A stretch of DNA of 64,000 nucleotides from a virus: positions 248,001 to 312,000 of the IMG/VR virus record IMGVR_UViG_3300031857_000002. One strand, written 5' to 3'. A program made the translations under genes and the position numbers. The notes beneath the pieces are model-generated. The model was not told the origin of the DNA and ran no database searches. It saw nothing but the letters and a program-made list of their open reading frames with translations. Positions 1-64,000 of this stretch are shown here, in pieces. The stretch's first letter is position 1; every line of letters begins with the position of its first letter.

Positions 1-762
1 AATGCCGTTTTGAATTTTAGATTGCTTGGGCCAAGTTTTGATAATGGCTTCAAGAATCTGTCCGGCTACTTTACCAGTTTTATCTGCGCCCATGGGCTTG
101 TAAGCATAGTCAAAGTGACTCATGTAAAAGTCTTGACGCTCGGCAGTAGGAATCATTTCTGGTTTTTCTACCAGGTCAATCTTGAGACGATTAAACTGTT
201 CTTGTAGGTTGTAGGCCGGAATAGTTTCCTCGTCCTGTACACCCAAGGTGTACAAACGAATGTTGTTGCGGTGGAAATCTGGCTTGCCAATTTTCTTGAC
301 CACACTGTTGCTGGTGCGGAATGCGTAGCTGGGAAATTTAGGATCATCGTCCACAACCACAGTGACATAGATCTCGTCAAAGCCCAGGATGGCCAGGGTC
401 ACACAACGATGTTGGGCATCGTACACAAACAGTCGTTTGAACTTGTAAATGTGTTTGACAGTATCTACCAGTTCTACCAAATCTGGGTAGGTGTTACAAG
501 CCGCTGGCTGGCAGATGCGATTGTCCCACTTGGCCAGTAGTGCCAAAATTGTTTTGATAATGACGTCTCGTTGTACTTCGTAGTCAATCCAGATAATTGA
601 TACGGGTACCCGGATTCCGCCTAATGGGAATCCATATCCTGAGTTAAAAACACGGCTTCGCAGTTGTGCGAGTTGTTGGTCAGTGACGCCATGTTCGTTC
701 TTGAGCTTGTCAAGAATTTCTACAGCAACATCTGACAGAGAGCGCGAAATTCGCTTTATCAT
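1..762 (-). CDS. DGQHR/ParB-like protein, 3' end outside window
   Basis: The reading frame is open from ATG at 762 to the window edge (254 codons), so the C-terminus is missing. Near residue 45-65 is a segment of the form V-S-I-I-W-I-D-Y-E-V-Q-R, followed by Y-D-A-Q-H-R at about residue 112-117. A hydrophobic strand leading into D-x-Q-H-R is the hallmark of the DGQHR (DndB-like) and ParB/sulfiredoxin nucleotide-binding folds. Those families include a DNA-modification regulator and DNA-binding partition proteins; which role applies here cannot be read. It lies downstream of a restriction-modification pair but has its own promoter (813-841), with a leader of about 44 nt holding a 6-bp hairpin (TGTAGC/GCTACA). 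Confidence 0.7.
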   Translation of the reverse strand, partial: MIKRISRSLSDVAVEILDKLKNEHGVTDQQLAQLRSRVFNSGYGFPLGGIRVPVSIIWIDYEVQRDVIIKTILALLAKWDNRICQPAACNTYPDLVELVDTVKHIYKFKRLFVYDAQHRCVTLAILGFDEIYVTVVVDDDPKFPSYAFRTSNSVVKKIGKPDFHRNNIRLYTLGVQDEETIPAYNLQEQFNRLKIDLVEKPEMIPTAERQDFYMSHFDYAYKPMGADKTGKVAGQILEAIIKTWPKQSKIQNGI

Positions 763-812
763 ATGTGAGTTCCAAGTTGGTTAATAATGTGTAGCGTTAG
801 GCTACATGATGA

Positions 813-841
813 ATTATACTTGAACTAGGAATTGTTGTCAA
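813..841 (-). promoter_or_regulatory. sigma-70 consensus promoter
   Basis: On the minus strand, TTGACA (841-836), a 17-nt spacer and TATAAT (818-813): both hexamers are perfect consensus. It reads into the DGQHR-like gene and overlaps the stop codon of the methyltransferase gene. Confidence 0.85.
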
Positions 842-1737
842 GCAGTTTCGTACTCAAATAATCTCTCAGCAGGAGGTGCGTTATCATAGTGATCCTCAAT
901 GCGACGACGACTGATATCAACATAGTGCTGGCTCATGTCAATTCCAACAAAGTTACAGCCTTCTTTTAAAGAACCAATGCCAGTGGATCCAGATCCCATA
1001 AACGGATCTAGTACTAGGCCGCCTTTTGGGGCATATACCCTGGCCAAGTATCTCATGAGGTCAATGGGTTTGGGAGTGGGATGGTCATTGTATTCGCCTC
1101 GTTCCTTGCGTGTGGCACGTGGCGCATAAAAGTATTTTTGGTGGTCAGGTTCATCAAAGTGGCCAATAATATTACTAGGGTATCTGCCGTTGGGGTTGGC
1201 ATCTTCAGTTTCTTTCACAGCCTGTTCAGATGCCTTGGCTACGTCACCACCAAATGCTCTACGTTTGCTACCGCCCTTGACCCAACCTGTAGGAGGCTTG
1301 CCGTCCCACGGCACCCGTGTTGTAGTTGTATTAATTTGACCACATCCCCATTTCTCAAAGTTGGCTTTGATAGATCCTTCTAGTGGCTTTTGTGCTACAA
1401 AGATAGGTTCGTGTGCGGGTTTGAGTCGATTGGCTTTGGCCATCTTGGTAGTGACCATCCATACCACCATGTCAAGTGGTCGGAAGCCTGCATCCTCAAC
1501 GTTCACTGCCATACGGTGATAGAATTCTGGAGCACAGAATGACAACACAAACGCACCCGGCTTGAGCACTCGGTAAACTTCCTGCCAAGTTTCAACTGGT
1601 GGCACGTCATGATCCCAACCTACACCAGCAATTTCCATTCCGTAAGGTGGATCCGTGATGCAGGCGTCAATAGAATTTTCTGCCATGGTTTGCATGGCTG
1701 TGATGTTGTTGGAGCAGATTAAGTTGTATGTGTTCAT
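838..1737 (-). CDS. DNA methyltransferase, beta class (DPPY)
   Basis: A 299-residue SAM-dependent DNA methyltransferase. The catalytic motif T-D-P-P-Y-G is at residues 28-33 and the SAM-binding motif L-D-P-F-M-G-S-G-S-T-G near residue 245. This order (catalytic before SAM-binding) defines the beta class, which makes N6-methyladenine or N4-methylcytosine; DPPY favours adenine. P-x-P-K-P near residue 220 is the usual motif X region. The gene starts 7 nt after the stop of a PD-(D/E)XK protein transcribed from the same promoter, which suggests a restriction-modification pair. A lone phage methyltransferase protecting against host restriction is the alternative. Confidence 0.93.
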   Translation of the reverse strand: MNTYNLICSNNITAMQTMAENSIDACITDPPYGMEIAGVGWDHDVPPVETWQEVYRVLKPGAFVLSFCAPEFYHRMAVNVEDAGFRPLDMVVWMVTTKMAKANRLKPAHEPIFVAQKPLEGSIKANFEKWGCGQINTTTTRVPWDGKPPTGWVKGGSKRRAFGGDVAKASEQAVKETEDANPNGRYPSNIIGHFDEPDHQKYFYAPRATRKERGEYNDHPTPKPIDLMRYLARVYAPKGGLVLDPFMGSGSTGIGSLKEGCNFVGIDMSQHYVDISRRRIEDHYDNAPPAERLFEYETA

Positions 1738-1744
1738 ATGTTAT

Positions 1745-2521
1745 TTACAGATTTTTAAGAATGTTGATTACATTTTGTTCACGGCGGGTACGATCAAGAC
1801 CGTTGCAGGTCTTTCTGTACCAATCATTGTTGCCTTTGCCCCATCCAACGATACCTCGCAAACTAGGTCGGCTGGCACATTCTTGAACATCTTTGTCATA
1901 CCCATCAACGGTGCGAATTTCTTTCACAAACTCGGCGTACTTTGCTAAAACTTTGTTGTAGTAATTGTAGGTTTTGTCATTCATCAGGTCTGCCATTTGA
2001 AACCAAGTGAACGGGGATTCTTTTGCTTCTTTGTGACGCGAGCACATAAGAACAAAAAATTGAGCTGGGATCGGTTTGTCGTTTAGTTTGCCTGCTAATC
2101 CGCCACCTGTTTTAATCTCCCAATACAGCATATAGCCGTTGATGATGATAAGAAAGTCTATGTGATTTTGAGGACCGTTAGGATGGCGGATAAAACAATT
2201 TGTCGGAAACACGCTATCTGTGTCTTGCCGAAGTTGAGTGTTGCTTAGTCCTCCGTAGGCATTTACGTATTCTTTAATTTCGTGGTATCTCTTTTTACGA
2301 GCACCTTTAGTAGATGCAGTTGAGAAGTAGCTGAGAAGACCTTTGTGACAGTTGTCAAGATCTCCTGTTAAGTCCTGAAATCCTGCCTTTAACAGGGTTT
2401 CTTGTACTAAGTCTTCAAGACTAGTTGATGATTTTTTGTTGGCTGTATTTTCGCTCATAATTTCAATATTATGCCGAAATTGTTCCAAAAAGTCGATAAC
2501 TGTCTTAGCATGCGAATTCAT
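1745..2521 (-). CDS. PD-(D/E)XK protein, candidate restriction endonuclease
   Basis: A 258-residue protein with a PD-(D/E)XK-type core: N-G-P-Q-N-H-I-D-F-L-I at about residues 115-125 and Y-W-E-I-K-T-G-G-G at 133-141, giving D122, E136 and K138 as likely metal-site residues. A P-N-G-x-Q-N before the first acidic residue is common in type II restriction enzymes. The N-terminus is polar and probably helical. It is the first gene of a two-gene unit with the DPPY methyltransferase and has its own consensus promoter at 2548-2576. I do not recognise the specificity. Start ATG 2521 has a weak Shine-Dalgarno; a later Met near residue 22 is an alternative. Confidence 0.65.
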   Translation of the reverse strand: MNSHAKTVIDFLEQFRHNIEIMSENTANKKSSTSLEDLVQETLLKAGFQDLTGDLDNCHKGLLSYFSTASTKGARKKRYHEIKEYVNAYGGLSNTQLRQDTDSVFPTNCFIRHPNGPQNHIDFLIIINGYMLYWEIKTGGGLAGKLNDKPIPAQFFVLMCSRHKEAKESPFTWFQMADLMNDKTYNYYNKVLAKYAEFVKEIRTVDGYDKDVQECASRPSLRGIVGWGKGNNDWYRKTCNGLDRTRREQNVINILKNL

Positions 2522-2547
2522 GGTGTGTTCTTTCTTAACATGTGTAT

Positions 2548-2576
2548 ATTATAACAAAACGGGAATTAAAAGTCAA
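2548..2576 (-). promoter_or_regulatory. sigma-70 promoter of the restriction-modification unit
   Basis: TTGACT (2576-2571), 17-nt spacer, TATAAT (2553-2548) on the minus strand, about 27 nt upstream of the endonuclease start. It overlaps the end of the neighbouring small gene. Confidence 0.8.
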
Positions 2577-2794
2577 ACAAAATCGTAAGCATATTCACCA
2601 TTGATAGGGCCGTTGATTTGAACTTTCCCCACACCAAATTTACGGCTCAATGTGTGGAAAATACTGCGAGCGGTTTCTTCTGAACAAGCGGCAAACAACG
2701 TACCGGTATCACCAAAAAATCCTGCGTGTTCGTTGTCATTTAACAACGGACGCACCAAATAACTAACGTCGCTTTCAAATTCTTGTTGGTTCAT
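2573..2794 (-). CDS. small hypothetical protein
   Basis: About 73 residues with no recognised family. It contains F-F-G-D-T-G-T-L-F-A-A and R-x-I-F-H-T-L-S-R-K-F, suggesting a small alpha/beta fold. The frame is open to GTG at 2803, but ATG 2794 sits 8 nt after AAAAGG and is the better start. It is expressed from a copy of the repeated promoter cassette (2824-2852). It is followed directly by the promoter of the next unit, so it is probably monocistronic. Confidence 0.7.
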   Translation of the reverse strand: MNQQEFESDVSYLVRPLLNDNEHAGFFGDTGTLFAACSEETARSIFHTLSRKFGVGKVQINGPINGEYAYDFV

Positions 2795-2823
2795 TCGGGA
2801 CACCTTTTAATTACTATACAAGT

Positions 2824-2852
2824 ATTATAGCAAATCGGGATTTATTGGTCAA
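2824..2852 (-). promoter_or_regulatory. repeated promoter cassette, copy 1
   Basis: TTGACC (2852-2847), 17-nt AT-rich spacer, TATAAT (2829-2824), then ACTTGTATAGTAATTAAAAGG as initial transcript and ribosome site. Nearly the same block recurs before six other small genes (13652, 14142, 14584, 47074, 47525, 47856). Confidence 0.9.
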
Positions 2853-2859
2853 CCAGCAA

Positions 2860-2884
2860 AAAACCCTAGTATTAGTAGGGTTTT
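2860..2884 (-). terminator. intrinsic terminator
   Basis: Perfect 9-bp stem (AAAACCCTA/TAGGGTTTT) with a 7-nt loop, 8 nt after the stop of the 124-residue gene and directly before the promoter of the next gene. The base of the stem is A/T, so it can work in both directions; the position fits the minus strand. Confidence 0.75.
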
Positions 2885-2891
2885 GTAGTAC

Positions 2892-3266
2892 TCAAGTATT
2901 ACCAAATTTTAGTGTAAAAAACGACAGTTCCTCGTCCCCGGCCAAGTAGATGTAGCCCTCTTCTGGACTGTTGGCAGGATGCGATCCAAATCGCCATGAC
3001 CAATGCGGATTAAACAATCGGTCTCTAGTGAGTCCTTTGACTGCGCCAAAAATTTCTATTTGGGTGCTGGCTCCATATGTTTTCCAACAAAAATGACAAG
3101 CGTCCACAAACTCTACAAATCGCAATCTTGGATTGGTCAACATCACATTCCCGGCCGCACTGGTTCCTACATTGTCTTTGGTAGCTGATTTTCCAATCAG
3201 CACTCGCCACTTGAACCACTCATGTCCGTTGTGTCGTTTGGTAAGTTTTTCGGGTTGAAACTTCAT
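2892..3266 (-). CDS. small hypothetical protein, FxLxW-like C-terminus
   Basis: A 124-residue protein, aromatic-rich, with no known domain. It ends in Y-I-Y-L-A-G-D-E-E-L-S-F-F-T-L-K-F-G-N. A similar C-terminal strand pair (aromatic-rich strand, acidic turn, then F-x-L-x-W or a variant) occurs in at least five other small proteins of this window, so it may belong to an expanded family. Its start overlaps the stop of the upstream gene by 4 nt (translational coupling), and it ends just before a terminator. Confidence 0.75.
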   Translation of the reverse strand: MKFQPEKLTKRHNGHEWFKWRVLIGKSATKDNVGTSAAGNVMLTNPRLRFVEFVDACHFCWKTYGASTQIEIFGAVKGLTRDRLFNPHWSWRFGSHPANSPEEGYIYLAGDEELSFFTLKFGNT

Positions 3267-3553
3267 TCAACCTCCCACTCATCAATGTTGTAAACTTTGG
3301 CCAGGGCCTTGGCTAGTTTCCTATGATTTTCTTGTGCGGCTCGATATCCATCATCCCATCCTTCCTTGTATATGGGATGATTATCAAGTTTGTCCTGATC
3401 TTCTTTGAGACCTTCGAGCAGAGCACGTAGCTTGCCGCGGCCTCCAGGGGGTTGATTGTTGTAGTCTCTCATTTGTAATTTCCTTGTAGAAATTGCTGAT
3501 CTGCCGTTGCCGATGTACAGACCGATTCTGCCATTAGCTACCATTGATATCAT
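3263..3553 (-). CDS. small hypothetical protein, start uncertain
   Basis: The conserved-looking part begins M-R-D-Y-N-N-Q-P-P-G-G-R-G-K-L and continues as a charged helical protein (G-W-D-D-G-Y-R-A-A-Q). Two starts have good ribosome sites: ATG 3553 (AGGGAG, 7-nt spacing, 96 residues) and ATG 3472 (AAGGA, 8-nt spacing, 69 residues). The upstream ATG 3586 has no clear site. Transcribed from the promoter at 3635-3663 with a GC-rich leader. Confidence 0.65.
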   Translation of the reverse strand: MISMVANGRIGLYIGNGRSAISTRKLQMRDYNNQPPGGRGKLRALLEGLKEDQDKLDNHPIYKEGWDDGYRAAQENHRKLAKALAKVYNIDEWEVE

Positions 3554-3634
3554 CGCTGGACTCCCTGTAATTTTCGCGTCCGGCATTGCACCGGGGGCCG
3601 GGGAGTTCTGAGGATCAACCTCTCAGTTAAATTT

Positions 3635-3663
3635 ATTATACACTGGTATCAACAGGTTGTCGA
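3635..3663 (-). promoter_or_regulatory. sigma-70 promoter with GC-rich leader
   Basis: TCGACA (3663-3658), 17-nt spacer, TATAAT (3640-3635). The transcript starts with a short hairpin (CTGAG/CTCAG) and a C/G-rich block at 3585-3610, unusual for this AT-rich genome. Confidence 0.7.
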
Positions 3664-3681
3664 TACATTTGGCAAACTTGC

Positions 3682-4014
3682 CTATCGGATCAATACCCGA
3701 TCTTCCTGTGCTCGATCACTATGCAAACAATTGCCACGTTCACGTATGGTGTCAGCGGCTGTCTGTGGCGAGTTCTCAAACATGTCTCGGATGTCATCTG
3801 CCGAGATGCCTTCTGTGGCTTCAACAGTGTAGATCTCATAGTGGCGTTGTTGGTTGTATCTAGCACGTAGAATCAAGTGGTGTAGGCTGGGCAGTTGACT
3901 CACAGGAGGTTTTCCCGTGAGTACAGACCAGGTGCGGTTTTTTTCATCTTCGGTGAGGTCAACCACACACTCAAGACCTTCGTTACACCACATGACTAAA
4001 AAATTGTGATTCAT
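3682..4014 (-). CDS. conserved T4-like phage hypothetical protein
   Basis: A 110-residue soluble protein with L-I-L-R-A-R-Y-N-x-Q-R-H-Y-E-I-Y-T-V and I-R-E-R-G-N near its end. I recognise the pattern as typical of a small protein widespread in T4-like marine phages, function unknown. Its start overlaps the stop of the preceding 74-residue gene by 4 nt, and the next unit downstream has its own promoter. Confidence 0.8.
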   Translation of the reverse strand: MNHNFLVMWCNEGLECVVDLTEDEKNRTWSVLTGKPPVSQLPSLHHLILRARYNQQRHYEIYTVEATEGISADDIRDMFENSPQTAADTIRERGNCLHSDRAQEDRVLIR

Positions 4015-4235
4015 TGCAGTTGAAATTTCTTAAGATAACGAGCGGCCTTGGCTGTGTCAGTCATGGTTGGCTCCATGCTCTCTAAAATAATTAGACACTG
4101 TAAAGATTCAGCCAACAACTGGTCTTCTCGATCCAACAGCTCGTACCATGCAAAGTATTCACTCTCTGTTTCCATCTCCCACATCGTGTCCAGCATCTCG
4201 CACTGGTAGGGTGTAAGTTTTTCAATTTGAATCAT
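4011..4235 (-). CDS. small hypothetical protein
   Basis: A 74-residue acidic, probably all-helical protein; no family recognised. Its stop overlaps the next start (ATGA). It begins 3 nt after the stop of the 87-residue gene, so these three genes form one operon from the promoter at 4509-4537. Confidence 0.75.
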   Translation of the reverse strand: MIQIEKLTPYQCEMLDTMWEMETESEYFAWYELLDREDQLLAESLQCLIILESMEPTMTDTAKAARYLKKFQLQ

Positions 4236-4238
4236 GCT

Positions 4239-4502
4239 TTATCCTCTTTTTGAATATCGTAATGTTGCATAAGTTAACATTTTTTCCACGTTGTCTATAG
4301 ACTCATCTAACCGAGTCATCAGGGTTTCGCTGTGTGCATTGAGCTTGCCTCGTCTGCGACACTCAACCAATTCCCGGCTCAATTCTGTTGCAATATCATA
4401 AGAGGCGTTGCACATTGTCAACATATCTGAACGTGCTACAGCATTGGACAAGGCCTTGCTCCTGTCCACCAGTTTATCAATACGTTCAAAATAATCTCCC
4501 AT
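4239..4502 (-). CDS. small helical hypothetical protein, probably leaderless
   Basis: An 87-residue helical protein with R-S-K-A-L-S-N-A-V-A-R-S-D and C-R-R-R-G-K-L; no family recognised. The consensus -10 ends only 6 nt before the ATG, so transcription should begin at the start codon, and no Shine-Dalgarno is present. First gene of a three-gene unit. Confidence 0.75.
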   Translation of the reverse strand: MGDYFERIDKLVDRSKALSNAVARSDMLTMCNASYDIATELSRELVECRRRGKLNAHSETLMTRLDESIDNVEKMLTYATLRYSKRG

Positions 4503-4508
4503 GCACTA

Positions 4509-4537
4509 ATTATAGCAAATTAGCAATATCCGGTCAA
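4509..4537 (-). promoter_or_regulatory. sigma-70 promoter predicting a leaderless mRNA
   Basis: TTGACC (4537-4532), 17-nt spacer, TATAAT (4514-4509), then TAGTGC and ATG at 4502. With initiation about 7 nt after the -10, +1 falls on the A of ATG. Confidence 0.8.
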
Positions 4538-4818
4538 GACCATTGTAGTGTAAAGGCAAAGAAATCTCTTTCTGTGTCAAAGTAGAAAATATAGCGCCCG
4601 GGACGGCGATCCGAACTTACGTCTACCAGTTGCCAACGCCAGTCTCCGACTATTTCGGTTTTGCACCAATCTATCACACGGTCCAATTCGCCAAAAGGTT
4701 TGGCAATTTCCCGGGCATAAAGGAAACTTTCTCGGCGTCTAGAGTCTATAACTCTTTCTTCTAGCATGTTGTAATTATTGTAAATCCAGTGAGTAGGGAA
4801 TATTTTGATCCAGCACAT
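4534..4818 (-). CDS. small hypothetical protein, FxLxW family
   Basis: A 94-residue protein ending Y-I-F-Y-F-D-T-E-R-D-F-F-A-F-T-L-Q-W-S, the C-terminal strand motif shared by several small proteins in this window. The body contains D-R-V-I-D-W-C and a basic D-R-R-P-G-R. The first 44 nt overlap the end of the DD-peptidase gene in another frame; an internal Met near residue 18 would reduce the overlap. Function unknown. Confidence 0.7.
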   Translation of the reverse strand: MCWIKIFPTHWIYNNYNMLEERVIDSRRRESFLYAREIAKPFGELDRVIDWCKTEIVGDWRWQLVDVSSDRRPGRYIFYFDTERDFFAFTLQWS

Positions 4819-5593
4819 GATTGTACATCATGTCTTTGACCACTTCAAAGCGGTGTGCTTTGTTTGGAGCACCCAATATTACAATCACATACTGCTCTTG
4901 CTTTTGAGAAACAGCAAGTCCCACACACCAACCGGCTGCCGATGTTAGCCCTGTTTTGCTCACAATAATGTTGTCAAACTCAAACAACATGGGTGCGCTA
5001 GTGTGTGCCAAACTGATAGTACGTACTCGTTTCTTTTGCTGTGTCTCTATGGCTACTTGTTTTTTGACTGAAGTTTCACGAATGAACCAGTAGCTAGAGG
5101 AGGTGGTGATCATGTTGGCAACATCATGCACTGTACTGATGTTGCCTGCACCAAGCCCGTGCGGGTCCACAAACTGTGTTCTGTTCATGTCCCACCCACG
5201 AGCCTGTGTGTTCATGCGTTGCACAAAAGCAGACACACCTCCAGGATAATCGCGGGCCAGGGTTTCTGCGGCACCATTGTCTGACTTGACCAGCATGGCT
5301 GTGAGTAGGTCTTGACGTGTGTACAGTTGTTGTGGTAAACTTGTACTCACACTGGGTCGATGCATGAGCTTTTTGCTCAGGTTTCGGTCATGGTCCAGTG
5401 CAACCATGGCAGTCATAACTTTGGTAATGCTGGCAATGCTTCGTTGTTGAGAGGCATTGCGTTCATATTCAGATCTGTTTTTTGACACGTTGAAGATCAA
5501 CACAGACTCGGTGGGCAAGTTGGCTGTTTTGGTCTTGCCCCACACAGGAGTCACAACAAGGGCTACAGCGAGTAAAAAATATTTCATGTCCAT
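4775..5593 (-). CDS. secreted serine DD-peptidase (peptidase S11, PBP7/DacA-like)
   Basis: A 272-residue protein with an N-terminal signal peptide (hydrophobic residues 5-18) and the three active-site motifs of the S11 penicillin-binding family: S-I-T-K (S55, K58), S-D-N (S104-N106) and K-T-G (213-215), with family-like spacing. S11 enzymes cut D-Ala-D-Ala or meso-DAP-D-Ala bonds in periplasmic peptidoglycan. It lacks the C-terminal membrane anchor domain of DacA and is close in length to PBP7 endopeptidase. In a phage it could weaken the wall for lysis, or remodel peptidoglycan during infection. It sits among small early-type genes, not next to a recognisable holin. Confidence 0.9.
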   Translation of the reverse strand: MDMKYFLLAVALVVTPVWGKTKTANLPTESVLIFNVSKNRSEYERNASQQRSIASITKVMTAMVALDHDRNLSKKLMHRPSVSTSLPQQLYTRQDLLTAMLVKSDNGAAETLARDYPGGVSAFVQRMNTQARGWDMNRTQFVDPHGLGAGNISTVHDVANMITTSSSYWFIRETSVKKQVAIETQQKKRVRTISLAHTSAPMLFEFDNIIVSKTGLTSAAGWCVGLAVSQKQEQYVIVILGAPNKAHRFEVVKDMMYNHVLDQNIPYSLDLQ

Positions 5594-5799
5594 TTTAATT
5601 GATAAAAAGTTGCTATGGCTGGATCAAGGAAATAAAACATTGCATAATTGCCACTGGTCTTTCCTGTAAAATTATCCCACCTAGATGGATGATATTTCCA
5701 GAAAAAATCATGATTCATCACTAGTCCTGCTTCAAGCAGTCGGCCCTTAAAGTTCACTGCTTCATCTGGCCCTATGTTTGAGATTGTAATCGAATGCAT
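5584..5799 (-). CDS. small hypothetical protein, FxLxW family
   Basis: A 71-residue protein with the C-terminal signature A-M-F-Y-F-L-D-P-A-I-A-T-F-Y-Q-L-K-W-T, the clearest example of the window's F-x-L-x-W small-protein family. The N-terminal half (T-I-S-N-I-G-P-D-E-A) suggests a beta strand followed by a helix. It overlaps the peptidase start by 10 nt and the end of the next family member by 28 nt. Confidence 0.75.
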   Translation of the reverse strand: MHSITISNIGPDEAVNFKGRLLEAGLVMNHDFFWKYHPSRWDNFTGKTSGNYAMFYFLDPAIATFYQLKWT

Positions 5800-6014
5800 T
5801 GTGCAGAACCATTGCGTAGGGTAAACAGAGTTTGATCACGTGGATCTCTGAACCACCAGATCATTTCGTTGATGCTGATGTCTGTGATATATCGGTCACC
5901 GGGCAGGCCAAAAGTTTCTATGCCCCAAGTGGCCACTTCGTCCCATTGTGTAATAGTGTCAAGTGGTCTACCCCATTTGATCTTGGCACCGTGCGGATAG
6001 TCAAGGTCTTTCAA
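5772..6014 (-). CDS. small hypothetical protein, FxLxW-like
   Basis: An 80-residue protein with E-M-I-W-W-F-R-D-P-R-D-Q-T-L-F-T-L-R-N-G, matching the shared C-terminal motif except that Trp is replaced and about 13 residues follow. D-R-Y-I-T-D-I-S-I precedes it as a likely beta strand. It lies between two overlapping small genes, in tandem with another family member, which suggests local duplication. Confidence 0.75.
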   Translation of the reverse strand: MKDLDYPHGAKIKWGRPLDTITQWDEVATWGIETFGLPGDRYITDISINEMIWWFRDPRDQTLFTLRNGSAQCIRLQSQT

Positions 6015-6255
6015 TCCATTCTCTCCTTATGAGTGTGTCACATCGTACCCAATCTCGTTCATAGTAAATTCTATGGTCTTGAATATCAAAGTGATTGCAA
6101 AAACTTTGCCCATATCTCACGTCTTGCAGGGCGTCAAATGTATATAACTTCTGCCAGGATTCATAGTCTGCTAGTTTAATTGGTAGATTAGTTTGGCGTG
6201 GATCATGTCGAGATAATAGGTCGTGGATCATTGAGTCAAACATCGAATCAGTCAT
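6001..6255 (-). CDS. small hypothetical protein
   Basis: An 84-residue protein, aromatic- and Asp-rich (D-I-Q-D-H-R-I-Y-Y-E-R-D-W-V-R); no recognised family. It overlaps the next gene by 14 nt and heads the run of small genes that ends at the DD-peptidase. Confidence 0.7.
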   Translation of the reverse strand: MTDSMFDSMIHDLLSRHDPRQTNLPIKLADYESWQKLYTFDALQDVRYGQSFCNHFDIQDHRIYYERDWVRCDTLIRREWIERP

Positions 6256-6285
6256 AGTTATTGATCATTGATTATAACACAATTG

Positions 6286-6759
6286 TTATTTGTTGTCAAC
6301 TTCTATCCAGGTGTAATCACCTAGCCATTTTATCTGTGTAATGTACTCGTAGCCTTCAGGAATTCCGGTTGCCCAATCTGTGGGTCCATTGATGCTCAAC
6401 CTAGTGCAATCCTTTCGTCGATCATACAGCAACCAATAGGTGTTGCCATGTGCAATTTGGAAATCATATTTGGCCAAATGTACCATGTCGGTAAGTTCTA
6501 ATCTGTGTTTGATCTCATCTGCTTGCTTGCTTAGTACTGTGACCAGATCCATGATTCGGTCATACTCTTGTTGAGCATGCAAACGGGCAACATTGACCAT
6601 GACATCCTTTTGTTTTTCAACAGGAATTAGGTCAAACTTGGGTCCGCTGGACTCGGTAGCGTAGGGTGTTACATTTCGATTAAAGAAATGAACCAGCGTG
6701 TTGCCTGTGGCAACATCAAAACTGGTTCTTCCTTTGGCAGAGTTTGACTCGTCTGCCAT
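6286..6759 (-). CDS. hypothetical protein
   Basis: 157 residues from ATG 6759, chosen because it forms a TGATG stop-start overlap with the upstream gene; the frame is open to 6768. It has a polar N-terminus, a central helix (D-R-I-M-D-L-V-T-V-L-S-K-Q-A-D-E-I) and a C-terminal beta-rich part ending W-L-G-D-Y-T-W-I-E-V-D-N-K. No family recognised. Confidence 0.75.
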   Translation of the reverse strand: MADESNSAKGRTSFDVATGNTLVHFFNRNVTPYATESSGPKFDLIPVEKQKDVMVNVARLHAQQEYDRIMDLVTVLSKQADEIKHRLELTDMVHLAKYDFQIAHGNTYWLLYDRRKDCTRLSINGPTDWATGIPEGYEYITQIKWLGDYTWIEVDNK

Positions 6760-7484
6760 CAATCCCACAGGCCTTGGTAGTACTTGCCAAACAAGCGGAA
6801 GCCGTTTTGAATACGTGTTTCAATCACACGTATGGCATCATAATCGCACTTGTAGGTATCCTTGGGACCATGCTTCATTTGGTAATGTTTGTGCTCGCCC
6901 TTGGGCACTTCGTTGCCATCCTTGTCCACAGGAATCCACAACAGGTCGTGTTCTCCTGAACGATAAGCATCTTGCCAGGAGTCATCCACTTTGCACTCAA
7001 ATGCAAAGATCATTTCGTCCATGACCCAGTCCCAACGCAGAAAGTGATTTGAGTCTGTGTCCCACTCGTTTTCTTTGGGTTCTGCGGCAGTGCTACGTAG
7101 GTGTTCGGGCACATCCTCATCATCCACAAGAGGACTACCATGCTTGGTGGCTTTGAGTTGTTTGAGCATGGGCAACACAATAATAGCCAAGGTGTGATCC
7201 ATACTCCAGGTATCCCACTTGTCAATCTTCACATAGTCAATCTTGGGATGAATTCGATCCAACACCCACATGATGCCCCGGCTGATGGGTTCAAGACGAT
7301 CACTCCAACGTTCGCACCAGTCGGGTCGTTCCACGTATGCAGACTTTTCTTGGCGTTCATTTTCCAGTGTTTGCAGAAGTTTCCAGCGAGCACATTTTGA
7401 CCAGTCAGTCCAGAAGAACATGTAGTCCAACATGGTGTAGGGTGAGATCCAGTGATCTCGATATTTGCCAATATAAACTTTCAT
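6759..7484 (-). CDS. conserved T4-like phage hypothetical protein
   Basis: 241 residues from ATG 7484 (GGAG, 7-nt spacing). Contains the recognisable phage pattern K-I-D-K-W-D-T-W-S-M-D-H-T-L-A-I-I-V-L-P and D-D-E-D-V-P-E-H-L-R-S. Many T4-like marine phages encode a protein of this type; its function is unknown. A frame extension to 7532 overlaps the upstream gene and has a poorer ribosome site. Coupled to its neighbours by TAATG and TGATG overlaps. Confidence 0.88.
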   Translation of the reverse strand: MKVYIGKYRDHWISPYTMLDYMFFWTDWSKCARWKLLQTLENERQEKSAYVERPDWCERWSDRLEPISRGIMWVLDRIHPKIDYVKIDKWDTWSMDHTLAIIVLPMLKQLKATKHGSPLVDDEDVPEHLRSTAAEPKENEWDTDSNHFLRWDWVMDEMIFAFECKVDDSWQDAYRSGEHDLLWIPVDKDGNEVPKGEHKHYQMKHGPKDTYKCDYDAIRVIETRIQNGFRLFGKYYQGLWD

Positions 7485-7690
7485 TACCAATCTCCGTTGT
7501 CTGTCCATGCTCGGACAGTTAAAAATAACCACGACACCATGTAGGTGTTTTCGTTGGGGCTAGGCCACTCTACTGGTTTCTCGTGCCGAGCTCTAGGTAT
7601 CCAACTCCAGTGTACAGGATTCAGTGTAACAATAACACTGGCACCGCTGTACCTGACCCACTTTAAATATCCACGGTAATTAACTGCCAT
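7484..7690 (-). CDS. small Trp-rich hypothetical protein
   Basis: A 68-residue protein with six or more Trp (K-W-V-R-Y-S-G, H-W-S-W-I-P, M-V-S-W-L-F-L). The stop overlaps the next start, so it is translationally coupled. Probably soluble beta-rich; no family recognised. Confidence 0.7.
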   Translation of the reverse strand: MAVNYRGYLKWVRYSGASVIVTLNPVHWSWIPRARHEKPVEWPSPNENTYMVSWLFLTVRAWTDNGDW

Positions 7691-8589
7691 AAATTTGCCT
7701 GCTCTTCATGTCCGTCATATCCACGTGGATTGCATATCACACGGGTTGATCCAATCATATAATCAAACACATCATGTGTGTGACCATGTGTCCACAACTT
7801 GATCTGTGGGTGATCCAAAATAAAGTCATCCAAGCTAGAACTGTAGGCACCGTTTACCAACACATCATGTTGATATCGAGGCTTTGTACTCAACTTGCTA
7901 GGCGCATGGTGTCCCACAACCACATAACGAGCAGTGGAATCTGCTTCCACAGTTGTCTTGATCATGTGCAACATGGCCTTGTGGTCAGTCACAGATGCTT
8001 CGGGTGTCCACTTGCCCGTTTTGGTCTTGAACTTCATCTCATTGCGACTTTCAAAAGGCAGCGCAAACCACTCTTCATCTGTCATTCCCACTGGCTTGTC
8101 CTTGTTGATCCAGGCTTTGTAGTGTACTTCTGCACGACTGTCATCAATGATGCGAAAGTCATTCATGTAGCCCTTCATGTGACCCAAGGTTTGTAGATCT
8201 CCCTGATTCATGTCAGTCCACAAGGTGCCTGCCACAAAGGTTGTGTCACCGATAGTCAAGCTCTCCTTTTCCATGATATGGAGGTTTCGGAGCCGGCTCA
8301 GACAGCTCCTCATGTGAGCAAGTGTGGTGGCATAGTCACCATGATAGTGTTCGTGATTGCCCAGCACATAGATCACGTGCGGGAAGCGAGCACAGCATCG
8401 TTCAAAGAAATTCTGGTAACGAGTGCTACGATAGTGCTCGCCCATTAAACCCATAGGGTCGGGCTGGGTCAAATCCTTGGCCACACAGATATCGCCTGAC
8501 AGGATCAGTACTTCTGCGCCTTCAGTATTGTCAAAATCTAAGTCTCCGAATTCAAGATGTATATCGGATACCACTGCTATTTTCATCAA
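7663..8589 (-). CDS. calcineurin-like metallophosphoesterase
   Basis: A 308-residue protein with the metallophosphoesterase metal-binding motifs in order: S-D-I-H-L (residues 9-13), S-G-D-I (31-34), G-N-H-E-H (97-101), G-H-H-A-P-S (about 227-232) and T-H-G-H-T-H-D near residue 270. These place a binuclear metal site. Substrate unknown: related phage enzymes act on phosphomonoesters, cyclic nucleotides or nucleic acids. It overlaps its neighbours on both sides, within the early-type small-gene run. One of three metallophosphoesterases in the window. Confidence 0.92.
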   Translation of the reverse strand: MMKIAVVSDIHLEFGDLDFDNTEGAEVLILSGDICVAKDLTQPDPMGLMGEHYRSTRYQNFFERCCARFPHVIYVLGNHEHYHGDYATTLAHMRSCLSRLRNLHIMEKESLTIGDTTFVAGTLWTDMNQGDLQTLGHMKGYMNDFRIIDDSRAEVHYKAWINKDKPVGMTDEEWFALPFESRNEMKFKTKTGKWTPEASVTDHKAMLHMIKTTVEADSTARYVVVGHHAPSKLSTKPRYQHDVLVNGAYSSSLDDFILDHPQIKLWTHGHTHDVFDYMIGSTRVICNPRGYDGHEEQANLWQLITVDI

Positions 8590-8926
8590 GTTCTTTCAAT
8601 TGGGATTTCAAAGTCCGTACTGCTGTTTCATCACCATTGTAGATGGCAGCGGACTTTTCGGGATAGCGTTGTTTGAATCTTTTTACTATCTCCACTAGGT
8701 TAACTCCCTGACACACAAAATCTTGTGTTATGCTATTATAACAGAAATACTGATTGTCCACAACCTCTACGGTAAGAGGAATCAGTCTTTCCAATTCTAA
8801 ATCATTAGATACTTCTTCAAGATCCGAATCCGTACGTCGTTTGATCATCCAGGTCATCAAGTTCAGTCCAACATGGATCAGTATCATGATTACCACCCCA
8901 TTCACAAGAAATTCTATAATGTCCAT
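8552..8926 (-). CDS. membrane-anchored hypothetical protein
   Basis: 124 residues with one N-terminal transmembrane segment (about residues 5-27), then a charged cytoplasmic domain containing V-E-V-V-D-N-Q-Y-F-C-Y-N-S. The 3' end overlaps the phosphoesterase start by 38 nt. A TAAATA site lies 5 nt before the ATG (8932-8937). Function unknown. Confidence 0.75.
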   Translation of the reverse strand: MDIIEFLVNGVVIMILIHVGLNLMTWMIKRRTDSDLEEVSNDLELERLIPLTVEVVDNQYFCYNSITQDFVCQGVNLVEIVKRFKQRYPEKSAAIYNGDETAVRTLKSQLKELDENSSGIRYTS

Positions 8927-8934
8927 GATTGTAT

Positions 8935-9237
8935 TTACATCCTCATTGATTCTAAAGTGATCATCTTGCCCAGTTCCTTGTCAAAGTCCAGGTCGTCAGA
9001 TACCACATACAGTTTGTAGTTGGTACGATCTGTCTTGTGATCATAATGTCGGAATGACACAATCTTGCCGCCCACAGCTTTGCGAACTGTGATATTGAGT
9101 CCGTCCTCTGAGTCAATATCATTACCGCGTATGGTAACTCTGTTTCGAAGAGATTTGCTAAGAGTAGCAGGTTCTTCATCATACATATCCCGACCGTCTT
9201 GATACCATCGATAGATCAAACGTTTAACCCACTTCAT
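8935..9237 (-). CDS. conserved T4-like phage hypothetical protein
   Basis: 100 residues from ATG 9237 (AAGGAAA upstream). The body has A-V-G-G-K-I-V-S-F-R-H-Y-D-H-K-T-D-R-T-N, a pattern I associate with a small conserved protein of T4-like cyanophages. Function unknown; predicted soluble and beta-rich. It overlaps the cupin gene stop by 4 nt. Confidence 0.85.
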   Translation of the reverse strand: MKWVKRLIYRWYQDGRDMYDEEPATLSKSLRNRVTIRGNDIDSEDGLNITVRKAVGGKIVSFRHYDHKTDRTNYKLYVVSDDLDFDKELGKMITLESMRM

Positions 9238-9686
9238 GCTGATTTCCTTTGTTTTAAATATTGTTCCCATTGTATCCACTGATTCTTGACCAGGAATCCC
9301 CAGTCGCGTTGTTTGGGTCCGGGCATGAACAAGGTCCAGGCTGTGATGTCAGGATCAAGTTCAATGCGATGAAAACTGTTGGCCTTGCTGATTCTAAAAT
9401 GTCCCGGTCCGCGCCACACCTGGTACTCACCAGTTTTTCTTCCCACAGTATCAAAGTGCGGGATCCATTCCCAGTAGCCACCTTTTAGTATGAGAGTGGC
9501 ATAAGGCCAAGGATGGTCATGCACATCATCGGGATCTGATTTGAGAAACTTGTGCAAAAACACATTAAACGGGAATCGTTCACGTTCCCGGAGAAACAAA
9601 TAATAGCGTTCAAGATATGGTTCATTTTGTACTCGGTCCATCACAATGCGTTTGCGTCCCAAACGGTCCAAAAGTTTTAATAGCAT
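9234..9686 (-). CDS. cupin-fold protein
   Basis: A 150-residue protein with D-D-V-H-D-H-P-W-P-Y-A-T-L-I-L-K-G-G-Y (about residues 53-71) and a second motif G-P-G-H-F-R-I-S-K-A-N-S-F-H-R-I (about 93-108). This H-x-H...G and later H pattern fits a metal-binding single-domain cupin. Cupins include dioxygenases, isomerases and non-enzymatic sugar-binding proteins; this one is a known but uncharacterised type in large phages. It diverges from the radical SAM gene at 9748. Confidence 0.8.
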   Translation of the reverse strand: MLLKLLDRLGRKRIVMDRVQNEPYLERYYLFLRERERFPFNVFLHKFLKSDPDDVHDHPWPYATLILKGGYWEWIPHFDTVGRKTGEYQVWRGPGHFRISKANSFHRIELDPDITAWTLFMPGPKQRDWGFLVKNQWIQWEQYLKQRKSA

Positions 9687-9747
9687 TGGCTACTCCTTTA
9701 CAACACAATTATACAACATCACGCATTATTTGTCAATAAGTATTTGG

Positions 9748-10890
9748 ATGGAAAATTATCATCCCGAAACCTATTGCACCTATGCGTTTGGTGGCTATGC
9801 CAGTCACGAAAAATGGATATGTTGTGCCGGAACAGGCCAGTTCAACAGCTTTGCCGAAGTTAACCAAAGTGAAGAAATCCAACAACTGCGGCAAGCACTA
9901 CAGCGTGGTGAGCGTCATCCCACCTGTGCAGTGTGTTGGGACGCAGAAGCGGCCGGGAACGCCAGTGCCAGGTCTGTAGGATCTGCTGATCGAGACTGGC
10001 AAAGGATTCAAATTGAATTTGCAGAACCCAAACTGCGACATCTTTGGATTGACAGTGGCAGTGTATGCAACTTGGCTTGCAGAATCTGCGAACCCAGATA
10101 CAGTAGCAGTCTCTACAAAGAGCACAAGGATCGATTTGGGCATACCACTGTGCCTATTACCAAGACCAATGTGGCGTATTTGATCACAGAAGACTTTAGC
10201 CAAATCGAAAACATCATGATACTAGGCGGTGAGCCATTTCTGAACCTGGACTATTGTGCTGTGTTAGAGGAAATTGTGCGCCAAGGTCGTGCTGGCCAAT
10301 GTACCTTGGTGTTTTTCAGCAATGGTACTGTGCGCCCAAGTCAACGTGTGATAGATTTGCTGGCGCAGTTTTCACAAGTGGTATTGTATTTCAGCACTGA
10401 TGCTGTGGGAGACCAATTTGGGTATGTACGTACCAATGGCATCTGGTCTCAGGTCATAGACAACATCGACTACATTGCATCGGCAAGTATTCCGCAGCTC
10501 AGGCAGAACTTTCACATAACAGTGAGCGCATTGAATGTGATGTATCTAGATGAGTTACTCTCCTGGATGGCCGAGTATTATGGTGCTGGACAAGATCCTC
10601 GTGCGGTAATTGCCCAAGCCATGAGCGAACACCGAATAACCTACATGGTAACCAATCGTCCCTCGCACTACTCGTTTGGTATTTTTACTGATGCCCAGCG
10701 TCAACAGGTATTAACACATTTGGAACATAGTGCTTTTGATCTACAAGGTATTGCAAATCAAATTACCAACTACTCCTATACACCTACACATGCTGAAAAG
10801 TTCTGGTCAGAGACTGAGTGGACCAAACAGTACCAAGGTCTAGCAGTTGAACAATACCTACCAAGGTTGGTCAACATCTTGCAGTCGTAA
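9748..10890 (+). CDS. radical SAM enzyme (twitch-type), copy A
   Basis: 380 residues from ATG 9748 (frame extends upstream to 9646 but that part overlaps the cupin gene). The radical SAM cluster motif is C-N-L-A-C-R-I-C (C107, C111, C114), followed by M-I-L-G-G-E-P-F-L (the GGE SAM-binding motif). Before it lie C10, C25-C26 and C60-x-x-C63, a Cys pattern shared with two other proteins in this window and possibly binding an extra Fe-S cluster. Substrate unknown; such proteins are scattered in large marine phages. Ends at a strong terminator, so probably monocistronic. Confidence 0.92.
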   Translation: MENYHPETYCTYAFGGYASHEKWICCAGTGQFNSFAEVNQSEEIQQLRQALQRGERHPTCAVCWDAEAAGNASARSVGSADRDWQRIQIEFAEPKLRHLWIDSGSVCNLACRICEPRYSSSLYKEHKDRFGHTTVPITKTNVAYLITEDFSQIENIMILGGEPFLNLDYCAVLEEIVRQGRAGQCTLVFFSNGTVRPSQRVIDLLAQFSQVVLYFSTDAVGDQFGYVRTNGIWSQVIDNIDYIASASIPQLRQNFHITVSALNVMYLDELLSWMAEYYGAGQDPRAVIAQAMSEHRITYMVTNRPSHYSFGIFTDAQRQQVLTHLEHSAFDLQGIANQITNYSYTPTHAEKFWSETEWTKQYQGLAVEQYLPRLVNILQS

Positions 10891-10918
10891 AAAAAGGCTG
10901 CCGTAAGCAACCTTTTTT
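10889..10918. terminator. intrinsic terminator
   Basis: Stem AAAAAAGG-c-TGC with GCA-a-CCTTTTTT, 5-nt loop, starting at the stop of the radical SAM gene. T-tract on the plus strand; A-tract means it may also act on the converging minus-strand gene. Confidence 0.8.
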
Positions 10919-10951
10919 GGTGTGACCCCTGGGATGGAGTCAGCGGGTCTA

Positions 10952-11218
10952 TTAGACCAGGCCCATGGCCATAGCTTTGTAACCAGCGGCTACTAACTTG
11001 CGGCTTGGTTTGCCAATCACATATTCTGTAACTTTAACACCATTGCCAGCCACACGCTGGTTGGCATATACTGCAAAGCCAGCTTGGCGGATGCGGCTGA
11101 CTTCGGCGCTGATGTTTTTAACACCAAAACGCTTTTCAGCTTGGCTAGCTGTAACTGTCTCGCCTTTGTGCAAAGCAGAGAACAATTTGTAAGTTTTTGT
11201 TTCAGGATTGAATCGCAT
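10952..11218 (-). CDS. winged-helix DNA-binding protein
   Basis: 88 residues from ATG 11218 (AAAGG, 10-nt spacing; an ATG at 11236 is possible). K-G-E-T-V-T-A-S-Q-A-E-K-R-F-G-V-K-N-I-S followed by A-E-V-S-R-I-R-Q-A-G-F-A-V-Y is a helix-turn-helix with recognition helix and wing, as in many small phage regulators. It is divergent from a secreted-protein gene; the intergenic region between them carries an array of TTTGGCA half-sites (11303-11368) that could be its operator. A bulk DNA-binding role is an alternative. Confidence 0.8.
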   Translation of the reverse strand: MRFNPETKTYKLFSALHKGETVTASQAEKRFGVKNISAEVSRIRQAGFAVYANQRVAGNGVKVTEYVIGKPSRKLVAAGYKAMAMGLV

Positions 11219-11302
11219 ATTAAATTTACCTTTCATGTAAAAATACTGTTTGCGTACAGTATGTCACTATTATACAGGCATTATAACACAAACACAACGG
11301 CA

Positions 11303-11368
11303 TTTGGCACAGCATTTGCCAAAACAAAATATTTTGGCAACATGTACAAAACGTGTAAACGTTTGGCA
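11303..11368. promoter_or_regulatory. operator-like array of TTTGGCA half-sites
   Basis: TTTGGCA at 11303-11309, TGCCAAA at 11317-11323, TTTTGGCAA at 11332-11340 and TTTGGCA at 11362-11368. TTGCCAAAA (11316-11324) and TTTTGGCAA (11332-11340) form a perfect 9-bp inverted repeat with a 7-nt spacer; the first pair forms a 7-bp repeat with the same spacer. Located between the divergent HTH gene and the gene at 11438. Confidence 0.55.
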
Positions 11369-11437
11369 GAGCTGTGGCGTTATATATGTGTAGCCAGGAA
11401 GGTCTTGGTCTACCAGTTTCTAATCAAGGAGATTACC

Positions 11438-11641
11438 ATGAAACAACTTATTACTCTTATTGCCACCACTGTATTTGCAGTTTCTGTTTTTGCCCAGGCA
11501 CCTGCTGCCAAGAAAGAAGAAAAGAAAGCTGATGCCAAGCCTGCTGTTACAGCACCAGCACCTGCCGCAACTGCGCCAGCAACGCCTGCCAAAAGTGAGC
11601 CTGCTAAGAAAGACGACAAGAAAGACGCTTCTAAGAAGTAA
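11438..11641 (+). CDS. small secreted Ala/Pro/Lys-rich protein
   Basis: 67 residues from ATG 11438 (AAGGAG, good spacing). A cleavable signal peptide (hydrophobic residues 4-17, V-F-A-Q-A) is followed by a low-complexity Lys/Glu/Ala/Pro tail with no cysteine. It is probably exported and unstructured. The same composition recurs in the unexported protein at 23264. Function unknown. Confidence 0.8.
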   Translation: MKQLITLIATTVFAVSVFAQAPAAKKEEKKADAKPAVTAPAPAATAPATPAKSEPAKKDDKKDASKK

Positions 11642-11822
11642 TCCTAAGGGTCTAGACGACGGTGATTTTGAAGTTGATGATGAAGTCACTTTTGGACGTA
11701 ATCGGAGGAGTTTGGAGTTTGGAAAACTAGTCCACGATGAAGATCTTTCTGATTATGTGCTAGATAGATTGTACTTGGCCAGGATGTTGGCCTTGAAAAA
11801 ACATCAAGAAGTTTGGACCTAA
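11595..11822 (+). CDS. possible small protein, start unclear
   Basis: After the secreted gene stops at 11641, a different frame stays open and reads a convincing acidic protein (D-D-G-D-F-E-V-D-D-E-V-T-F-G-R-N-R-R-S-L-E) ending L-K-K-H-Q-E-V-W-T at 11822, directly before a terminator. No ATG, GTG or TTG lies between 11641 and the protein-like part. The nearest in-frame candidate is GTG 11595, inside the upstream gene and without a Shine-Dalgarno. A +1 frameshift fusion with the upstream gene or a sequence indel are alternatives. Confidence 0.45.
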   Translation: MSLLRKTTRKTLLRSNPKGLDDGDFEVDDEVTFGRNRRSLEFGKLVHDEDLSDYVLDRLYLARMLALKKHQEVWT

Positions 11823-11828
11823 AAGGTA

Positions 11829-11856
11829 AAAAAACCTGTCGCAAGGCAGGTTTTTT
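11829..11856 (+). terminator. intrinsic terminator
   Basis: AAAAAACCTG and CAGGTTTTTT flank an 8-nt loop, seven nt after the stop at 11822. Perfect 10-bp stem with U-tract. Confidence 0.85.
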
Positions 11857-11880
11857 AATGGTTTTGTAATATTACGATGA

Positions 11881-11886
11881 TAAATA
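11881..11886 (+). promoter_or_regulatory. T4-late-like TAAATA site
   Basis: GATAAATAG, 27 nt upstream of the ATG at 11914 and just downstream of a terminator, so transcription must restart here. No -35 hexamer is evident. It resembles the TATAAATA late promoter of T4-like phages. Confidence 0.5.
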
Positions 11887-11913
11887 GCTGTACATAAAGA
11901 AACGGCGTATATT

Positions 11914-12345
11914 ATGTTACACACAATCACATGCATCACAGAAGACCTAGAAACTCTGATCAAAGACGACCCTGTTCGTCCAGAGATACCATTGACCGAT
12001 CGTGTCAATATTAACAGTCGAATGTATGTGCTCAAGGATGGTGACAAGACCGAAGCTGTGACCTGTGTGAAGTTTCTGAACTCAATTCCTGAGGCTGTGG
12101 AGGACATGGCTGGAATTGTGGAGAGTGCCACAACTGCTGTTTTTTACACAATTTGGAGTTACGCCGCAGGCGCTGGCCGTACCTTGATCCAAGAAGCCCA
12201 GAAGTCAATTGAAGCAGAGTTTCCGGGCATTGATACCTATGTGACCTTGAGTCCCAAGACTGAAATGGCTCGACGTTTCCATTTGAAGAATGGTGCTGGT
12301 ATCTACCGCGAAAATTCTACCACCATCAACTACATCTATAAGTAA
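11914..12345 (+). CDS. GNAT-like phage protein
   Basis: 143 residues. The core V-F-Y-T-I-W-S-Y-A-A-G-A-G-R-T-L-I-Q-E-A resembles the acetyl-CoA binding R/Q-x-x-G-x-G/A helix of GNAT N-acetyltransferases. The C-terminal L-S-P-K-T-E-M-A-R-R-F-H-L-K-N-G-A resembles their last strand-helix-strand. I recall close relatives in T4-like marine phages, annotated only as conserved. Acetyl-transfer activity and substrate are inferred. Confidence 0.75.
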   Translation: MLHTITCITEDLETLIKDDPVRPEIPLTDRVNINSRMYVLKDGDKTEAVTCVKFLNSIPEAVEDMAGIVESATTAVFYTIWSYAAGAGRTLIQEAQKSIEAEFPGIDTYVTLSPKTEMARRFHLKNGAGIYRENSTTINYIYK

Positions 12346-12417
12346 ACATGCTCGTGTAGCAATCTTGTCCTGCAAGGGGCGGGACTTGAACGACACACAC
12401 ATACACAGGAGAAAAAC

Positions 12418-12645
12418 ATGAGCAAAACACCTTACGAGATCCGTCTCGAACTTCTTAATCTGGCCAAAGAAATTCTTTCAACACCAGTCCATGAAAAACG
12501 CAACAAACTCAGCGACGAATATCATTCCAAACTGACTGATGCCAATCGTGATAGTTTACCGTTTCCAACCATGCCCGACTTTCCGTCAACAACGGCCATT
12601 GTTGCTGAAGCAGAAGCACTCAAGAAGTTTGTAGACCAAGCGTAA
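12418..12645 (+). CDS. small conserved phage protein
   Basis: 75 residues, begins S-K-T-P-Y-E-I-R-L-E-L-L-N-L-A-K-E, an amphipathic helix, with F-P-T-M-P-D-F-P in the centre. A strong ribosome site (AGGAG, 6 nt) precedes it. Similar short proteins occur in T4-like phages; function unknown. Ends at a terminator shared with the converging operon. Confidence 0.8.
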   Translation: MSKTPYEIRLELLNLAKEILSTPVHEKRNKLSDEYHSKLTDANRDSLPFPTMPDFPSTTAIVAEAEALKKFVDQA

Positions 12646-12651
12646 AAAACA

Positions 12652-12671
12652 AAAGCCCCGCAAGGGGCTTT
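12652..12671. terminator. bidirectional intrinsic terminator
   Basis: AAAGCCCC-GCAA-GGGGCTTT, a perfect 8-bp stem with a GNRA-type loop, between converging genes ending at 12645 (+) and 12673 (-). Confidence 0.9.
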
Positions 12672-12672
12672 C

Positions 12673-13020
12673 TTATGGTTGTATGCTTTTGACGTGTTTA
12701 CAATCACCTCGGAACCTAAATCCTGAACAGGTGCAAGAAAGGTAGCCATTGGCCTCAGTTACTTTGTACACATCACCCTTTGATCCTTGAACTTCCCATA
12801 CACGACCTTCGGGCTCTTCCTTTGTGACAATCTTGTACTGAGTAGAGCTCTCTACAAACTTGCGGCCACGAGTGTCAATTTTGATTGGGTTTTTGAACTG
12901 CTTGGGAGTGCCGCTACCGGGACTGACGTAGGCATACAGTTTGGTCTTGGAGTCGTTCAAGAGATAGGTGCCGTTGGGCATGCTATCTGTGTATGCGGTT
13001 GTCTCTGAGTACCACTTCAT
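12673..13020 (-). CDS. SWIM-type zinc finger protein
   Basis: 115 residues. The C-terminus carries L-S-C-T-C-S-G-F-R-F-R-G-D-C-K-H-V-K-S-I, which is the C-x-C-x(7)-C-x-H signature of the SWIM zinc finger, found in proteins that bind DNA or partner proteins. The N-terminal part (Y-S-E-T-T-A-Y-T-D-S and a Gly/Pro loop) is a small beta-rich domain ending in V-W-E-V-Q-G-S-K-G-D-V-Y. Last gene of a four-gene operon from the promoter at 13652; its start overlaps the preceding stop by 4 nt. Confidence 0.9.
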   Translation of the reverse strand: MKWYSETTAYTDSMPNGTYLLNDSKTKLYAYVSPGSGTPKQFKNPIKIDTRGRKFVESSTQYKIVTKEEPEGRVWEVQGSKGDVYKVTEANGYLSCTCSGFRFRGDCKHVKSIQP

Positions 13021-13250
13021 TCTACTAGGCCCACGCTTTTCTTGATCTCATAGCGAGCAATCTTCTCGTCAAAGTACATGCGGGTACCTTCCATGTAAGG
13101 ACTTGCTACCACAATCTCACCAATCTCTGCGGCCACTAACTGGGCAAAGCGAGTGAGAATGCTTTGAGTGTCTTCCATCTGATCCAAGGGATCTCGGTCC
13201 AGAATTGTTTGGTAGTCGTTAATGAGTTTTTGTACGTTCTGATGAATCAT
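13017..13250 (-). CDS. small helical hypothetical protein
   Basis: 77 residues, helical N-terminus (N-V-Q-K-L-I-N-D-Y-Q-T-I-L-D-R-D), then V-A-A-E-I-G-E-I-V-V-A-S-P-Y-M. AAGG lies 7 nt before the ATG. Translationally coupled to the SWIM gene (ATGA). No family recognised. Confidence 0.75.
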   Translation of the reverse strand: MIHQNVQKLINDYQTILDRDPLDQMEDTQSILTRFAQLVAAEIGEIVVASPYMEGTRMYFDEKIARYEIKKSVGLVE

Positions 13251-13259
13251 TTTGTTGCC

Positions 13260-13343
13260 TTAAATCTTTGTAAGAATCCAAACCTTCACAGCAAAGATCA
13301 CAACGACCACTGCTGTTGTTACAATAATTTCTAAGTCTGTCAT
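13260..13343 (-). CDS. 27-residue single-span membrane protein
   Basis: A micro-ORF: six polar or acidic N-terminal residues, then a run of hydrophobic residues (V-V-V-V-I-F-A-V-x-V-W-I-L) long enough to cross the membrane, ending T-K-I. Its ATG overlaps the stop of the 92-residue gene as TGATG, and it fills the gap before the next gene exactly, both typical of real coupled genes. Function unknown; small membrane proteins of this kind occur in T4-like phages. Confidence 0.6.
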   Translation of the reverse strand: MTDLEIIVTTAVVVVIFAVKVWILTKI

Positions 13344-13621
13344 CACATGCTCCAGTAGGCTTCGCTGTCAACTCGGCAAGCCCAAGGTGTGTCAGCATCA
13401 ATTTCCACAGGCTTGCCTGTCATCAAATTACGAACAGTGATCTTGGGTGCCGTGTAAGTGTCACGTGCCACAATGTTCAGTTGGCTTTCGTTCCAACCTG
13501 CTTTGTTGCAGAGACGTGTACGGGTGGCTTTGGCGGCACCAAATGTTTTGTATGCACGAGTTTTGTTAGGACCGTCTGTAACGATAAGACCGGTACCTTT
13601 AGCTACGATTACATAAGACAT
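13343..13621 (-). CDS. small hypothetical protein
   Basis: 92 residues from ATG 13621, which follows the cassette ribosome site (AAGGAG). Basic centre (F-G-A-A-K-A-T-R-T-R-L-C-N-K-A-G-W) and C-terminal P-W-A-C-R-V-D-S-E-A-Y-W. The frame extends upstream to 13828 but that part lies across the promoter and the next gene. No family recognised. First gene of the SWIM operon. Confidence 0.8.
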   Translation of the reverse strand: MSYVIVAKGTGLIVTDGPNKTRAYKTFGAAKATRTRLCNKAGWNESQLNIVARDTYTAPKITVRNLMTGKPVEIDADTPWACRVDSEAYWSM

Positions 13622-13651
13622 CTTGAACTCCTTTTTAATTACTATACAAGT

Positions 13652-13680
13652 ATTATAGCAAATTGGGATATTTTGGTCAA
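13652..13680 (-). promoter_or_regulatory. repeated promoter cassette, copy 2
   Basis: TTGACC (13680-13675), 17-nt spacer, TATAAT (13657-13652), followed by ACTTGTATAGTAATT and AAGGAG. Drives the four-gene SWIM operon. Confidence 0.9.
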
Positions 13681-13709
13681 CCTTTTTGTGTGTTGTAAAA
13701 AAACAACAC

Positions 13710-14111
13710 TTACAGCTCAATAGCCCTGCGGAACAAGATTTCTTGTTTGGCAAATGCCTGAATCTCCCAAGGCTGGTCCAGGTACGGCACCTTGCGTCCG
13801 TAGTACTTGCCTTTCCACAGCTTGCCACGTGGGGTCAACTGCAAGGTGCCTTTGGCAAACTGTGCTACATGAGTGAGCTCGTGTGCCAGGGTTGCACCCA
13901 ACAAGGTTTTGTCTTTTTGCGGTTTGATCACAACCAAGTAGGTGTCAAGGCCATTAAGCGGCACAGTGGTGCCCAGGTCCTCAAGATCACGGTCTATCAT
14001 AACATGCAGGAATTTTTTGCTGGTAGTCAGTTTCAACTGCTCTAGCATGGAAGGAAGCAAGCTCTCAACAAAACGTTTGGTTTGGCCTCGGCCGTCAACA
14101 TGAAATTCCAT
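13710..14111 (-). CDS. HExxH zinc metallopeptidase-like protein
   Basis: 133 residues with G-A-T-L-A-H-E-L-T-H-V-A-Q, the H-E-x-x-H zinc motif of the zincin/SprT-like type (about residue 76-80), followed by G-K-Y-Y-G and a C-terminal L-D-Q-P-W-E-I-Q-A-F-A that could supply the third ligand. At this size it is a minimal metallopeptidase domain, similar to SprT-like proteins of phages; the target is unknown. Driven by cassette copy 3, and followed by the promoter of the next unit, so probably monocistronic. Confidence 0.82.
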   Translation of the reverse strand: MEFHVDGRGQTKRFVESLLPSMLEQLKLTTSKKFLHVMIDRDLEDLGTTVPLNGLDTYLVVIKPQKDKTLLGATLAHELTHVAQFAKGTLQLTPRGKLWKGKYYGRKVPYLDQPWEIQAFAKQEILFRRAIEL

Positions 14112-14141
14112 GTGTCACTCCTTTTTAATTACTATACAAGT

Positions 14142-14170
14142 ATTATAGCAAATGGGGATTTATTGGTCAA
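14142..14170 (-). promoter_or_regulatory. repeated promoter cassette, copy 3
   Basis: TTGACC (14170-14165), 17-nt spacer, TATAAT (14147-14142), then the shared ACTTGTATAGTAATT-AAGGAG leader. The -35 overlaps the stop of the GGCT-like gene. Confidence 0.9.
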
Positions 14171-14577
14171 CCAAAGATTTCCATGGTGTTGTACAGTTGA
14201 TCCTGGGGTACATTATGCTGACGATAGCCCTCTAGTACTGTTGCAAAATAACCACGACTTGGAGGTTCATCCAAATGTCCAGGTTGCATGTAGTAAGTTT
14301 CTGCCAACACAGTCCTGCCCTCAAACGCCACTCTAAGAGCACGGCGATTGTAGTAGTAAGGAAACCCTTCTAAGCTGTCAAGTGCTTTTAGATGGCTGTT
14401 GTTGATTTCCCACAGTACTCCGTCCACAAAAGACCCGCGACATTTTACAACATCGGCATGGGTGGCAAAACGGAACACATGGTCAATCAAGCGGGCATGC
14501 CCAAAACTTGTTGCGCCAGGGCAACGTAGAGCCATTTCGGCCTGATTTGTGTTCATTCCATAAGAAAAATATAGCAT
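14167..14577 (-). CDS. gamma-glutamylcyclotransferase-like (AIG2 fold) protein
   Basis: 136 residues. The N-terminal Y-F-S-Y-G-M-N is the conserved ligand loop of the GGCT/AIG2 fold and L-D-S-L-E-G-F-P-Y-Y-Y-N-R (about residues 68-80) carries the catalytic Glu in its usual context. Members cyclise gamma-glutamyl amines or cleave gamma-glutamyl links. Because the glycine loop begins at residue 3, the start codon is secure; yet it lies only 6 nt after a consensus -10, so the mRNA should be leaderless. Physiological substrate in infection unknown. Confidence 0.88.
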   Translation of the reverse strand: MLYFSYGMNTNQAEMALRCPGATSFGHARLIDHVFRFATHADVVKCRGSFVDGVLWEINNSHLKALDSLEGFPYYYNRRALRVAFEGRTVLAETYYMQPGHLDEPPSRGYFATVLEGYRQHNVPQDQLYNTMEIFG

Positions 14578-14583
14578 ACAAGT

Positions 14584-14612
14584 ATTATAGCAAACTGTAG
14601 ATTAATGGTCAA
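14584..14612 (-). promoter_or_regulatory. repeated promoter cassette, copy 4, leaderless variant
   Basis: TTGACC (14612-14607), 17-nt spacer, TATAAT (14589-14584), then ACTTGTATG: the first bases match the cassette, but the sequence turns into the start codon in place of TATAG, so the usual leader with its ribosome site is absent. Confidence 0.85.
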
Positions 14613-14641
14613 CCGGGAGTTATAGGAATATATTAGTGGAA

Positions 14642-14658
14642 ACCACTAGTGGTAAATA
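14642..14658 (+). promoter_or_regulatory. palindrome abutting a TAAATA site
   Basis: ACCACTAGTGGT (14642-14653) is a perfect 12-bp palindrome whose last T begins TAAATA (14653-14658), 20 nt before the ATG at 14678. A third half-site (TAGTGG) lies just upstream at 14633. It looks like an operator overlapping a late-type promoter. Confidence 0.45.
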
Positions 14659-14677
14659 CGTAGAAGGAAATAAAATC

Positions 14678-14848
14678 ATGACACAAACCATAGCACGACT
14701 ACTGGAAAGGTTGGGTGAAATGTTCCCGGGATCTGACTACCAGAGCCGCTTGGACTCATATCTAAGCACCAAAGGCATTACCGATACTGCACAGTTGGAA
14801 ACCTACATCCGACAATATCAATATTCTCAAAAGGAAACTTATCTATGA
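14678..14848 (+). CDS. small hypothetical protein
   Basis: 56 residues from ATG 14678 (AAGGAAA upstream). Helical N-terminus I-A-R-L-L-E-R-L-G-E-M-F, then P-G-S-D-Y-Q-S-R-L-D-S-Y-L, faintly reminiscent of DUF3563-type small proteins. The stop overlaps the next ATG by 4 nt; first of four coupled micro-genes. Confidence 0.65.
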   Translation: MTQTIARLLERLGEMFPGSDYQSRLDSYLSTKGITDTAQLETYIRQYQYSQKETYL

Positions 14849-14949
14849 AAAACTTTATCAACACACTATATGACGGTCTAATTTCTTGGGCTGAAATGAT
14901 TCACGAATACCGTCAAAGCCCTGCCAGCAAATACAACTACTGGAAATGA
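14845..14949 (+). CDS. 34-residue micro-protein
   Basis: Starts as ATGA inside the preceding stop. N-F-I-N-T-L-Y-D-G-L-I-S-W-A-E-M-I-H-E-Y-R is a likely amphipathic helix, followed by a polar tail ending Y-N-Y-W-K. AAGGAAA lies upstream as a ribosome site. Its stop again overlaps the next ATG, which supports translation. Function unknown. Confidence 0.6.
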   Translation: MKNFINTLYDGLISWAEMIHEYRQSPASKYNYWK

Positions 14950-15035
14950 TTATGGACATAGAATTAGTGGCAATTCAAATTATTCTGTTTGGTATAATAA
15001 TTCTAGTGTATATGGTACAGGAGTTTGATAAATGA
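14946..15035 (+). CDS. 29-residue membrane micro-protein
   Basis: ATGA overlap with the preceding stop. A single hydrophobic span (L-V-A-I-Q-I-I-L-F-G-I-I-I-L-V-Y-M-V) with acidic residues on both sides, so probably an inner-membrane peptide. Its stop overlaps the next ATG. Confidence 0.6.
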   Translation: MIMDIELVAIQIILFGIIILVYMVQEFDK

Positions 15036-15130
15036 GCTTGATAGAAACTCTTGTGATGTTGTTGCGCTGGAAACAACAGGGATGGGAAGTGCATCCTTTA
15101 ATTGCCGACGAATTTGCCGGCTGGATTTAA
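15032..15130 (+). CDS. 32-residue micro-protein
   Basis: ATGA overlap with the preceding stop; a GGAG ribosome site lies within the preceding gene. S-L-I-E-T-L-V-M-L-L-R-W-K-Q-Q-G-W is an amphipathic helix with a positively charged end. Last of four coupled micro-genes; the stop codon overlaps a TAAATA site (15128-15133) that could start transcription of the radical SAM gene. Confidence 0.55.
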   Translation: MSLIETLVMLLRWKQQGWEVHPLIADEFAGWI

Positions 15131-15133
15131 ATA
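15128..15133 (+). promoter_or_regulatory. T4-late-like TAAATA site
   Basis: TTTAAATAG 30 nt upstream of the radical SAM start; a second TAAATA at 15154-15159 is only 4 nt from the ATG and less likely to be used. Confidence 0.4.
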
Positions 15134-15163
15134 GATGTTGCAGGGTCTAACATTAAATAGATC

Positions 15164-16291
15164 ATGCAATGTAAATTTTTAAAACATGGTCTGGCTATCA
15201 GTTACGACCACGTGGTCAAGCCCTGTTGTGAATGGCAGCAGGATTCCAATTACCCAATTCAGAATCACATCAGTCAAGTTGACCTATCAACTTGGCATCA
15301 AAAAAACAAAGTTTTTGAGCAACAATTGGCCAACAATGAATGGCCTGTAGCCTGTGGTCAATGTCAGCACAGAGAACAACAAAATCGTCAAGACAGCATA
15401 AGATTAAACGGCAAACAATCCTATGCTCATTACACCGAAGACGATATTACTTTGGAAATTCGTCCAGGCAATGTGTGTAACTTTAGCTGCCAAACTTGCT
15501 GGCCAGAAGCCAGCAGTCGTGTGAGTCAACATCATGCACAGGCAGGATTGATTAATATCAAGTCTATTGACAGTAAACAAATAGATAACTTTGACTTTTT
15601 ACTACCGATTGCCTCAAGGATCAAAGATGTAGTGTTGCTGGGCGGGGAACCATTTTATGATCCTAACTGTAAAAAGTTTCTAGCCTGGTCACAACAAAAT
15701 CTTCGCAGCCGCATCACAATGTTTACCAATGGTAGTGCGGTAGACTGGGATTGGGTTGATAGTTATCCTGGACGGATCACCATGGTGTTTAGCATAGATG
15801 CTGTGGGCACCGCAGCCGAGTACATTAGATTTGGAACCGACTGGTCACAAGTTCTATCTAATTTTCAACAGGCTCAAGCACACGCCAAGGTAGATCTACG
15901 GGTAAACATCACTGCATCTGTGTACAACTACTACCACCTGGACCAGGTGATTGATTTGTTACTGCCACACTGGCCTACAGTAGTGACATTTGGCAGTCCC
16001 AGAATTGAGTATTTTTTAGAATCCTGTGTGCCGCTAAGGCATCGTACTGCAATAATTGATCGATTACAATTGGCATGTGTGCGCATCATGAAAAGCACAG
16101 TACCACCAGATCAAAAAACCAATGCAATAAATGCACTAAAATCTATTATTACAAATTTAAAAGTCAAGGACTGGGACCAAGACCAGTACACCGCGTTAAA
16201 AATCTATGTGCAAAAGATGGATCAGGTCAAACATGTAACTGTGAGAGATCACTGTGAATTTTTAGCTGATGTGTTAGATTTTTCCGAATAG
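15164..16291 (+). CDS. radical SAM enzyme (twitch-type), copy B
   Basis: 375 residues. The cluster motif C-N-F-S-C-Q-T-C is at C105, C109, C112, followed by V-V-L-L-G-G-E-P-F-Y (SAM-binding GGE). N-terminal cysteines C3, C21-C22 and C64-x-x-C67 match the arrangement in copies A and C. The ribosome site is poor. Its 3' end converges on and overlaps by 65 nt an asparagine-synthetase-like gene. Substrate unknown; a peptide or surface-glycan modification is an inference only. Confidence 0.92.
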   Translation: MQCKFLKHGLAISYDHVVKPCCEWQQDSNYPIQNHISQVDLSTWHQKNKVFEQQLANNEWPVACGQCQHREQQNRQDSIRLNGKQSYAHYTEDDITLEIRPGNVCNFSCQTCWPEASSRVSQHHAQAGLINIKSIDSKQIDNFDFLLPIASRIKDVVLLGGEPFYDPNCKKFLAWSQQNLRSRITMFTNGSAVDWDWVDSYPGRITMVFSIDAVGTAAEYIRFGTDWSQVLSNFQQAQAHAKVDLRVNITASVYNYYHLDQVIDLLLPHWPTVVTFGSPRIEYFLESCVPLRHRTAIIDRLQLACVRIMKSTVPPDQKTNAINALKSIITNLKVKDWDQDQYTALKIYVQKMDQVKHVTVRDHCEFLADVLDFSE

Positions 16292-17405
16292 CACCAGTAT
16301 TTTTTTGATCGCTAATCCAGGCAGTGGCCCCTGGAAGATTTTTTTCTATTAGTTTTTTTGATATAGAACTATCTAATATTTGTGCCACTGCTGCCTCTAC
16401 AGGCAGTCTCAGCATTAACTTTAACACATCCAAATCACGTAACAAGGTCCAAGTTAGAGTATTACCTATGTGCCAGTGTTGCCAATCATTTACCAATACA
16501 TTACATATCTCGTAAGCTAACCAACGAGGGTTTGTGGTAGTCAGTGTTGATTCAAATATTTTCTGGTGTTTGGGCAACATAAAATATTCATAGTGCAAAC
16601 AATCAGGATGTGTTTTTAACAGTTCTGGAATACTGGTGCCGCGGCTGGCCAAATACATGTTGGCAGTTACCGGACTTCGCAACATAAATTCATCACCAGG
16701 TGCACCAGACGCTAGTATTGTGGGTTCTAACCAGTGATGTATTTGATTGTATGCCCAAAACTTTTTCAAGTGATGCGAATTGTATTTCCAAAAGTGATCA
16801 TAATCTATGTGAAGATAATCAACTGATTCGACCTCGGCACCTGCACGTTTGAGATAACTATATACCAGCAACGAATCAACCCCGCCTGTTAAAAACGATC
16901 GTATGGGCAAGATATTGTGTTCAATAAAATTCCTAGTTCTGGCCAGTAGTATTTCATCAACTTGATCCAGCACTTGAGATTCAGTCAACAGGGCAAGATC
17001 AAGTGTGCCAATCACATTGAAGTTCCGTAAGGTAACTGCAAGATCCAAGGTAGCCGAAATCACGTTATTGGTCCAGGCAGTGTTGCTCAATGGCACAAGA
17101 TTGGTGATTTCTTTTTGTTGTTCAAACCAGATAGGAAAACTGCGGTACTTGTCTGTTTTAATTTCCAACTGATCTGTGCTGATTGCAATTACACAAAAGT
17201 TCCCCAACAGCTCAGGGCATTGTTGTTGTAATATATCAGGCAGAATCTCTAGCATTGTACCTGATTCGGAATAACCTTTGTACACCACAAACTGATCTCC
17301 CACTATGGTCTGATTCCATCCAGCATCGGTATTGACAGTTATGCCATGCCAACGCCACTGGTGCGAAAAATCTAGATTATCACTGTGGGAGATCGAAAAA
17401 AACAT
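16227..17405 (-). CDS. asparagine-synthetase-like ATP-dependent enzyme lacking the glutaminase nucleophile
   Basis: 392 residues. S-F-L-T-G-G-V-D-S (residues 170-178) is the PP-loop (S-G-G-x-D-S type) of the AsnB synthetase domain and S-G-A-P-G-D-E-F (about 233-240) matches its second conserved motif. The N-terminal 110 residues resemble the glutamine-hydrolase fold (L-L-G-N-F-C-V-I-A-I...R-S-F-P-I-W-F) but there is no Cys at position 2. This is what is seen in beta-lactam synthetases and lasso-peptide cyclases, which adenylate a carboxylate and form an internal amide. The ATG overlaps the ClpP stop by one base (TAATG), so it is coupled to clpP. Reaction here unknown. Confidence 0.8.
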   Translation of the reverse strand: MFFSISHSDNLDFSHQWRWHGITVNTDAGWNQTIVGDQFVVYKGYSESGTMLEILPDILQQQCPELLGNFCVIAISTDQLEIKTDKYRSFPIWFEQQKEITNLVPLSNTAWTNNVISATLDLAVTLRNFNVIGTLDLALLTESQVLDQVDEILLARTRNFIEHNILPIRSFLTGGVDSLLVYSYLKRAGAEVESVDYLHIDYDHFWKYNSHHLKKFWAYNQIHHWLEPTILASGAPGDEFMLRSPVTANMYLASRGTSIPELLKTHPDCLHYEYFMLPKHQKIFESTLTTTNPRWLAYEICNVLVNDWQHWHIGNTLTWTLLRDLDVLKLMLRLPVEAAVAQILDSSISKKLIEKNLPGATAWISDQKNTGAIRKNLTHQLKIHSDLSQLHV

Positions 17406-18028
17406 TATGCTCGCTTTTCCACAATTTTGTCAGCAAGGCCATATGCTACTGCCTGTTCTGCACTGAGGAACGTGTCAAACTTCATGGCTTCATACAGTTC
17501 GTCATAGGTTTTGCCTGCTGTGTTGTGACGCACATACAATTCTGTAAGGCGCTGATTGATGCGTTTTGATTCTTCAAATGTTCTACGAGCATCTTCAAAT
17601 TCAAGTTCTTGCACATGGATTGAGCCACGTGTGCTGGGAGTACCAGAACTCACACGGTGAATCATGGTGCGGCTTTCGGGCAACACAAAACGCTTGCCCG
17701 GAGCACCTGCTTGAGCCAAGAATGACCCCATACTGGCAGCTTGGCCAATAACAATGGTATGAACGTCGGGTTTGATAAACTGCATGGTGTCGTAGATTGC
17801 AAGTCCAGCAGTAACAAGTCCGCCTGGACTGTTTATATATAGCGAAATATCCTTGTCAGGGTCTTCACTTTCGAGGTACAACAATTGGCTTACAATCAAG
17901 CTGGCTGTATGCTCCGAAACTTCTGTGTCCAACATGATAATACGATCTTTGAGCAAGCGACTGTAAATGTCGTAACTGCGCTCACCTTTTGAGGTTTGTT
18001 CAACAACCATTGGGATCAAACTGGGCAT
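17405..18028 (-). CDS. clpP: ATP-dependent Clp protease proteolytic subunit ClpP
   Basis: 207 residues from ATG 18028 (AGGAGA ribosome site), the usual ClpP length; the frame extends upstream but without a ribosome site. Catalytic triad in context: G-Q-A-A-S-M-G-S (S99), M-I-H-R (H124) and F-D-T-F-L-S-A (D185). Also Y-I-N-S-P-G-G and E-R-S-Y-D-I-Y-S-R. It should form the tetradecameric chamber and pair with the ClpX encoded at 40121, which keeps its I-G-F loop. A likely promoter (TTGTAT-N17-TATACT) lies near 18058. Could process phage proteins (for example heads) or degrade host proteins. Confidence 0.96.
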
Positions 18029-18089
18029 AAATTCTCCTGTGTTATGTAATGCTCTGTGATAAGTATAACATAATTCTCTGGGAAATACA

Positions 18090-19349
18090 ATGCGCGACCT
18101 ACTCGATTTACTCAAACTCTACGAAGCACCATCTAACAACTTGCCAAATGTTGATGAAATAGAAGCCTTTAAAAAGATCATTGCTGGCAAAATCAAACAA
18201 CTCCCCGACGATGACAACACTGCCAAGGCACTTCGTGAAATTGAGGACCTGCTTAAACACGTGAATGCCGGGGGAAAAATGGGCATTATCAATGGCGAAC
18301 TGGCCAGTGTCGATGACCCCACTGTGAGTGCGGCACAAAAGGAATTGGCCAGATATATCATGAGCATTGACATGACTCCTGCTGATCGTGATCAATTGTT
18401 TACATTATGGCGCAACAACAAGTTGGTCAAGATTGATCAACTGTTGGGACCTGGCAAAAAGAACTTTAGCGAAATCATCACTGGCTATAAAACAAACCCT
18501 GCTATCCGTGAATTGAGCAATGAACTCATGCGTATCAGTGCTCTAGGACAGGGCAAGGGCGAGTTTGGTCTCAGTGTCATGAGCAAAAGCATCAACAAAC
18601 AAGAAGGCAAGGGCGACCTGAACATCAGTGGACGACCTATTGAAGTCAAAACAACAGATGGCGGTGCAGGTCGATTCACTGACCAGGAAGTGCGCCCAGG
18701 CGCAGGGTTTGATCAGGCAGCTCGTCAACTGAACGCATTTATTAAACAATATCAACCCAACTTGGCCAAGAGTGGTGCCAACCTAGACGGACTTATTGGA
18801 TTTTATGAAGTGTTAAAGACCAACCCTGATCTCAAGGAAGATGCGGCAGCATTACTTGACATGATCAGCAATGTGATTCAAAATATTTTTGAAGGCGAAG
18901 ATATTTCTAAGATTATCAAGGCCATCGAGCGCAGTGATGTAAACGGCGCCAAGCAGGAGTATGCCAAGGCCAACTTCAACTACTACATGAGCAAGAAAAA
19001 AGACGAGGGTGTGTTATACATTAGTTTAGTCAAAGATCCAATCATGACAGTGTTCTTTAAAGATGCTGATGAGTTGGCCGACAGTGGATTGCGCTTGCAT
19101 GCTGGCACGACATACATTACCAGCACTTCGGATGTTCGCTTGCCATATCCGCAGATAGAAATTGTGGATACTACCGGTGGTGCAGGTGCAGGTGATGGCT
19201 CAGCTAACGCAGTCAATCCAGCGGCCTTGAGCAATCAAGATCTTGATGCTGTCAGCACAGGCGGACTACGTGGCCCAGGTGCAAAAAAAGCCCGAGCTCC
19301 AGTAGAACCTGATTTTGATGAGAAAACTACAGGGCGTAGAAAACGTTAA
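18090..19349 (+). CDS. candidate PD-(D/E)XK protein, conserved phage type
   Basis: 419 residues. The N-terminal 150 residues are helical and polar. The centre has [10 protein letters not shown], then [17 protein letters not shown], giving D176, E185 and K187, a typical short-spaced PD-(D/E)XK metal site. After a helical middle, the C-terminus is Gly/Ala/Pro-rich and basic (ends G-R-R-K-R). Possible role: a DNA nuclease or structural nuclease-fold protein. It lies between, and in opposite orientation to, two ClpP genes; its 3' end overlaps the second by 4 nt. Confidence 0.65.
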
Positions 19350-19918
19350 CGAGCCAGTTGGCTGATGTGATCGCAGATGCCTAGTTTCAGTGCTTCTTCG
19401 GCACTCAAATAAACATCATGTGGTGGCAACAGAGTTTTCTTGATCTCTTCTTCACTTAATCCTGTACAAGTCATATAGTGATTGACCATGCGTGTTTGTG
19501 TGAGTCCAAACTCTTTCATTGTGGCCAACAGCTCGTGATGTTTGCCATCACTGCCCCAGGCATACTGATGACTCATGATACTAGTGTTGGGTGTGAGTGT
19601 TCTGCGCCCTGGTGAACCTGCTAGGAATATCAGCAACCCTGCACTGGCAATTTGGCCCAGGCCCACAGTCTTGATGAATATGTTGGAACTCTTCATCACA
19701 TCAATCAAGGCAAAAGCCGCACTCATGTCTCCACCTTCTGAGCAGATCATCAGCAGGAGTTCTTTGCGCTTTTTCTTAGACACAAAGTTTTCATGCAAGA
19801 TCCACTCAATGATGGGTTTGATACTTTCATGGTCTACTTCACCCATAAAAACATACATGCCGTTGTCGGCTAGATCTTGACTGTGAGAGCTTTCGCTTGT
19901 GTTAGTTTCTGTGACCAT
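19346..19918 (-). CDS. divergent ClpP-family serine protease
   Basis: 190 residues with the ClpP fold motifs: M-I-C-S-E-G-G-D (oxyanion loop), G-Q-I-A-S-A-G-L (S92), I-M-S-H-Q-Y (H117) and P-P-H-D-V-Y-L-S-A-E-E-A (D168), so the triad looks complete. It lacks the canonical N-terminal processing region and the E-R-S-Y-D motif. It could form mixed rings with the other ClpP, act as a separate head-maturation type protease, or work without an ATPase. Confidence 0.9.
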   Translation of the reverse strand: MVTETNTSESSHSQDLADNGMYVFMGEVDHESIKPIIEWILHENFVSKKKRKELLLMICSEGGDMSAAFALIDVMKSSNIFIKTVGLGQIASAGLLIFLAGSPGRRTLTPNTSIMSHQYAWGSDGKHHELLATMKEFGLTQTRMVNHYMTCTGLSEEEIKKTLLPPHDVYLSAEEALKLGICDHISQLAR

Positions 19919-19930
19919 AATTGATAAATG

Positions 19931-19962
19931 ATTAACTAAGCAGGATTATGTGCTTAGTTAAT
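19931..19962 (-). other. 12-bp perfect hairpin between genes
   Basis: ATTAACTAAGCA and TGCTTAGTTAAT separated by 8 nt. It lies after the stop of the secreted gene (19966) and in the leader of the ClpP-like gene. There is no U-tract on the minus strand, so it may be an RNA-processing or stability element, not a terminator. Confidence 0.5.
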
Positions 19963-19965
19963 TAC

Positions 19966-21048
19966 TTATGCCGTGCATTGAGAGCTTTTAATAACAGATA
20001 ACTCAATATGCTGTACTGCCGCTAGAGCCTGAGTATTCTGCCCCAAACTCACCACAATACGGCTGTCTCGCACAAGATCACCATTGATACTGGTTTGATT
20101 GTTACGCCATTCTGCAAACGAAATGTCAGGTGCATACGGATGTGAATTGGTCCAATTTAGATCTTGCCATCTGTAACAATCACGTTTGATCACTCGTCTT
20201 TCAGAATCTCTCATGATCAACTGCATCACAGGTGTAGACCCAATAAATGCATCATTCACAAGATGTAGCTTTTGGTAGTCGTTGAATCCCAAGGTATTCT
20301 GCCATTTGGTCCAGCGATTGGGATCTTGCGCAATCACTCTAATGTAAGTTTGATTGGCACAGTCCTGATTTTGATTCCAACAGTTTCTTGCTTGAGGATT
20401 CTGTGAGGCAGCCTGTAACACTTCGTGCAGGCTGGTTATGTAACTATAGTTCCACTTCATTGAAAACGGAATTTCAATCAACGCCTGCCGATACTCGTCC
20501 ATTCTCAACACAGTGGCGCCCAAGGTGATATCGAACGCACGTCGGGGAAAATCCGCTAGCACCCGGGACACAATTTGATCACCGCTGGCTCGTTCAGCCA
20601 GCAAGGTCTCTACTCTAGCACTGGCCACTGGCCCGTTTAGTTGTCCTGCTACAGCGGATCTTCCTAGGATTCTGTTGGCAATGGCACTGTGACTGACCCA
20701 TATATCCATGACCATCACCGAGTTGTTGCCACGTGTGCTCTTGCTCAATATTTTGTAGTCTGTGACGTAGCCACTGCTGTAGTTGTACACATCGTTCTTG
20801 ATCAGTTGTTTTTTGTCCGACTCTCGTTCGCTGAGAATCAACGTGCCCACAGCTTGGTCTACTGCCAGTACAAATCCATTATGCCTGGCTTCGGTGTCAT
20901 TGACACCTTGTGCCTCAACTTGAATATAGAACGACCGGGTTTGATTCTTCAGTAGCCACTGTCCAACAGTGATTGCAATGCTGACGTTTGAGTTAGCATG
21001 CGCCGCTCCCAGGGCCAATAGTAGCACCACTGCAATTAGTTTTTTCAT
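19966..21048 (-). CDS. secreted protein with FlgT/LPP20-like N-terminus
   Basis: 360 residues with a cleavable signal peptide (M-K-K-L-I-A-V-V-L-L-L-A-L-G-A-A-H-A). Residues 40-115 (Q-V-E-A-Q-G-V-N-D-T-E-A-R...Y-S-S-G-Y-V-T-D-Y-K-I-L) resemble the periplasmic domain of flagellar FlgT and LPP20-type proteins. The rest has four Cys including C-W-N-Q-N-Q-D-C, suggesting a disulfide. It directly follows a lipoprotein gene (6-nt gap), so the two may form an envelope complex. Family match is weak. Confidence 0.65.
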   Translation of the reverse strand: MKKLIAVVLLLALGAAHANSNVSIAITVGQWLLKNQTRSFYIQVEAQGVNDTEARHNGFVLAVDQAVGTLILSERESDKKQLIKNDVYNYSSGYVTDYKILSKSTRGNNSVMVMDIWVSHSAIANRILGRSAVAGQLNGPVASARVETLLAERASGDQIVSRVLADFPRRAFDITLGATVLRMDEYRQALIEIPFSMKWNYSYITSLHEVLQAASQNPQARNCWNQNQDCANQTYIRVIAQDPNRWTKWQNTLGFNDYQKLHLVNDAFIGSTPVMQLIMRDSERRVIKRDCYRWQDLNWTNSHPYAPDISFAEWRNNQTSINGDLVRDSRIVVSLGQNTQALAAVQHIELSVIKSSQCTA

Positions 21049-21054
21049 GGCAGA

Positions 21055-21690
21055 TCAACGAGTGTTACCAAATTTATTTTGCAACATATTAGCAGTGCGT
21101 TCGCTGGTCTTGTCCCAGCGAATGGTCACTGCAACTTCTTGGCCGCCAACAACTTCTTCTTTCACTGTGTAGAACCCTCTAAGGATTGCTGAACTGTTGG
21201 CTTTCACACTGGATGTCAGTCTCATGGCAGTGTCGTTGCTGTTTTCACGCACACTCACATTGGTCTGCGTGGCTTCTTTGTCGGTCATCTCCACAGGATC
21301 ATGACCACCATGATTGGTGTTGAGTTTGTCTTTGGCCTTTTCCACGTTCTTGGCAATGGTACTGGTCACTCGTGAGCTGTTGATCTCTTCACGAATAAAG
21401 TGAGAAACATTGGCTCGAGCATTGTTGCCAGCATGAATCAGAGCTGTTTTACGATTCATCACAGTGTTGCCATTAGATGGTGCTGTGCCCACAGCTTCGA
21501 TACTTACAATTTCACAGTCGTCTTTGAAAGGTTTGTACCAGCGGCAGTTGGTCTCAATCTTCACACGCTCACTTACAAAACTTGTGGCCAGTTTCTGATT
21601 GCGAACTTGTTCATCACTGTTGGTAACTGCGGTGGTCGAACATCCTGTTATGGCCAAAGCGGCTACTAGGGTCAGTAATTTAAAATTCAT
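21055..21690 (-). CDS. outer-membrane-type lipoprotein
   Basis: 211 residues from ATG 21690 (GGAG, 6-nt spacing; frame open to 21702). L-A-I-T-G-C-S is a lipobox, so the mature protein is lipidated at Cys near residue 17. The residues after Cys (S-T-T) do not include the Asp that retains lipoproteins in the inner membrane, favouring the outer membrane. A disulfide-sized Cys pair (C-R-W-Y-K-P-F-K-D-D-C) follows. No family recognised. Coupled to the secreted FlgT-like protein. Confidence 0.75.
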   Translation of the reverse strand: MNFKLLTLVAALAITGCSTTAVTNSDEQVRNQKLATSFVSERVKIETNCRWYKPFKDDCEIVSIEAVGTAPSNGNTVMNRKTALIHAGNNARANVSHFIREEINSSRVTSTIAKNVEKAKDKLNTNHGGHDPVEMTDKEATQTNVSVRENSNDTAMRLTSSVKANSSAILRGFYTVKEEVVGGQEVAVTIRWDKTSERTANMLQNKFGNTR

Positions 21691-21737
21691 TTCAATCTCC
21701 AAAAAGTTTAAGATAGTGTATTGTAACGCAAAAAGAT

Positions 21738-21974
21738 TTATTCGTCAACTTGATCAATACCAAAATGGCGTCTGACTGCCCGGCTGGTGTTCCAGCCAAT
21801 GTTTTGGAACAGGTTTCGGTCAATCACTGTGGTACATTCTTCTACAATCAACTCGGCGAACTTTTGGTAAGCCTGTTCACATTCTTCGGCACCCATCCAT
21901 TTGGGCCATGGTTCGCCTTTGACGTCCACATACATTCCTGCCTCTTGAGCAAGTTCTTGAATTCGTTTGTTCAT
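21738..21974 (-). CDS. conserved small phage protein
   Basis: 78 residues: N-K-R-I-Q-E-L-A-Q-E-A-G start, central F-A-E-L-I-V-E-E-C and C-terminal V-R-R-H-F-G-I. This layout is shared by a very common small phage protein of unknown function. Overlaps the upstream stop by 4 nt. Last gene of a three-gene operon from the promoter at 22786. Confidence 0.88.
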   Translation of the reverse strand: MNKRIQELAQEAGMYVDVKGEPWPKWMGAEECEQAYQKFAELIVEECTTVIDRNLFQNIGWNTSRAVRRHFGIDQVDE

Positions 21975-22603
21975 GTTCGTTCCTCAATGGAATAAAACCA
22001 ATCATCCCCGGCTGACCACTTGCGTGTGCCATCCACTGTGAATATGGTCTGTGCGGCCTTGAAGTCTGGAAACTTAACATTGCCAGAAATCAAACTTTGA
22101 TCATACCACAAGCATCGATTGTTGGGCTGGCAGGCAAACTGTCCGTTTTCTAATCGAATAAAATTAAAGCTCTTGTGTTCTTCTGCAACTTCGGTAAAAC
22201 CGGTGTCCACATCCATGCCGTCGGCACAAAAGTCCACAGTGAACAAATAGGTTCCGTGATGCCATTCTTTGTCTTTGCCCAGAAACTTCACACCTAGATT
22301 ACGTAGACCTATTTTTTCAATGATAGTGAAACGATAACCCATACAATCCCAAAGCTGTAGGATATCTATGGGTAGATTGCCGGTGTGGTCTTGTTGCCAT
22401 ACATAGGCATGGATTGGCAATTTGTCGTAGAGTGCTCCGTAGTTGGGCAACAAGCTCTCAATACGAAACACTTGTCCACGTAGAGCTTTGAGACTGACCC
22501 AGATGGCGGGTTCAAGTTCTCCATGACCTTGTTCAAAGTTATAGAGAAATTCTCGTTTGACCCAACACTTGATGGGCGGTAATGATCCCACAATGTAACT
22601 CAT
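21971..22603 (-). CDS. conserved T4-like phage hypothetical protein
   Basis: 210 residues. L-P-P-I-K-C-W-V-K-R-E-F-L-Y near the start, L-P-I-H-A-Y-V-W in the first half and Q-P-N-N-R-C-L-W-Y-D in the second are familiar from a protein conserved in T4-like cyanophages. Function unknown; soluble, beta-rich. ATGA overlaps on both sides couple it to its neighbours. Confidence 0.9.
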   Translation of the reverse strand: MSYIVGSLPPIKCWVKREFLYNFEQGHGELEPAIWVSLKALRGQVFRIESLLPNYGALYDKLPIHAYVWQQDHTGNLPIDILQLWDCMGYRFTIIEKIGLRNLGVKFLGKDKEWHHGTYLFTVDFCADGMDVDTGFTEVAEEHKSFNFIRLENGQFACQPNNRCLWYDQSLISGNVKFPDFKAAQTIFTVDGTRKWSAGDDWFYSIEERT

Positions 22604-22752
22604 GCTGTGTCCCGGTTGCGATGTTTGACCTTGCGATTATACACGATCTTGGATTTTTCTGCACGTGATTTGAACGGGGTGTCGCGAGCGTACAACTCCA
22701 CAGCACGTCTGCGCAGTCTAGGTATTTGTAATACTAAAGTTATAGGTTTCAT
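22600..22752 (-). CDS. 50-residue basic protein
   Basis: Very basic: I-P-R-L-R-R-R-A-V-E-L-Y-A-R-D-T-P-F-K and R-K-V-K-H-R-N-R-D. The stop overlaps the next ATG (ATGA), and a consensus promoter lies 34 nt upstream, so it is a convincing short gene. Small basic proteins at this position occur upstream of the same conserved gene in other T4-like phages (from memory). A nucleic-acid-binding role is an inference. Confidence 0.7.
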   Translation of the reverse strand: MKPITLVLQIPRLRRRAVELYARDTPFKSRAEKSKIVYNRKVKHRNRDTA

Positions 22753-22763
22753 GTTTACTTCAT

Positions 22764-22805
22764 AAAAAAATCCGATCCATGCGTTATTATAGCACGAACC
22801 GGATT
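22764..22805 (-). terminator. intrinsic terminator whose loop holds a -10 box
   Basis: In minus-strand RNA, a 14-bp stem (including three G-U pairs) formed by 22805-22792 with 22782-22769, a 9-nt loop and a run of seven U at the 3' base. It ends transcription of the phasin gene. The G-U pairs would be A-C mismatches on the plus strand, so it has been kept for the minus strand. The loop carries TATAAT of the next promoter. Confidence 0.8.
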
Positions 22806-22814
22806 ATGTGTCAA
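22786..22814 (-). promoter_or_regulatory. perfect sigma-70 promoter inside a terminator
   Basis: TTGACA (22814-22809), 17-nt spacer, TATAAT (22791-22786): both hexamers consensus. The -10 is in the loop of the terminator hairpin at 22764-22805, so the new transcript should start in the 3' arm and cannot refold the terminator. Confidence 0.88.
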
Positions 22815-22838
22815 GTACCCTTACGGAGTACAGGGCAA

Positions 22839-23114
22839 TTACTTCTTAGAAGTAGTAGATTGGTAAGCCTTCATGATACCTTCACCAAACTTGGTGTAGT
22901 CAAACTTCATGGCTTCTTGTGAGGCCTTGACCATTTCGCTAGTTAATGTAGCAAATGTATCTGTACCAACTTTGGCAGCTTTCTTTGTGTAAGAGGCTTG
23001 CTCATCAATGAAAGTGTTCATTGCGTCTGCGATTTTTTCGTTTTGGACAAATGTCTTGACAAATTGTTTTTTACCGGTTTGTACGGCGTCGATTGTTGCG
23101 TCTAATGTAAACAT
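22839..23114 (-). CDS. phasin-family protein
   Basis: 91 residues, one amphipathic helical protein without Cys or Trp: V-Q-N-E-K-I-A-D-A-M-N-T-F-I-D-E-Q-A, then S-Y-T-K-K-A-A-K-V-G-T-D-T-F-A-T-L-T and F-D-Y-T-K-F-G-E-G-I-M-K-A. This matches small phasins, which coat polyhydroxyalkanoate granules in the cytoplasm. Strong AGGAG ribosome site. A perfect 9-bp inverted repeat (23189-23207) lies in its promoter region, as expected for a PhaR-type site. Unusual in a phage; a general helical chaperone or scaffold is an alternative. Confidence 0.65.
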   Translation of the reverse strand: MFTLDATIDAVQTGKKQFVKTFVQNEKIADAMNTFIDEQASYTKKAAKVGTDTFATLTSEMVKASQEAMKFDYTKFGEGIMKAYQSTTSKK

Positions 23115-23188
23115 AATTTTCTCCTATTAAGCGAGTTTACTACAGGGCCCGACCTATTCAGCACCCTATGTTCTATTGTAACATTATT

Positions 23189-23207
23189 TATGTTGCGGCG
23201 CAACATA
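23189..23207. promoter_or_regulatory. TATGTTGCG/CGCAACATA operator-like palindrome
   Basis: Perfect 9-bp arms around one G, between the divergent phasin gene (-) and the Ala/Pro/Lys-rich gene (+). On the minus strand it overlaps a possible -35 (TTGCGC-N17-TACAAT). Phasin genes of PHA-forming proteobacteria are repressed by PhaR at TGC-rich inverted repeats; this site would fit but is unproven. Confidence 0.55.
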
Positions 23208-23239
23208 TTTTGATATTTTTTCTAGTGAATGGTCACTAA

Positions 23240-23245
23240 TAAATA
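23240..23245 (+). promoter_or_regulatory. T4-late-like TAAATA site
   Basis: AATAAATAAC, 19 nt before the ATG at 23264 and followed by AGGAG. Just upstream, TAGTGA-ATGG-TCACTA (23223-23238) is a 6-bp inverted repeat. Confidence 0.45.
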
Positions 23246-23263
23246 ACTGTATAGGAGAACATT

Positions 23264-23515
23264 ATGTTTACAAAAATCAAAGAATTCTTGTTTGGTAAAG
23301 ACCCGGTACAATCACCTGTGGCGGCACCTTACAAGGTTGATGCACCGGCAGAAGTTGGCAAGCCAGCTGACGATCGAGTTGAAGCACCTGCACCAGTTGC
23401 GGCTGCTAAACCGGCTGTCAAGGCACCTGCCAAGAAAGCACCAGCACCAAAAGCTGAGCCTAAGCCCAAATCACCACCAAAACCGCGAGCTCCTCGAAAG
23501 CCTGCGGCCAAGTAA
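23264..23515 (+). CDS. Ala/Pro/Lys-rich histone-H1-like protein
   Basis: 83 residues: a short ordered start (F-T-K-I-K-E-F-L-F-G-K-D) then a tail of A-P-x-K repeats (P-A-K-K-A-P-A-P-K-A) ending R-K-P-A-A-K. No signal peptide. Tails of this kind bind DNA or RNA non-specifically in histone-H1-like and PhaF-like proteins. Since PhaF-type nucleoid phasins carry similar tails, its place next to a phasin is notable, but the link is inference. Ends at a strong terminator. Confidence 0.75.
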   Translation: MFTKIKEFLFGKDPVQSPVAAPYKVDAPAEVGKPADDRVEAPAPVAAAKPAVKAPAKKAPAPKAEPKPKSPPKPRAPRKPAAK

Positions 23516-23540
23516 AAAAACCCCGAAAGGGGCTTTTTTT
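23514..23540. terminator. bidirectional intrinsic terminator
   Basis: CCCC-GAAA-GGGG stem flanked by A7 and C-T7, between the converging genes ending at 23515 (+) and 23539 (-). GNRA tetraloop. Confidence 0.9.
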
Positions 23541-24021
23541 ATCTAGTAATCATAGCAAAAGTAAACAGCACGACAGGGACAGCTATTGCCATGAAACTGG
23601 TACCTATGAGTAGTCTATCTATCATGTCGGACTGTGCTTGAATTCTAGCATTTTTTATGTCTGCCTGTAGCTTGGCACGTTCTTTGTACATACGCACACG
23701 TTCAGCCATCATTTCGTCCCATACATCCTTGTTGCCTGACCATATCAACATCTCTTTTAGTTCTTTCTCAGCATCTCGCAGTGCCTTGCTCTGCATGGCA
23801 ATCTGTACAGACATTGCTCTGATCTGCCCGTCGGTGAGAATTTTTTTACTGGTTTGTGCCTCTATGCTGGCAGCGTGAATTGTGTCGCTGTTCTCAAAGA
23901 ACTTGGCAAACTGTCCGTAGAGACTGTTGACATCCTTGCCCAGAGCAATGGCTTTTTTGATATAATTTACCGATTGTTGGGCGGCTGTGAACGCAATGCC
24001 AATTGTGATAGGATCAAGCAT
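23539..24021 (-). CDS. membrane-anchored coiled-coil protein
   Basis: 160 residues. A weakly hydrophobic start, a long charged helix (about residues 55-130, with K-A-L-R-D-A-E-K-E-L-K-E-M-L) and a C-terminal transmembrane segment (S-F-M-A-I-A-V-P-V-V-L-F-T-F-A-M). Similar proteins occur in T4-like phages without known function. It overlaps the preceding small gene by 8 nt. Confidence 0.75.
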   Translation of the reverse strand: MLDPITIGIAFTAAQQSVNYIKKAIALGKDVNSLYGQFAKFFENSDTIHAASIEAQTSKKILTDGQIRAMSVQIAMQSKALRDAEKELKEMLIWSGNKDVWDEMMAERVRMYKERAKLQADIKNARIQAQSDMIDRLLIGTSFMAIAVPVVLFTFAMITR

Positions 24022-24181
24022 TTTTCTTGGGTTCCTTGTCTTTGGGCGGCTTTAGGGGCCTGTCCCATTGTACACATACCACCCGACGATTATAGACGTC
24101 ACCCGTCCATGTCCACTTTACACACCTTGGCTCATTTGCCAGCATGCCTGCCAACATCAATGAGCCAATGGCGTTGAACAT
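24014..24181 (-). CDS. 55-residue protein
   Basis: Short hydrophobic start (F-N-A-I-G-S-L-M-L-A-G-M-L-A), then W-T-W-T-G-D-V-Y-N-R-R-V-V-C-V-Q-W and a Pro/Lys tail. The W-T-G-D-V-Y-N-R pattern is familiar from small conserved proteins of T4-like marine phages. ATG 24181 lies just after the stop of the 206-residue gene, and the stop overlaps the next start, so it fits the operon. Confidence 0.65.
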   Translation of the reverse strand: MFNAIGSLMLAGMLANEPRCVKWTWTGDVYNRRVVCVQWDRPLKPPKDKEPKKNA

Positions 24182-24182
24182 A

Positions 24183-24803
24183 CTACTTGTTGGCCAATGG
24201 ATTGTCCATGGCTTTTTGTATCTTGCTGTCGACTTCTCTCTTGAGTGTTTCTACTTCGCGGTTGATTTCTCTACGAGCTGATGTAAATTCACTGTTGATT
24301 TCCTTGCGTGTGTTTTCCATGTCTCGGCGAATTGCAGCCGCTTCAGTTCTGGCTCTCTCTAAGTCTTCACGCACTGCCTTGCGCATATCTCGCATCTCTG
24401 ATTCAGTTTCACGCTGTGCTGTTTTGACACTGCGTTCCACTTGTTCTGTAACAGTTTCGTTACGACGAATATCATTCTTCAAATCAGTTTTGATATCACG
24501 AGTGTAGTCGCTGGTTTTGCTAGAGTTTTCTTCAATCACAGCTAAACGCTTGTCAAATTCACTTAGATCCGGAGCGGCGTATTCAGCAATCTTTTTCTTC
24601 ATGCCCACGTAGTCTTTGTACACTTCAAATGTTCCATATAGTCCGCCCAGTATACTACTAACAATAGTGGCGGCCACCATGAGCTTGGCTGGTGTAAATT
24701 CATATCCACCAATTGAGATAACAGTATCTTTTGAGGCGTACTTTTTGGCGGCTGCTTCTAGTTCATCAACCTTGGCATTAACATTTTTTATTTCTTCTGT
24801 CAT
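24183..24803 (-). CDS. single-span membrane coiled-coil protein
   Basis: 206 residues: acidic helix at the N-terminus, one transmembrane segment (about residues 38-60, L-M-V-A-A-T-I-V-S-S-I-L-G-G-L), then about 120 residues of charged heptad-like coiled coil (R-R-D-M-E-N-T-R-K-E-I-N-S-E). No catalytic motif. It may scaffold the neighbouring secreted proteins across the membrane; this is inference from context. Confidence 0.8.
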   Translation of the reverse strand: MTEEIKNVNAKVDELEAAAKKYASKDTVISIGGYEFTPAKLMVAATIVSSILGGLYGTFEVYKDYVGMKKKIAEYAAPDLSEFDKRLAVIEENSSKTSDYTRDIKTDLKNDIRRNETVTEQVERSVKTAQRETESEMRDMRKAVREDLERARTEAAAIRRDMENTRKEINSEFTSARREINREVETLKREVDSKIQKAMDNPLANK

Positions 24804-24813
24804 TTTTGTTTCC

Positions 24814-27048
24814 TTATTTGTATTGTAAGTTCACCAGTTCTTGGTGTAATCGATCACTGGCTAGTCCACGCAACAATCTCACATTGTCAACGTTGACTTG
24901 ATTTCGATAAATCTCTCGTGGTGCATAAAAGCTCGCATCTGGCATGGCCACTGCGTATGCTTGATAACCTTGAGGTTGTGTTGCCATTGTTGCAATGTCT
25001 ACTCGGCCTGCTAATTCATTTGGTTGAACATTCTTGTTTACTGCGTCTGTTTTTTGTTCTTGTGCATTTGCGTTTAATATCGCTGGACGTTGTTCCATTG
25101 CATCATTTAATGCTGACCGTCCACCCACTTTGATACCTTCATTCTGTGGAACTTCTACGTCTGGTTGTCTGTTATTAATGCCCGGTGGTGCTTGTAAACT
25201 GTACATATCAAATTGACTCTGCATCATACTTGAGGATAACGATGCGCTTGGGTCAGCAAATACGCTTTGTGTTGCTGGACGTAGTCCACCAACATTGACC
25301 ACGCTAGTTTGTGATACACTGGCTACATTTACTGCAGGTGCCTGTGATTGAATGTTAACAGTCGCAGACAATCCTGTACTTGTATTAGATTGTGTCATAC
25401 TGCTAGAGATACTTTGTGTAGTTAATGTGCCTGCGACATTTTCTGCTTGTTGTTGTGCCTGTTGTGCATCTTTGGCTGCGGCTGACTCTGCGGCTTGAAC
25501 CACTGTTTTGGCTTCGTTGCCTATTCTAGCTTGATTACTACTAATCATACTCATAACACTACTTAAACTAGGACTTGATTTGCTAGTGCTGTCACCTGCT
25601 GTTTTAACTTCGCCTGCTTTGGGTTGACTGCCGCCACCTTGCGGAGGAGGTTGATTTGCTGGTGTATTATTTGTATTAGAAGCCGGCGGAGGTGGACCTT
25701 CTCGGGGAGGTGGACTACCTGGTGGCGGTTCTGAGCCTGGTGGAGGGGGAGGACTACCCGGTGGCGGTGGACTGCCAGGAGGAGGTGGAGGCTGTGTAGG
25801 ATCATTCGCTGACATTCCTGTTGCAGGATCCATTGTTGAGGACTGTGTACCATCTGTAGTTGATGTGCTTGCCGGCGCAAGTTGTTTTGCTATAGCGAAT
25901 GCATATCCTTTACAATTTGAACTGTATAAAGGATTAGCTATACAAGGATCAGCAGTGTAAATCATTGTTGCCCAAGCACCTTCTATAGACGAATTTGTAC
26001 CTGATGCGGACCCTACAATTCTACTCGTACCCAGTAATGATTGATTCATACTTGATGGCAACAGATATTTGTCACTAACTGATCCACTAGTGCCGTCACC
26101 TGTAAAACTATAACTCTTTGAATGTATAGACTGGTTGTTACTATTAGTAAGTGAGAATGTTGCATTTGCATATGCAGGCACGTTCATATACCATGAACAC
26201 GATCCGTCTTGGTTGGTAGCAGTACATCCGTACCAACTTTGTCCAACTCTCCAATTAAACCCGTAATTAAATCCATGTACTCTAGCACCAACACCTGCAC
26301 TTTGTAATGCTGTATTAATAGCAAATGCTTGATTTAGACTAGAACCACCTTGAGTTGAATCTAATAAATTATTAGTGTTAAGAATGTTACCAAAGCCAGC
26401 ACAAGTTGAACTATAAGCAGGATTACTAGCACAGGGATCAACTGAGTATTTTAATTTAGCGTATACATCAGTAACCACCGGCCCATACAAACCAGCCCAG
26501 CCTCCCGAGTCAACACCGGAGAATGAAATGTTTAGTTTATTAAGACCAGTGAGTGTGTATGGAGTTGCAAAGGTAACATTCTGATTTTCTTGCTGCCAGG
26601 CATATAGCCACGTGTTATAATTAAAATTCTGAGAATATACATTAGTACCTGCTGAGTTAGTTAAACTAACATTAGCACTTAATTGATCAACTATGCCATT
26701 TGAATCAGTGCAAGATTGTTCCCCACCTATTTGGTTCTTACACCAGTTAGCATACCGCCATCCATATTGTAGCCCGTTGACTACAATGCCTGTTCCATTT
26801 AAGGCTTGATTGACTGCAATTGATTGTGATACGGTGCCAGCTTGCCAACTAAATTGATAACCATAACTGCCCCCAGCGCCAAACAACCCGGGTTCACCAT
26901 TTCCAGTTGCGGTCCATCCAGTAGATCCGTTGGTGAATACTGGATTGGTAATCAAATTACCAGTAATAGATATATCTTGACTGTTAGAATAGCTTGTGAG
27001 CAAGAACGCCAAGGATAGCGCCAATGCCAACTTTCTTATAAGTGTCAT
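24814..27048 (-). CDS. large secreted protein with duplicated domain and Pro-rich linker
   Basis: 744 residues with a signal peptide (L-A-L-A-L-S-L-A-F-L-L). Two related domains follow, each ending in a D-P-C-x-x-N-P-x-Y-S-S-x-C-x-G-[FY] signature (near residues 205 and 375) and each with Y-G-[WF]-x-[YW] and paired Cys, so probably disulfide-bonded beta-sandwich repeats. Next comes a Pro/Gly linker of P-P-P-x-G-S repeats (about 405-450), then a Ser/Ala/Gln-rich coiled region. The first 65 nt overlap the preceding gene. Likely surface-exposed or periplasmic; adhesin or host-envelope remodelling are guesses. Confidence 0.8.
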   Translation of the reverse strand: MTLIRKLALALSLAFLLTSYSNSQDISITGNLITNPVFTNGSTGWTATGNGEPGLFGAGGSYGYQFSWQAGTVSQSIAVNQALNGTGIVVNGLQYGWRYANWCKNQIGGEQSCTDSNGIVDQLSANVSLTNSAGTNVYSQNFNYNTWLYAWQQENQNVTFATPYTLTGLNKLNISFSGVDSGGWAGLYGPVVTDVYAKLKYSVDPCASNPAYSSTCAGFGNILNTNNLLDSTQGGSSLNQAFAINTALQSAGVGARVHGFNYGFNWRVGQSWYGCTATNQDGSCSWYMNVPAYANATFSLTNSNNQSIHSKSYSFTGDGTSGSVSDKYLLPSSMNQSLLGTSRIVGSASGTNSSIEGAWATMIYTADPCIANPLYSSNCKGYAFAIAKQLAPASTSTTDGTQSSTMDPATGMSANDPTQPPPPPGSPPPPGSPPPPPGSEPPPGSPPPREGPPPPASNTNNTPANQPPPQGGGSQPKAGEVKTAGDSTSKSSPSLSSVMSMISSNQARIGNEAKTVVQAAESAAAKDAQQAQQQAENVAGTLTTQSISSSMTQSNTSTGLSATVNIQSQAPAVNVASVSQTSVVNVGGLRPATQSVFADPSASLSSSMMQSQFDMYSLQAPPGINNRQPDVEVPQNEGIKVGGRSALNDAMEQRPAILNANAQEQKTDAVNKNVQPNELAGRVDIATMATQPQGYQAYAVAMPDASFYAPREIYRNQVNVDNVRLLRGLASDRLHQELVNLQYK

Positions 27049-28114
27049 CTAATTTTACCTCATCCAACTTTGGAATCTTGTGTGGATTAGCTTCCCAACT
27101 TGCCTTGGCTTGTTCACCAATCTTGCCTTCGTATGGGCAAGGTGTACCGGCTGCCAACATAGCGTCAAACACACGACGGTCTTGACACATGGTAGCAACT
27201 GCGGCTACCTTCATTCCCATGTCGTATAGTGTCTTTGAGAGTTTCAATCGTTCACAATTCATATCACGTACGGTACCACCTGAACTAACACCAAATACTT
27301 GTGTCTGAACTGATCCAGAACTACCTGTACTACATAGGTCAGCGTTACCACCTGACAGCATAGCAGGTGCTACCGCAGTAGGCGGAGGTTGAATAACACG
27401 TTGCGTAATCTCAGTTTGATTAATATTCTTGTTGGTTAACTCACCTTGCTGAATATTTGTGTTAACTGAATTATTTTGATTAACATTATTGTTAACTGAA
27501 GTACTTGTAGAATTATTAATATTACGATTGGTCATATCACCAGTGTTAACGTTGTTGTTGGTAGAGGTACTGGTGCTGACATTGTTGTTGTTATTTGTAG
27601 CTGTGCTGGTACTCACATTGTTGTTGTTATATGTCATTGTACCAGTATTTTCGTTTTTGTTGATATTGGTATTGTTGCTGGTACTGGTGCTGACATTGTT
27701 GTTGTTGTATGTCATTGTTCCAGAGTTGATGTTGTTATTGGTATAAGTCATTGATCCTGAATTCACATTGTTATTGTTAACAGTGCTTGTACCGCTATTG
27801 ATGTTGTTATTTGTGTTTACACTGGTACTGTTGTTATTGTTAGTATTTGCACTGGTACTATTAACTGTGGCTGCGCTGGTACTGGTACTGTTGCTGTTGG
27901 TATTGCTGTTTGAAGTAACTGTGCTGGTGCTGTTGCTGGTGCTGTTGGTATCAACCAGGGTTTTTGAGTCGTAGGTACCTTGGTTGATTAATGTACTTGT
28001 GCCAGTGGTTGTTCCACCAGCTGTACTAGATGTAGTGGTTGTTTGTGCTGTGGCAGTGACCACAAGCACAAGGCTGGCTAGGCCTATGGCAATTCTTTTT
28101 ATCATCGTACTCAC
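26984..28114 (-). CDS. secreted Asn/Ser/Thr-repeat protein with conserved C-terminal domain
   Basis: 376 residues. Signal peptide (A-I-G-L-A-S-L-V-L-V-V-T-A-T-A), then about 200 residues of degenerate repeats built on N-N-N-[VI]-[NS]-[ST]-[GS]-T with T-Y-N-N-N-N spacing, a pattern compatible with a beta-solenoid or amyloid-like fold. The C-terminal 120 residues form a separate domain (N-C-E-R-L-K-L-S-K-T-L-Y-D-M-G-M-K, four Cys) ending in a hydrophobic helix. Own TAAATA site and AAGGTGAG ribosome site; first gene of the secreted cluster. DNA repeats make it prone to length change. Confidence 0.8.
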   Translation of the reverse strand: MSTMIKRIAIGLASLVLVVTATAQTTTTSSTAGGTTTGTSTLINQGTYDSKTLVDTNSTSNSTSTVTSNSNTNSNSTSTSAATVNSTSANTNNNNSTSVNTNNNINSGTSTVNNNNVNSGSMTYTNNNINSGTMTYNNNNVSTSTSNNTNINKNENTGTMTYNNNNVSTSTATNNNNNVSTSTSTNNNVNTGDMTNRNINNSTSTSVNNNVNQNNSVNTNIQQGELTNKNINQTEITQRVIQPPPTAVAPAMLSGGNADLCSTGSSGSVQTQVFGVSSGGTVRDMNCERLKLSKTLYDMGMKVAAVATMCQDRRVFDAMLAAGTPCPYEGKIGEQAKASWEANPHKIPKLDEVKLDDTYKKVGIGAILGVLAHKLF

Positions 28115-28133
28115 CTTATAATTATTATGTTAA

Positions 28134-28139
28134 TATTTA
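28134..28139 (-). promoter_or_regulatory. T4-late-like TAAATA site
   Basis: CAATAAATATT on the minus strand, 19 nt upstream of the secreted repeat protein start, with the ribosome site between. It lies after the terminator at 28168-28189. Confidence 0.5.
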
Positions 28140-28167
28140 TTGCTCTAGAACAAAGAAATAGTGAGCA

Positions 28168-28189
28168 TAAAAAAGCCCCTTTCGGGGCT
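28168..28189 (-). terminator. intrinsic terminator after pstS
   Basis: AGCCCC-GAAA-GGGGCT followed by U6 on the minus strand, 45 nt after the pstS stop. Isolates pstS from the secreted cluster. Confidence 0.9.
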
Positions 28190-28234
28190 AGTGCTAGTTA
28201 CGAGTTCTAGCCGTACTCTATTTTTGTACGCGGT

Positions 28235-29236
28235 TTACTTGATCTGTGTCCAAACACGCTCACGGATCTGCTTTGTTAAACTGTCTGGCAGTGCCACATA
28301 GTCTAAGTCTGCGGCATCTTTCTTGCCATTCTTGAATGCCCAATCAAAGAATTTTAGTACTTCATCGCTGGTGGCTTTGCTCTTTGGCTCTTTGTACATG
28401 ATGATGAAACTGGCTGAACTTACTGGCCAAGCATTGGGGTTCTTTTGATCCACAATGCTCAATCCCATACCAGGAACACTAAACCAATCAGCACCGTCTG
28501 CCGCGGCTGCAAATGTTAGGTCATCTGGGCTAACATATTTGCCTGACTTGTTTTGTAACTGTAGGAATACCATATTGTTTTTCTTAACATAAGCATACTC
28601 TACATAACCAATTGAACCTTTGATACGGTTCACATTGGCAGCAACACCTTCATTGCCCTTGCCCCCTACACTATTTGGTGAGGGCCATTTAACTGCGGCA
28701 CCACGACCTACTTTAGCTAGCCACTCAGGACTTACTGTAGCAAGATAGTCGGTCCAGTTGAATGTGGTGCCAGAACCGTCGGCACGGTGAACCACTGTGA
28801 TCAGTTCGTTAGGCAAATTTTTGCCTGGATTCAATGCCACCAACTTAGGATCATTCCATCTAGCAATAGTACCCATGAATACTTCAGCCATAACTGGGCC
28901 GGTGATACGTAGTTCTCCAGGCTTGACGCCGTCTAAGTTAACTACTGGAACAGTGCCGCCAATGATGGCAGGAAATTGAACCTGACCGTTTTTGTCTAGG
29001 TCTTCACCTTTGACTGGAGCATCAGTTGCACCAAAGTCTACGGTCTTTGCGTTGATTTGTCTAATGCCACCTGAACTACCAATGCTTTGATAGTTCAAAC
29101 TGTTGCCAGTTGCTTTCTTGTATCCTTCTGCCCATTTAGAATAGATAGGCATTGGAAAAGTTGCACCAGCACCTGTAATGTCTGCGTTTGCTGAAAATGT
29201 TACTGCGGTTAATAAGATTGCTAGTAGTTTGTTCAC
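28235..29236 (-). CDS. pstS: phosphate ABC transporter substrate-binding protein PstS
   Basis: 333 residues. Signal peptide (L-L-A-I-L-L-T-A-V-T-F-S-A-N-A), then the PstS ligand loops: G-A-G-A-T-F-P-x-P-I-Y, S-x-G-S-S-G-G-I, D-F-G-A-T-D-A-P and H-R-A-D-G-S-G-T-T-F-N-W, which bind phosphate in the periplasm. Full family length. Phages of marine cyanobacteria carry pstS as an auxiliary gene to keep phosphate flowing through the host PstCAB channel; no other pst gene is present here. A three-repeat Pho box lies upstream (29279-29307), so host PhoB probably controls it. Monocistronic (terminator at 28189). Confidence 0.96.
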   Translation of the reverse strand: MNKLLAILLTAVTFSANADITGAGATFPMPIYSKWAEGYKKATGNSLNYQSIGSSGGIRQINAKTVDFGATDAPVKGEDLDKNGQVQFPAIIGGTVPVVNLDGVKPGELRITGPVMAEVFMGTIARWNDPKLVALNPGKNLPNELITVVHRADGSGTTFNWTDYLATVSPEWLAKVGRGAAVKWPSPNSVGGKGNEGVAANVNRIKGSIGYVEYAYVKKNNMVFLQLQNKSGKYVSPDDLTFAAAADGADWFSVPGMGLSIVDQKNPNAWPVSSASFIIMYKEPKSKATSDEVLKFFDWAFKNGKKDAADLDYVALPDSLTKQIRERVWTQIK

Positions 29237-29261
29237 TGAGTTCTCCTTGTTGTGACAAGAT

Positions 29262-29307
29262 TATTTAAGGAGAATAATATTACAGTTTTATTACAAAATT
29301 ATGACCA
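29262..29307 (-). promoter_or_regulatory. Pho box with TAAATA -10, pstS promoter
   Basis: Minus strand: TGGTCAT-AATT-TTGTAAT-AAAA-CTGTAAT (29307-29279), three 7-nt repeats at 11-nt period, with the last 18 nt matching the enteric Pho box at 15 positions. Exactly 11 nt later comes TAAATA (29267-29262). The box overlaps the end of the glycosyltransferase gene. Confidence 0.8.
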
Positions 29308-30021
29308 ATATTTGGATGAATCTAAACTGTCCCAGTATTTCTTGTTATTTCGGTTAATAAAGTTCTTGATTAGATACTTGCCCATTCCAAGATATCCCAT
29401 CTTCTTGAATCTACGACTATCCTGTCCAAAGTGATGTCGAACAATTTTAAACTTTCGAGGACTATACTTCCTTGACAAAAAGTAATCCTCAGAGGTTGCA
29501 AACTGTTCAGGAAACCCGCCAAACTCGTCAAACTTATCTTTGCGTGTTAGCATGAATGCACCAACTGCAAAAGGTGAGAAAAATTTCAGTGTGTGATTTA
29601 TGGTATTAAAAAGAGTGAATCCAACTATGGCCCGCATGTCACGATCATAACATTTGATGTTTAGCCCAACCAGGTCTAGATTCTTTGATTGAATTTTGTC
29701 AACTGCATCTTGAATCACAGTATTTTTAAAGAAGCGAACGTCAGCGTCAATAAACAAGATATAAGGAGTAGTGACTAATCTTGCTCCGTTGTTCTTGGCA
29801 ACACTAACAGGGCCACCATCAATGATTTCAACGTTCAATCCTGAGCTGTTATCTTGTATAACTTGTCTAGTATTGTCAGATGAACAATCAGCAATAATAA
29901 TTCTAGTGTCACCAATGTTTTGTGCTCGCAATGAGTTTAACAAATGATGAATATAATTTTCTTCATTCTTGCAAGGTACTACTATAGTGATTTTGTCACT
30001 TAATTTTGTTGTCGTTTGCAT
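29299..30021 (-). CDS. family 2 glycosyltransferase
   Basis: 240 residues. I-T-I-V-V-P-C-K-N-E-E-N-Y-I (residues 11-24) and I-L-F-I-D-A-D-V-R-F (about 88-97) are the nucleotide-sugar binding strand and D-x-D motif of GT-A fold GT2 enzymes; G-A-F-M-L-T-R-K and S-E-D-Y-F-L are the acceptor and catalytic-base regions. Second gene of a unit with the PlcP-like phosphoesterase behind a Pho box (22-nt gap, AAGGA ribosome site). In phosphate-starved bacteria PlcP makes diacylglycerol that a glycosyltransferase turns into glycolipid; this enzyme is placed to do that, though GT2 transferases also build surface glycans. Confidence 0.88.
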   Translation of the reverse strand: MQTTTKLSDKITIVVPCKNEENYIHHLLNSLRAQNIGDTRIIIADCSSDNTRQVIQDNSSGLNVEIIDGGPVSVAKNNGARLVTTPYILFIDADVRFFKNTVIQDAVDKIQSKNLDLVGLNIKCYDRDMRAIVGFTLFNTINHTLKFFSPFAVGAFMLTRKDKFDEFGGFPEQFATSEDYFLSRKYSPRKFKIVRHHFGQDSRRFKKMGYLGMGKYLIKNFINRNNKKYWDSLDSSKYWS

Positions 30022-30042
30022 TGTCCTTCAACCTTAAAATTG

Positions 30043-30924
30043 TTAAATTTTAACTGCCACTTCATTGACGCCAGTGTCATTTCGCAACTGATCTGGTCCT
30101 TGAATGCCAGTTCTATTCTTCCTGGCACGTCCTGAGGATTGTTCACGTGAACCGCTATTAATATCAGTAACCACATTGTCTTTCTCCCGAGTCCAAGTAA
30201 TGATTTCCCAATGGCCATCCCAGTGTTCTACAAGTGCTGTACATGATTCAACCCAGTCGCCATCATTCATGTATGTTACACCGTTGATTTCTTTTATTTC
30301 TGCATGGTGTATGTGTCCACAGATCACGCCATCAAATCCACGCTTCTTGCAATAGTCTGCTAGATTTTCTTCAAACTTGAATATAAAGTCTACTGCTTTT
30401 TTAACTTTGTGCTTAAGAAACTTGCTAAGGCTAAAGTACCCAAAACCCAAGCGACGACGAATCCAATTAAATTTATTGTTGAGGCCAAGAACAAAGTCAT
30501 AGGCTTTATCTCCTAAGAATGCTATCCAAGGTGCCAGTCTAGTAATACCATCAAACAAGTCACCGTGGACAACTAAGTAGTGCTTACCATCAGCACCTAT
30601 ATGTTCTATTTGATTGTGTATTTCTATTAGACCAAAACTGAAACCATAGGGTATCATGGGTCTTAGGAATTCATCGTGATTGCCTGCAATGAATACAACT
30701 CTAGTGCCACGCTTGGCATGACCTAGCACACGACGAACAACATTGGTGTGGCTCTGTTTCCAACGCCATTTGTTTTGTTGTATACGCCAGGCGTCGATGA
30801 TATCCCCTACCAGGTAGAGTGTATCACATGAGTTGTGTTTGAGAAAGTTATTGAGGCGATCGGCTTGACAATCTTTGGTTCCAAGATGGACATCACTGAC
30901 AAAGATTGAGCGATATGTCTTCAT
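30043..30924 (-). CDS. plcP: PlcP-like metallophosphoesterase (phospholipase C type)
   Basis: 293 residues. Motifs: V-S-D-V-H-L-G-T (residues 8-15), V-G-D-I-I-D-A-W-R, A-G-N-H-D-E-F-L-R, V-H-G-D-x-F-D and V-I-C-G-H-I-H-H-A, ending with Y-M-N-D-G-D-W-V-E-S-C. This pattern is that of the family often named UDP-2,3-diacylglucosamine diphosphatase but containing PlcP of Sinorhizobium and marine bacteria. PlcP removes phospholipid headgroups under phosphate starvation. The C-terminal 30 residues are a basic extension. A Pho box (30946-30963) precedes it. LpxH-type lipid A activity is the alternative. Confidence 0.85.
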   Translation of the reverse strand: MKTYRSIFVSDVHLGTKDCQADRLNNFLKHNSCDTLYLVGDIIDAWRIQQNKWRWKQSHTNVVRRVLGHAKRGTRVVFIAGNHDEFLRPMIPYGFSFGLIEIHNQIEHIGADGKHYLVVHGDLFDGITRLAPWIAFLGDKAYDFVLGLNNKFNWIRRRLGFGYFSLSKFLKHKVKKAVDFIFKFEENLADYCKKRGFDGVICGHIHHAEIKEINGVTYMNDGDWVESCTALVEHWDGHWEIITWTREKDNVVTDINSGSREQSSGRARKNRTGIQGPDQLRNDTGVNEVAVKI

Positions 30925-30928
30925 CTAT

Positions 30929-30963
30929 TATTTAAGATGATGACTATTACAATTTTATTACAG
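30929..30963 (-). promoter_or_regulatory. Pho box with TAAATA -10, plcP promoter
   Basis: Minus strand CTGTAAT-AAAA-TTGTAAT (30963-30946), 15 of 18 matches to the Pho box consensus, then 11 nt and TAAATA (30934-30929), the same geometry as at pstS. The ATG is only 4 nt after TAAATA, so the transcript has almost no leader or uses another start point. Confidence 0.75.
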
Positions 30964-30971
30964 AAACTAGA

Positions 30972-31625
30972 CTACTCAGGTACTCTGGTCCAGGCTATGA
31001 GTGCTCGTTTGCCCGGGATACCATTTGCTAGAAAGTTGTCACTGGTGTGAAACTTGAATCTAGCGGCAGCAAACATACTGCCTTTCTTCCACTTGAAGAT
31101 ATCTTCTATGGTAAACCAGTCAAACAAATCACCGGGAATGTGACTGAAATACTGTTGTCTTGTGGCAGCATCTATTGTGGGATTTTCATACGGCGGCACA
31201 TCTTTTGTGTACTCATGTGGTTCTTTGATGATGCTGCCTTCCTTGAACACTATGGTATGGCTGTCATAGGTGTCCAAGGGAATGATCAAGGTCCAAGCGG
31301 GCACAGTGGGTTCGGGACTTTTTTTCCAGCCACTGGCCACATCGCTGTGAACTCGATAAGGATCAACACAGTCAAAAATGTGTATTTGTTCAAAGAACAG
31401 GTCCTGACCAAATGCCTCTTGAAACTTGGGTGCCAGTATTTCAACTACCTTGGCAAAGTGTGAGTCATAGTAATCAAACACATAATAGTCACCGGACTTG
31501 ACAATTTCTCCTGACGGCGTGGGGTTGAAATTTTCATGCGGCTTCACTGCCATGACCATGGATTCAATAGTGTCTATTTCAGCATCAGACAAAAAGTTGT
31601 CAATAATTTTTGAGTCAAAGTTCAT
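30972..31625 (-). CDS. 2-oxoglutarate/Fe(II) oxygenase-like protein
   Basis: 217 residues from ATG 31625 (frame open to 31631). V-D-P-Y-R-V-H-S-D-V supplies an H-x-D pair, W-T-L-I-I-P-L-D is the following core strand, and the C-terminal K-F-H-T-S-D-N and K-R-A-L-I-A-W-T-R could supply the distal His and the 2OG-binding Arg. This double-stranded beta-helix arrangement occurs in many phage oxygenases that hydroxylate protein, sugar or nucleic acid. Substrate unknown. Sits directly upstream of the Pho-regulated unit but not under its Pho box. Confidence 0.75.
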   Translation of the reverse strand: MNFDSKIIDNFLSDAEIDTIESMVMAVKPHENFNPTPSGEIVKSGDYYVFDYYDSHFAKVVEILAPKFQEAFGQDLFFEQIHIFDCVDPYRVHSDVASGWKKSPEPTVPAWTLIIPLDTYDSHTIVFKEGSIIKEPHEYTKDVPPYENPTIDAATRQQYFSHIPGDLFDWFTIEDIFKWKKGSMFAAARFKFHTSDNFLANGIPGKRALIAWTRVPE

Positions 31626-31633
31626 GTGCATAT

Positions 31634-31921
31634 TTACATCAACATACGAATCAGACCCACACTGTCAATAGTGGTCAACAGTATATAGTTAGCCAGCATG
31701 CCAAAAGATTTCCTAGTCCAACTAGCCCAAGCATACAAACCACAGCCAAGGATCCACACAGGGTAAAGAGCAAGAAGCGGAGGCGTGGGTACGGTAAGTG
31801 CCATGACAATTGAACAACCAATACTAATACCCCAAGCAAGCAACTCAATAACAAAGCGAGTTCGGTTGGACTTAAAATCATCTCGTATCCAGTCAAATGT
31901 GTTAAGCAATATATCGTTCAT
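31634..31921 (-). CDS. small multi-span membrane protein
   Basis: 95 residues with about three hydrophobic spans (L-L-A-W-G-I-S-I-G-C-S-I-V-M-A-L; L-L-A-L-Y-P-V-W-I-L-G-C-G-L; L-A-N-Y-I-L-L-T-T-I). Small proteins of this shape are common in T4-like marine phages. It overlaps the end of the uvdE gene by 20 nt. Function unknown. Confidence 0.8.
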   Translation of the reverse strand: MNDILLNTFDWIRDDFKSNRTRFVIELLAWGISIGCSIVMALTVPTPPLLALYPVWILGCGLYAWASWTRKSFGMLANYILLTTIDSVGLIRMLM

Positions 31922-32921
31922 AAACTTGTTCGCTGGCTAAATTCTTGCCTTTGGCTTCGCATTGAATATCAAAGTTGTTAGCAAAGGTCAGAGCCCAATC
32001 AGTCACAGCGTCATTCCAATAGAAGTCGCTGTGGGCTCGTAGTTTCTGTTTCTTATAACCTCTAGCAAGAAGTTCAGCAAGATCGGGTCTAGTTCCTCGG
32101 TCATGGTCAACCAAAACGTCCTCGCGACTAACACTATAATGAAGTGCAGGACGAGTGCCGCGCCAAGAGTCAATAACCCGCTTGACGCGATCGTCCTGCG
32201 CGGTGATGTACTCTCCCGAGTTAATCCAGTGGTGGTGTAGGTCCAATACAAGAGCCACATGCTGAGCCACAGCCAAAGTAGTGTCAAGTCCATTTGTCAT
32301 CTCATCATTCTCGATGGTAATTAAGTTTCTTGCTTCGGGGCTGAGTCTACCCAAAGTACGCAAGAATTTAGCGGGACCACCTTTACCGCTCAAGTGTACG
32401 TTGATCTTAAAGCCGTTATCGTGCCAGGTATTACCATAACCCATCCAACGTGCCATATCAGCGTGGTATTCAAATTCTAGTATGCTACGTTCTACAATCT
32501 CATCTGCTTCGCTTGCTAGTACACAAAACTGGCCAGGATGAAAGCTCAAACGCACACCGTATTTACGTGCGGCTTCGCCAATTGGGGCAAAAATCTTTGC
32601 ACAGTGATCCTGAATTTCTTGGCGTTGCCACCATGCAATCCAGTTGGGCTCAGTGTAGCCCTGTAGCATTTCGCTACCAAGACGTACCATTCTACGTTCA
32701 ACGGGCAATGTGGCCACACGTTCAATCATCCGCACAGCCGCTGACGCATTGTGATTCATGATGTCCCATTGTCTCTGGTCTGCTTCGTTGGCATGTTCGC
32801 GAAGCCACCTCATGGTAGTTGATCTGCCGTTTAGGTCACGGTCCACTGCGTTGACTTTCATGCCACCACATTCAGTAGGGTCATTAAGCCATTTGCAACA
32901 AAAGCCAATTCGTGTGTTCAT
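31902..32921 (-). CDS. uvdE: UV damage endonuclease UvdE (UvsE)
   Basis: 339 residues with the TIM-barrel layout of UvdE: conserved N-terminus (I-G-F-C-C-K-W-L), R-L-S-F-H-P-G-Q-F, I-N-V-H-L-S-G-K, I-T-I-E-N-D-E and L-V-L-D-L-H-H-H-W-I, which hold the His/Glu/Asp ligands of the trimetal site. It nicks 5' to UV photoproducts and other lesions, giving the phage light-damage repair independent of the host. The start is fixed by the conserved N-terminus, yet the -10 ends 6 nt before the ATG, so the mRNA is predicted leaderless. Confidence 0.94.
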   Translation of the reverse strand: MNTRIGFCCKWLNDPTECGGMKVNAVDRDLNGRSTTMRWLREHANEADQRQWDIMNHNASAAVRMIERVATLPVERRMVRLGSEMLQGYTEPNWIAWWQRQEIQDHCAKIFAPIGEAARKYGVRLSFHPGQFCVLASEADEIVERSILEFEYHADMARWMGYGNTWHDNGFKINVHLSGKGGPAKFLRTLGRLSPEARNLITIENDEMTNGLDTTLAVAQHVALVLDLHHHWINSGEYITAQDDRVKRVIDSWRGTRPALHYSVSREDVLVDHDRGTRPDLAELLARGYKKQKLRAHSDFYWNDAVTDWALTFANNFDIQCEAKGKNLASEQVYERYIA

Positions 32922-32927
32922 ATGAGT

Positions 32928-32956
32928 ATTATATACTCAATTGTACAAAAAGTCAA
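32928..32956 (-). promoter_or_regulatory. sigma-70 promoter predicting leaderless uvdE mRNA
   Basis: TTGACT (32956-32951), 17-nt spacer, TATAAT (32933-32928), then ACTCAT and ATG at 32921. No Shine-Dalgarno is possible. Confidence 0.85.
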
Positions 32957-33876
32957 CTTCTTGCTTGCCGAACTAGATCTAATGTGACGCAATGGAATCC
33001 ACCACCCAATGTTCGACTGTGACGTAGTTCCAACGGAATTACCGTAAATCGATAACTTTCCAGTGTTTTGATCAATTCGGTTTGGTGCCGGTCCACAATC
33101 ACAGTTTCTGGATCCACTGTAAGCATGTTCATTGCTATCCATTTTGAAGCATACGGATAGCCGTAAAAACTCTGTGGTACTACATTGTTAATCCAAATCT
33201 TTTGCCAACCTTCAAACACCCGTGGCACATTATCAAAATTCACACGACTGGCATTGAGCATGACCAGGCCTTCACGCAGGGCCACAATAGTTGAATCAAT
33301 GTGAACTCCGGCATAAAAATTGCACATCTCTATTGTGACATTGGGAAATTGATCGCATAACCAATTGTAAGCTGATTTGCTGCCTGATGCACTTTCCAAG
33401 AACAGCATCTTGTTTGGGCCCAAACGCAACACATTGGCAGCATCTAATACCATGTCACCGCCACGTGGCATGTGTCGGATTTCGCCAGCATAGGTCAATA
33501 TGTCGTGATAGCACTGATATTCCATGTCTCTACAGGGATACATCATAGCAGGGTCAATCACTACATCACCGTGTACAATAAACCGATCTCTAGGACAATA
33601 GTTGTACAAGCCATCGTGGGCCTGAAAATTCATGTTCTCTGGGCGTAGTACTTCTACACCCAAGTTACCCAGTGTGTTGGCCAAGGTATCTAGATCTTCA
33701 TTGGCTTCGTCTATGATCCAGTCTGGCACAGGTCCTGACGGCACAGGTGATTCTGTCCATGTGGTCTTTTGGCTCTCCAAGCTAAACACAGGATCGTGAA
33801 CGGGCCAATTGGCGTGATCTGCACGACCAACCACAATCTTTTTCAGTGGATCCCACTCATTAAATGTGCTTATCAT
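32953..33876 (-). CDS. amidinotransferase / arginine deiminase-family enzyme
   Basis: 307 residues from ATG 33876, which overlaps the preceding stop (ATGA). The pentein-fold motifs are present: F-N-E-W-D-P-L-K-K-I-V-V-G start, R-D-x-x-x-V-H-G-D, M-P-R-G-G-D-M-V-L-D-A-A, G-V-H-I-D-S-T (His general base) and near the C-terminus L-G-G-G-F-H-C-V-T with the catalytic Cys. This combination is typical of glycine/inosamine amidinotransferases, which move an amidino group from arginine to an amine. Neighbouring sugar genes suggest an amino-sugar or polyamine acceptor; unproven. Confidence 0.9.
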   Translation of the reverse strand: MISTFNEWDPLKKIVVGRADHANWPVHDPVFSLESQKTTWTESPVPSGPVPDWIIDEANEDLDTLANTLGNLGVEVLRPENMNFQAHDGLYNYCPRDRFIVHGDVVIDPAMMYPCRDMEYQCYHDILTYAGEIRHMPRGGDMVLDAANVLRLGPNKMLFLESASGSKSAYNWLCDQFPNVTIEMCNFYAGVHIDSTIVALREGLVMLNASRVNFDNVPRVFEGWQKIWINNVVPQSFYGYPYASKWIAMNMLTVDPETVIVDRHQTELIKTLESYRFTVIPLELRHSRTLGGGFHCVTLDLVRQARS

Positions 33877-34391
33877 ACGTGTCCTGTAATTTGCAATGTA
33901 TATCGATCTTCCAGCCCAATATTGGCAGCCATGTGTGGTGCATCGTACACCCATTCTACAGTTGTACCTGCTGTCCATTTTACATAAGGCTGACCAATAA
34001 CTTCTAGGTAGTGCCCTGATTGCCAGTCCTCTAACAACACTAATGCACGTCGGATTGACTGTTCTTGTCCTTGCAGATTAAACAATTCAATGTAACGTTT
34101 GTACAGGTCTTGATGTACCGGCATTACAGTACCTGTGGGCATGCGATAAAACGCAAGACCAATATCTTTCCATCCCATCTCAGTATAGATCTTAATAAAC
34201 TTATCAGCCCATGCTGGTAAACGATGGCGCATGTCGCAAAGATCCCCGCATATTTTAGTGTGATATCCTTGTGCTAACCACTGAGACACGCTGACAGGAT
34301 CGTTAAAAGGCTCCTGAATGTAATCAAGAGCCTTAAACTCATCGTCCCAGAATACAGGAAGATGATACTTATTGACCACGTGTGTTGCCAT
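33873..34391 (-). CDS. 2OG-Fe(II) oxygenase-like protein
   Basis: 172 residues from ATG 34391 (AAGG, 9 nt). M-P-V-H-Q-D-L gives H-x-D, R-A-L-V-L-L-E-D-W-Q-S-G-H-Y-L-E is the facing strand, and A-P-H-M-A-A-N-I-G and R-Y-T-L-Q-I-T-G give the distal His and Arg: a compact oxygenase as found in T4-like phages. Overlaps the dehydrogenase end by 23 nt and is coupled to the amidinotransferase. Substrate unknown. Confidence 0.82.
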   Translation of the reverse strand: MATHVVNKYHLPVFWDDEFKALDYIQEPFNDPVSVSQWLAQGYHTKICGDLCDMRHRLPAWADKFIKIYTEMGWKDIGLAFYRMPTGTVMPVHQDLYKRYIELFNLQGQEQSIRRALVLLEDWQSGHYLEVIGQPYVKWTAGTTVEWVYDAPHMAANIGLEDRYTLQITGHV

Positions 34392-35607
34392 AGTGAACAA
34401 CCTTAACATCTGGGGTAGATGTCAGTTTGCGCCATGGGTCAACAATGATACTGCCCTTGGGGATGTCACAGTAGGCTTGTGTGTCTTGTTGCTCGCCTGT
34501 GTATTCGTAAGTGATCTTGCGATTGTGTGCCCACAAAAACACAGCAGGGCCGGCAACTTCCTTAATAACTTCGTCTTGGTTGTCTGCCAAGGGATCAACA
34601 TAGCGCACATTAAATCCAGCTTGTTTGACATAGTGTCCAACCAAGGTAGAATAGCTACCAATACAGTATTCAACGTCTGGTTTGTAGGCTTTGCCATGAA
34701 TCACAACACTCATGCCATTTTGTTTGGCTTGTTCTACCAGGAACAATGCCAGATTCTTGGCTTGGATTTCACGAGCATGCATGATTGTGTCAAACAAGTC
34801 ATATCCTACTTCGTAGTGTTCTGCTAACCAACGAAGTGCAATATTATCACGTGGATGACAAGCACCTGCATCTCCCATGCCTGCTGTCATGTACTTGGGA
34901 CCTTGTAGTCGCATGGTGCTTCGTGCCAAGGCGTTTGTAACAACGTCAACGTTGATGTTGCCAATCTTCATAGCAAAGTCTTGAATCATGTTAACAATAC
35001 CAACCTTGGCCGAGATGTAGGTGTTGTAGAAGATCTTGATAGCTTCACATTCGTCCCAGGTGCCAATTTCGTAACGTGGGTCGTTGTTCATGATTGTTTT
35101 GTACAACGCAATCAACTCACCTGCAATACCTGTAAGCTCGCCATCTTCTGTGCCAATGATAACCATCTCAGGATTGGCCATGTCCCACTTCACTGATCCC
35201 ATGGCAATGAGGTAAGGATTGTACAAGAATTGATGTTTGGGGTCTAGCAATGTAATAAACTTGCTACGTGTGGTACCAGGTAGCACCGTAGAAATCAACA
35301 CAACTTTCTTGCTGGTCTTGGCATGTTGGTTGACTTTGTTGATGGCATCAATCACCGCATCGTGGCCAAAGTCCTTGGGGGTCATGTGACTTGATGGGAC
35401 TGATCCATCATATCCTTCTGCGTGTGGGGTTGGCACAGCAATAAAGATCCATTCGCTTTCATTGACCAACTCGTCAATGTCGCAAACTTTTACAGTGTCG
35501 CTAGTACGTGGGTAAATATCATAACCCCGCACTGTGTGCTTTTCTGCCATAACTTCGGCGCAATCAAGGCCAAGTTTACCGATACCGATAAATCCAATTT
35601 TTTTCAT
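34369..35607 (-). CDS. UDP-glucose/GDP-mannose dehydrogenase family protein
   Basis: 412 residues. N-terminal Rossmann motif I-G-F-I-G-I-G-K-L-G-L-D (residues 4-15), I-F-I-A-V-P-T-P, a central helical linker with Y-N-T-Y-I-S-A-K, the catalytic Cys in G-A-C-H-P-R-D-N (canonical G-x-C-F-P-K-D) and a C-terminal UDP-binding half (G-K-A-Y-K-P-D-V). These enzymes oxidise a UDP-sugar at C6 to a uronic acid for capsules or glycans. The F-to-H and K-to-R changes at the active site are unusual. The start codon is 3 nt from that of the divergent gene at 35611. Confidence 0.9.
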   Translation of the reverse strand: MKKIGFIGIGKLGLDCAEVMAEKHTVRGYDIYPRTSDTVKVCDIDELVNESEWIFIAVPTPHAEGYDGSVPSSHMTPKDFGHDAVIDAINKVNQHAKTSKKVVLISTVLPGTTRSKFITLLDPKHQFLYNPYLIAMGSVKWDMANPEMVIIGTEDGELTGIAGELIALYKTIMNNDPRYEIGTWDECEAIKIFYNTYISAKVGIVNMIQDFAMKIGNINVDVVTNALARSTMRLQGPKYMTAGMGDAGACHPRDNIALRWLAEHYEVGYDLFDTIMHAREIQAKNLALFLVEQAKQNGMSVVIHGKAYKPDVEYCIGSYSTLVGHYVKQAGFNVRYVDPLADNQDEVIKEVAGPAVFLWAHNRKITYEYTGEQQDTQAYCDIPKGSIIVDPWRKLTSTPDVKVVHYGNTRGQ

Positions 35608-35610
35608 ATT

Positions 35611-36918
35611 ATGAGTGTTCCTTTAGATAGATTATACAATCACTTAGACAGTTTATGCAACCATGATGCTTTAATTTATCGCTTTTATCCGCATGGCTCA
35701 AAAAAACTTGAAGATATACATCCCTTGTATGATTTCTCTCAACGTGGATGGCAGTATCAAATTGGAACTCCAGGCATGCTGTGTCATGATCAGGAACCGC
35801 TGATGTTTGATCAGTATTCTAATCATGACATGTTGAATTATTTTGTGCATTATAACCCAGCAGTACTTGATGATACCAAAGCTGTTAATCGACTAAAAGA
35901 GTTAATCAATACGCAACATTTGCGATCAATGACCTGGTCACGGCATGGCATATACGACACCACGCTGTTGTTACACAGTGAAAAACACAGTGAAAATCTT
36001 GCCCGGTATGAACAAGTGGGATTTATAGGAGTATACTGGTGGGCACATGCCGCTATTGCCAATGATTGGTACCGATATGCCAAACATGATCCTGAGCTTG
36101 CAGTTAATTTTAACAATATCAGCCAGGATTTTTTGGTATACAATCGTGCCTGGACCGGCACACGAGAATATCGACTGAAATTTACCGAACTAGTAATCAA
36201 TTTAGATCTTCAATCCCGTTGTCTCATGAAGTTTTCTACCACCTGCGACGGGCAGCACTATTCTAAATTTAATTTTAAAAATCCAACATTGGCAATATCA
36301 CAACATGATTTAGAAGCACACTTTGATCCGTGCACCATCAATGCTACTGCTAGTGCAGATTACCATGCGCCGGATTACGCACACACTGGAATAGAGATTG
36401 TGTTAGAAACATTGTTTGATGATACACGATGGCACCTAACTGAAAAGTCACTTAGACCAATTGCCTGTGGTAGGCCTTTTATGCTAGCAGGCACCCCAGG
36501 TAGTTTAGAATATCTCAGGAGTTACGGGTTTGAAACGTTTGGCAACTTGATTGACGAGTCCTACGATCAAATTGCAAACTCAGTTGAGAGACTGCAATGC
36601 ATCACTGCGGAAATGTCACGTATTAGTAAGTTGCCACAAAAACAAAAACTTCAGCTATGGCAATCCTTGTATGAAATTGCAGACCGTAACAAACAGTTAT
36701 TTTTTAGTGACGCATGGCAACAACAAATTTTTGATGAGTTTGTCAGCAACTTTAATCAAAGTATTTCTATCATGGAACATTGCAAAACAGGGCAGCATTG
36801 GTTGAAATTTCGAGATGCGTGGATTGCATGCCCTGATCAATTCAAACTTGCTGACCCAGTAATATTAGAAAGTATGTTACATCAAGAAGAAGTTGAACAA
36901 CTGTTAAATCGTACTTAA
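35611..36918 (+). CDS. putative glycosyltransferase of large phages
   Basis: 435 residues from ATG 35611 (upstream frame lies inside the dehydrogenase gene). The C-terminal half has D-T-R-W-H-L-T-E-K-S-L-R-P-I-A-C-G-R-P-F and A-G-T-P-G-S-L-E-Y-L-R-S-Y-G-F. A T-E-K-x-x-x-x-x-x-x-G-x-P followed by G-S/T-P-x-x-x-x-x-x-x-x-G is the nucleotide-sugar end of GT10-like and related GT-B enzymes. I recall similar uncharacterised proteins in pelagic phages. No Shine-Dalgarno is visible before this ATG. Confidence 0.6.
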   Translation: MSVPLDRLYNHLDSLCNHDALIYRFYPHGSKKLEDIHPLYDFSQRGWQYQIGTPGMLCHDQEPLMFDQYSNHDMLNYFVHYNPAVLDDTKAVNRLKELINTQHLRSMTWSRHGIYDTTLLLHSEKHSENLARYEQVGFIGVYWWAHAAIANDWYRYAKHDPELAVNFNNISQDFLVYNRAWTGTREYRLKFTELVINLDLQSRCLMKFSTTCDGQHYSKFNFKNPTLAISQHDLEAHFDPCTINATASADYHAPDYAHTGIEIVLETLFDDTRWHLTEKSLRPIACGRPFMLAGTPGSLEYLRSYGFETFGNLIDESYDQIANSVERLQCITAEMSRISKLPQKQKLQLWQSLYEIADRNKQLFFSDAWQQQIFDEFVSNFNQSISIMEHCKTGQHWLKFRDAWIACPDQFKLADPVILESMLHQEEVEQLLNRT

Positions 36919-37271
36919 ATTGATTTTATGTATACTCCAGTCCAGTTGGGTCCTGGGGGATTGTTCCTGAATGCTCGAACACGATTTTGTATTTCTTCAT
37001 AGAACGTGTCTACTGTGCCGCCCCACTTGCCCTTGAGTTCTTCAAGTGCTTGCTCACAAAAATCCCAATGCTGTTCACGATAGTATTTAATCACATCTGC
37101 ATGCAGTTTCTTGTGTGCTTCGATTAATGGGAATTCATTCAGGGGAATTTTCTCTACTACACAATAAGCGGTAAATGGTTCTGCTCCGGGCTTGACACAG
37201 ATGGTATCTAGTTCTAGTACTGTATGCCCATTGGGCATCAATTTAACAGCTTCTCCAAATATAATGTTCAT
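36915..37271 (-). CDS. conserved T4-like phage hypothetical protein
   Basis: 118 residues. A-Y-C-V-V-E-K-I-P-L-N-E-F-P near the middle, then W-D-F-C-E-Q-A-L-E-E-L-K-G-K-W-G and D-T-F-Y-E-E-I are the recognisable core of a protein common in T4-like cyanophages. Function unknown. Good AAGGAAA ribosome site. Converges on the glycosyltransferase end by a 4-nt overlap. Confidence 0.88.
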   Translation of the reverse strand: MNIIFGEAVKLMPNGHTVLELDTICVKPGAEPFTAYCVVEKIPLNEFPLIEAHKKLHADVIKYYREQHWDFCEQALEELKGKWGGTVDTFYEEIQNRVRAFRNNPPGPNWTGVYIKSI

Positions 37272-37292
37272 GTGATTTCCTTTTAAATATGT

Positions 37293-38087
37293 ATGATGAA
37301 TTTTAATTTTGACTTAATTTCTGATTTACATATTGAAACCTGGTCTGAAGAAATAGATTGGACCGGCATTGCTACCAGCCCTGTGTGCGTGGTTGTTGGA
37401 GATATATCTAAGGACAGAAATATTGTAACCCGTGTGTTGACCAAACTTGGTCAATGTTATCAAGCTGTATTTTACATAGATGGCAACGACGAGCATCATG
37501 ATTACTTGCATAAACTTGGGTATAGTTACGCTGATCTAGTGAGCCGCGTTAACAACATACCCAATGTAGTTTATTTACAAGACAATGTTGTAGTAATTGA
37601 TGGAGTGGCTATCCTAGGTACCAATGGCTGGTGGGGGTTTGATTTTGATCTAGGAATCGACTATGTCAGCAGCCAAGAATGGTATCGTGAAAAATTTGGC
37701 TTGACTGCAGAAGCAACCCATGCAATATCTCGTATGGCCAACAATGATGCCATGTACATGATCAACTCAGTCAAGAGAATACAAACACACCAAGACGTTA
37801 AAAAGATTGTAATGATTACACATACTGTGCCAGATCCTGTGCTGATTGAACACGATATTGATCTAGAAGGCAAACTAAAGTTCAACACCATGGGCAACAG
37901 ATACATGAAACAGGTGTTAGAAGTTGATACTGAGAAAAAACTACATACCTGGTGTTTTGGACACTATCATGGTTCGATTGATCAAACTCGCAACGGCATC
38001 AGATATGTGAACAACTGTCGCGGCAGGGGTGACACACCTTATGGTAAACATGTGTACTACCCCTTGCGAATCACTGTGAGTTATTGA
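37293..38087 (+). CDS. metallophosphoesterase with variant GND-E-H motif
   Basis: 264 residues. L-I-S-D-L-H-I-E (residues 7-14), V-V-G-D-I-S, then I-D-G-N-D-E-H-H in place of the canonical G-N-H-[DE]; later I-T-H-T-V-P and F-G-H-Y-H-G. The missing His is offset by a following H-H pair, so the metal site may be shifted. Similar enzymes are found in T4-like phages. Substrate unknown. TAAATA lies 15 nt before the start. It converges with clpS by a 7-nt overlap. Confidence 0.88.
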   Translation: MMNFNFDLISDLHIETWSEEIDWTGIATSPVCVVVGDISKDRNIVTRVLTKLGQCYQAVFYIDGNDEHHDYLHKLGYSYADLVSRVNNIPNVVYLQDNVVVIDGVAILGTNGWWGFDFDLGIDYVSSQEWYREKFGLTAEATHAISRMANNDAMYMINSVKRIQTHQDVKKIVMITHTVPDPVLIEHDIDLEGKLKFNTMGNRYMKQVLEVDTEKKLHTWCFGHYHGSIDQTRNGIRYVNNCRGRGDTPYGKHVYYPLRITVSY

Positions 38088-38392
38088 ACAGTATCAGGCT
38101 CTAGCTTGATCTGAAGTGGATAGGCTTGAGCACGAGCACTTATAGTAACCTCAATACCTTTTTGTTCGGCAATCTCATAAGGCAACACAGCAACCACAGC
38201 TGATCCAGCTTCGTGGATGTCTTCGGTAATGGTCAAAGCCGTGTGTTCAGTATAGTTAAAAAATTCTACCAGACTTTCAACCACAAACTCCATGGTGGTT
38301 TGATTGTCGTTGAGATAGATTACCTTGTACATTGGTGGCTCTTTAACCTTTTCAGATGGTTTGATTTTTGTACGTGTATCTGCTTGAGACAT
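38081..38392 (-). CDS. clpS: ClpS-like protease adaptor
   Basis: 103 residues, with a disordered basic N-terminus then the ClpS core: P-P-M-Y-K-V-I-Y-L-N-D-N-Q-T-T-M-E-F-V, D-I-H-E-A-G and K-G-I-E-V-T-I-S-A-R-A. N-D near residue 28-29, Met and the His of D-I-H line the N-degron pocket in known ClpS. ClpS delivers N-end-rule substrates to ClpA, which the window does not encode; it would have to use host ClpAP or a phage-specific partner. Second gene after a 2OG oxygenase. Confidence 0.93.
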   Translation of the reverse strand: MSQADTRTKIKPSEKVKEPPMYKVIYLNDNQTTMEFVVESLVEFFNYTEHTALTITEDIHEAGSAVVAVLPYEIAEQKGIEVTISARAQAYPLQIKLEPDTVQ

Positions 38393-38406
38393 TGTGTTTC
38401 CTTAGG

Positions 38407-39069
38407 TTAGTGTGCGTGAATTTGCACGAGGTCTTTGTTGTTGAACTTTTTGTATTTTTTCCAATTGCCTGAGCAATGAATTTGTGATGCTTTGAAGAAT
38501 ATGCCACGGCCAGCTTGATATCTAAACACAGCATCTGGAGTAAGCCAGTCACCGAAATAAGTCTTGGTAAATGTTTCCATGGTGTGTTCGATATCTTCAG
38601 TTTCACTCCAGGTGTTTTTACGAGGATTAGCGTCACGGCCGCCCATGGCCCATGTCATGAACATTTCGTGCATGTGTTCACAGCTACGAGCTTCTTCTTG
38701 ATATAACACCGCACTGTGTTCTGGAATGTCATCCAGCGCCATGATAATTGTGTAGGTGGGGAACTCAGCGTAATCTTTGCAGTAGTCGTCAACGTGTAAA
38801 CTATGTGGATTAGTCTGGCGTTGATAGTTTGCCCAGATGTGACGCACATTGGGTAAGAATTGTCTAGTCACACGATCAATAATTTTGTGTACTTCATATT
38901 CTGGTTTGATTAGAATTCGATGATCAATCACTTGCCCTGGTTCAAACTCAGGGTGATTAGGAACGTACCCGTCAATCCAAGCTTCGCTTTGATGTTCATT
39001 ACGAAACTGCTTAAAGGCAGCAATTTCTTCTGCTGATATGATATTATCTACTATTTGTGCTCGAAACAT
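38407..39069 (-). CDS. 2OG-Fe(II) oxygenase-like protein
   Basis: 220 residues. P-H-S-L-H-V-D-D-Y gives H-x-D, T-I-I-M-A-L-D-D-I-P-E-H-S-A-V is the core strand pair and S-Q-I-H-C-S-G-N-W supplies the distal His. Fold assignment by pattern; substrate unknown. Transcribed with clpS. The leader contains a 10-bp hairpin (39082-39103) below a TAAATA site. Confidence 0.78.
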   Translation of the reverse strand: MFRAQIVDNIISAEEIAAFKQFRNEHQSEAWIDGYVPNHPEFEPGQVIDHRILIKPEYEVHKIIDRVTRQFLPNVRHIWANYQRQTNPHSLHVDDYCKDYAEFPTYTIIMALDDIPEHSAVLYQEEARSCEHMHEMFMTWAMGGRDANPRKNTWSETEDIEHTMETFTKTYFGDWLTPDAVFRYQAGRGIFFKASQIHCSGNWKKYKKFNNKDLVQIHAH

Positions 39070-39081
39070 GTTTGTCCTAAA

Positions 39082-39111
39082 GTGGCAGCAATCTTGCTGC
39101 CACTGTATTTA
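39082..39111 (-). promoter_or_regulatory. TAAATA site and GC-rich hairpin after hsp20
   Basis: TAAATA (39111-39106) followed by GTGGCAGCA-AGAT-TGCTGCCAC (39103-39082) and a short U-run. The hairpin can end the hsp20 transcript and would also sit at the 5' end of an mRNA started at the TAAATA. Confidence 0.55.
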
Positions 39112-39121
39112 CACTATTATA

Positions 39122-39580
39122 TTAGGAAGTGTATGTGATAGCAATAGTCTTTGGCTTGGCTTCTTCAGGTATTTCACGCTTTAGGTGAATGCTTAGGATA
39201 CCAAGTTCAAGATGTGCTCCGGTAATTTCCACATGGTCCGCTAGTTGGAATTCTCTACGGAAACTACGCTCACTGATTCCTTTGTGCAGGTATTTTGCAG
39301 TCGAATCTTCATTCTCCACAGTTTCACGACTGTGCTTGCCTTCAATAACCAAGATTTTTTTATCCTTGGTCACTGACAGATTGTCGTAGCCAAAACCAGC
39401 CACAGCCACGCTGATCATGTACTCGTCATCATTGACTTGTACAATATCATAAGGTGGATAGTTTGTTGAGCTTTGTTGAGCATTTACACGCATGAGTTCA
39501 TCAAACATGTTATCAAACCCGATACCAAATTTGGTGAGTGCGGGAATGTCGAAAGAGCGAAGGGTGAGAGTTTTTGTCAT
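39122..39580 (-). CDS. small heat shock protein Hsp20/IbpA
   Basis: 152 residues. Alpha-crystallin domain: Y-P-P-Y-D-I-V-Q-V-N-D-D-E-Y, V-A-V-A-G-F-G-Y-D-N-L, K-Y-L-H-K-G-I-S-E-R-S-F-R-R-E-F and the C-terminal G-I-L-S-I-H-L-K-R-E-I-P with I-x-I tail motif (I-A-I). Holdase chaperone; T4-like cyanophages carry similar genes. It has its own strong promoter and a 5' leader with a ROSE-like anti-Shine-Dalgarno hairpin (39588-39604), pointing to heat-responsive translation. Confidence 0.95.
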   Translation of the reverse strand: MTKTLTLRSFDIPALTKFGIGFDNMFDELMRVNAQQSSTNYPPYDIVQVNDDEYMISVAVAGFGYDNLSVTKDKKILVIEGKHSRETVENEDSTAKYLHKGISERSFRREFQLADHVEITGAHLELGILSIHLKREIPEEAKPKTIAITYTS

Positions 39581-39587
39581 TTGTTTT

Positions 39588-39604
39588 CTCCTTTATTAAG
39601 CAAG
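39588..39604 (-). promoter_or_regulatory. ROSE-like RNA thermometer, hsp20 leader
   Basis: In the mRNA, CUUGCUU (39604-39598) pairs with AAGGAG of the ribosome site (39593-39588) across a 4-nt loop, leaving the G of UUGCU bulged. U-U/C-G-C-U facing the Shine-Dalgarno is the hallmark of ROSE thermometers in proteobacterial hsp20 genes. A further upstream hairpin lies about 39612-39635. Confidence 0.6.
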
Positions 39605-39645
39605 ATGACTTGTGATGTAGCCCCACTATGGGCACTACAAATATA

Positions 39646-39674
39646 TTTATACAGGAAATCTCAACTGTTGTCAA
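39646..39674 (-). promoter_or_regulatory. sigma-70 promoter of hsp20
   Basis: TTGACA (39674-39669), 17-nt spacer, TATAAA (39651-39646); leader about 60 nt. No sigma-32-type (CTTGAA / CCCCAT) sequence is seen, so any heat response would be translational. Confidence 0.8.
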
Positions 39675-39889
39675 GACTTTTCGATATTTTTTATTGTGTA
39701 ATCACATGCCGTCCAGGTCATGGTAAAAAGAGTAAAATGCTCTGGTTGATTTAGGCCAAGTCGATATTTTAAACCCTTGGCAACTTTGGTTGTGTAAGGT
39801 ACCTTGTGACGATTAGCCCAGGCACTGACTGTATCTTTGAGACTGTCAAAACTGTCCATGCTTGTGACAATGTCAAACTCTATGTACAT
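39671..39889 (-). CDS. small hypothetical protein, FxLxW-like
   Basis: 72 residues: I-E-F-D-I-V-T-S-M-D-S-F-D start, then P-E-H-F-T-L-F-T-M-T-W-T as a variant of the F-x-L-x-W motif, followed by about 15 residues. One-base overlap with the S21 gene stop, so co-translated with it. Function unknown. Confidence 0.75.
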   Translation of the reverse strand: MYIEFDIVTSMDSFDSLKDTVSAWANRHKVPYTTKVAKGLKYRLGLNQPEHFTLFTMTWTACDYTIKNIEKS

Positions 39890-40113
39890 TAGAACTGTTT
39901 TTTAGGCAACTCTTGCTCACGTAGTTTTTTACGCCAACGTTGTTTGGCTGCTGATGCCTTGAGTTTGCGTTGAGTTGTGGGTTTGATATAAAATTCACGC
40001 TCTCTTAGATCATTTAACAATCCATCAGCTTGAATTTTCTTTTTGAATTTGCGCAATGCTTTTTCTACATTGCCATCTGTGACTAGTACCGATCTTCCGT
40101 GTAATTTTTCCAT
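39889..40113 (-). CDS. rpsU: ribosomal protein bS21
   Basis: 74 residues. V-E-K-A-L-R-K-F-K-K-K-I followed by G-L-L-N-D-L-R-E-R-E-F-Y-I-K-P-T and R-K-L-K-A-S-A-A-K-Q-R-W is the full bS21 pattern, including the C-terminal basic helix ending L-P-K-K-Q-F. bS21 sits at the 30S platform near the mRNA exit and anti-Shine-Dalgarno and helps initiation. Phage-encoded bS21 is known in some large aquatic phages and may replace the host copy to favour phage mRNAs. Lies 7 nt after clpX. Confidence 0.93.
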   Translation of the reverse strand: MEKLHGRSVLVTDGNVEKALRKFKKKIQADGLLNDLREREFYIKPTTQRKLKASAAKQRWRKKLREQELPKKQF

Positions 40114-40120
40114 AAATGCA

Positions 40121-41311
40121 TTAGAGCTCCTTAGGACTATTTACCAGGGCTTGATCAATATCTACGTGCTTAATTCCGTCTGTGCGATAACGTGCTAGAT
40201 TGTACATGTGCGGCAACAACACACGTTCTAGTTCTGAATGCAGGCCACGAGCGCCTGTTTTGTTTTTGATTGTGCGTTCTGCAATGAGATCCAGGCTGTC
40301 TGCAGTAAACTCAAGGTCAACTTCGTCTTGCTTGAACAACCACTGGTACTGACTTATGTAATTGTGCTTGACTTCATTAAGGATACGTACCAGGGCTGTT
40401 TTATCCAGCTCTTTGAGCGCAACCCAAGCAGGGAAGCGACCTACAAATTCTGGGATTAATCCAAATCGCACTAGGTCATCTGGCGTGGTCTTTGACAGGT
40501 GTAACTGCCCGTCTGTTTTGCTAGAAACTTCTGCACCAAATCCAATGTTGGTGCCTTGCACACGACTCTTGACAATGTTGTCTAGTCCAACAAATGCACC
40601 GCCTGCAATGAACAAGATGTTTGTGGTGTCAATTTCAATAGTGTCGCCCGACGGGTGTTTTCTGCCACCAGTGGGCATGACTCTACACTTGGTGCCTTCT
40701 ACCAGTTTGAGCAAGGCTTGTTGTACGCCCTCGCCTGACACATCTCTTGTGATACTGGTGCCTTCGCTCTTACGAGAGATCTTGTCAATCTCGTCCACAA
40801 ACACAATACCACGTTGTGTTTTGTCAACATCGCCGCCCGCGGCAGCATACAATCGACTGATCAAACTTTCAACATCATCGCCCACATAGCCTGCTTCTGT
40901 TAGGCTAGTAGCATCTGCAATCACAAATGGCACATCTAAATAACGTGCCACAGTTTTGGCCAGTAATGTTTTGCCTGACCCTGTTGGACCAAGCATGAGA
41001 ATGTTAGCTTTTTCAATTTCAGTGTTAGGGTCTTTGTTACGAATGCGTTTGTAGTGATTGGCAATGGCCACACTCAGCAACATCTTGGCATCGTCTTGTC
41101 CAATCACATATTGATCCAAATGCTTTCGAATTTCTCTTGGATCAAGATTGGGCGAAGCATCTGATATTTCAGGTTTATCTACCAACAGTGTTTGGCACAA
41201 GTCCACACACTCATTGCATATTGCAACACCTTCACCCACAATGAGTTTAGTCACTGTGTCTTTGTGTTTGTTACAAAAACTACAGGTGTCAAGATTATCG
41301 GATGTTTTCAT
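40121..41311 (-). CDS. clpX: ATP-dependent Clp protease ATPase subunit ClpX
   Basis: 396 residues, close to bacterial length (about 424). N-terminal zinc-binding domain C10-x-x-C13...C32-x-x-C35; Walker A G-P-T-G-S-G-K-T; pore loop G-Y-V-G; Walker [10 protein letters not shown]; the I-G-F loop that docks on ClpP is intact (N-I-G-F-G-A); sensor 2 T-G-A-R-G-L. So it should unfold substrates and feed ClpP, either the phage ClpP at 17405 or the host one. Overlaps the upstream membrane-protein gene by 4 nt; followed by S21. Confidence 0.97.
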
Positions 41312-42828
41312 GTATTATTTGTTTTGGTTTGTAAACGTTGTGCCACTTGTTCTTGTTCGCTGGCGCTGAGTAAGTCAACATCATATGTGCCACTATTGAT
41401 TTTGTCAATGAGGTGATCAATGTATGCTGTATCGTAAGTATAGTTATCTGCTGTGGCTTTGTCAACTAAAATCCAACGATTGCCGTTGAATTTGAACAAT
41501 TGATTTGGTGCTACATCTGTACGCACAAAACTGTCGCCACGTGCAGGAGCAGTAGGGAATGTGTTACCAAAGCTGGAGTTAGGGGCAGGCTTGAGATACT
41601 GCATCCATGGTAGCTCTGTTATCTCGCCACGCTCTAACATGTTGCGTTGACCCTTTAGTGTTTCGCCTGGATTGAGCTCTTTCCAGTGTTGCATTGCCGC
41701 TTTTTCTTCTGGCGTGCCGTAGTCGATAATTTCTGTTTCAAAACTAGGCATGTCAACATACACTGGTTCGCCGATGGGCTCAGATTTAGCAACCATGGGT
41801 TTGAGATTTTCAAAATGTACAAACGGCTTGTCTAAGTACGCATGGCGGCCGCGGTCAAACTCTGTTTTTAATTCTTCTACTTCTTCTTCAGTTGAAGGAT
41901 ATGTTGTTGTGGTAGTGTTGTACATCCAACCTGGTGGTGATGGATCTGTGCGTATCATCCAGTCTGGATGGTCTTGGGCCACTGTTTGTTTTATCTGATC
42001 AATCTGCTCAGTAGTCAATGGACCATCGTCTGGGGGATATGCAGGCTCGTCGTGTACAAATCCACCCCGGCCTTGTCGTGCCCATTCAAACTGTTTGTTA
42101 GCGGCAAGAATGAGTGTGAGTGCTAGTGGATCAAACACCAGCACAATCATGATAATAACAAGACGTACTGCTTTTTCTAACACATTGGCATCTGGATTAT
42201 CACCGTAAACCAGGGCCGCAATGTATTTTACAGGACCAACCTCGGCTTCAATCTTGCGGAACTCTGCTGCCAGCGGCGCCCGTTCTTCACTAAGCGTAGT
42301 AATCGTTTTTTGCTCGGCCGAGATTTCAGCAAGGAGACGCCCACGTTCCTTTTGTTGAGACCTACGGAGAGCCACGGACTTATCTGCCCCCGTTTCTGAT
42401 GTACTTCGGCCCATGACTTGGTCAACTGCCTCATCCATCTGTTTAAGCGCCTTGCGGTTAACATCTATATTTTCCTTTGCAATCTTAATTTTTTCATCAT
42501 ATATAGCAACCTTGCTTATAGAGTCACCAGACACTAGACTTTGATCACTGTGTGCCTTTGACAAGTATCCAAAAATACCCATTGATGTCAACAACATAAG
42601 GAATGCCACAGCAGGTATTAAGTATGCTTTGAATGCCCACCCTGCTCGTTTCCAGTTGTTGTGCAACCACACAGTGGCCACAATCTTGCCAAGCTCTAAA
42701 CTGCCACCCATGATGATCACAGGTATGGTTGCAGCCGAGAAAATGGCTGTGAGGCCTGCTACTGAATAATAGGCAGCCACAATGCTCAGTAGCAGAGCTG
42801 TGGCCAATATGCTGAAACCAAATATCAT
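41308..42828 (-). CDS. large phage membrane protein with coiled coil
   Basis: 506 residues. Three to four N-terminal transmembrane spans within residues 1-90, a coiled-coil stretch (about 110-200), another span ([18 protein letters not shown]), then an acidic Pro-rich cytoplasmic tail ending with [19 protein letters not shown]. Proteins with this architecture occur in T4-like cyanophages; role unknown. TAAATA lies 6 nt before the ATG. Upstream of clpX in the same operon. Confidence 0.85.
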
Positions 42829-42833
42829 AGTCT

Positions 42834-43154
42834 TTATTTACCGGGATTTTTTACCACTATCACAGCGTGTTTAACTGCGCACCAGGTAGCAAACGACGGA
42901 TCTGGCACTTCAAACCAAACGTAATTTTCTACACGATTTCTTTCCCACGCAAACTTTTCTAGTTTGCGTCGTACTCTAGGCTGGCCTTTCCAGCCATTGT
43001 GACCATATAGTGTAGTAGCTTCTTTCATGATTGCGTACCAAGTTTCGGTATCACGCAAATCAAACCAAATACGGTGCATGACCAAGGGCGTTGATTCAAG
43101 CGAGCTGAGTGACGCAGACATACTCGACGCAGAGGTCTCTGTTTCAACAGACAT
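42834..43154 (-). CDS. small hypothetical protein, FxLxW-related
   Basis: 106 residues. Ser-rich start, then W-F-D-L-R-D-T-E-T-W-Y-A-I and near the end Y-V-W-F-E-V-P-D-P-S-F-A-T-W-C-A-V-K, which matches the aromatic strand, D-P turn and second strand of the small-protein family but without the final Trp. An internal Met at residue 26 may be the true start. Function unknown. Confidence 0.7.
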   Translation of the reverse strand: MSVETETSASSMSASLSSLESTPLVMHRIWFDLRDTETWYAIMKEATTLYGHNGWKGQPRVRRKLEKFAWERNRVENYVWFEVPDPSFATWCAVKHAVIVVKNPGK

Positions 43155-43182
43155 TAAAAATATCCTTTCACTGTGTTAATCC

Positions 43183-43329
43183 CTAATGAGCATACTCCCG
43201 GGTATCAATCGGGGTTTGGACGAATCCAGGGACAGTGTCGCAACCTATGTGACTGACGTTCACATGCCACGGTAGTAGCAGGCCTAGGAACCCCACCACA
43301 CCATTGAACAGCACCATCTCCCTGATCAT
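43183..43329 (-). CDS. possible 48-residue membrane or secreted peptide
   Basis: From ATG 43329: a short N-terminus, a hydrophobic segment (V-L-F-N-G-V-V-G-F-L-G-L-L-L-P-W) and a polar tail with one Cys. A consensus promoter ends 8 nt before the ATG, and AGGGAG precedes a second in-frame start (GTG 43314), so translation could begin at either. It fills a gap otherwise without a gene. Confidence 0.5.
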   Translation of the reverse strand: MIREMVLFNGVVGFLGLLLPWHVNVSHIGCDTVPGFVQTPIDTREYAH

Positions 43330-43337
43330 GCTCTATA

Positions 43338-43366
43338 ATTATAACAACATGATCCAGTGCTGTCAA
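43338..43366 (-). promoter_or_regulatory. perfect sigma-70 promoter
   Basis: TTGACA (43366-43361), 17-nt spacer, TATAAT (43343-43338), both consensus. Reads into the 48-residue ORF and the 106-residue gene. Confidence 0.88.
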
Positions 43367-43379
43367 CAAGTCTGGCTAA

Positions 43380-43862
43380 TTACGTTGGAAATGGCCAATT
43401 ATTGCTGGCAATGGGGCGAGTCTTTAGTTTAATATTTTCTTCGATCACAGTGCCATCTTCATCGCACAGATCAACTTGGTATGGTGCAATGACGTGTACT
43501 GCGGCATCTTCTTCCTGCCATTCGTGTTCACCATCATACAACCAACCTGCACCACCTTCGTAGTAGGCTTCTTTTAACTCTTGTTGCTCTAGTTCTGTGA
43601 CGTCATCGCTGAATTCCCATTCAATACTGACGCTGTCATCAAACTCACAACCCCACCCTGCGTCTGTTCGAGCATAGGCAACAGGGTCGCCTTCCCAGGG
43701 TAGATTGCAATCTAGGTCTTCTTCAATAAAACCTTGTCCCCAACGATATGTTTCGTCGATGTTGAACCAACTGACGCTATCATCGGGGTTCCTACGATAC
43801 ATTTCTACATGGTAGACAATGCTTTTCTTTTGCAGTGGTTTGATTAGATATACAGTAGACAT
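43380..43862 (-). CDS. acidic hypothetical protein
   Basis: 160 residues, strongly acidic and Trp/Glu-rich (E-Y-Y-E-G-G-A-G-W-L-Y-D-G-E-H-E-W). Contains S-V-S-I-E-W-E-F-S-D-D-V-T-E. No family recognised, though acidic proteins of this size are common early products of large phages (DNA mimics are one class; inference only). Starts 3 nt after the BI-1 gene. Confidence 0.75.
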   Translation of the reverse strand: MSTVYLIKPLQKKSIVYHVEMYRRNPDDSVSWFNIDETYRWGQGFIEEDLDCNLPWEGDPVAYARTDAGWGCEFDDSVSIEWEFSDDVTELEQQELKEAYYEGGAGWLYDGEHEWQEEDAAVHVIAPYQVDLCDEDGTVIEENIKLKTRPIASNNWPFPT

Positions 43863-43864
43863 GT

Positions 43865-44551
43865 TTATTTCCGGTCACCAAACAACTGCAACAAGTTCAA
43901 GAACAAGTTGATAAAGTCCATGTACAAGGTCAGTGCTCCGCGCACTTCTGCTGAATCGTTGGTCTCTATACTCAGTTCCTCACGGATTTTCTGAGTGTCA
44001 TAAGCGGTTAAGCCAAGAAAGATGATAATAGCTAGGGCAGAGATCACCATCTGCATCACTGTTGATCCGATAAAGATATTCACAATGCTAGCAATCACAA
44101 TGGCAATCAAGCCCACAAACATAAACTTACCAACACTGTCTAGACTCTGTTTAGTAAAGTAGCCATAGCCGCTCATTACGCCAAACAAGATGCCTGCACC
44201 CATGAAAGCACTCACAATCGATCCCATGGTAAACACAGCAAAGATCATGGCAAAGCTCAGACCCATCAATGCCGCAAAACCATGTAGGCATAACTGTGCC
44301 ACACCCTTGCTGGGGTTATTGGCCAGCACATAGCCTACACCAAAGATGGCTGCCAGTGGTGAAAAGATCACAATCCATTTCAACCAACCTGTAAAAAAGA
44401 ATGCCAGCAACTCTGGACTGGATCCCACAAAGTAACTCACAAACATCGATACAATCACAGCCAGACTCATGTGTCCATACACACGACCCATTGCTGAGTT
44501 AACTTCGCTTGCAGAACGATAAGCACCGCTATTATAAGTTGTTTCAAACAT
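43865..44551 (-). CDS. Bax inhibitor-1/YccA family membrane protein
   Basis: 228 residues from ATG 44551 (AAAGGG, 9 nt; frame open to 44560). Seven hydrophobic spans and the family signature L-T-A-Y-D-T-Q-K-I-R-E near the C-terminus, which carries the di-aspartyl pH sensor region. Bacterial members are Ca/H leak channels or, like YccA, modulate the FtsH protease. In T4-like and other large phages BI-1 proteins are known but uncharacterised; blocking membrane-proteolysis responses to infection is one idea. Confidence 0.95.
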   Translation of the reverse strand: MFETTYNSGAYRSASEVNSAMGRVYGHMSLAVIVSMFVSYFVGSSPELLAFFFTGWLKWIVIFSPLAAIFGVGYVLANNPSKGVAQLCLHGFAALMGLSFAMIFAVFTMGSIVSAFMGAGILFGVMSGYGYFTKQSLDSVGKFMFVGLIAIVIASIVNIFIGSTVMQMVISALAIIIFLGLTAYDTQKIREELSIETNDSAEVRGALTLYMDFINLFLNLLQLFGDRK

Positions 44552-44552
44552 G

Positions 44553-44765
44553 TTAATCATCCCTTTCCATTTCTGTAGTTTCCTTGATCAAGGCCTGCAG
44601 TTGTTCCAGAGTAGGAACCATGAGTTTGACTGTTTTGTAATCACCCTCACTGTCGCGACCCGACACTTCAATCATGTACGCATTGTCGTACATGTACACT
44701 GTGAACGATTCATTGGCCTTGGCCAACTTGTCGCTGATTTTATTTACTGTTTTAGTCTTTGCCAT
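44553..44765 (-). CDS. small conserved phage protein
   Basis: 70 residues: basic start (A-K-T-K-T-V-N-K-I-S-D-K-L), a two-strand core F-T-V-Y-M-Y-D-N-A-Y-M-I-E-V-S-G-R and an acidic helix at the end. Overlaps its upstream neighbour by 14 nt. I recall similar short proteins in T4-like cyanophages; function unknown. Confidence 0.82.
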   Translation of the reverse strand: MAKTKTVNKISDKLAKANESFTVYMYDNAYMIEVSGRDSEGDYKTVKLMVPTLEQLQALIKETTEMERDD

Positions 44766-44982
44766 TTTGTTTTCCTATTGTTTCTGGTGCGTGATCTAAC
44801 ACATCGTTATATTCGTCACGATAAAAATATGCATCTTCATCGTTAATAGTAACTGTCAAGTCACTATGTCGTAAATCATAATCAACAAAATTATGATTGT
44901 CATCGTACACACGAAATACAGTTTGTCCTGTAAATATCTGTATCAAGTGTCCAGTAACACCGTTGGCTGATTGTGTTTTCAA
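44752..44982 (-). CDS. small conserved phage protein
   Basis: 76 residues: Q-I-F-T-G-Q-T-V-F-R-V-Y-D-D-N-H-N-F-V-D-Y-D-L-R-H-S-D-L is a compact beta hairpin core, followed by an acidic tail (D-E-D-A-Y-F-Y-R-D-E). Function unknown. ATGA overlap with the DNA ligase stop couples them. Confidence 0.82.
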   Translation of the reverse strand: MKTQSANGVTGHLIQIFTGQTVFRVYDDNHNFVDYDLRHSDLTVTINDEDAYFYRDEYNDVLDHAPETIGKQNGKD

Positions 44983-46352
44983 AGTTTCTCTCCTGGTTCA
45001 AATCCGCGGAATCGCACAAAGCGAGGAAATCTCAAACTGTATGATCCGTCTTGGTTTTGAGTAACTGCGTCCGCTTCAACCTCAACCACCCGATCAAGAA
45101 GCTCATTGCGAGCGGCCCAATACTCATCGCGATTGCTATCAGACAAACCGCTACCAACATTAACACGAATAGTTCTGTCATTGTCTTCTCCTTCACAAAT
45201 TATAGCACCCAGGCGGCCTAGATTGCGACCAGTACCTTCCTCAAATCCCACAATATTCAAATCAACTGTGATTGTGGGTTTCCATTTCATCCAGAAGTCC
45301 GAACGTTTGCACTCATAAGGTGCATCCATGCTCTTGATCATGATACCTTCGTAGCCTTCTTCTACCGAAGCTTCGGCAAATCGGCGCATGACGTCATGAC
45401 CTTCAGCTGTGTCCAAGTCCACATCCATACCTGGCATCACACGCACACAACCATTTTCTGGCAGGTGTGCTTGTGTACGTTTCAACAAGTCAATGCGTTT
45501 GTGTTGCTGTAGATTACAGAAGCCTTCGCGGAACTCACTTAGTGGTAAAATGTCAAACACATGATAAACCATGTCTGCGGTTTTGGCATCTCGTTTGCGT
45601 TGTGCTTGCTTCATCAAGTCCTGGAAGTTCTTGCCCACAATCTCACCATCCAACACAAACTGTCCACCAAAGGCAGAATCACGCTGGAATGCTTTGCGAT
45701 GTTCTTCGATAAAGTCTGCAATCTGTGGGAAGTTCTCAAACTCTTTGCCATTACGGCTGTACAATGTACAAGCAGATCCATTTACAACTGCCAACACACG
45801 TACACCATCAAGTTTGACTTCCAGGCGTTTGATACCTTTGAGCTTTTTAGGTTGGTCTGTGGAGTCCTGTGCTAGTTGGCAACTGAACACAGGAATCTTC
45901 CATTCAGTTTTGCCCAGCACTTTGTTGAGTGTTTTTTCAGAGATACCGCATCTCAAGTCCTTGATTAACACACGACGGGCTAGACCATTCCACTCTTCAG
46001 AGTCAAACATTTGACTGCAAGTTTCAATTGCTTCTCTTGCACGATTACCAGTGATACTACGAGTGCGTAGGCTTTCTAACAAGGCCCAAAATCCAGGCCA
46101 ATGATTTGGTTGGCCAGTCAAACCTTCAGTCTCAGGCACTTGCCGGATGCCAAACACATAGAAAGGATTGTAGGCTTGATAGCAGTTGAACAAGAAAGCC
46201 TGTGCGTCAGCACTGCCTAGTTTGGATGCCATCAAAGCCTTTTCGATTGTTTTTTCTTTGTGTATGCGGCTGTCCGAACTTTCTAAGTCGCGGATCCAAC
46301 CTGCTGCCATTACACCCGAGAACCTTGGGTCTGAGAAGTTTGTTTCATTCAT
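44979..46352 (-). CDS. ATP-dependent DNA ligase (T4 gp30-like)
   Basis: 457 residues. Motif I L-E-V-K-L-D-G-V-R-V puts the nucleophilic Lys at 180; further nucleotidyltransferase motifs are Y-S-R-N-G-K-E-F-E (III), D-G-E-I (IIIa), Y-E-G-I-M-I-K (IV) and W-M-K-W-K-P (V). The N-terminal helical domain and length fit the T4 gp30 ligase, which seals nicks in replication and repair using ATP, unlike the NAD-dependent host enzyme. First gene of a four-gene unit. Confidence 0.96.
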   Translation of the reverse strand: MNETNFSDPRFSGVMAAGWIRDLESSDSRIHKEKTIEKALMASKLGSADAQAFLFNCYQAYNPFYVFGIRQVPETEGLTGQPNHWPGFWALLESLRTRSITGNRAREAIETCSQMFDSEEWNGLARRVLIKDLRCGISEKTLNKVLGKTEWKIPVFSCQLAQDSTDQPKKLKGIKRLEVKLDGVRVLAVVNGSACTLYSRNGKEFENFPQIADFIEEHRKAFQRDSAFGGQFVLDGEIVGKNFQDLMKQAQRKRDAKTADMVYHVFDILPLSEFREGFCNLQQHKRIDLLKRTQAHLPENGCVRVMPGMDVDLDTAEGHDVMRRFAEASVEEGYEGIMIKSMDAPYECKRSDFWMKWKPTITVDLNIVGFEEGTGRNLGRLGAIICEGEDNDRTIRVNVGSGLSDSNRDEYWAARNELLDRVVEVEADAVTQNQDGSYSLRFPRFVRFRGFEPGEKL

Positions 46353-46364
46353 ATATTTAATCCG

Positions 46365-46772
46365 TTACCATGAACTATTATAAAACACTTTGAGTCCCAT
46401 GAACAACTCTGCACGAGCATTTTTAATGAACTCAAGATCGTCTTTACGGTAGTGCTCGTCTGCGTCGTTGCCAAAGAAGAATCCTGATGTACCGGGCAAG
46501 GTGCCTGCAATGACATCAAGTTCTAGTCGTTCAAGATCATCATATGTTAGCTCAAGCTCGTCACCATTGAAGTCGCCCGAGTTGCCTTGACTCTCCCACA
46601 ACTGTTGCATCCAGCCATGCAGGTTAGGATGTTTACGCCAGTAAGCAATCTCACGTGGCTTGGTCACAGGCGAGATAAGTTCTTTTGAATCGTTGTCCCA
46701 ATTGGCGGTGTCGTAGTATTCTTTTTGTTGGCCTGCACGAGCGGCCACGTATGCATACATATCAAGACCCAT
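46365..46772 (-). CDS. conserved phage protein of unknown function
   Basis: 135 residues beginning M-G-L-D-M-Y-A-Y-V-A, with W-R-K-H-P-N-L-H-G-W-M, D-F-N-G-D-E-L-E-L and G-F-F-F-G. This set of motifs is shared by a very common phage protein that databases sometimes mislabel as phosphoglycerate kinase; it has no kinase motif. Probably a small enzyme-like fold; role unknown. One-base overlap with the upstream gene. Confidence 0.9.
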   Translation of the reverse strand: MGLDMYAYVAARAGQQKEYYDTANWDNDSKELISPVTKPREIAYWRKHPNLHGWMQQLWESQGNSGDFNGDELELTYDDLERLELDVIAGTLPGTSGFFFGNDADEHYRKDDLEFIKNARAELFMGLKVFYNSSW

Positions 46773-47044
46773 TACGCGGCCTCCAACATATTGGCCGGTA
46801 CATTGAACAGGCCGCCTGGTGTGTTAACCAGCACAAATTTGATTTTGACTTTGCGCACGGTGCCAACGTATGTTAGGCCGTTGCGGTTGCTGGTGAACTT
46901 TACAGAGTCACCAATTGAAAAACTACGTTTCTTTTGTTGGGTGAGTTGCGCACGGGCAAACTTCACCGCATCAATCACTGTGGACAGTTCGTCGTTGGTG
47001 AGATTACCAAACATGATAGCAGAGTTAATTTCTTTGACATTCAT
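46772..47044 (-). CDS. small conserved phage protein, KOW/SH3-like
   Basis: 90 residues: helix L-T-N-D-E-L-S-T-V-I-D-A-V-K-F-A-R, then a small barrel S-I-G-D-S-V-K-F-T-S-N-R and G-T-V-R-K-V-K-I-K-F-V-L-V-N-T, the layout of SH3-like binding modules. Similar proteins occur in T4-like phages. Driven by cassette copy 5 with AAGGAG. Confidence 0.82.
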   Translation of the reverse strand: MNVKEINSAIMFGNLTNDELSTVIDAVKFARAQLTQQKKRSFSIGDSVKFTSNRNGLTYVGTVRKVKIKFVLVNTPGGLFNVPANMLEAA

Positions 47045-47073
47045 TTCAGGCTCCTTTTAGTTACTATACAAGT

Positions 47074-47102
47074 ATTATAGCAAAATGGGATTTATTGGTC
47101 AA
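47074..47102 (-). promoter_or_regulatory. repeated promoter cassette, copy 5
   Basis: TTGACC (47102-47097), 17-nt spacer, TATAAT (47079-47074), then ACTTGTATAGTAACTAAAAGG. The -35 to start-codon block is nearly identical to copies 6 and 7. Confidence 0.9.
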
Positions 47103-47108
47103 TCAAAC

Positions 47109-47495
47109 TTATACAGTTTGGTTTGCTACAAGTCGACGGATGCGTTGACCCATGTCCTCGGGCGTGTCGCCTTTGCCTGTGAGCATGTAGGCAGTGTACT
47201 CCACCATGTCGGCCTGTTTGAACTCCAAGGCAATACCCAAGTTCCGGAACACAAGGTTGACTTGTTTAAGAGTTTCTTCCACTGTTTTTTGTACAATGTC
47301 TAAGTGATCGGGGTCAACTTCGTCTTGCTCGTAGCCCATGTCACCTAACACGTCGTGAAAGGCTATTTGGTCATCCATAATGCAGAACTTGCCAAAAGCC
47401 TTGTTCAGGGTTTCGTCGCCAAAGTCCTCAATGTGCTCTCCAATGTCGTTGCTGTCAATCCAGGAAAGTTCTGTCTGTTTTGTGTATGTGTGCAT
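47109..47495 (-). CDS. acidic hypothetical protein
   Basis: 128 residues, acidic (E-H-I-E-D-F-G-D-E-T-L; Y-E-Q-D-E-V-D-P-D-H-L-D), mostly helical. No family recognised. Monocistronic between cassettes 6 and 5. Confidence 0.78.
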   Translation of the reverse strand: MHTYTKQTELSWIDSNDIGEHIEDFGDETLNKAFGKFCIMDDQIAFHDVLGDMGYEQDEVDPDHLDIVQKTVEETLKQVNLVFRNLGIALEFKQADMVEYTAYMLTGKGDTPEDMGQRIRRLVANQTV

Positions 47496-47524
47496 TGTTG
47501 GCTCCTTTTAGTTACTATACAAGT

Positions 47525-47553
47525 ATTATAGCAAAATGGGATTTATTGGTCAA
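47525..47553 (-). promoter_or_regulatory. repeated promoter cassette, copy 6
   Basis: TTGACC (47553-47548), 17-nt spacer, TATAAT (47530-47525), then ACTTGTATAGTAACTAAAAGG. The -35 overlaps the stop of the 91-residue gene. Confidence 0.9.
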
Positions 47554-47825
47554 CCGAATTCGTACATGTATTGAGCCACTGTAGGATCCAGTTTCACAAG
47601 GTCTTTTGCGGCCGCTGTGAGTTCACGGTAGCGTCTGTTAACTTCTGCACGTGGCAGTTCGCCATCACATGAAAGATTCTCAGGGCTCAGATCCGAATCA
47701 ATCATTTCAGCCACACGTTTACGACCTGCGGCAGTTTGAATTTCATAAACGGGTTCTGTACGTTGGCCGCGGAACAGGGCGGCATAACGGTTTTTGTTGT
47801 CAATAAAAGTGGTAAGTGCTCGCAT
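47550..47825 (-). CDS. small hypothetical protein
   Basis: 91 residues, basic-to-neutral, helical, with A-A-G-R-K-R-V-A-E-M-I-D-S-D-L and N-R-R-Y-R-E-L-T-A-A-A-K. No family recognised. Driven by cassette copy 7. Confidence 0.75.
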   Translation of the reverse strand: MRALTTFIDNKNRYAALFRGQRTEPVYEIQTAAGRKRVAEMIDSDLSPENLSCDGELPRAEVNRRYRELTAAAKDLVKLDPTVAQYMYEFG

Positions 47826-47855
47826 TGCTAACTCCTTTTTAATTACTATACAAGT

Positions 47856-47884
47856 ATTATAGCAAAATGGGATTTATTGGTCAA
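47856..47884 (-). promoter_or_regulatory. repeated promoter cassette, copy 7
   Basis: TTGACC (47884-47879), 17-nt spacer, TATAAT (47861-47856), then ACTTGTATAGTAATT and AAGGAG. Placed immediately after the terminator of the structural operon. Confidence 0.9.
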
Positions 47885-47886
47885 CC

Positions 47887-47911
47887 AAAAAAATGTGGCA
47901 AAAAAGCCACA
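47887..47911 (-). terminator. intrinsic terminator of the structural operon
   Basis: TGTGGC-UUUUUU-GCCACA followed by seven U on the minus strand, 20 nt after the Gly-rich protein stop. Ends the long tail/nrd transcript. Confidence 0.85.
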
Positions 47912-47930
47912 CTTTTAAGTGATTTTGTGC

Positions 47931-49085
47931 TTACATTGCACCGCCGCCACCACCACCACCACCTCCGCCTCCGTCGCCACCTCCGCCGTCGCCACCGCCC
48001 CCTGCACCATCACCGTTTGCGCCGCCGGCGTCAGTCCCGCCACCAAAGTCTGTGGCACCGTTTAATACTTGGAATGATTTTGTAAATGGTGTGATACTGG
48101 CAAAGGTAACAGTAAATTCCCAATCGCCAGCTTGAAGGGCAGTTCCTGCCACTGTGTCTTGGCCATTGGCATCAGTTGTACTTGACCCTGAGGCCCAGGG
48201 TAATGTGTAGGTGTACGCAGTAGACGGAGGACCGTTCACTACCAGTTGTAAAGTCTGGCCTTGATACACAATATCAATGTTGCCTGTAACAATGCCGGTG
48301 TACCAACCTGTTTGTTCCACTGCGGCTGTGACTGCGACCACTGCTGGTATCACATTCACTGTGGTTGAGGCTGAAACAAACTCTGGATTTACTGTTGTTT
48401 GACCAGCACTAAAAGTTAATGTAGCTGTGCCTGCGGCGCCCAAGTATGAACCTGGAATACGATACACACTACCAAGCCAGTTTGATGCACCATCACCAGC
48501 AGCCCATTCACTACCGGTTCCACCATACACAGTTCCACCAATAGTGCTGGTTAATGTAAACACTGTTGGGTCATAACCTGCCAGTGACACACTGGGTCTT
48601 ATTCGCAAATTAACATAAAAATCAGTATTGATCAACAACTCAGTTACAGGCGCTTGTGGGTCATATCCTAATGGTAATACGCTGTTTGATGCATATAGAT
48701 TTAGAACCGCAATTTTAACTGCAGGAGCCTCTACAGTTGGCTGAACATACGGATCTTGAGCTTTTGCTCTTGCAGTGCCTTCAACTCCGCAGGAATAGTC
48801 AGTAGAATTTGCGTTACCTGGTACTTGAAGTTCTGGCGGTGGTGGCAATGTAATTTTGGGATATTGTTGATTGACCAATAGTCTTGTGACTTCAACTGGC
48901 CGGGCTGCAAGAGTAGTACCAGTCACGGCTGTTAAAGCAGTGGATATTGCACCTAGTACCCTAGCCCCGCCAACTCCCGACGTTATGTCACCAACTTGTG
49001 CACCAATTCTAGCCACAGGAAATCCTGTAGTATTGTCAGACTCGGGCCATACACTGGGTACAATATTATCGTGCTTGATACTCAT
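47931..49085 (-). CDS. virion-type protein with poly-Gly C-terminus
   Basis: 384 residues, beta-rich, Thr/Val/Gly-rich, with Ig-like strands (V-T-A-A-V-E-Q-T-G-W-Y-T-G-I) and a short Pro run (L-P-P-P-P). The last 35 residues are almost only Gly with a few Asp, ending G-A-M. Gly-rich repeats are typical of phage receptor-binding tips such as T4-type gp38. It follows baseplate-type genes and precedes a terminator. Tail adhesin or baseplate decoration is likely; exact role unknown. The Gly codons produce a GGN/CCN-rich DNA tract (47938-48010). Confidence 0.75.
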   Translation of the reverse strand: MSIKHDNIVPSVWPESDNTTGFPVARIGAQVGDITSGVGGARVLGAISTALTAVTGTTLAARPVEVTRLLVNQQYPKITLPPPPELQVPGNANSTDYSCGVEGTARAKAQDPYVQPTVEAPAVKIAVLNLYASNSVLPLGYDPQAPVTELLINTDFYVNLRIRPSVSLAGYDPTVFTLTSTIGGTVYGGTGSEWAAGDGASNWLGSVYRIPGSYLGAAGTATLTFSAGQTTVNPEFVSASTTVNVIPAVVAVTAAVEQTGWYTGIVTGNIDIVYQGQTLQLVVNGPPSTAYTYTLPWASGSSTTDANGQDTVAGTALQAGDWEFTVTFASITPFTKSFQVLNGATDFGGGTDAGGANGDGAGGGGDGGGGDGGGGGGGGGGGAM

Positions 49086-49765
49086 GCTTTGTCCATTATT
49101 GAGTTGTTACGACCTTCTCTTAACGCACCAAGCACAGCTTGACCTGATTGCGTGTCAGCATCTGCTACTGCAATCAAGAAAGAATTCTGTCCACCAATCT
49201 CACGATCTAGGCCTGCATATTGCAGTCCACTCATAAAGCTCATTGTGGCCTGTTGTCCACCTGGTACCAAGTTGGCAAAATCTAGGCCGGCACGAACTTG
49301 GTTGTCGTATTCATATTCATACTGAGCACAGATTGAATTAAAACTGTTGTTCAATGATGTGGTATGAGCAGGATAGGCCGCAATCAATGCAGAAATTGCT
49401 GTGTTGGCCGCTGGTATTAACCCTGTGGTAAATGCATCATCACCTGACGCATACACGCCGGCTGCAGGGCCGCTGGGGATTGTTATTGGTCCTGCATTAG
49501 GACCATATGTTCCAGACACTGTGGCCAGCATGTCTGCGTAGATGCCGGTCAAGGTTGCGACATTCATGTTGGCAATAACAGCTGACGTATTTTCTAATGC
49601 ATTCTGTGTTTTTGTACCAACAGCAGAGCCCAAAAAGTCCTGCATGGTAAATGTGCCAAACTCGCCTGTGCCATTGGCAAATGTGTTTTTGTAGTAACTG
49701 GTCACTGTGTCTGGCACAGGCTTGGTTACATTTTCAACTAGATCAAGACCTTTGAGTGTTTCCAT
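49082..49765 (-). CDS. putative baseplate/tail structural protein
   Basis: 227 residues, Ala/Gly/Thr-rich, no Lys-rich stretches, typical virion composition. Contains S-S-V-like strands and M-S-F-M-S-G-L-Q-Y-A-G-L-D near the C-terminus. No family recognised. Between the PAAR-proximal gene and the Gly-rich protein with 2-4-nt junctions, so structural by context. Confidence 0.7.
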   Translation of the reverse strand: METLKGLDLVENVTKPVPDTVTSYYKNTFANGTGEFGTFTMQDFLGSAVGTKTQNALENTSAVIANMNVATLTGIYADMLATVSGTYGPNAGPITIPSGPAAGVYASGDDAFTTGLIPAANTAISALIAAYPAHTTSLNNSFNSICAQYEYEYDNQVRAGLDFANLVPGGQQATMSFMSGLQYAGLDREIGGQNSFLIAVADADTQSGQAVLGALREGRNNSIMDKA

Positions 49766-49767
49766 GA

Positions 49768-50973
49768 TTATCCTAACAATGCGGCTGCCAATTGCGGTGC
49801 AGTAACAGTAGAGATTCCAGTGACTTGTTGAAGACTGGACTGGAATGCTTTGTTTGCTACTGCTTGATCTGGCGGAATAATCTTTGCCAATTCGTCGCAG
49901 CCAGCAGGCAAGGTAATAGCTGTGCTGTCATTGAGTGCTGCCTGAATAGCAGGATTCACAGCGCCATCAGGTTCAAAAATCAATATGCTGGTACTACCCG
50001 GGGACGGTGGTGTGTTTGGATCAATCACTGTGCTAGGTGCTGTGGATATCACAGTCATGCTGGGCCAACTGGTTGGGAATATTTTTTTCAAGTCCAGCAA
50101 GTCACCTAGATTTGCAATATTTGGTATCACAGCATCTAGTATGTCCAGAGCATAGGTCAAACAGTCGCCATCAATGGCCACCATGGCAGCATAGGCTCGT
50201 TTCTGCAGTGTGTTAAATTCATTTTCAGTAGGGGTACGTTCACTGGCTTCAGGGGTGGCCAACAGAATAATATCACTTTGTGTTAGACCAAACTCTGCTA
50301 ATTTAGTAGCAATACAACTCAGTGTACCTGATGTGATGCCTGCTTGTTCGCTGATTTGTTGTAGTACACTTGCTGGTGTGCCAAAGTCTGCTAACTTGCC
50401 TAGGTTCAGTAGGTTACCACTCTTGGCAATATCTGCACCAAAACATTTCAGTGCCAAGTTGGCCGCAGTAAGTTGTCCTGTAATTAGATCATTCATTGTG
50501 GTAAATGTAGGACCAAGATATGTTGTGGCATTGACTGCACTGCATATTAAATCGTTTGCACTTTGTCTATATCCTGCCGCAATTTGAAATATCTGACAAA
50601 ACTTGTCTACACTGCCATCACCAAGATACATGGCAGCATTGTTGGCCACCAGATTGCCAAAGCCGCCCGGTTCGCTCACAGGTAACAGCACATTCATGCC
50701 AGCATATGATCCAGGCACACTGGATCCCAGGGCAGGACATGCGTTGCTGGCCAAGGTCTTTAGTGTGGTTACAATGTTGGCGCTGATGCCAAAACCAGGT
50801 GCGGCAGCAATAGCACCGTTCAAATTAGAAACAAAAGTAATTGAATTATAAGAGCTTACTGCATTGGTCAATGTGGCAGGAACTGCAATGCCTTGATTGT
50901 TCAGCAGGCCAGCGCCCGCAATCAATTGCAAAGGAGTGTATGTTCCCGGCGTTGAAAATCCTGCGCCGGCCAT
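49768..50973 (-). CDS. putative baseplate/tail structural protein
   Basis: 401 residues, Ala/Leu/Thr-rich with many short helices, six Cys and Pro-rich linkers (P-N-T-P-P-S-P-G-S). Starts immediately after the PAAR gene (one-base overlap). Its composition and place suggest a baseplate or spike-associated protein; no family recognised. Confidence 0.7.
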   Translation of the reverse strand: MAGAGFSTPGTYTPLQLIAGAGLLNNQGIAVPATLTNAVSSYNSITFVSNLNGAIAAAPGFGISANIVTTLKTLASNACPALGSSVPGSYAGMNVLLPVSEPGGFGNLVANNAAMYLGDGSVDKFCQIFQIAAGYRQSANDLICSAVNATTYLGPTFTTMNDLITGQLTAANLALKCFGADIAKSGNLLNLGKLADFGTPASVLQQISEQAGITSGTLSCIATKLAEFGLTQSDIILLATPEASERTPTENEFNTLQKRAYAAMVAIDGDCLTYALDILDAVIPNIANLGDLLDLKKIFPTSWPSMTVISTAPSTVIDPNTPPSPGSTSILIFEPDGAVNPAIQAALNDSTAITLPAGCDELAKIIPPDQAVANKAFQSSLQQVTGISTVTAPQLAAALLG

Positions 50974-51239
50974 TATCCTGCCCTTACATTGCTACTGCCG
51001 CCGGTGCGGGTGTGACCACAGGTGTCAGCATCACCTGTGACACTGATGGGTTTGCCTGCTACTCGCACAGTGCTTACTCCACCTGCAGTTTGTGGGCCTG
51101 CATGTGATTTTTTACCATGGAAACTAACAGCCAAACCAATCACAGCCGTGGGCTTGTTGTTGGTACGCACTGAGCCAATGCCCGATGTTACTACACCACC
51201 GCCTGAATCTGAATCACCTTGTCTCTGTACTGCTGGCAT
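50973..51239 (-). CDS. PAAR-motif spike tip protein
   Basis: 88 residues. Repeating Gly/His/Pro strands: G-I-G-S-V-R-T-N-N-K-P-T-A-V, F-H-G-K-K-S-H-A-G-P-Q-T, V-R-V-A-G-K-P-I-S-V-T-G-D and C-G-H-T-R-T-G-G-S-S-N-V-R-A-G. This is the cone-shaped PAAR fold with the zinc ligands (His/Cys) at the tip, the point of the cell-puncturing device in T4-like phages (gp5.4) and type VI secretion. Confidence 0.93.
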   Translation of the reverse strand: MPAVQRQGDSDSGGGVVTSGIGSVRTNNKPTAVIGLAVSFHGKKSHAGPQTAGGVSTVRVAGKPISVTGDADTCGHTRTGGSSNVRAG

Positions 51240-51240
51240 G

Positions 51241-51549
51241 TTATCCTAGTATGAGTTTTTTCTCTGGTACTTTGATACCAGTTGTTGCTTCTAGATATTT
51301 CATCTTGACCGAGTCATCAGTCTTAGATACCAAAGAAACGCTGTTAGTATTTAACCGAATTTCTTCCTTGGGATCTGCAGTAAACAAGCTGGGCACAAGT
51401 CCCATGCCCTGTGGTCCTGGGGCAATACTCACTGGTTCTTCCAAGACGATCCAGTCCCCGCCAGATTGTTTGACTTTGGCTACCATTTCCTCGCCAGAAT
51501 TCATTTTGAATGTGTATACTTGATTGTGTTCGAGTGCTAGTTGTGTCAT
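51241..51549 (-). CDS. conserved phage protein, small beta-barrel
   Basis: 102 residues. M-N-S-G-E-E-M-V-A-K-V, P-V-S-I-A-P-G-P-Q-G-M-G-L-V-P-S-L-F and Y-L-E-A-T-T-G-I are the recognisable core of a protein conserved in T4-like pelagi- and cyanophages; the first part resembles an Sm/Hfq-like barrel. Function unknown. One-base overlap with the glutaredoxin gene. Confidence 0.85.
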   Translation of the reverse strand: MTQLALEHNQVYTFKMNSGEEMVAKVKQSGGDWIVLEEPVSIAPGPQGMGLVPSLFTADPKEEIRLNTNSVSLVSKTDDSVKMKYLEATTGIKVPEKKLILG

Positions 51550-51779
51550 TAGACGCTTTCTGTTAGTTTAGCTTTAAGTTCTGTAAATCCACCCACAAGT
51601 TCTCCGTCAAGGATAATCTGTGGTACTGTTCTGGCTGTAGGGATTGCTTCTAACAATTCTTCTTTGGTATACCCGTCTCCGATCTTGCGTTCTTCAAACG
51701 GGATACCTTTTTGTTTTAATAGTGCCTTTGCTTGATCGCAGTAAGGGCAGTGGTACTTGCTCCACAAGATTGCTGTCAT
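51549..51779 (-). CDS. glutaredoxin
   Basis: 76 residues, monothiol-free: C-P-Y-C at residues 11-14, T-V-P-Q-I-I-L-D (cis-Pro) and G-G-F-T-E-L. Standard glutaredoxin size. It would pass electrons from glutathione to the class Ia ribonucleotide reductase encoded just upstream, as T4 NrdC does. Lies two genes downstream of nrdB in the same operon. Confidence 0.95.
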   Translation of the reverse strand: MTAILWSKYHCPYCDQAKALLKQKGIPFEERKIGDGYTKEELLEAIPTARTVPQIILDGELVGGFTELKAKLTESV

Positions 51780-51780
51780 T

Positions 51781-52215
51781 TTATTTTCCTAATAGTTTCA
51801 TCATTGTACGTACATGTACACGATCTTTTTCTTTTTCATCTTCGGGCAATTGATCATAGGGCACATGTTGTGCCGCATTATAGTCGGCCTTGGGATTGCG
51901 CTTCATCCATTCAATGTGAATGTACTCTGCGGCTTTTTCCATGTCAGTAGAAAATTTGGACACAGCGTCGGCGGCTGCTTTACCTGCGGCCAAGTTTTCC
52001 CTTTGCCAGTCCGGGTGAATCTTATCAAATGGTTGGTTGATATCGCCTTCAGATCCGTCGCTGTTCTTTTTGATCCTGGGCTTTGTTCCTGTAGGATCAA
52101 AATTACGACGCCATTCTTCGTGTGCTGAACTGGCAAATTGTGTGATAGGATCTTCGTTGATTTGCATCATCTCGTTAATTTTGTCTAAATGTTTTCTAAT
52201 ATCTTGTTGCATCAT
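51781..52215 (-). CDS. RyR-domain-like phage protein
   Basis: 144 residues. The second half, D-M-E-K-A-A-E-Y-I-H-I-E-W-M followed by P-Y-D-Q-L-P-E-D-E-K-E-K-D-R, is the pattern of the RyR domain (E-x-I-A-x-x-x-H-x-x-W...P-Y-x-x-L-x-x-x-E-K-x-x-D-R). RyR domains occur in ryanodine receptors and in phage and bacterial proteins thought to bind nucleotide-like ligands. Overlaps nrdB by 4 nt, suggesting a link to nucleotide metabolism. Confidence 0.8.
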   Translation of the reverse strand: MMQQDIRKHLDKINEMMQINEDPITQFASSAHEEWRRNFDPTGTKPRIKKNSDGSEGDINQPFDKIHPDWQRENLAAGKAAADAVSKFSTDMEKAAEYIHIEWMKRNPKADYNAAQHVPYDQLPEDEKEKDRVHVRTMMKLLGK

Positions 52216-53312
52216 AATTCTGGTAACTCCTCATAGTCAATGCTGTCGCTCATTATGCCGATAACATAATTAGTCGATTCGTTCTCCTGCAGTGCAGTTT
52301 GTTTCTTGCTGGTGTCAACGTGTTTGTTGAACCAAGGAATAGGGGTACTGCGTGGTGCAGGTTCCAAGTACTTGATACCAATTTCGTTGAGTGCGTTCTT
52401 GGCAGTGAAGTCCACAAAGTCTCTCAAGATGTTGGCATTGAGTCCAATCACAGGACCAAATTTAAACAAGTATTCTGCCCACTCTTTTTCTTCGCGGATC
52501 ACATCCAGGTACAATTGGTACACTTCTGCTTCGCATTCTGCTTTGACGTCAGCAAAGCGAGTATCTTCTTTCACAACCTGATTGATCAAAAATGCAGTCC
52601 ACTCTTTGTGTAGCAGTTCATCTTGCAAGATTAGTTGAATGATGTTGCCGTTGCCAATGAAGATCTTGTTCTCAACCATGGCCAATGAGGTTGCAAATGA
52701 TACCATAAAGCGGAATGCTTCCAATGCGTAACTAGCATGTAGAGCCATGTAAATTGCTTTGACGTGGTCTTGTTCAGTGACTGCTTCACCTAGTTGTTTG
52801 CGGCAGTTGACCACATGTAGTTCTTCATAGTAGTTGCCCACACTTGATGCCATATCTACAATTTCTTTAGTGTCGTGGATGGTGTTGAACACATCCTTGG
52901 GTACATTGTAGATGTTGCGAATGATGTGACTGTAACTTCTTGAGTGAATGTTGGTTTCAAAGAATGTCCAGTTATACACTAAAGCTTCTAGTTCTGGTAG
53001 GCTTACTACAGGAGTAAAGATTTGACTTGGGCCACGACCTTGCAAACTATCTAGTGCTGTTTGGCGTAACAGGTTTGATGTAAAGATATGCTTGACAGTA
53101 TCTGACGCATCTTTAAAGTCTTGTGAGTCTTTGGTCAATGAGATCTCTTCTGGCACCCAAAAGAATCCACGTGCCTCTTGCTCATACTTGGCAATCTTGT
53201 TGTACTTGACTTCTTCAAATCTTTGAATGGTCACAGGACCTGCTGGGTCCAGAAACATCTTGCGGTTCAAATAATCTGTTTTTGTTTTTAAATTGTATTG
53301 TTGTTTACTCAT
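52212..53312 (-). CDS. nrdB: class Ia ribonucleotide reductase beta subunit NrdB
   Basis: 366 residues. Diiron ligands in F-E-T-N-I-H-S-R-S-Y-S-H-I (Glu, His and the radical-bearing Tyr region) and E-E-L-H later; the C-terminal tail ending D-Y-E-E-L-P-E-L is the peptide that docks on NrdA. Generates the tyrosyl radical for deoxynucleotide synthesis. Separated from nrdA by a 63-residue membrane-protein gene, an arrangement common in T4-like phages. Confidence 0.96.
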   Translation of the reverse strand: MSKQQYNLKTKTDYLNRKMFLDPAGPVTIQRFEEVKYNKIAKYEQEARGFFWVPEEISLTKDSQDFKDASDTVKHIFTSNLLRQTALDSLQGRGPSQIFTPVVSLPELEALVYNWTFFETNIHSRSYSHIIRNIYNVPKDVFNTIHDTKEIVDMASSVGNYYEELHVVNCRKQLGEAVTEQDHVKAIYMALHASYALEAFRFMVSFATSLAMVENKIFIGNGNIIQLILQDELLHKEWTAFLINQVVKEDTRFADVKAECEAEVYQLYLDVIREEKEWAEYLFKFGPVIGLNANILRDFVDFTAKNALNEIGIKYLEPAPRSTPIPWFNKHVDTSKKQTALQENESTNYVIGIMSDSIDYEELPEL

Positions 53313-53315
53313 ATA

Positions 53316-53507
53316 TTACCAATGTCTGATTGTGTTGGCTATAATAAAGCCACAAGTTATAACGTGTATTATAACCCAAAACGTCTTGAAGAACAAGGCT
53401 ATGCGAGCTTCTCGAAGAGTCAAGATAGGCACATCTGGACGATCATGATCTGACTCGCCCATCAGGTGCCCAGTGGCTCTGGCCCATATCTTTTCTATAC
53501 TGTTCAC
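53316..53507 (-). CDS. small single-span membrane protein
   Basis: 63 residues. Polar N-terminus with D-H-D-R-P-D-V-P-I-L-T-L-R-E-A-R-I-A, then one transmembrane span (F-W-V-I-I-H-V-I-T-C-G-F-I-I-A). Overlaps nrdA by 4 nt and sits 3 nt before nrdB. A similar small gene between nrdA and nrdB occurs in related phages (from memory). Role unknown; could tether the reductase to the membrane. Confidence 0.82.
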   Translation of the reverse strand: MNSIEKIWARATGHLMGESDHDRPDVPILTLREARIALFFKTFWVIIHVITCGFIIANTIRHW

Positions 53508-55822
53508 AGTTTACAGCTTTCACAGTCTTCCTCAAGATCAAAATCAATTTCCTCCAAAGGAGCTGCCTCGTCGGCCTTTTGTTTTGATCCTGCTTTGTTG
53601 ATTAGACTGTAGTAGAATGTTTTCAATCCCCAGTAATGTGCCTGCATCAAGTTCTTGGCAATCAATGTGGTGGGCACTTTACGGTCAGCAAAGTGTGCGG
53701 GATTGTAAAATGTGTTTGTGCTGATTGACTGATCAATGTAGGCAGCCAATACTGCGGCAGTCTTCAAGTAGCCGTCACAGTCCTTCTGTGCCCACATCTG
53801 TTGATATTTGTTTTTCAACTTGTGATACTCAGGCACAACTTGTGTGAGCGAACCTGCCTTGGATTCTTTTACAGAGATCAAACTCATGGGCATTTCAATA
53901 CCGTTGGTTGAGTTGATCACCACTGAGCTGGACTCCACAGGAGCAATGGCCATTTGGGTGGCATTGCGTACTCCATAGCTACGCATTTCAGCACGTAGCC
54001 CTTCCCAGTTCAGTTCAGGTGTGAAGTCTGTGAGTTCGTTCACCCCCTTGGCACGTAGTTCCCAGGGAAAAATGCCTTTGCCGTAGCGTGTTCGGTCTGA
54101 GTCCGCACAACGACCACGTTCCTTGGCCAGTTCAACTGAGGCTTCTGTCAGGTAGTAGGCCTGGTGTTCCATCCACGTCTTGACGTCAGCCAGGGCGTCT
54201 CGCTCTCCGTATTTGAATCCACGCTTGGCGTGCCAATAGGCAAGGTTGGTGACTCCAATTCCAAGCGGTCTGATTTCGTCATTGGATAGTTTAGACTGGA
54301 TGGAAAGAAAGTCTTGATAATCAAGAATGTTGTTGAGGCTACGATGCAGTATGCGACAAGCACGGCGCATGTCTTCTGGGTTACGGAACGCACCCCAATT
54401 GATTGAGCCCAGAGTGCAAAGTGCGATACGACCATCGCTGTCATCCAGACGTTTAAAGGATTTAGTAGGTAAAAGTATTTCACAGCAAAGATTACTCTGG
54501 TAAATGGTATGATACTCAGGATCAAAAGGTCCTTGGTTCATCACATTGTCAATGAACACTAGATAGATACGACCAGTGTCTGTTCGTTCCTTGAGTATGC
54601 CTGATTTGAACACTTCTTCAGCACTCATGGTCTTTGTTCTCAAGTCTTTGCGTTTTTCATATTCGCAATAGAGCTGTTCAAACCGTTGTGTGTTTTGATA
54701 AAATGCTTCGTACAGGTCTGGTACTTCGTTTGGGTCAAAGAAAGTTATGTTTTCTTTGTTCTTGAATCGTCTCCAGAAGAAAGCACTAAGCACAACCCCA
54801 TAATCCATATGACGGACTCGGGTTTCTTCTGTTCCTTGGTTGTTCTTAAGAACAATAAGATCATCAAACTGATGATGCCAAATAGGATAAAATACAGTAG
54901 CACTTGCATTACGAATACCTCCTTGTGAGCATGAGCGCAAATCTCCAAACCATTTCTTCAAGAATGGTATCATGCCTGTATGCTGGATCTCACCACCACG
55001 GATGGGTGAACCTAATGAGCGCAGTCGTCCAATTTCTAAACCAATGCCTGCACGTTTGCTGGCATACTTGGCCATCATTTCTCCGGACGCGAAAATACTG
55101 TCCAAATCATCATCCGAGCGAATAAGCACACAACTACTAAACTGTTTAGTAGGAGTACCAAGCCCTGCCAACACTGGCGTGGCCAATGTGAAAAGCCCGT
55201 CGCTGGCTGCTGTGTAATACTCTTTGATGTAGCGCATTCTCGCTGAGTTCGGTTCTTCTGAGTGAAATACAGTAGCGGCCGCGACCATGTATCTAATTTG
55301 TGGAGTTTCATATATTTGTTTGGTACTACGGTTCTTGACCAAGTACTTCTCTATCAGTTGTTCAATTGCCGCATATGAATAGGTTTCATCTTTTGAGTGA
55401 TCCAACATGTCATTCATGCGGTTCCAGTCATCCTCTGTGTACCATTCCAGTAATTCTGGAGTGTATAGGCCAGTGTCTACATTGGTCTTTACAATTTCAT
55501 ACAAGTGTGGTGGAGTATATGAACCATATACATCTTTACGCAACATGCTGAGTCGTTGCTTGCCTGCTACGAATTGATAATTGGTGTGACCCACATCAGG
55601 ATTTGACTCTACGTCAATAAGGTCAACTATGGCACGTAAGGTAATTTCATCAATTTCCTTGGTGGTAATTCCATCGTAAAAATGCAACTGTGCCTTGATC
55701 TCTACCATGCTCTGGCTCACGTCTGCAATGCCTGCGCATATTTTGGCAATTTGTGTCTGCCACTTTTCCAATGCCAATGGCTCCCGCTGCCCTGAGCGTT
55801 TTACAACTGTTATTATTTTCAT
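53504..55822 (-). CDS. nrdA: class Ia ribonucleotide reductase alpha subunit NrdA
   Basis: 772 residues, full family length. Begins with a divergent ATP-cone (K-R-S-G-Q-R-E-P); catalytic motifs S-S-C-V-L-I-R, N-L-C-C-E-I (Asn-Cys-Glu) and the C-terminal C-E-S-C-K-L redox pair. Reduces ribonucleoside diphosphates; the C-terminal Cys pair is re-reduced by glutaredoxin, encoded four genes downstream. The start has the good frame through M-K-I-I-T-V-V-K-R-S-G. Confidence 0.97.
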   Translation of the reverse strand: MKIITVVKRSGQREPLALEKWQTQIAKICAGIADVSQSMVEIKAQLHFYDGITTKEIDEITLRAIVDLIDVESNPDVGHTNYQFVAGKQRLSMLRKDVYGSYTPPHLYEIVKTNVDTGLYTPELLEWYTEDDWNRMNDMLDHSKDETYSYAAIEQLIEKYLVKNRSTKQIYETPQIRYMVAAATVFHSEEPNSARMRYIKEYYTAASDGLFTLATPVLAGLGTPTKQFSSCVLIRSDDDLDSIFASGEMMAKYASKRAGIGLEIGRLRSLGSPIRGGEIQHTGMIPFLKKWFGDLRSCSQGGIRNASATVFYPIWHHQFDDLIVLKNNQGTEETRVRHMDYGVVLSAFFWRRFKNKENITFFDPNEVPDLYEAFYQNTQRFEQLYCEYEKRKDLRTKTMSAEEVFKSGILKERTDTGRIYLVFIDNVMNQGPFDPEYHTIYQSNLCCEILLPTKSFKRLDDSDGRIALCTLGSINWGAFRNPEDMRRACRILHRSLNNILDYQDFLSIQSKLSNDEIRPLGIGVTNLAYWHAKRGFKYGERDALADVKTWMEHQAYYLTEASVELAKERGRCADSDRTRYGKGIFPWELRAKGVNELTDFTPELNWEGLRAEMRSYGVRNATQMAIAPVESSSVVINSTNGIEMPMSLISVKESKAGSLTQVVPEYHKLKNKYQQMWAQKDCDGYLKTAAVLAAYIDQSISTNTFYNPAHFADRKVPTTLIAKNLMQAHYWGLKTFYYSLINKAGSKQKADEAAPLEEIDFDLEEDCESCKL

Positions 55823-55829
55823 TCTACTC

Positions 55830-56255
55830 CTACTTTATTTGTAGTTTTATTTGGTTTTGTGTTATCTGATGTCGAGTCTTTTTGAGACTCAGGTTGATAT
55901 TTACGACAGTGTCTCGGTCCCAATTCAATATATATTTTCCCTGGTTCACTTGGACTAAATTGTCGCTATCCACCTCTACAAGCACCGCATCTTGTAGGTC
56001 GGGTCTATCAAGTATTGTTATAGTATACAGGATTCCAAGGCCGCGAGCAAGGCCACAATACAAGTTGTCATCCAGTAATTGCCAGGGATCTGGCCAATTT
56101 GCACGGTCGTCCCAGTGTAGGTGATATGGCGTCCAGGGTGCGTCAAACCACCATGAATTGATGGCTGAGAGAGTTGCATCAGTGTCCAGGGATTCACACT
56201 GGCGACGAAGATTGGACCAACTTGCTAGTCGGTCACTAAAGGTTTTATGCCACAT
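55830..56255 (-). CDS. conserved T4-like phage hypothetical protein
   Basis: 141 residues. W-W-F-x-A-P-W-T-P-Y-H-L-H-W-D, W-P-D-P-W-Q-L-L-D-D-N-L-Y-C-G-L-A-R-G-L-G and N-W-D-R-D are the conserved core I associate with a protein found near tail or nrd genes of T4-like cyanophages. Function unknown. One-base overlap with the tail spike gene. Confidence 0.88.
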   Translation of the reverse strand: MWHKTFSDRLASWSNLRRQCESLDTDATLSAINSWWFDAPWTPYHLHWDDRANWPDPWQLLDDNLYCGLARGLGILYTITILDRPDLQDAVLVEVDSDNLVQVNQGKYILNWDRDTVVNINLSLKKTRHQITQNQIKLQIK

Positions 56256-58039
56256 TAAGCTAGGTGAGTGATAGAGTAAGTTATTGAGCCGGCTGTGCCA
56301 GTTGGGGTGGCATCTGCGTATGACACTGTGACCACACTGGTGGCTTCTGCAGCCGATAACACAAAGCCAGTTGACGCATTATCTGAATAGTCATCAGTAA
56401 ACGAGAATGTGGTTCCAGACACAATAGTAATTGTGCCTGTGCGATAAGTTGTGCCACGCTTGATAGTGTAATCCATTCGGAATGCTCGGATGCCTGTGGC
56501 ACTGCTGTCCACTGTGAACAAGGTAGAAGTTGCGGCTGAATCGGCCAGGGTGGATACCACGCCAGTAGTGCGCACATACTGACCCAGATTCATCTGGTTG
56601 GCAATAGTGGTATTGGCCACACCTGATATTACATAACCAATCTTGCTGGTGTTCATGCCAAACGCAATACTACCAGTGGCGCCTAGGCTCACACGAGGAT
56701 AGGTTGCGCTCTGTGCAGTGGTGCGCTGGAACATGTCGCCCATGCTGACATTGTTGTCTGTGTCAATACTGATCACAGGTGTGGTGGCTGTGACAGTGTA
56801 GTTGTTGCCCACATCATAGAATATGTTGTAGGCACTGATGTTAAATGTTGCTCCCACAATCTGAATGCCTTGAGTGTACACATCATCAAAGGTGTTGTGT
56901 ACCATGCGAACGCCTGTGGGACTGGTGTCTAAAATAATACCACGGTACATGGCATCAAAATAGCAGTTACTGATTGTGGCGCCGTTGATCACAGCATCAG
57001 TATTGACGCCATAAGTGACTCCGGTGAATCTGCAGTTATCAAAATAGATTTGGTTACAAGGATACGATATTGTGCTGGCAAAGTTTACTCCGCTGAGAGA
57101 GGCATCAGTCACTGTGTTTATGTTTGTGCTGGCAGTAAACGGGCCTTGGAATGTGATGTTGGTAAAAGATACTTGTTCAGCATCTTCCACCATTAAGATG
57201 TTGTGAGAGTTAGCAGAGTCATTGCCATATGTGGCTGTTTGGAATCGCATGCCAGATACTTCAATGCTTTGCGGAGCATATTGTGCGCCACCTGTGCCAA
57301 TGTCGCTGCCTACCTGTTGCAAGCTGTCTGCTGTGCGTACCACGTATTCTGGTAGGCCCGCTGGCACTGGGTCCCAAAAGTTGACATTTGTGATTGCTGT
57401 GCCAGCAGACACCGCGGCAATTGATCGGAAATAGTAGACACCGCCCGAGCCTGCAGGATAGTATACCAACACGCCTGTGGCATAAGGTATGGCACTAGAC
57501 CAGGTTTCTACAGCAAAGTTAATGATACTGGAGTTAGGACCTTCTCCGTACAACTGAGCAAATGGAGGAATCTTGATAGTGTCAGTGATTAGATATGTTC
57601 CTGCAGGGAAGAACAAACTTCTACGAATCTGTGTGTTGGTCTGGCGGCAGTACAACTGAAACAAGGCACGATTGATAGCGGCTGTGTCGTCTGTAACTCC
57701 GTCTCCGGTGGCGCCAAAGTCTGTGACCACGGCATAGCTGTCCAGTCTGCTCTGCAGGCTTTGACTTACTGGTGAACCTGATGTGGCACCTGTTTGTACG
57801 TCATATCCGGCAGCAGAACCTTTGTAGGTATAGGCTGTGGTATATTGCAACAGATCTGAAAATTCTGTAAGGATTTCAGTGTTGCCCACAACAGGAGCAC
57901 CTTCGGTTAGTTCGCCATTGCCAATGAACAATTGTCGTGTGTCTACTGCCCAGCCCAATTCTGCGCCAGCCAGTGGCTCAGGTAAGTCTTGTGCCAGACC
58001 TTTTCGTTGTGTAATTCTAGATATTTGTAAAATGGCCAC
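56255..58039 (-). CDS. tail spike / fibre with pectate-lyase fold
   Basis: 594 residues from GTG 58039 (GAGGA ribosome site). Residues 1-35 (R-I-T-Q-R-K-G-L...L-A-G-A-E-L-G-W-A-V-D-T-R-Q-L-F-I-G-N-G) match the short N-terminal attachment module of phage tail proteins. V-T-D-F-G-A-T-G-D-G-V-T-D-D-T-A-A-I (about 105-122) begins a right-handed beta-helix (pectate lyase_3 type), with many N/V/I repeat turns to about residue 420; a beta-rich C-terminal domain follows. Likely the receptor-binding, possibly glycan-degrading spike. Confidence 0.9.
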   Translation of the reverse strand: MAILQISRITQRKGLAQDLPEPLAGAELGWAVDTRQLFIGNGELTEGAPVVGNTEILTEFSDLLQYTTAYTYKGSAAGYDVQTGATSGSPVSQSLQSRLDSYAVVTDFGATGDGVTDDTAAINRALFQLYCRQTNTQIRRSLFFPAGTYLITDTIKIPPFAQLYGEGPNSSIINFAVETWSSAIPYATGVLVYYPAGSGGVYYFRSIAAVSAGTAITNVNFWDPVPAGLPEYVVRTADSLQQVGSDIGTGGAQYAPQSIEVSGMRFQTATYGNDSANSHNILMVEDAEQVSFTNITFQGPFTASTNINTVTDASLSGVNFASTISYPCNQIYFDNCRFTGVTYGVNTDAVINGATISNCYFDAMYRGIILDTSPTGVRMVHNTFDDVYTQGIQIVGATFNISAYNIFYDVGNNYTVTATTPVISIDTDNNVSMGDMFQRTTAQSATYPRVSLGATGSIAFGMNTSKIGYVISGVANTTIANQMNLGQYVRTTGVVSTLADSAATSTLFTVDSSATGIRAFRMDYTIKRGTTYRTGTITIVSGTTFSFTDDYSDNASTGFVLSAAEATSVVTVSYADATPTGTAGSITYSITHLA

Positions 58040-58056
58040 GGTGCGTCCTCAATAGA

Positions 58057-58776
58057 TCACGTATTTAGCAGATAGAACTGCTCAACACGGCGCCACCACA
58101 GATCTCTGTAGCGATCAAACTCTGCACCTTCCAACACAAACTCTTGATATTCTGGGGGTTTAATGATGTTGAACTGCTCGTCAACATCTGGTTTGACGCA
58201 CATCAAGATCACACCCTTGCGTATGCGTGTGCCATGCACTTCATTGTGTGCTTCTGCATAGGCGCATAACTGCACAAAATAGTCCTCAATCCATTCACGC
58301 CGTTTGGGCTTGTTGCTTTGCTTGTAGTCCAAGATTGATTCTTCATTCAGATGAATCCCGGCGCCGTCTGTTGTGCCTGCGTAGATCCCGGGAAAGTATA
58401 GCGGAACTTCGATGCCCCAAAATTCGTTCACATTCTTCAAACCCTTTTCCACCACCACATGTGCCATGGCATGACTGGCCCAGCTGTAAGGATTTGTAGT
58501 GCGTTCTTTGATTTCACCTGTCTTTACATAGTCCTCAAGATAGGTGTGCATACGTGTGCCTCGATTGGCAGCTTCCGTAGTGATCTGCTGTGCTTTTTCT
58601 GCACCCACACTACGACGCCATCGGTTCAGTGCTTCCCGGCTTTCTTCGCTTTTGGTTTTGTCAAGTATTGTGGTAACTGAAGGTAAATTTTTGCCATCTG
58701 GTGTGGAGTAAAAACGTTTGCCTTCAACTACTACTCGGGGAATGGGTTGGTAATCAAATTTAGGATTGTACATCAA
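58057..58776 (-). CDS. PD-(D/E)XK exonuclease (RecB/Mgm-like)
   Basis: 239 residues. L-P-S-V-T-T-I-L-D-K-T is the typical start of the Cas4/RecB-like phage exonuclease family; R-G-T-R-M-H-T-Y-L-E, G-T-T-D-G-A-G and I-L-D-Y-K-Q-S-N-K give His, Asp and Asp-x-Lys of the metal site. Likely a DNA exonuclease in replication or recombination. A TAAATA site (58067-58062) near its stop is placed as the late promoter for the tail spike gene. Confidence 0.88.
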   Translation of the reverse strand: MMYNPKFDYQPIPRVVVEGKRFYSTPDGKNLPSVTTILDKTKSEESREALNRWRRSVGAEKAQQITTEAANRGTRMHTYLEDYVKTGEIKERTTNPYSWASHAMAHVVVEKGLKNVNEFWGIEVPLYFPGIYAGTTDGAGIHLNEESILDYKQSNKPKRREWIEDYFVQLCAYAEAHNEVHGTRIRKGVILMCVKPDVDEQFNIIKPPEYQEFVLEGAEFDRYRDLWWRRVEQFYLLNT

Positions 58777-60160
58777 GTTTCTTAAAGAATGCCACCCGGT
58801 GAGTTATTTCCAGGGAGAATTGTTTTTCTATATCAATGTCATTAGTCATGATATTGATCAATTCTTTGTCAGGGGCATCTAGTAGATTATACAGTCTTTC
58901 ATTAAGTAAAGCAAATGATTGGTCAGTCTTTTTGTCAAAATAGGCATTATGGCTTAGAAATTTTAACCATTGTTCATGACTTTCGGGCATGTTCTTTAAT
59001 TCTTCAATTGTGGAATTTATAAAATTAAAAAGCACCCGGGTATGGTCAGGATATTTCTTAAAGATGCCATGCCCGACACAGATCTGTAAAAACTCAATCA
59101 ACGCTGGTCGATATCGTATAGGCAAGGCTTCTACGTCCAGGTGGCGGGTCTGATTTGTAAGATTAATAGGTTTTATAGGAAATGAATAATGCTGTTGATC
59201 AAACCAGGCTGACCAATAGGTCATAAATTCGTCAATGTACATGATGTTGTTGAGGCTGAACACTGGTGTGATCAAACAACGCCATCTAGGAGTATATGTT
59301 TTCTTTCCAGACACAATACTCAGAGTGGTTTGATGACTCATTAGTGTGGCTAAATTGTTTTCAATCTTTTCAAATTTAGCCGGCCACCGCAGATATTGAT
59401 AATTGTCGCCCACTGAGTCAATGCTTAAATTGATATCTACATCTCTAAACTGTGACATCTTGCTCATGAGATCGTAGCCTGGCCGTACTGACAGTGCAGT
59501 GGTCACACGCAGATGCACACGAGGTGCAATTCCTTGAGCAATCATCCAGTTCAAAAGTTTTTTCATGCCTGGCTGCACAAGACTTTCCCCACCAATGAAA
59601 TGCACATAAAAATGCTCTACCTCGGGCAATTTTTCTAATATGGTTGTGGTAATCAACTTCCAGTGTTCAGGACTTGTACTAATATCTATTTCATACTGTT
59701 CGCTCACAGGAGTATTGGTTATTCTAGCCCAGGTCGAGCTTTCTGTTTTTGAACAACTCCTGCAGGCTAGATTACAAAAGTTACTGAACTTGACCCGCAG
59801 TTCAAACTCAGGAAGTGCTTGTTTTTCTACAAAACTCCTTAATCTATCTTCAATGTATCCCAAGAAACCATTCACACGTTCACTAGCACCACTGTGGTCT
59901 TCTTCAGATTTACAGCGCCAGCATGCTTCAGGCCATTGTTCATTTAACTGTTGCTCTTTGATATCAGCAAATGGATCTGCTCCTGCACTGGGCACAAAAG
60001 TTCTGTCGTCAAGATTGCAACAACAGGTTTTGTACACGGGTTCTGAACTCAGCTCTGAATAACGTGTGTCTAGTGTGACATAGGGATATATGCACAATGT
60101 GGGATTTTGTTCAGCCCATAACAGTCGTTGGTCTACAGACTTTTTCAGTGCGTCGGTCAT
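58760..60160 (-). CDS. radical SAM enzyme (twitch-type), copy C
   Basis: 466 residues from ATG 60160 (ATGA overlap with iscA; GGAGAAAG upstream). Radical SAM motif C-N-L-A-C-R-S-C (C129, C133, C136) and H-F-I-G-G-E-S-L; preceded by C23, C46-C47-C48 and C80-x-x-C83. It is the largest of the three related enzymes, with about 90 extra residues at the C-terminus. It is translationally coupled to an Fe-S carrier, which fits its need for one or more clusters. Substrate unknown. Confidence 0.93.
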   Translation of the reverse strand: MTDALKKSVDQRLLWAEQNPTLCIYPYVTLDTRYSELSSEPVYKTCCCNLDDRTFVPSAGADPFADIKEQQLNEQWPEACWRCKSEEDHSGASERVNGFLGYIEDRLRSFVEKQALPEFELRVKFSNFCNLACRSCSKTESSTWARITNTPVSEQYEIDISTSPEHWKLITTTILEKLPEVEHFYVHFIGGESLVQPGMKKLLNWMIAQGIAPRVHLRVTTALSVRPGYDLMSKMSQFRDVDINLSIDSVGDNYQYLRWPAKFEKIENNLATLMSHQTTLSIVSGKKTYTPRWRCLITPVFSLNNIMYIDEFMTYWSAWFDQQHYSFPIKPINLTNQTRHLDVEALPIRYRPALIEFLQICVGHGIFKKYPDHTRVLFNFINSTIEELKNMPESHEQWLKFLSHNAYFDKKTDQSFALLNERLYNLLDAPDKELINIMTNDIDIEKQFSLEITHRVAFFKKLDVQS

Positions 60161-60477
60161 ACTCGAAAACTTTCTCCGCAACCGCAACGATCACGCTCAT
60201 TGGGATTGCGGAATTCAAATCCTTCATTTAGGCCGTTGCGCACAAAGTCCACAGTTACGCCTTGCAAGTAGGCACAACTCTTGGGATCTACATAAATTTC
60301 ACAGCCGTTACAGCTAAAGCATTGATCTTCAGTTTTGGGTGCATCAACATATTCCAACACATAGGCCAGGCCTGAACAGCCTGTGGTACGAACACCTAGT
60401 CTGATGCCTACACCATGCCCGCGACGTTGGAGTGTTTGTTTTATCTTTCTAGCCGCAATGTCAGTTACTGATACCAT
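60157..60477 (-). CDS. iscA: A-type Fe-S carrier IscA/HesB family
   Basis: 106 residues. V-R-T-T-G-C-S-G-L-A-Y near residue 30 and C-G-C-G-E-S-F at the C-terminus supply the three Cys that bind the cluster in A-type carriers; G-V-R-L-G-V fold start and F-x-N-P-N both present. Carries Fe-S clusters from the scaffold to apo-enzymes. Overlaps the upstream radical SAM gene by 13 nt and is coupled to the downstream one. Confidence 0.94.
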   Translation of the reverse strand: MVSVTDIAARKIKQTLQRRGHGVGIRLGVRTTGCSGLAYVLEYVDAPKTEDQCFSCNGCEIYVDPKSCAYLQGVTVDFVRNGLNEGFEFRNPNERDRCGCGESFRV

Positions 60478-61469
60478 GATTTTTTAGTGCAATATGTGTT
60501 GCAAGCAGTTAGTTGTTTAGGGGTGTCAAATGTGTCAATTATCTGATTGAACCACACTACGCCTTTTTCCAATGTGTCTACAGTGGCTCCGTCCCTGAGC
60601 ACATGAACATCTTCCACATATGTTGTGCCAGGCTTGCTGAAATTGCCAATGAAACAGCACGGATCTATATTGCCGTCGGATGCAATATACATACTCACTG
60701 GTGACCAAATGTGTAGGGCCTTGCACTCAACTTCATCGTAGGGTGCCTGGGCCAGTTTACGAGGTCCGTGCAGATTGATCCATTCTTCTGTGATTTGATC
60801 TGGGAAAGTTTTACCTGATTCTTTTTTGAGTTCAAATATTTTTTGGCCGTGTTGATTGTATACTGGTCCCCAGTCTCGGCCATGATGTCTCAAATTGAAT
60901 TTTTTAAATCCCAGTGCTTCACTGCGTTCACGTGCTTCGTTGATCTGATGACGATTGTGATCAAATTCAGTCATGCACCAATTGGCATGCCCACCGGCTG
61001 CAATAAAGATTTGAGCATTTTTGATCACTGTTTCAAACACTGTGTTTTGTCGGTAGATATGATGAGTGTCTTCAAGACCGTCAATGCAAAACTCCATAAC
61101 CACTCCTGTGGCTGCCAAGGATTGCCAAAATTCACGACCTTGGGCGCCGCCATTGGTGGATGCAGAAAGTGTTAATCCAGGTTTTCCAGGTTTAAATTTT
61201 TGTCCGTGTTGTCTAAACCAAGCCAATATACTGGGTGTTTCAGGATTCATCACTAGGTCGCCAAGGTTTCCATTTATTAACACACGTTTCAGTTGTGCAA
61301 CCACAGTCTCAGGCACAATTGTTTTGATTTTTTCCAAGGTCAAATTGGTTTCTTTATAACCAAAATTGTAGGGAAATCCATGATAGTTGCGCATGCACAT
61401 GGGGCACCTTGCGTTACACAAGGAACTGATTTCTATTTGTAATTCTCGAATGTCTGAGATGTTAATCAT
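60465..61469 (-). CDS. radical SAM enzyme with C-terminal Cys cluster
   Basis: 334 residues. C18-N-A-R-C22-P-M-C25 near the N-terminus, N-G-N-L-G-D as the SAM loop and a C-terminal C-K-A-L-H...D-P-C-C-F...C-N-T-Y-C set resembling a SPASM/twitch auxiliary-cluster domain. This layout occurs in peptide- and sugar-modifying enzymes. It differs from the three N-terminal-Cys enzymes in this window. Overlaps the SGNH gene by 4 nt. Confidence 0.92.
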   Translation of the reverse strand: MINISDIRELQIEISSLCNARCPMCMRNYHGFPYNFGYKETNLTLEKIKTIVPETVVAQLKRVLINGNLGDLVMNPETPSILAWFRQHGQKFKPGKPGLTLSASTNGGAQGREFWQSLAATGVVMEFCIDGLEDTHHIYRQNTVFETVIKNAQIFIAAGGHANWCMTEFDHNRHQINEARERSEALGFKKFNLRHHGRDWGPVYNQHGQKIFELKKESGKTFPDQITEEWINLHGPRKLAQAPYDEVECKALHIWSPVSMYIASDGNIDPCCFIGNFSKPGTTYVEDVHVLRDGATVDTLEKGVVWFNQIIDTFDTPKQLTACNTYCTKKSWYQ

Positions 61470-62275
61470 GATGTATTTAAGATATATTTGCTGGCTACCA
61501 TTTCAGCAAACCGTCTGTTGGTCTCTGCATTGTAATGCCCGCCTGGTAACTCACCTCTTGCACTACTGGCATAGGTTACAATATTGTTAATGTGCAACCA
61601 ATCAATGCCTGTGTCTTCCCAGGCTCCACGTATGTCAGGAAATTGGTTTAATAATTTGATACCACCAGCTGGGTCTAGAACAGAACTAACAAAGTTGTGG
61701 GTAGAAAACACATGTATGTTCTTGACTCCGTGACTGCGACATATGGCTTGTGAAATCATCACTGTGACTAGAAATCTATAAAAATTAGATTCCCATCCTT
61801 CTAGCAGTTTTAAGTTAACAAAATAATCAGTTTCAGGTCCTAATCGAGGCACTGTGCCAGCATTTACAAACCTTGGTAAAATTTTATCCTGATACTGATT
61901 ATTGAACAATACTTCTCGATCAATAGAACTAAACTGCAATATCACAGTGTCTGGTTTAATCTTTATTAGATCTTGTGCCAGCTTGTAAGGCCAGTAACTG
62001 GGGCCTGACTTGGCCGCAGACTGATTAATTACTGTTTGTTGAGTTATTTCTGCCAACTGCCCTGGCCAACATAACTTTGCTTCCAGGTCATGAAGTACCT
62101 TGTCACCTAGTGTTCTATGAAGTTCTTGACTTTCTTTTATTGCAATATCACTACCGCACCAGTTGTGATATTTGACTAGATTGGATGTGCGTTCTGTGTG
62201 GCCTGGCCAACTGGGGTACAAATAATCAGCTAGTTCACTGCCCGAACTAAAGCTGTCACCTAGCACATAGATCAT
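61466..62275 (-). CDS. SGNH/GDSL-like hydrolase
   Basis: 269 residues. V-L-G-D-S-F-S-S-G-S (residues 4-13) is the GDS block with nucleophilic Ser; V-I-L-Q-F-S-S-I-D is a weak block III (Asn replaced by Ser/Asp), and P-G-G-H-Y-N-A-E-T-N near the C-terminus carries the His (block V). SGNH enzymes (de)acylate sugars, lipids or peptides; several act on surface polysaccharides. Coupled by ATGA to iscU and to the radical SAM gene. No signal peptide, so it acts in the cytoplasm. Confidence 0.82.
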   Translation of the reverse strand: MIYVLGDSFSSGSELADYLYPSWPGHTERTSNLVKYHNWCGSDIAIKESQELHRTLGDKVLHDLEAKLCWPGQLAEITQQTVINQSAAKSGPSYWPYKLAQDLIKIKPDTVILQFSSIDREVLFNNQYQDKILPRFVNAGTVPRLGPETDYFVNLKLLEGWESNFYRFLVTVMISQAICRSHGVKNIHVFSTHNFVSSVLDPAGGIKLLNQFPDIRGAWEDTGIDWLHINNIVTYASSARGELPGGHYNAETNRRFAEMVASKYILNTS

Positions 62276-62649
62276 TGATGTCTTTTGCGATAGTCTTCTA
62301 CTGCCGCTTTGATTGCATCTTCTGCAAGTATTGAACAGTGAATTTTAACAGGGGGGAGGGCAAGCTCATCAGCAATCTCGCTATTTTTGATCGCTGCCGC
62401 TTCGTCAAGTGTGCGTCCTTTGACCCATTCAGTAACCAGCGAACTCGACGCAATCGCTGAGCCGCAACCATATGTTTTAAATCTTGCATCTGTGATTACT
62501 CCATCTTTTACTTTTATTTGTAACTTCATCACATCACCGCAGGCAGGTGCTCCTACCATGCCTGTACCTACATCTTCGTCGCCTTTTTCAAAGCTACCCA
62601 CGTTGCGTGGATTCTCATAATGATCTACTACTTGATTGGAATATGCCAT
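62272..62649 (-). CDS. iscU: Fe-S scaffold protein IscU
   Basis: 125 residues from ATG 62649 (frame extends upstream into the next gene). The three ligand Cys are in A-P-A-C-G-D, Y-G-C-G-S-A-I-A-S-S-S and I-H-C-S-I-L-A, and the HscA-binding L-P-P-V-K is intact, so it should work with host IscS and HscAB. Very close to betaproteobacterial IscU (H-Y-E-N-P-R-N-V-G-S-F), suggesting acquisition from such a host. First gene of the coupled Fe-S/radical SAM operon. No clear Shine-Dalgarno. Confidence 0.95.
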   Translation of the reverse strand: MAYSNQVVDHYENPRNVGSFEKGDEDVGTGMVGAPACGDVMKLQIKVKDGVITDARFKTYGCGSAIASSSLVTEWVKGRTLDEAAAIKNSEIADELALPPVKIHCSILAEDAIKAAVEDYRKRHQ

Positions 62650-62650
62650 A

Positions 62651-62962
62651 TTATTGTGTACAGGTTCTTTCGCGGTAGATTTTACCGTCGAGTGTTTGGA
62701 TTTCTTTCCAAGGCGTGCAAGACTCTTGCGGCACGTAGACGGGTTGTTGTTGCACAATCACTGTTTCTGCTTGTGCAGGTCTATTGGCAATAACAGCACC
62801 TACTACCCCGCCAATGATTAACGGGGCGACCCAATTATTATGACCATAATGGCCGTAGTATCTGGCATGTCCATACGGACCGTGGTGGCCATGTCGCCAA
62901 TGTTGTGCTAGTGCAGGCACTGTGACCATTAACAATGCTAGTGAAATTAAGATCTTTTTCAT
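62651..62962 (-). CDS. small secreted His/Gly-rich protein
   Basis: 103 residues. Signal peptide (I-S-L-A-L-L-M-V-T-V-P-A-L-A), then a His/Tyr/Gly-rich stretch (H-W-R-H-G-H-H-G-P-Y-G-H) that may bind metal, a short glycine-zipper-like hydrophobic segment (I-I-G-G-V-V-G-A-V-I-A) and a C-terminal part with two Cys. Resembles small periplasmic proteins of betaproteobacteria. It lies 1 nt before iscU and shares its promoter, so metal handling for Fe-S assembly is possible but unproven. Confidence 0.78.
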   Translation of the reverse strand: MKKILISLALLMVTVPALAQHWRHGHHGPYGHARYYGHYGHNNWVAPLIIGGVVGAVIANRPAQAETVIVQQQPVYVPQESCTPWKEIQTLDGKIYRERTCTQ

Positions 62963-62980
62963 AGTGATCTCCTTTAAGTT

Positions 62981-63009
62981 ATTATACTATATATAACGCC
63001 TAAAGTCAA
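62981..63009 (-). promoter_or_regulatory. sigma-70 promoter of the Fe-S/radical SAM unit
   Basis: TTGACT (63009-63004), 17-nt spacer, TATAAT (62986-62981), short leader with AAGGAG before ATG 62962. No terminator is seen between here and 47911, so a very long transcript is possible. Confidence 0.85.
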
Positions 63010-63029
63010 CCAAATGTTGACAGTTTTGA

Positions 63030-63389
63030 TTAAACGCCGCGGGATTTGTTCATTGCCGATTTGGCGGCATTGGCAACTATGTCTTGTGCTTTGTTCACAG
63101 GCATAGCAACCGGTTCGGCAGGTTCGCCTTCACCTTTGAATATGATTTCTTGTGCTTCTGGAGTCATTGGTTCTAGTACCGAACTCAATGGAGGTTGTCC
63201 CACAATCTCTTCAATGTTGTCTTCGGTAACATTAATGCCCAGACTTTGTGCTAGGCTGATAAATGCACCTCGAGAGATTTGTTTTTGTGCGCCTTCGTCG
63301 TCTGCACGTCCGGCAAGAAAGTTGACCAGCCCTAACAGTTCGTCGGGGCTGGGTGTTGTGGATTCTGTTATGAATTCACGGAATCGCAT
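63030..63389 (-). CDS. putative virion protein
   Basis: 119 residues beginning R-F-R-E-F-I-T-E, a start shared by several structural or head-associated proteins of T4-like marine phages. Acidic, helical, Pro/Ala-rich towards the end. One-base overlap with the upstream gene (stop/start TAATG), so co-translated. Exact role unknown. Confidence 0.75.
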   Translation of the reverse strand: MRFREFITESTTPSPDELLGLVNFLAGRADDEGAQKQISRGAFISLAQSLGINVTEDNIEEIVGQPPLSSVLEPMTPEAQEIIFKGEGEPAEPVAMPVNKAQDIVANAAKSAMNKSRGV

Positions 63390-64000
63390 TATCTACGTGC
63401 TCGGCCCAGACCAGCACCGCCTGCGGCTGCTTCTGGTTCTGCAGGAACTTCAGGAGGCATTGCGCCGCCCATTTCTGGAGCAGGAGCGGCACCCATGTTG
63501 GCTTGTACATCAACCACACCAGGAGCAGTGGCCATGCCAGCGTCAGGAGCAGGTGCTTGACCTGTTACCACGCCCAGGGCTTGATCCAAGGCAGCTTTGG
63601 CACCTTGTAAGTTTTGTACCAGGCCAGCAAGAGCGGCTGTGGCATCTGTGTTGAATTGTGTGGCTTGATCAATGCCCACTTGGTTCTTGATCGAGTCAAC
63701 TAGAGCTGGTAATTCTTTGAACTGTAATTCAGTTACATCTTCCAACATGCCTTGCATTTTGTCAACCATGTCTTGTGCGGCCAACACAACTTGAGCTTGT
63801 TGTACTTCGCTTTCATTCAAGCGAGTCATCACACGACGCAGACGACTTTCGGCCTGCATCATGGCAGCACCAGCAACAAGTTTTTGCTCATCAGGGTTGA
63901 GTGTTTGACCACTTTGGCTCTTTTTCAAAGCAGCAGCCAGTTTGGGATCTTTAACTTGCACAGTGCTTGGTTGTGCTGGCTTGGCGCCTGGTGCGGCACC
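63389..64000 (-). CDS. putative virion/head-associated protein, 5' end outside window
   Basis: The frame is open to the window edge: 13 codons upstream of the GTG at 63961 continue without a stop in the same Ala/Pro-rich style, so the true start is beyond 64000. A charged helical part (R-V-M-T-R-L-N-E-S-E-V-Q-Q-A-Q-V-V-L) is followed by an Ala/Gly/Pro/Met-rich tail ending G-R-A-R-R. Composition resembles scaffold-type or structural proteins; no family recognised. Confidence 0.7.
   Translation of the reverse strand, partial: GAAPGAKPAQPSTVQVKDPKLAAALKKSQSGQTLNPDEQKLVAGAAMMQAESRLRRVMTRLNESEVQQAQVVLAAQDMVDKMQGMLEDVTELQFKELPALVDSIKNQVGIDQATQFNTDATAALAGLVQNLQGAKAALDQALGVVTGQAPAPDAGMATAPGVVDVQANMGAAPAPEMGGAMPPEVPAEPEAAAGGAGLGRARR

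Follow-up and report, generated by a model that had tools for sequence, protein, structure and literature searches.

The window analysed here is a 64,000-nucleotide stretch of a 320-kb jumbo phage record (IMG/VR IMGVR_UViG_3300031857_000002). Its minus strand encodes a compact run of genes for iron-sulfur (Fe-S) cluster assembly and radical SAM (rSAM) proteins, bordered by an exonuclease, a tailspike-like protein and a promoter-like site:

56255..58039, minus strand: tailspike-like protein (Pect-lyase_RHGA_epim and tail spike PHROG matches, synteny)
58057..58773, minus strand: PD-(D/E)XK exonuclease, belonging to the core of the block (phrog_298, E=8.5e-53)
58760..60160, minus strand: rSAM2, N-terminal-twitch radical SAM protein (NF033640, CX3CX2C)
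60157..60477, minus strand: IscA-type Fe-S carrier bearing an additional CX2CX2CX8C insert (PF01521, Cys34/98/100)
60465..61469, minus strand: rSAM1, radical SAM protein with C-terminal auxiliary-cluster-type cysteines (Radical_SAM, CX3CX2C)
61466..62275, minus strand: SGNH-like protein, 269 aa, a probable esterase/acylhydrolase (GDSF and HY blocks, iterated profile)
62272..62649, minus strand: IscU, Fe-S cluster scaffold (TIGR01999, conserved residues, alignment to E. coli IscU 2L4X)
62651..62962, minus strand: small exported-looking His-rich protein, 103 aa (N-terminal signal-like segment, 7 His)
62981..63009, minus strand: sigma70-type promoter-like site, TTGACT-17 nt-TATAAT (11/12 match)

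The order iscU - SGNH-like - rSAM1 - iscA - rSAM2 is as originally predicted, with overlaps of 4, 4, 13 and 4 nt at the successive junctions. These overlaps are real, but the five genes do not form a unit of their own as the predicted operon had it. The stop codon of the His-rich gene lies 1 nt before the iscU ATG, the exonuclease (ATG at 58773) overlaps rSAM2 by 14 nt, and the tailspike gene starts 17 nt past the exonuclease. Since tight packing is usual in the window, where 4-nt overlaps occur at 13 of 66 same-strand junctions, such overlaps alone say little about function. The tailspike gene comes after the exonuclease in most relatives. A role for the exonuclease as a Cas4-like Fe-S client was considered and rejected; the protein has just two cysteines and a weak Cas4 match.

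One gene upstream of iscU, the near-consensus sigma70 site probably starts the transcript. Of 92 distinct homologous intervals preceding iscU, 57 have a best site matching at least 11 of 12 positions, compared with 1 of 92 mononucleotide shuffles. Homologs of the His-rich protein precede iscU in 40 of 130 loci, making this a variable first gene of the predicted transcript.

Phage IscU and its A-type carriers

The phage IscU passes the TIGR01999 equivalog model (222.4 bits against a cut-off of 192.4), and its alignment to E. coli IscU places Cys37, Cys62, Cys105, Asp39 and the LPPVK motif as expected of a scaffold with all three cysteines. Across 120 distinct phage sequences, C37, D39, C62, LPPVK, H104 and C105 are kept in at least 98%, and the catalytic cysteines are invariant. 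IscA contains a PF01521 domain, falls just below the TIGR02011 cut-off (149.0 versus 150.6 bits) and passes the broader TIGR00049; its three predicted cysteines, C34, C98 and C100, are present in 118 of 118 distinct phage sequences. Because the catalytic cysteines are invariant and median pairwise dN/dS is low (0.10 for IscU, 0.19 for IscA), both proteins look functional.

The extra cysteines of IscA occur in a minority of phage sequences. Their apparent association with rSAM genes inserted beside iscA (Fisher p=1.7e-4) was dropped because the tree shows only some five changes of the trait and comparisons of independent pairs carry no signal. The record also encodes a second carrier, ErpA (NF010147, 147.8 bits against a cut-off of 117), and two PF01521 genes are present in 14 of 15 IscU-positive records larger than 200 kb.

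On the IscU tree, viral and bacterial labels require only two changes, a pattern as from one old acquisition, and the nearest bacterial sequences belong mostly to Comamonadaceae/Burkholderiales. IscU matches assigned to an Acinetobacter 'phage', MD-2021a, were set aside; the region seen is a bacterial isc operon.

As in the bacterial isc operon (iscR-iscS-iscU-iscA-hscB-hscA-fdx), the iscU and iscA orthologs are neighbours, co-directional and equipped with their functional residues. Unlike that operon, the phage places cargo genes between the two, and its record has no match to iscS, hscA or fdx. Searches of the record for cysteine desulfurase (PF00266), HSP70 (PF00012) and ferredoxin (PF00111) gave no match, and flavodoxin was likewise not detectable; these absences are provisional, the records being linear and possibly incomplete. 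The locus had been proposed as a self-contained modification system, and the lack of a desulfurase, an HSP70 and a ferredoxin argues that it is not one.

An expanded set of radical SAM proteins

Both rSAM1 and rSAM2 carry the CX3CX2C motif. Their Radical_SAM scores are 30.7 and 29.9 bits in the genome scan, against 29.5, and 29.3 and 27.5 bits as single proteins. In rSAM1, this motif and five further cysteines are shared by all 16 slot homologs; an apparent stop in the rSAM1 of one related locus (L012) is a coordinate artefact. An AlphaFold2 model of rSAM1 (pLDDT 81) finds its closest solved folds in BlsE, SkfB, MoaA, SuiB and anSME. The SPASM/twitch enzymes among them (BlsE, SkfB, MoaA, anSME) are closest in sequence profile as well, although identity over the alignment is just 14-16%.

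rSAM2 passes the cut-off of the N_Twi_rSAM family (NF033640, 181.4 versus 170 bits), and its five N-terminal cysteines and CX3CX2C are invariant in 24 of 24 sequences. Seventeen further loci of the same phage match this family at E<=1e-5, so that 18 of the record's 21 Radical_SAM loci are of the N-terminal-twitch type. The phage members of the family thus stand out by their many copies in each genome; N_Twi was above cut-off in 0 of 14 control cellular genomes. Other IscU-positive records larger than 200 kb hold 6-17 Radical_SAM loci each. Most of the phage rSAM enzymes probably bind two [4Fe-4S] clusters each. A second, distant rSAM cluster at 98-113 kb of the same phage also includes a GDS-type protein, a carbamoyltransferase and an amidinotransferase-like protein.

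A fixed core with interchangeable cargo

In related jumbo phages, iscU, iscA and the exonuclease gene are a fixed core: iscU and iscA are both present in 70 of 70 exonuclease-anchored homologous loci with at least 2.5 kb of upstream sequence. The iscU-iscA and iscA-exonuclease slots are variable. With both slots covered, the commonest architecture leaves both empty (57 of 140 loci). Elsewhere they frequently hold rSAM genes and occasionally genes for GNAT, dCMP deaminase, SGNH-like proteins or sugar enzymes, GDP-mannose dehydratase among them.

While IscU, IscA and both rSAM proteins are well supported, the 'SGNH hydrolase' assignment holds at the level of motifs and profiles only. The protein has no match in Pfam (up to E=1), NCBIfam, PHROG or PDB. 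A GDSF block close to the N terminus and an HY block close to the C terminus supply a visible Ser and terminal His, but the canonical Asn block is not clear. An iterated profile ties it to further GDS-type proteins from phages, one of which occupies the same slot at another locus (L113); a single-sequence AlphaFold2 model (pLDDT 35) is uninformative. Searches of phage records and viral contigs for relatives gave none beyond two identical contigs.

This distribution bears directly on the proposal that the SGNH-like protein, rSAM1 and rSAM2 work on a single substrate in a dedicated modification pathway and are matured by the adjacent IscU and IscA. Overlapping genes, one predicted transcript and the accompanying enzymes of the distant rSAM cluster speak for such a pathway. 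The five genes do not co-occur in related phages, however. In relatives whose IscU and IscA are at least 85% identical, the SGNH-like gene is replaced by another rSAM gene or is missing, SGNH-like genes occupy slots of other phages without an rSAM gene, and the IscA tree requires no fewer than 15 switches between slots with and without an rSAM gene. Because the window's SGNH-like gene is restricted to two identical contigs, three enzymes sharing one substrate find no support, and with no desulfurase or ferredoxin match in the record we regard this pathway as very improbable.

A second explanation is that the slots are just a place that tolerates insertions downstream of a strong promoter, and that rSAM genes lie near iscU and iscA without functional meaning; it is compatible with cluster supply to phage enzymes and with support of the host. 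The unrelated cargo (GNAT, dCMP deaminase, GDP-mannose dehydratase) fits this account, as does an rSAM enrichment over the neighbouring control interval that falls short of significance once the loci are dereplicated at 60% (18/56 versus 5/34, p=0.08). Yet rSAM genes are the commonest kind of cargo (24 of 56 distinct exonuclease-anchored loci), and the order iscU-rSAM1-iscA-rSAM2-exonuclease is kept between divergent phages, including rSAM-iscA-rSAM arrangements in which rSAM1 is 37-39% and rSAM2 about 50% identical. We consider proximity without functional meaning rather unlikely.

Candidate clients of the phage Fe-S proteins

What stands of the original prediction is that a phage carries a functional-looking IscU and IscA of its own alongside many potential rSAM recipients; its self-containment and its five-gene pathway do not. 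In the best reading, which we judge moderately probable, phage IscU, IscA and ErpA plug into host IscS and Hsc proteins and load phage rSAM enzymes, with rSAM1, rSAM2 and the SGNH-like protein as interchangeable cargo. The iscU and iscA genes would be a long-standing core module of a jumbo phage lineage whose hosts are probably freshwater Burkholderiales. Host IscS would pass sulfur to phage IscU, which would build the cluster and release it by means of host HscA/HscB acting on the IscU LPPVK motif; IscA and ErpA would then hand clusters to the large phage rSAM set. The cargo genes would be exchanged beside iscU and iscA behind one sigma70-type promoter, and rSAM1 and rSAM2 would be local clients, not parts of a fixed three-enzyme pathway. 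Such a supply fits the genome-wide content of 21 rSAM loci, 18 of them N-terminal-twitch, together with ErpA.

Host Fe-S proteins could instead be the real clients. As auxiliary metabolic genes, iscU, iscA and erpA would mainly sustain the host's Fe-S proteins of respiration and biosynthesis through a long infection, the neighbouring rSAM genes being incidental. Many relatives have iscU-iscA without an adjacent rSAM gene, and further genes of the phage specify SOD, AhpC, a CMD-family protein and NAD synthase, a set that would suit protecting or supporting the host in general. T4-like relatives point the same way: they have IscU with a single rSAM protein and no A-type carrier, so IscU can do without a large set of rSAM proteins. 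Against this, every IscU-positive record of the lineage larger than 200 kb has many rSAM loci, far above the T4-like IscU carriers, and rSAM genes recur inside the iscU-iscA-exonuclease interval; host support appears unlikely. Four rSAM-rich records showing no IscU, carrier or exonuclease are not informative as counter-examples, since the missing exonuclease indicates that the IscU region is probably not covered.

For marine phages, viral Fe-S assembly proteins have been proposed to serve viral Fe-S enzymes, and genomes with IscU and/or an A-type carrier hold several rSAM genes, the highest number being 12, in a T4-like genome of 183 kb (Nishimura et al., 2017; PMC5332604). There, the Fe-S genes are dispersed over four groups and frequently missing from close relatives, in contrast to the fixed iscU-iscA-exonuclease core, added ErpA, 21 rSAM loci and rSAM genes within the iscU-iscA operon described here. 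New over that study are the fixed core, the presence of ErpA, the extent of the rSAM expansion and the cargo slots, and we found no paper on the iscU-iscA core of this jumbo lineage.

Viral Fe-S assembly genes, so far described as scattered accessory genes, here form a fixed core under purifying selection, a clear and testable example of viral remodelling of host cofactor biogenesis to serve the virus's enzymes. The locus also points to a large phage radical-SAM pathway. Tentatively, the lineage may run such a pathway of its own, in which some 8-18 N-terminal-twitch paralogs with carbamoyltransferase, amidinotransferase-like and GDS-type partners would make a modification or small molecule, and a dedicated IscU/IscA/ErpA supply would adapt the host ISC system to the load.

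The iscU gene run and its putative promoter

The five genes predicted to form a translationally coupled operon were confirmed at their coordinates, with successive overlaps of 4, 4, 13, and 4 nt. The run is open at both ends, since the second radical SAM (rSAM) gene overlaps a PD-(D/E)XK exonuclease gene (exo) by 14 nt, a tailspike gene follows, and a small gene stops 1 nt before iscU.

Features of the run (window coordinates)
62651-62962: small His-rich exported-looking protein, directly upstream of iscU, present in 40 of 130 relatives
62649-62272, minus strand: IscU
62275-61466, minus strand: SGNH-like protein
61469-60465, minus strand: rSAM1
60477-60157, minus strand: IscA
60160-58760, minus strand: rSAM2
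58773-58057: exonuclease
58039-56255: tailspike

The small His-rich protein could bind metal. With start codons picked for closeness, 4-nt overlaps occur at 13 of the 66 same-strand junctions within the window, and overlapping is therefore a habit of this genome. A TTGACT-17-TATAAT site lies directly upstream of the His-rich protein gene. By itself the site is weak evidence, because promoter-like matches across the region (22) equal the number expected from shuffles (21.5). Conservation among homologous intervals supports a putative promoter: a site scoring 11/12 or better is present in 57 of 92 distinct intervals versus 1 of 92 shuffled intervals, the shuffles preserving base composition only.

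Identity and origin of the encoded proteins

The IscU passes the IscU equivalog model and keeps all functional residues in alignment to E. coli IscU. Its three cysteines are invariant in 120 distinct phage sequences, with LPPVK conservation of at least 98% and a median pairwise dN/dS of 0.10. IscA scores slightly under its equivalog cut-off, has a dN/dS of 0.19 among phage sequences, and contains the three carrier cysteines, as do all 118 phage sequences. It also carries an extra CX2CX2CX8C insert, shared with a minority of phage IscA proteins. rSAM2 belongs to the N-terminal-twitch family N_Twi_rSAM (NF033640). rSAM1, also a radical SAM enzyme, bears C-terminal cysteines of a SPASM/twitch-like type, and its predicted fold is nearest BlsE, SkfB, MoaA, SuiB, and anSME. 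The SGNH hydrolase call is weaker than these four: GDSF and terminal His motifs are present and an iterated profile reaches other phage GDS proteins, but no library match was obtained.

The closest bacterial IscUs are mostly from freshwater Comamonadaceae and other Burkholderiales (84-90% identity), and we infer a probable freshwater Burkholderiales host. Virus and bacterial labels require two changes on the IscU tree, whose resolution is limited by a short alignment and many open forks; the topology fits a single old acquisition followed by vertical inheritance. One of the two stems from an isolated, odd bacterial row, which could itself be phage DNA. In L506, a contig from a MAG with a Betaproteobacteria label, IscU groups with a viral homolog; this contig may come from a phage and have been binned into the MAG.

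A conserved core with variable cargo

Both iscU and iscA occur in 70 of 70 exo-anchored loci with at least 2.5 kb of upstream sequence. The order iscU-rSAM1-iscA-rSAM2-exo recurs in divergent phages (rSAM1 37-39%, rSAM2 about 50% identity), so the arrangement is old but not fixed. Conservation of the neighborhood holds for the core but not for the content of the iscU-iscA and iscA-exo intervals, or slots. Among 140 loci with both intervals covered, both are empty in 57, and the remainder hold rSAM or other genes. By distinct iscU sequence, the exo-anchored set comprises 24 loci with rSAM (CX3CX2C within a protein >250 aa, as in all slot counts), 21 whose slots are empty, and 11 that carry something else. 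Non-rSAM cargo includes GNAT acetyltransferase, dCMP deaminase, GDP-mannose dehydratase, and weak GDSL matches. rSAM presence changes at least 15 times on the IscA tree. This variation leaves unsupported the proposal that the rSAMs and SGNH-like protein share one substrate. Relative to the adjoining upstream interval, the slots hold an excess of rSAMs that is significant at 95% dereplication (p=4e-7), where rows are related to each other, and not significant at 60% (18/56 versus 5/34, p=0.08).

Possible clients of the phage Fe-S proteins

The phage record (320,175 bases in IMG/VR, of which the window spans 248001-312000) contains 21 Radical_SAM loci, including 18 N_Twi_rSAM matches with E<=1e-5; in the 14 cellular genomes used as controls, no N_Twi match exceeds the cut-off. 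Other IscU-positive records >200 kb contain 6-17 Radical_SAM loci. Such records encode one IscU apiece, and 14 of 15 encode two A-type carriers, the second being ErpA in this phage (equivalog model). A cluster at 98-113 kb (L430) combines several N_Twi rSAMs with the three other proteins listed, and similar rSAM runs occur in most large relatives searched.

Features elsewhere in the record (L430 and L433 in local coordinates)
Window 9646-10890 and 15164-16291, plus strand: two additional N_Twi radical SAM genes
L430, 9021-9605: GDS-type protein (name read from sequence, no Pfam match)
L430, 13279-14754: O-carbamoyltransferase
L430, 17083-18102: amidinotransferase-like protein (name read from sequence, no Pfam match)
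L433, 3548-4648: ErpA-like carrier, adjoining Fe/Mn superoxide dismutase and translation initiation factor IF-1

A B12-type radical SAM protein (L433, 12879-14855) is nearest P- and C-methyltransferase models, with scores far under their cut-offs. An AhpC peroxiredoxin adjoins a CMD-family (AhpD-like) protein (L432, 313-1397), a pair that possibly protects Fe-S clusters.

The original prediction of a self-contained modification system is not supported: cysteine desulfurase, HSP70, Fer2 ferredoxin, and flavodoxin gave no match in the record, absences that are provisional because the record is linear. The C37/C62/C105 site and LPPVK motif have established roles in bacterial IscU, and on this basis phage IscU would work with host IscS and Hsc proteins. 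Phage IscA and ErpA would then hand clusters to the phage rSAM set, of which rSAM1 and rSAM2 would be local members borne as cargo. This is our best reading; a serious rival is that host Fe-S proteins are the clients.

Nishimura et al. (2017; PMC5332604) already proposed this role for viral IscU and A-type carriers of marine phages, which they reported alongside as many as 12 rSAM genes in a 183-kb T4-like genome. Relative to the open-access literature, what is new is that the iscU-iscA-exo core is fixed, that an ErpA accompanies it, and that N_Twi rSAMs are so many, together with the cargo slots and a conserved putative promoter.
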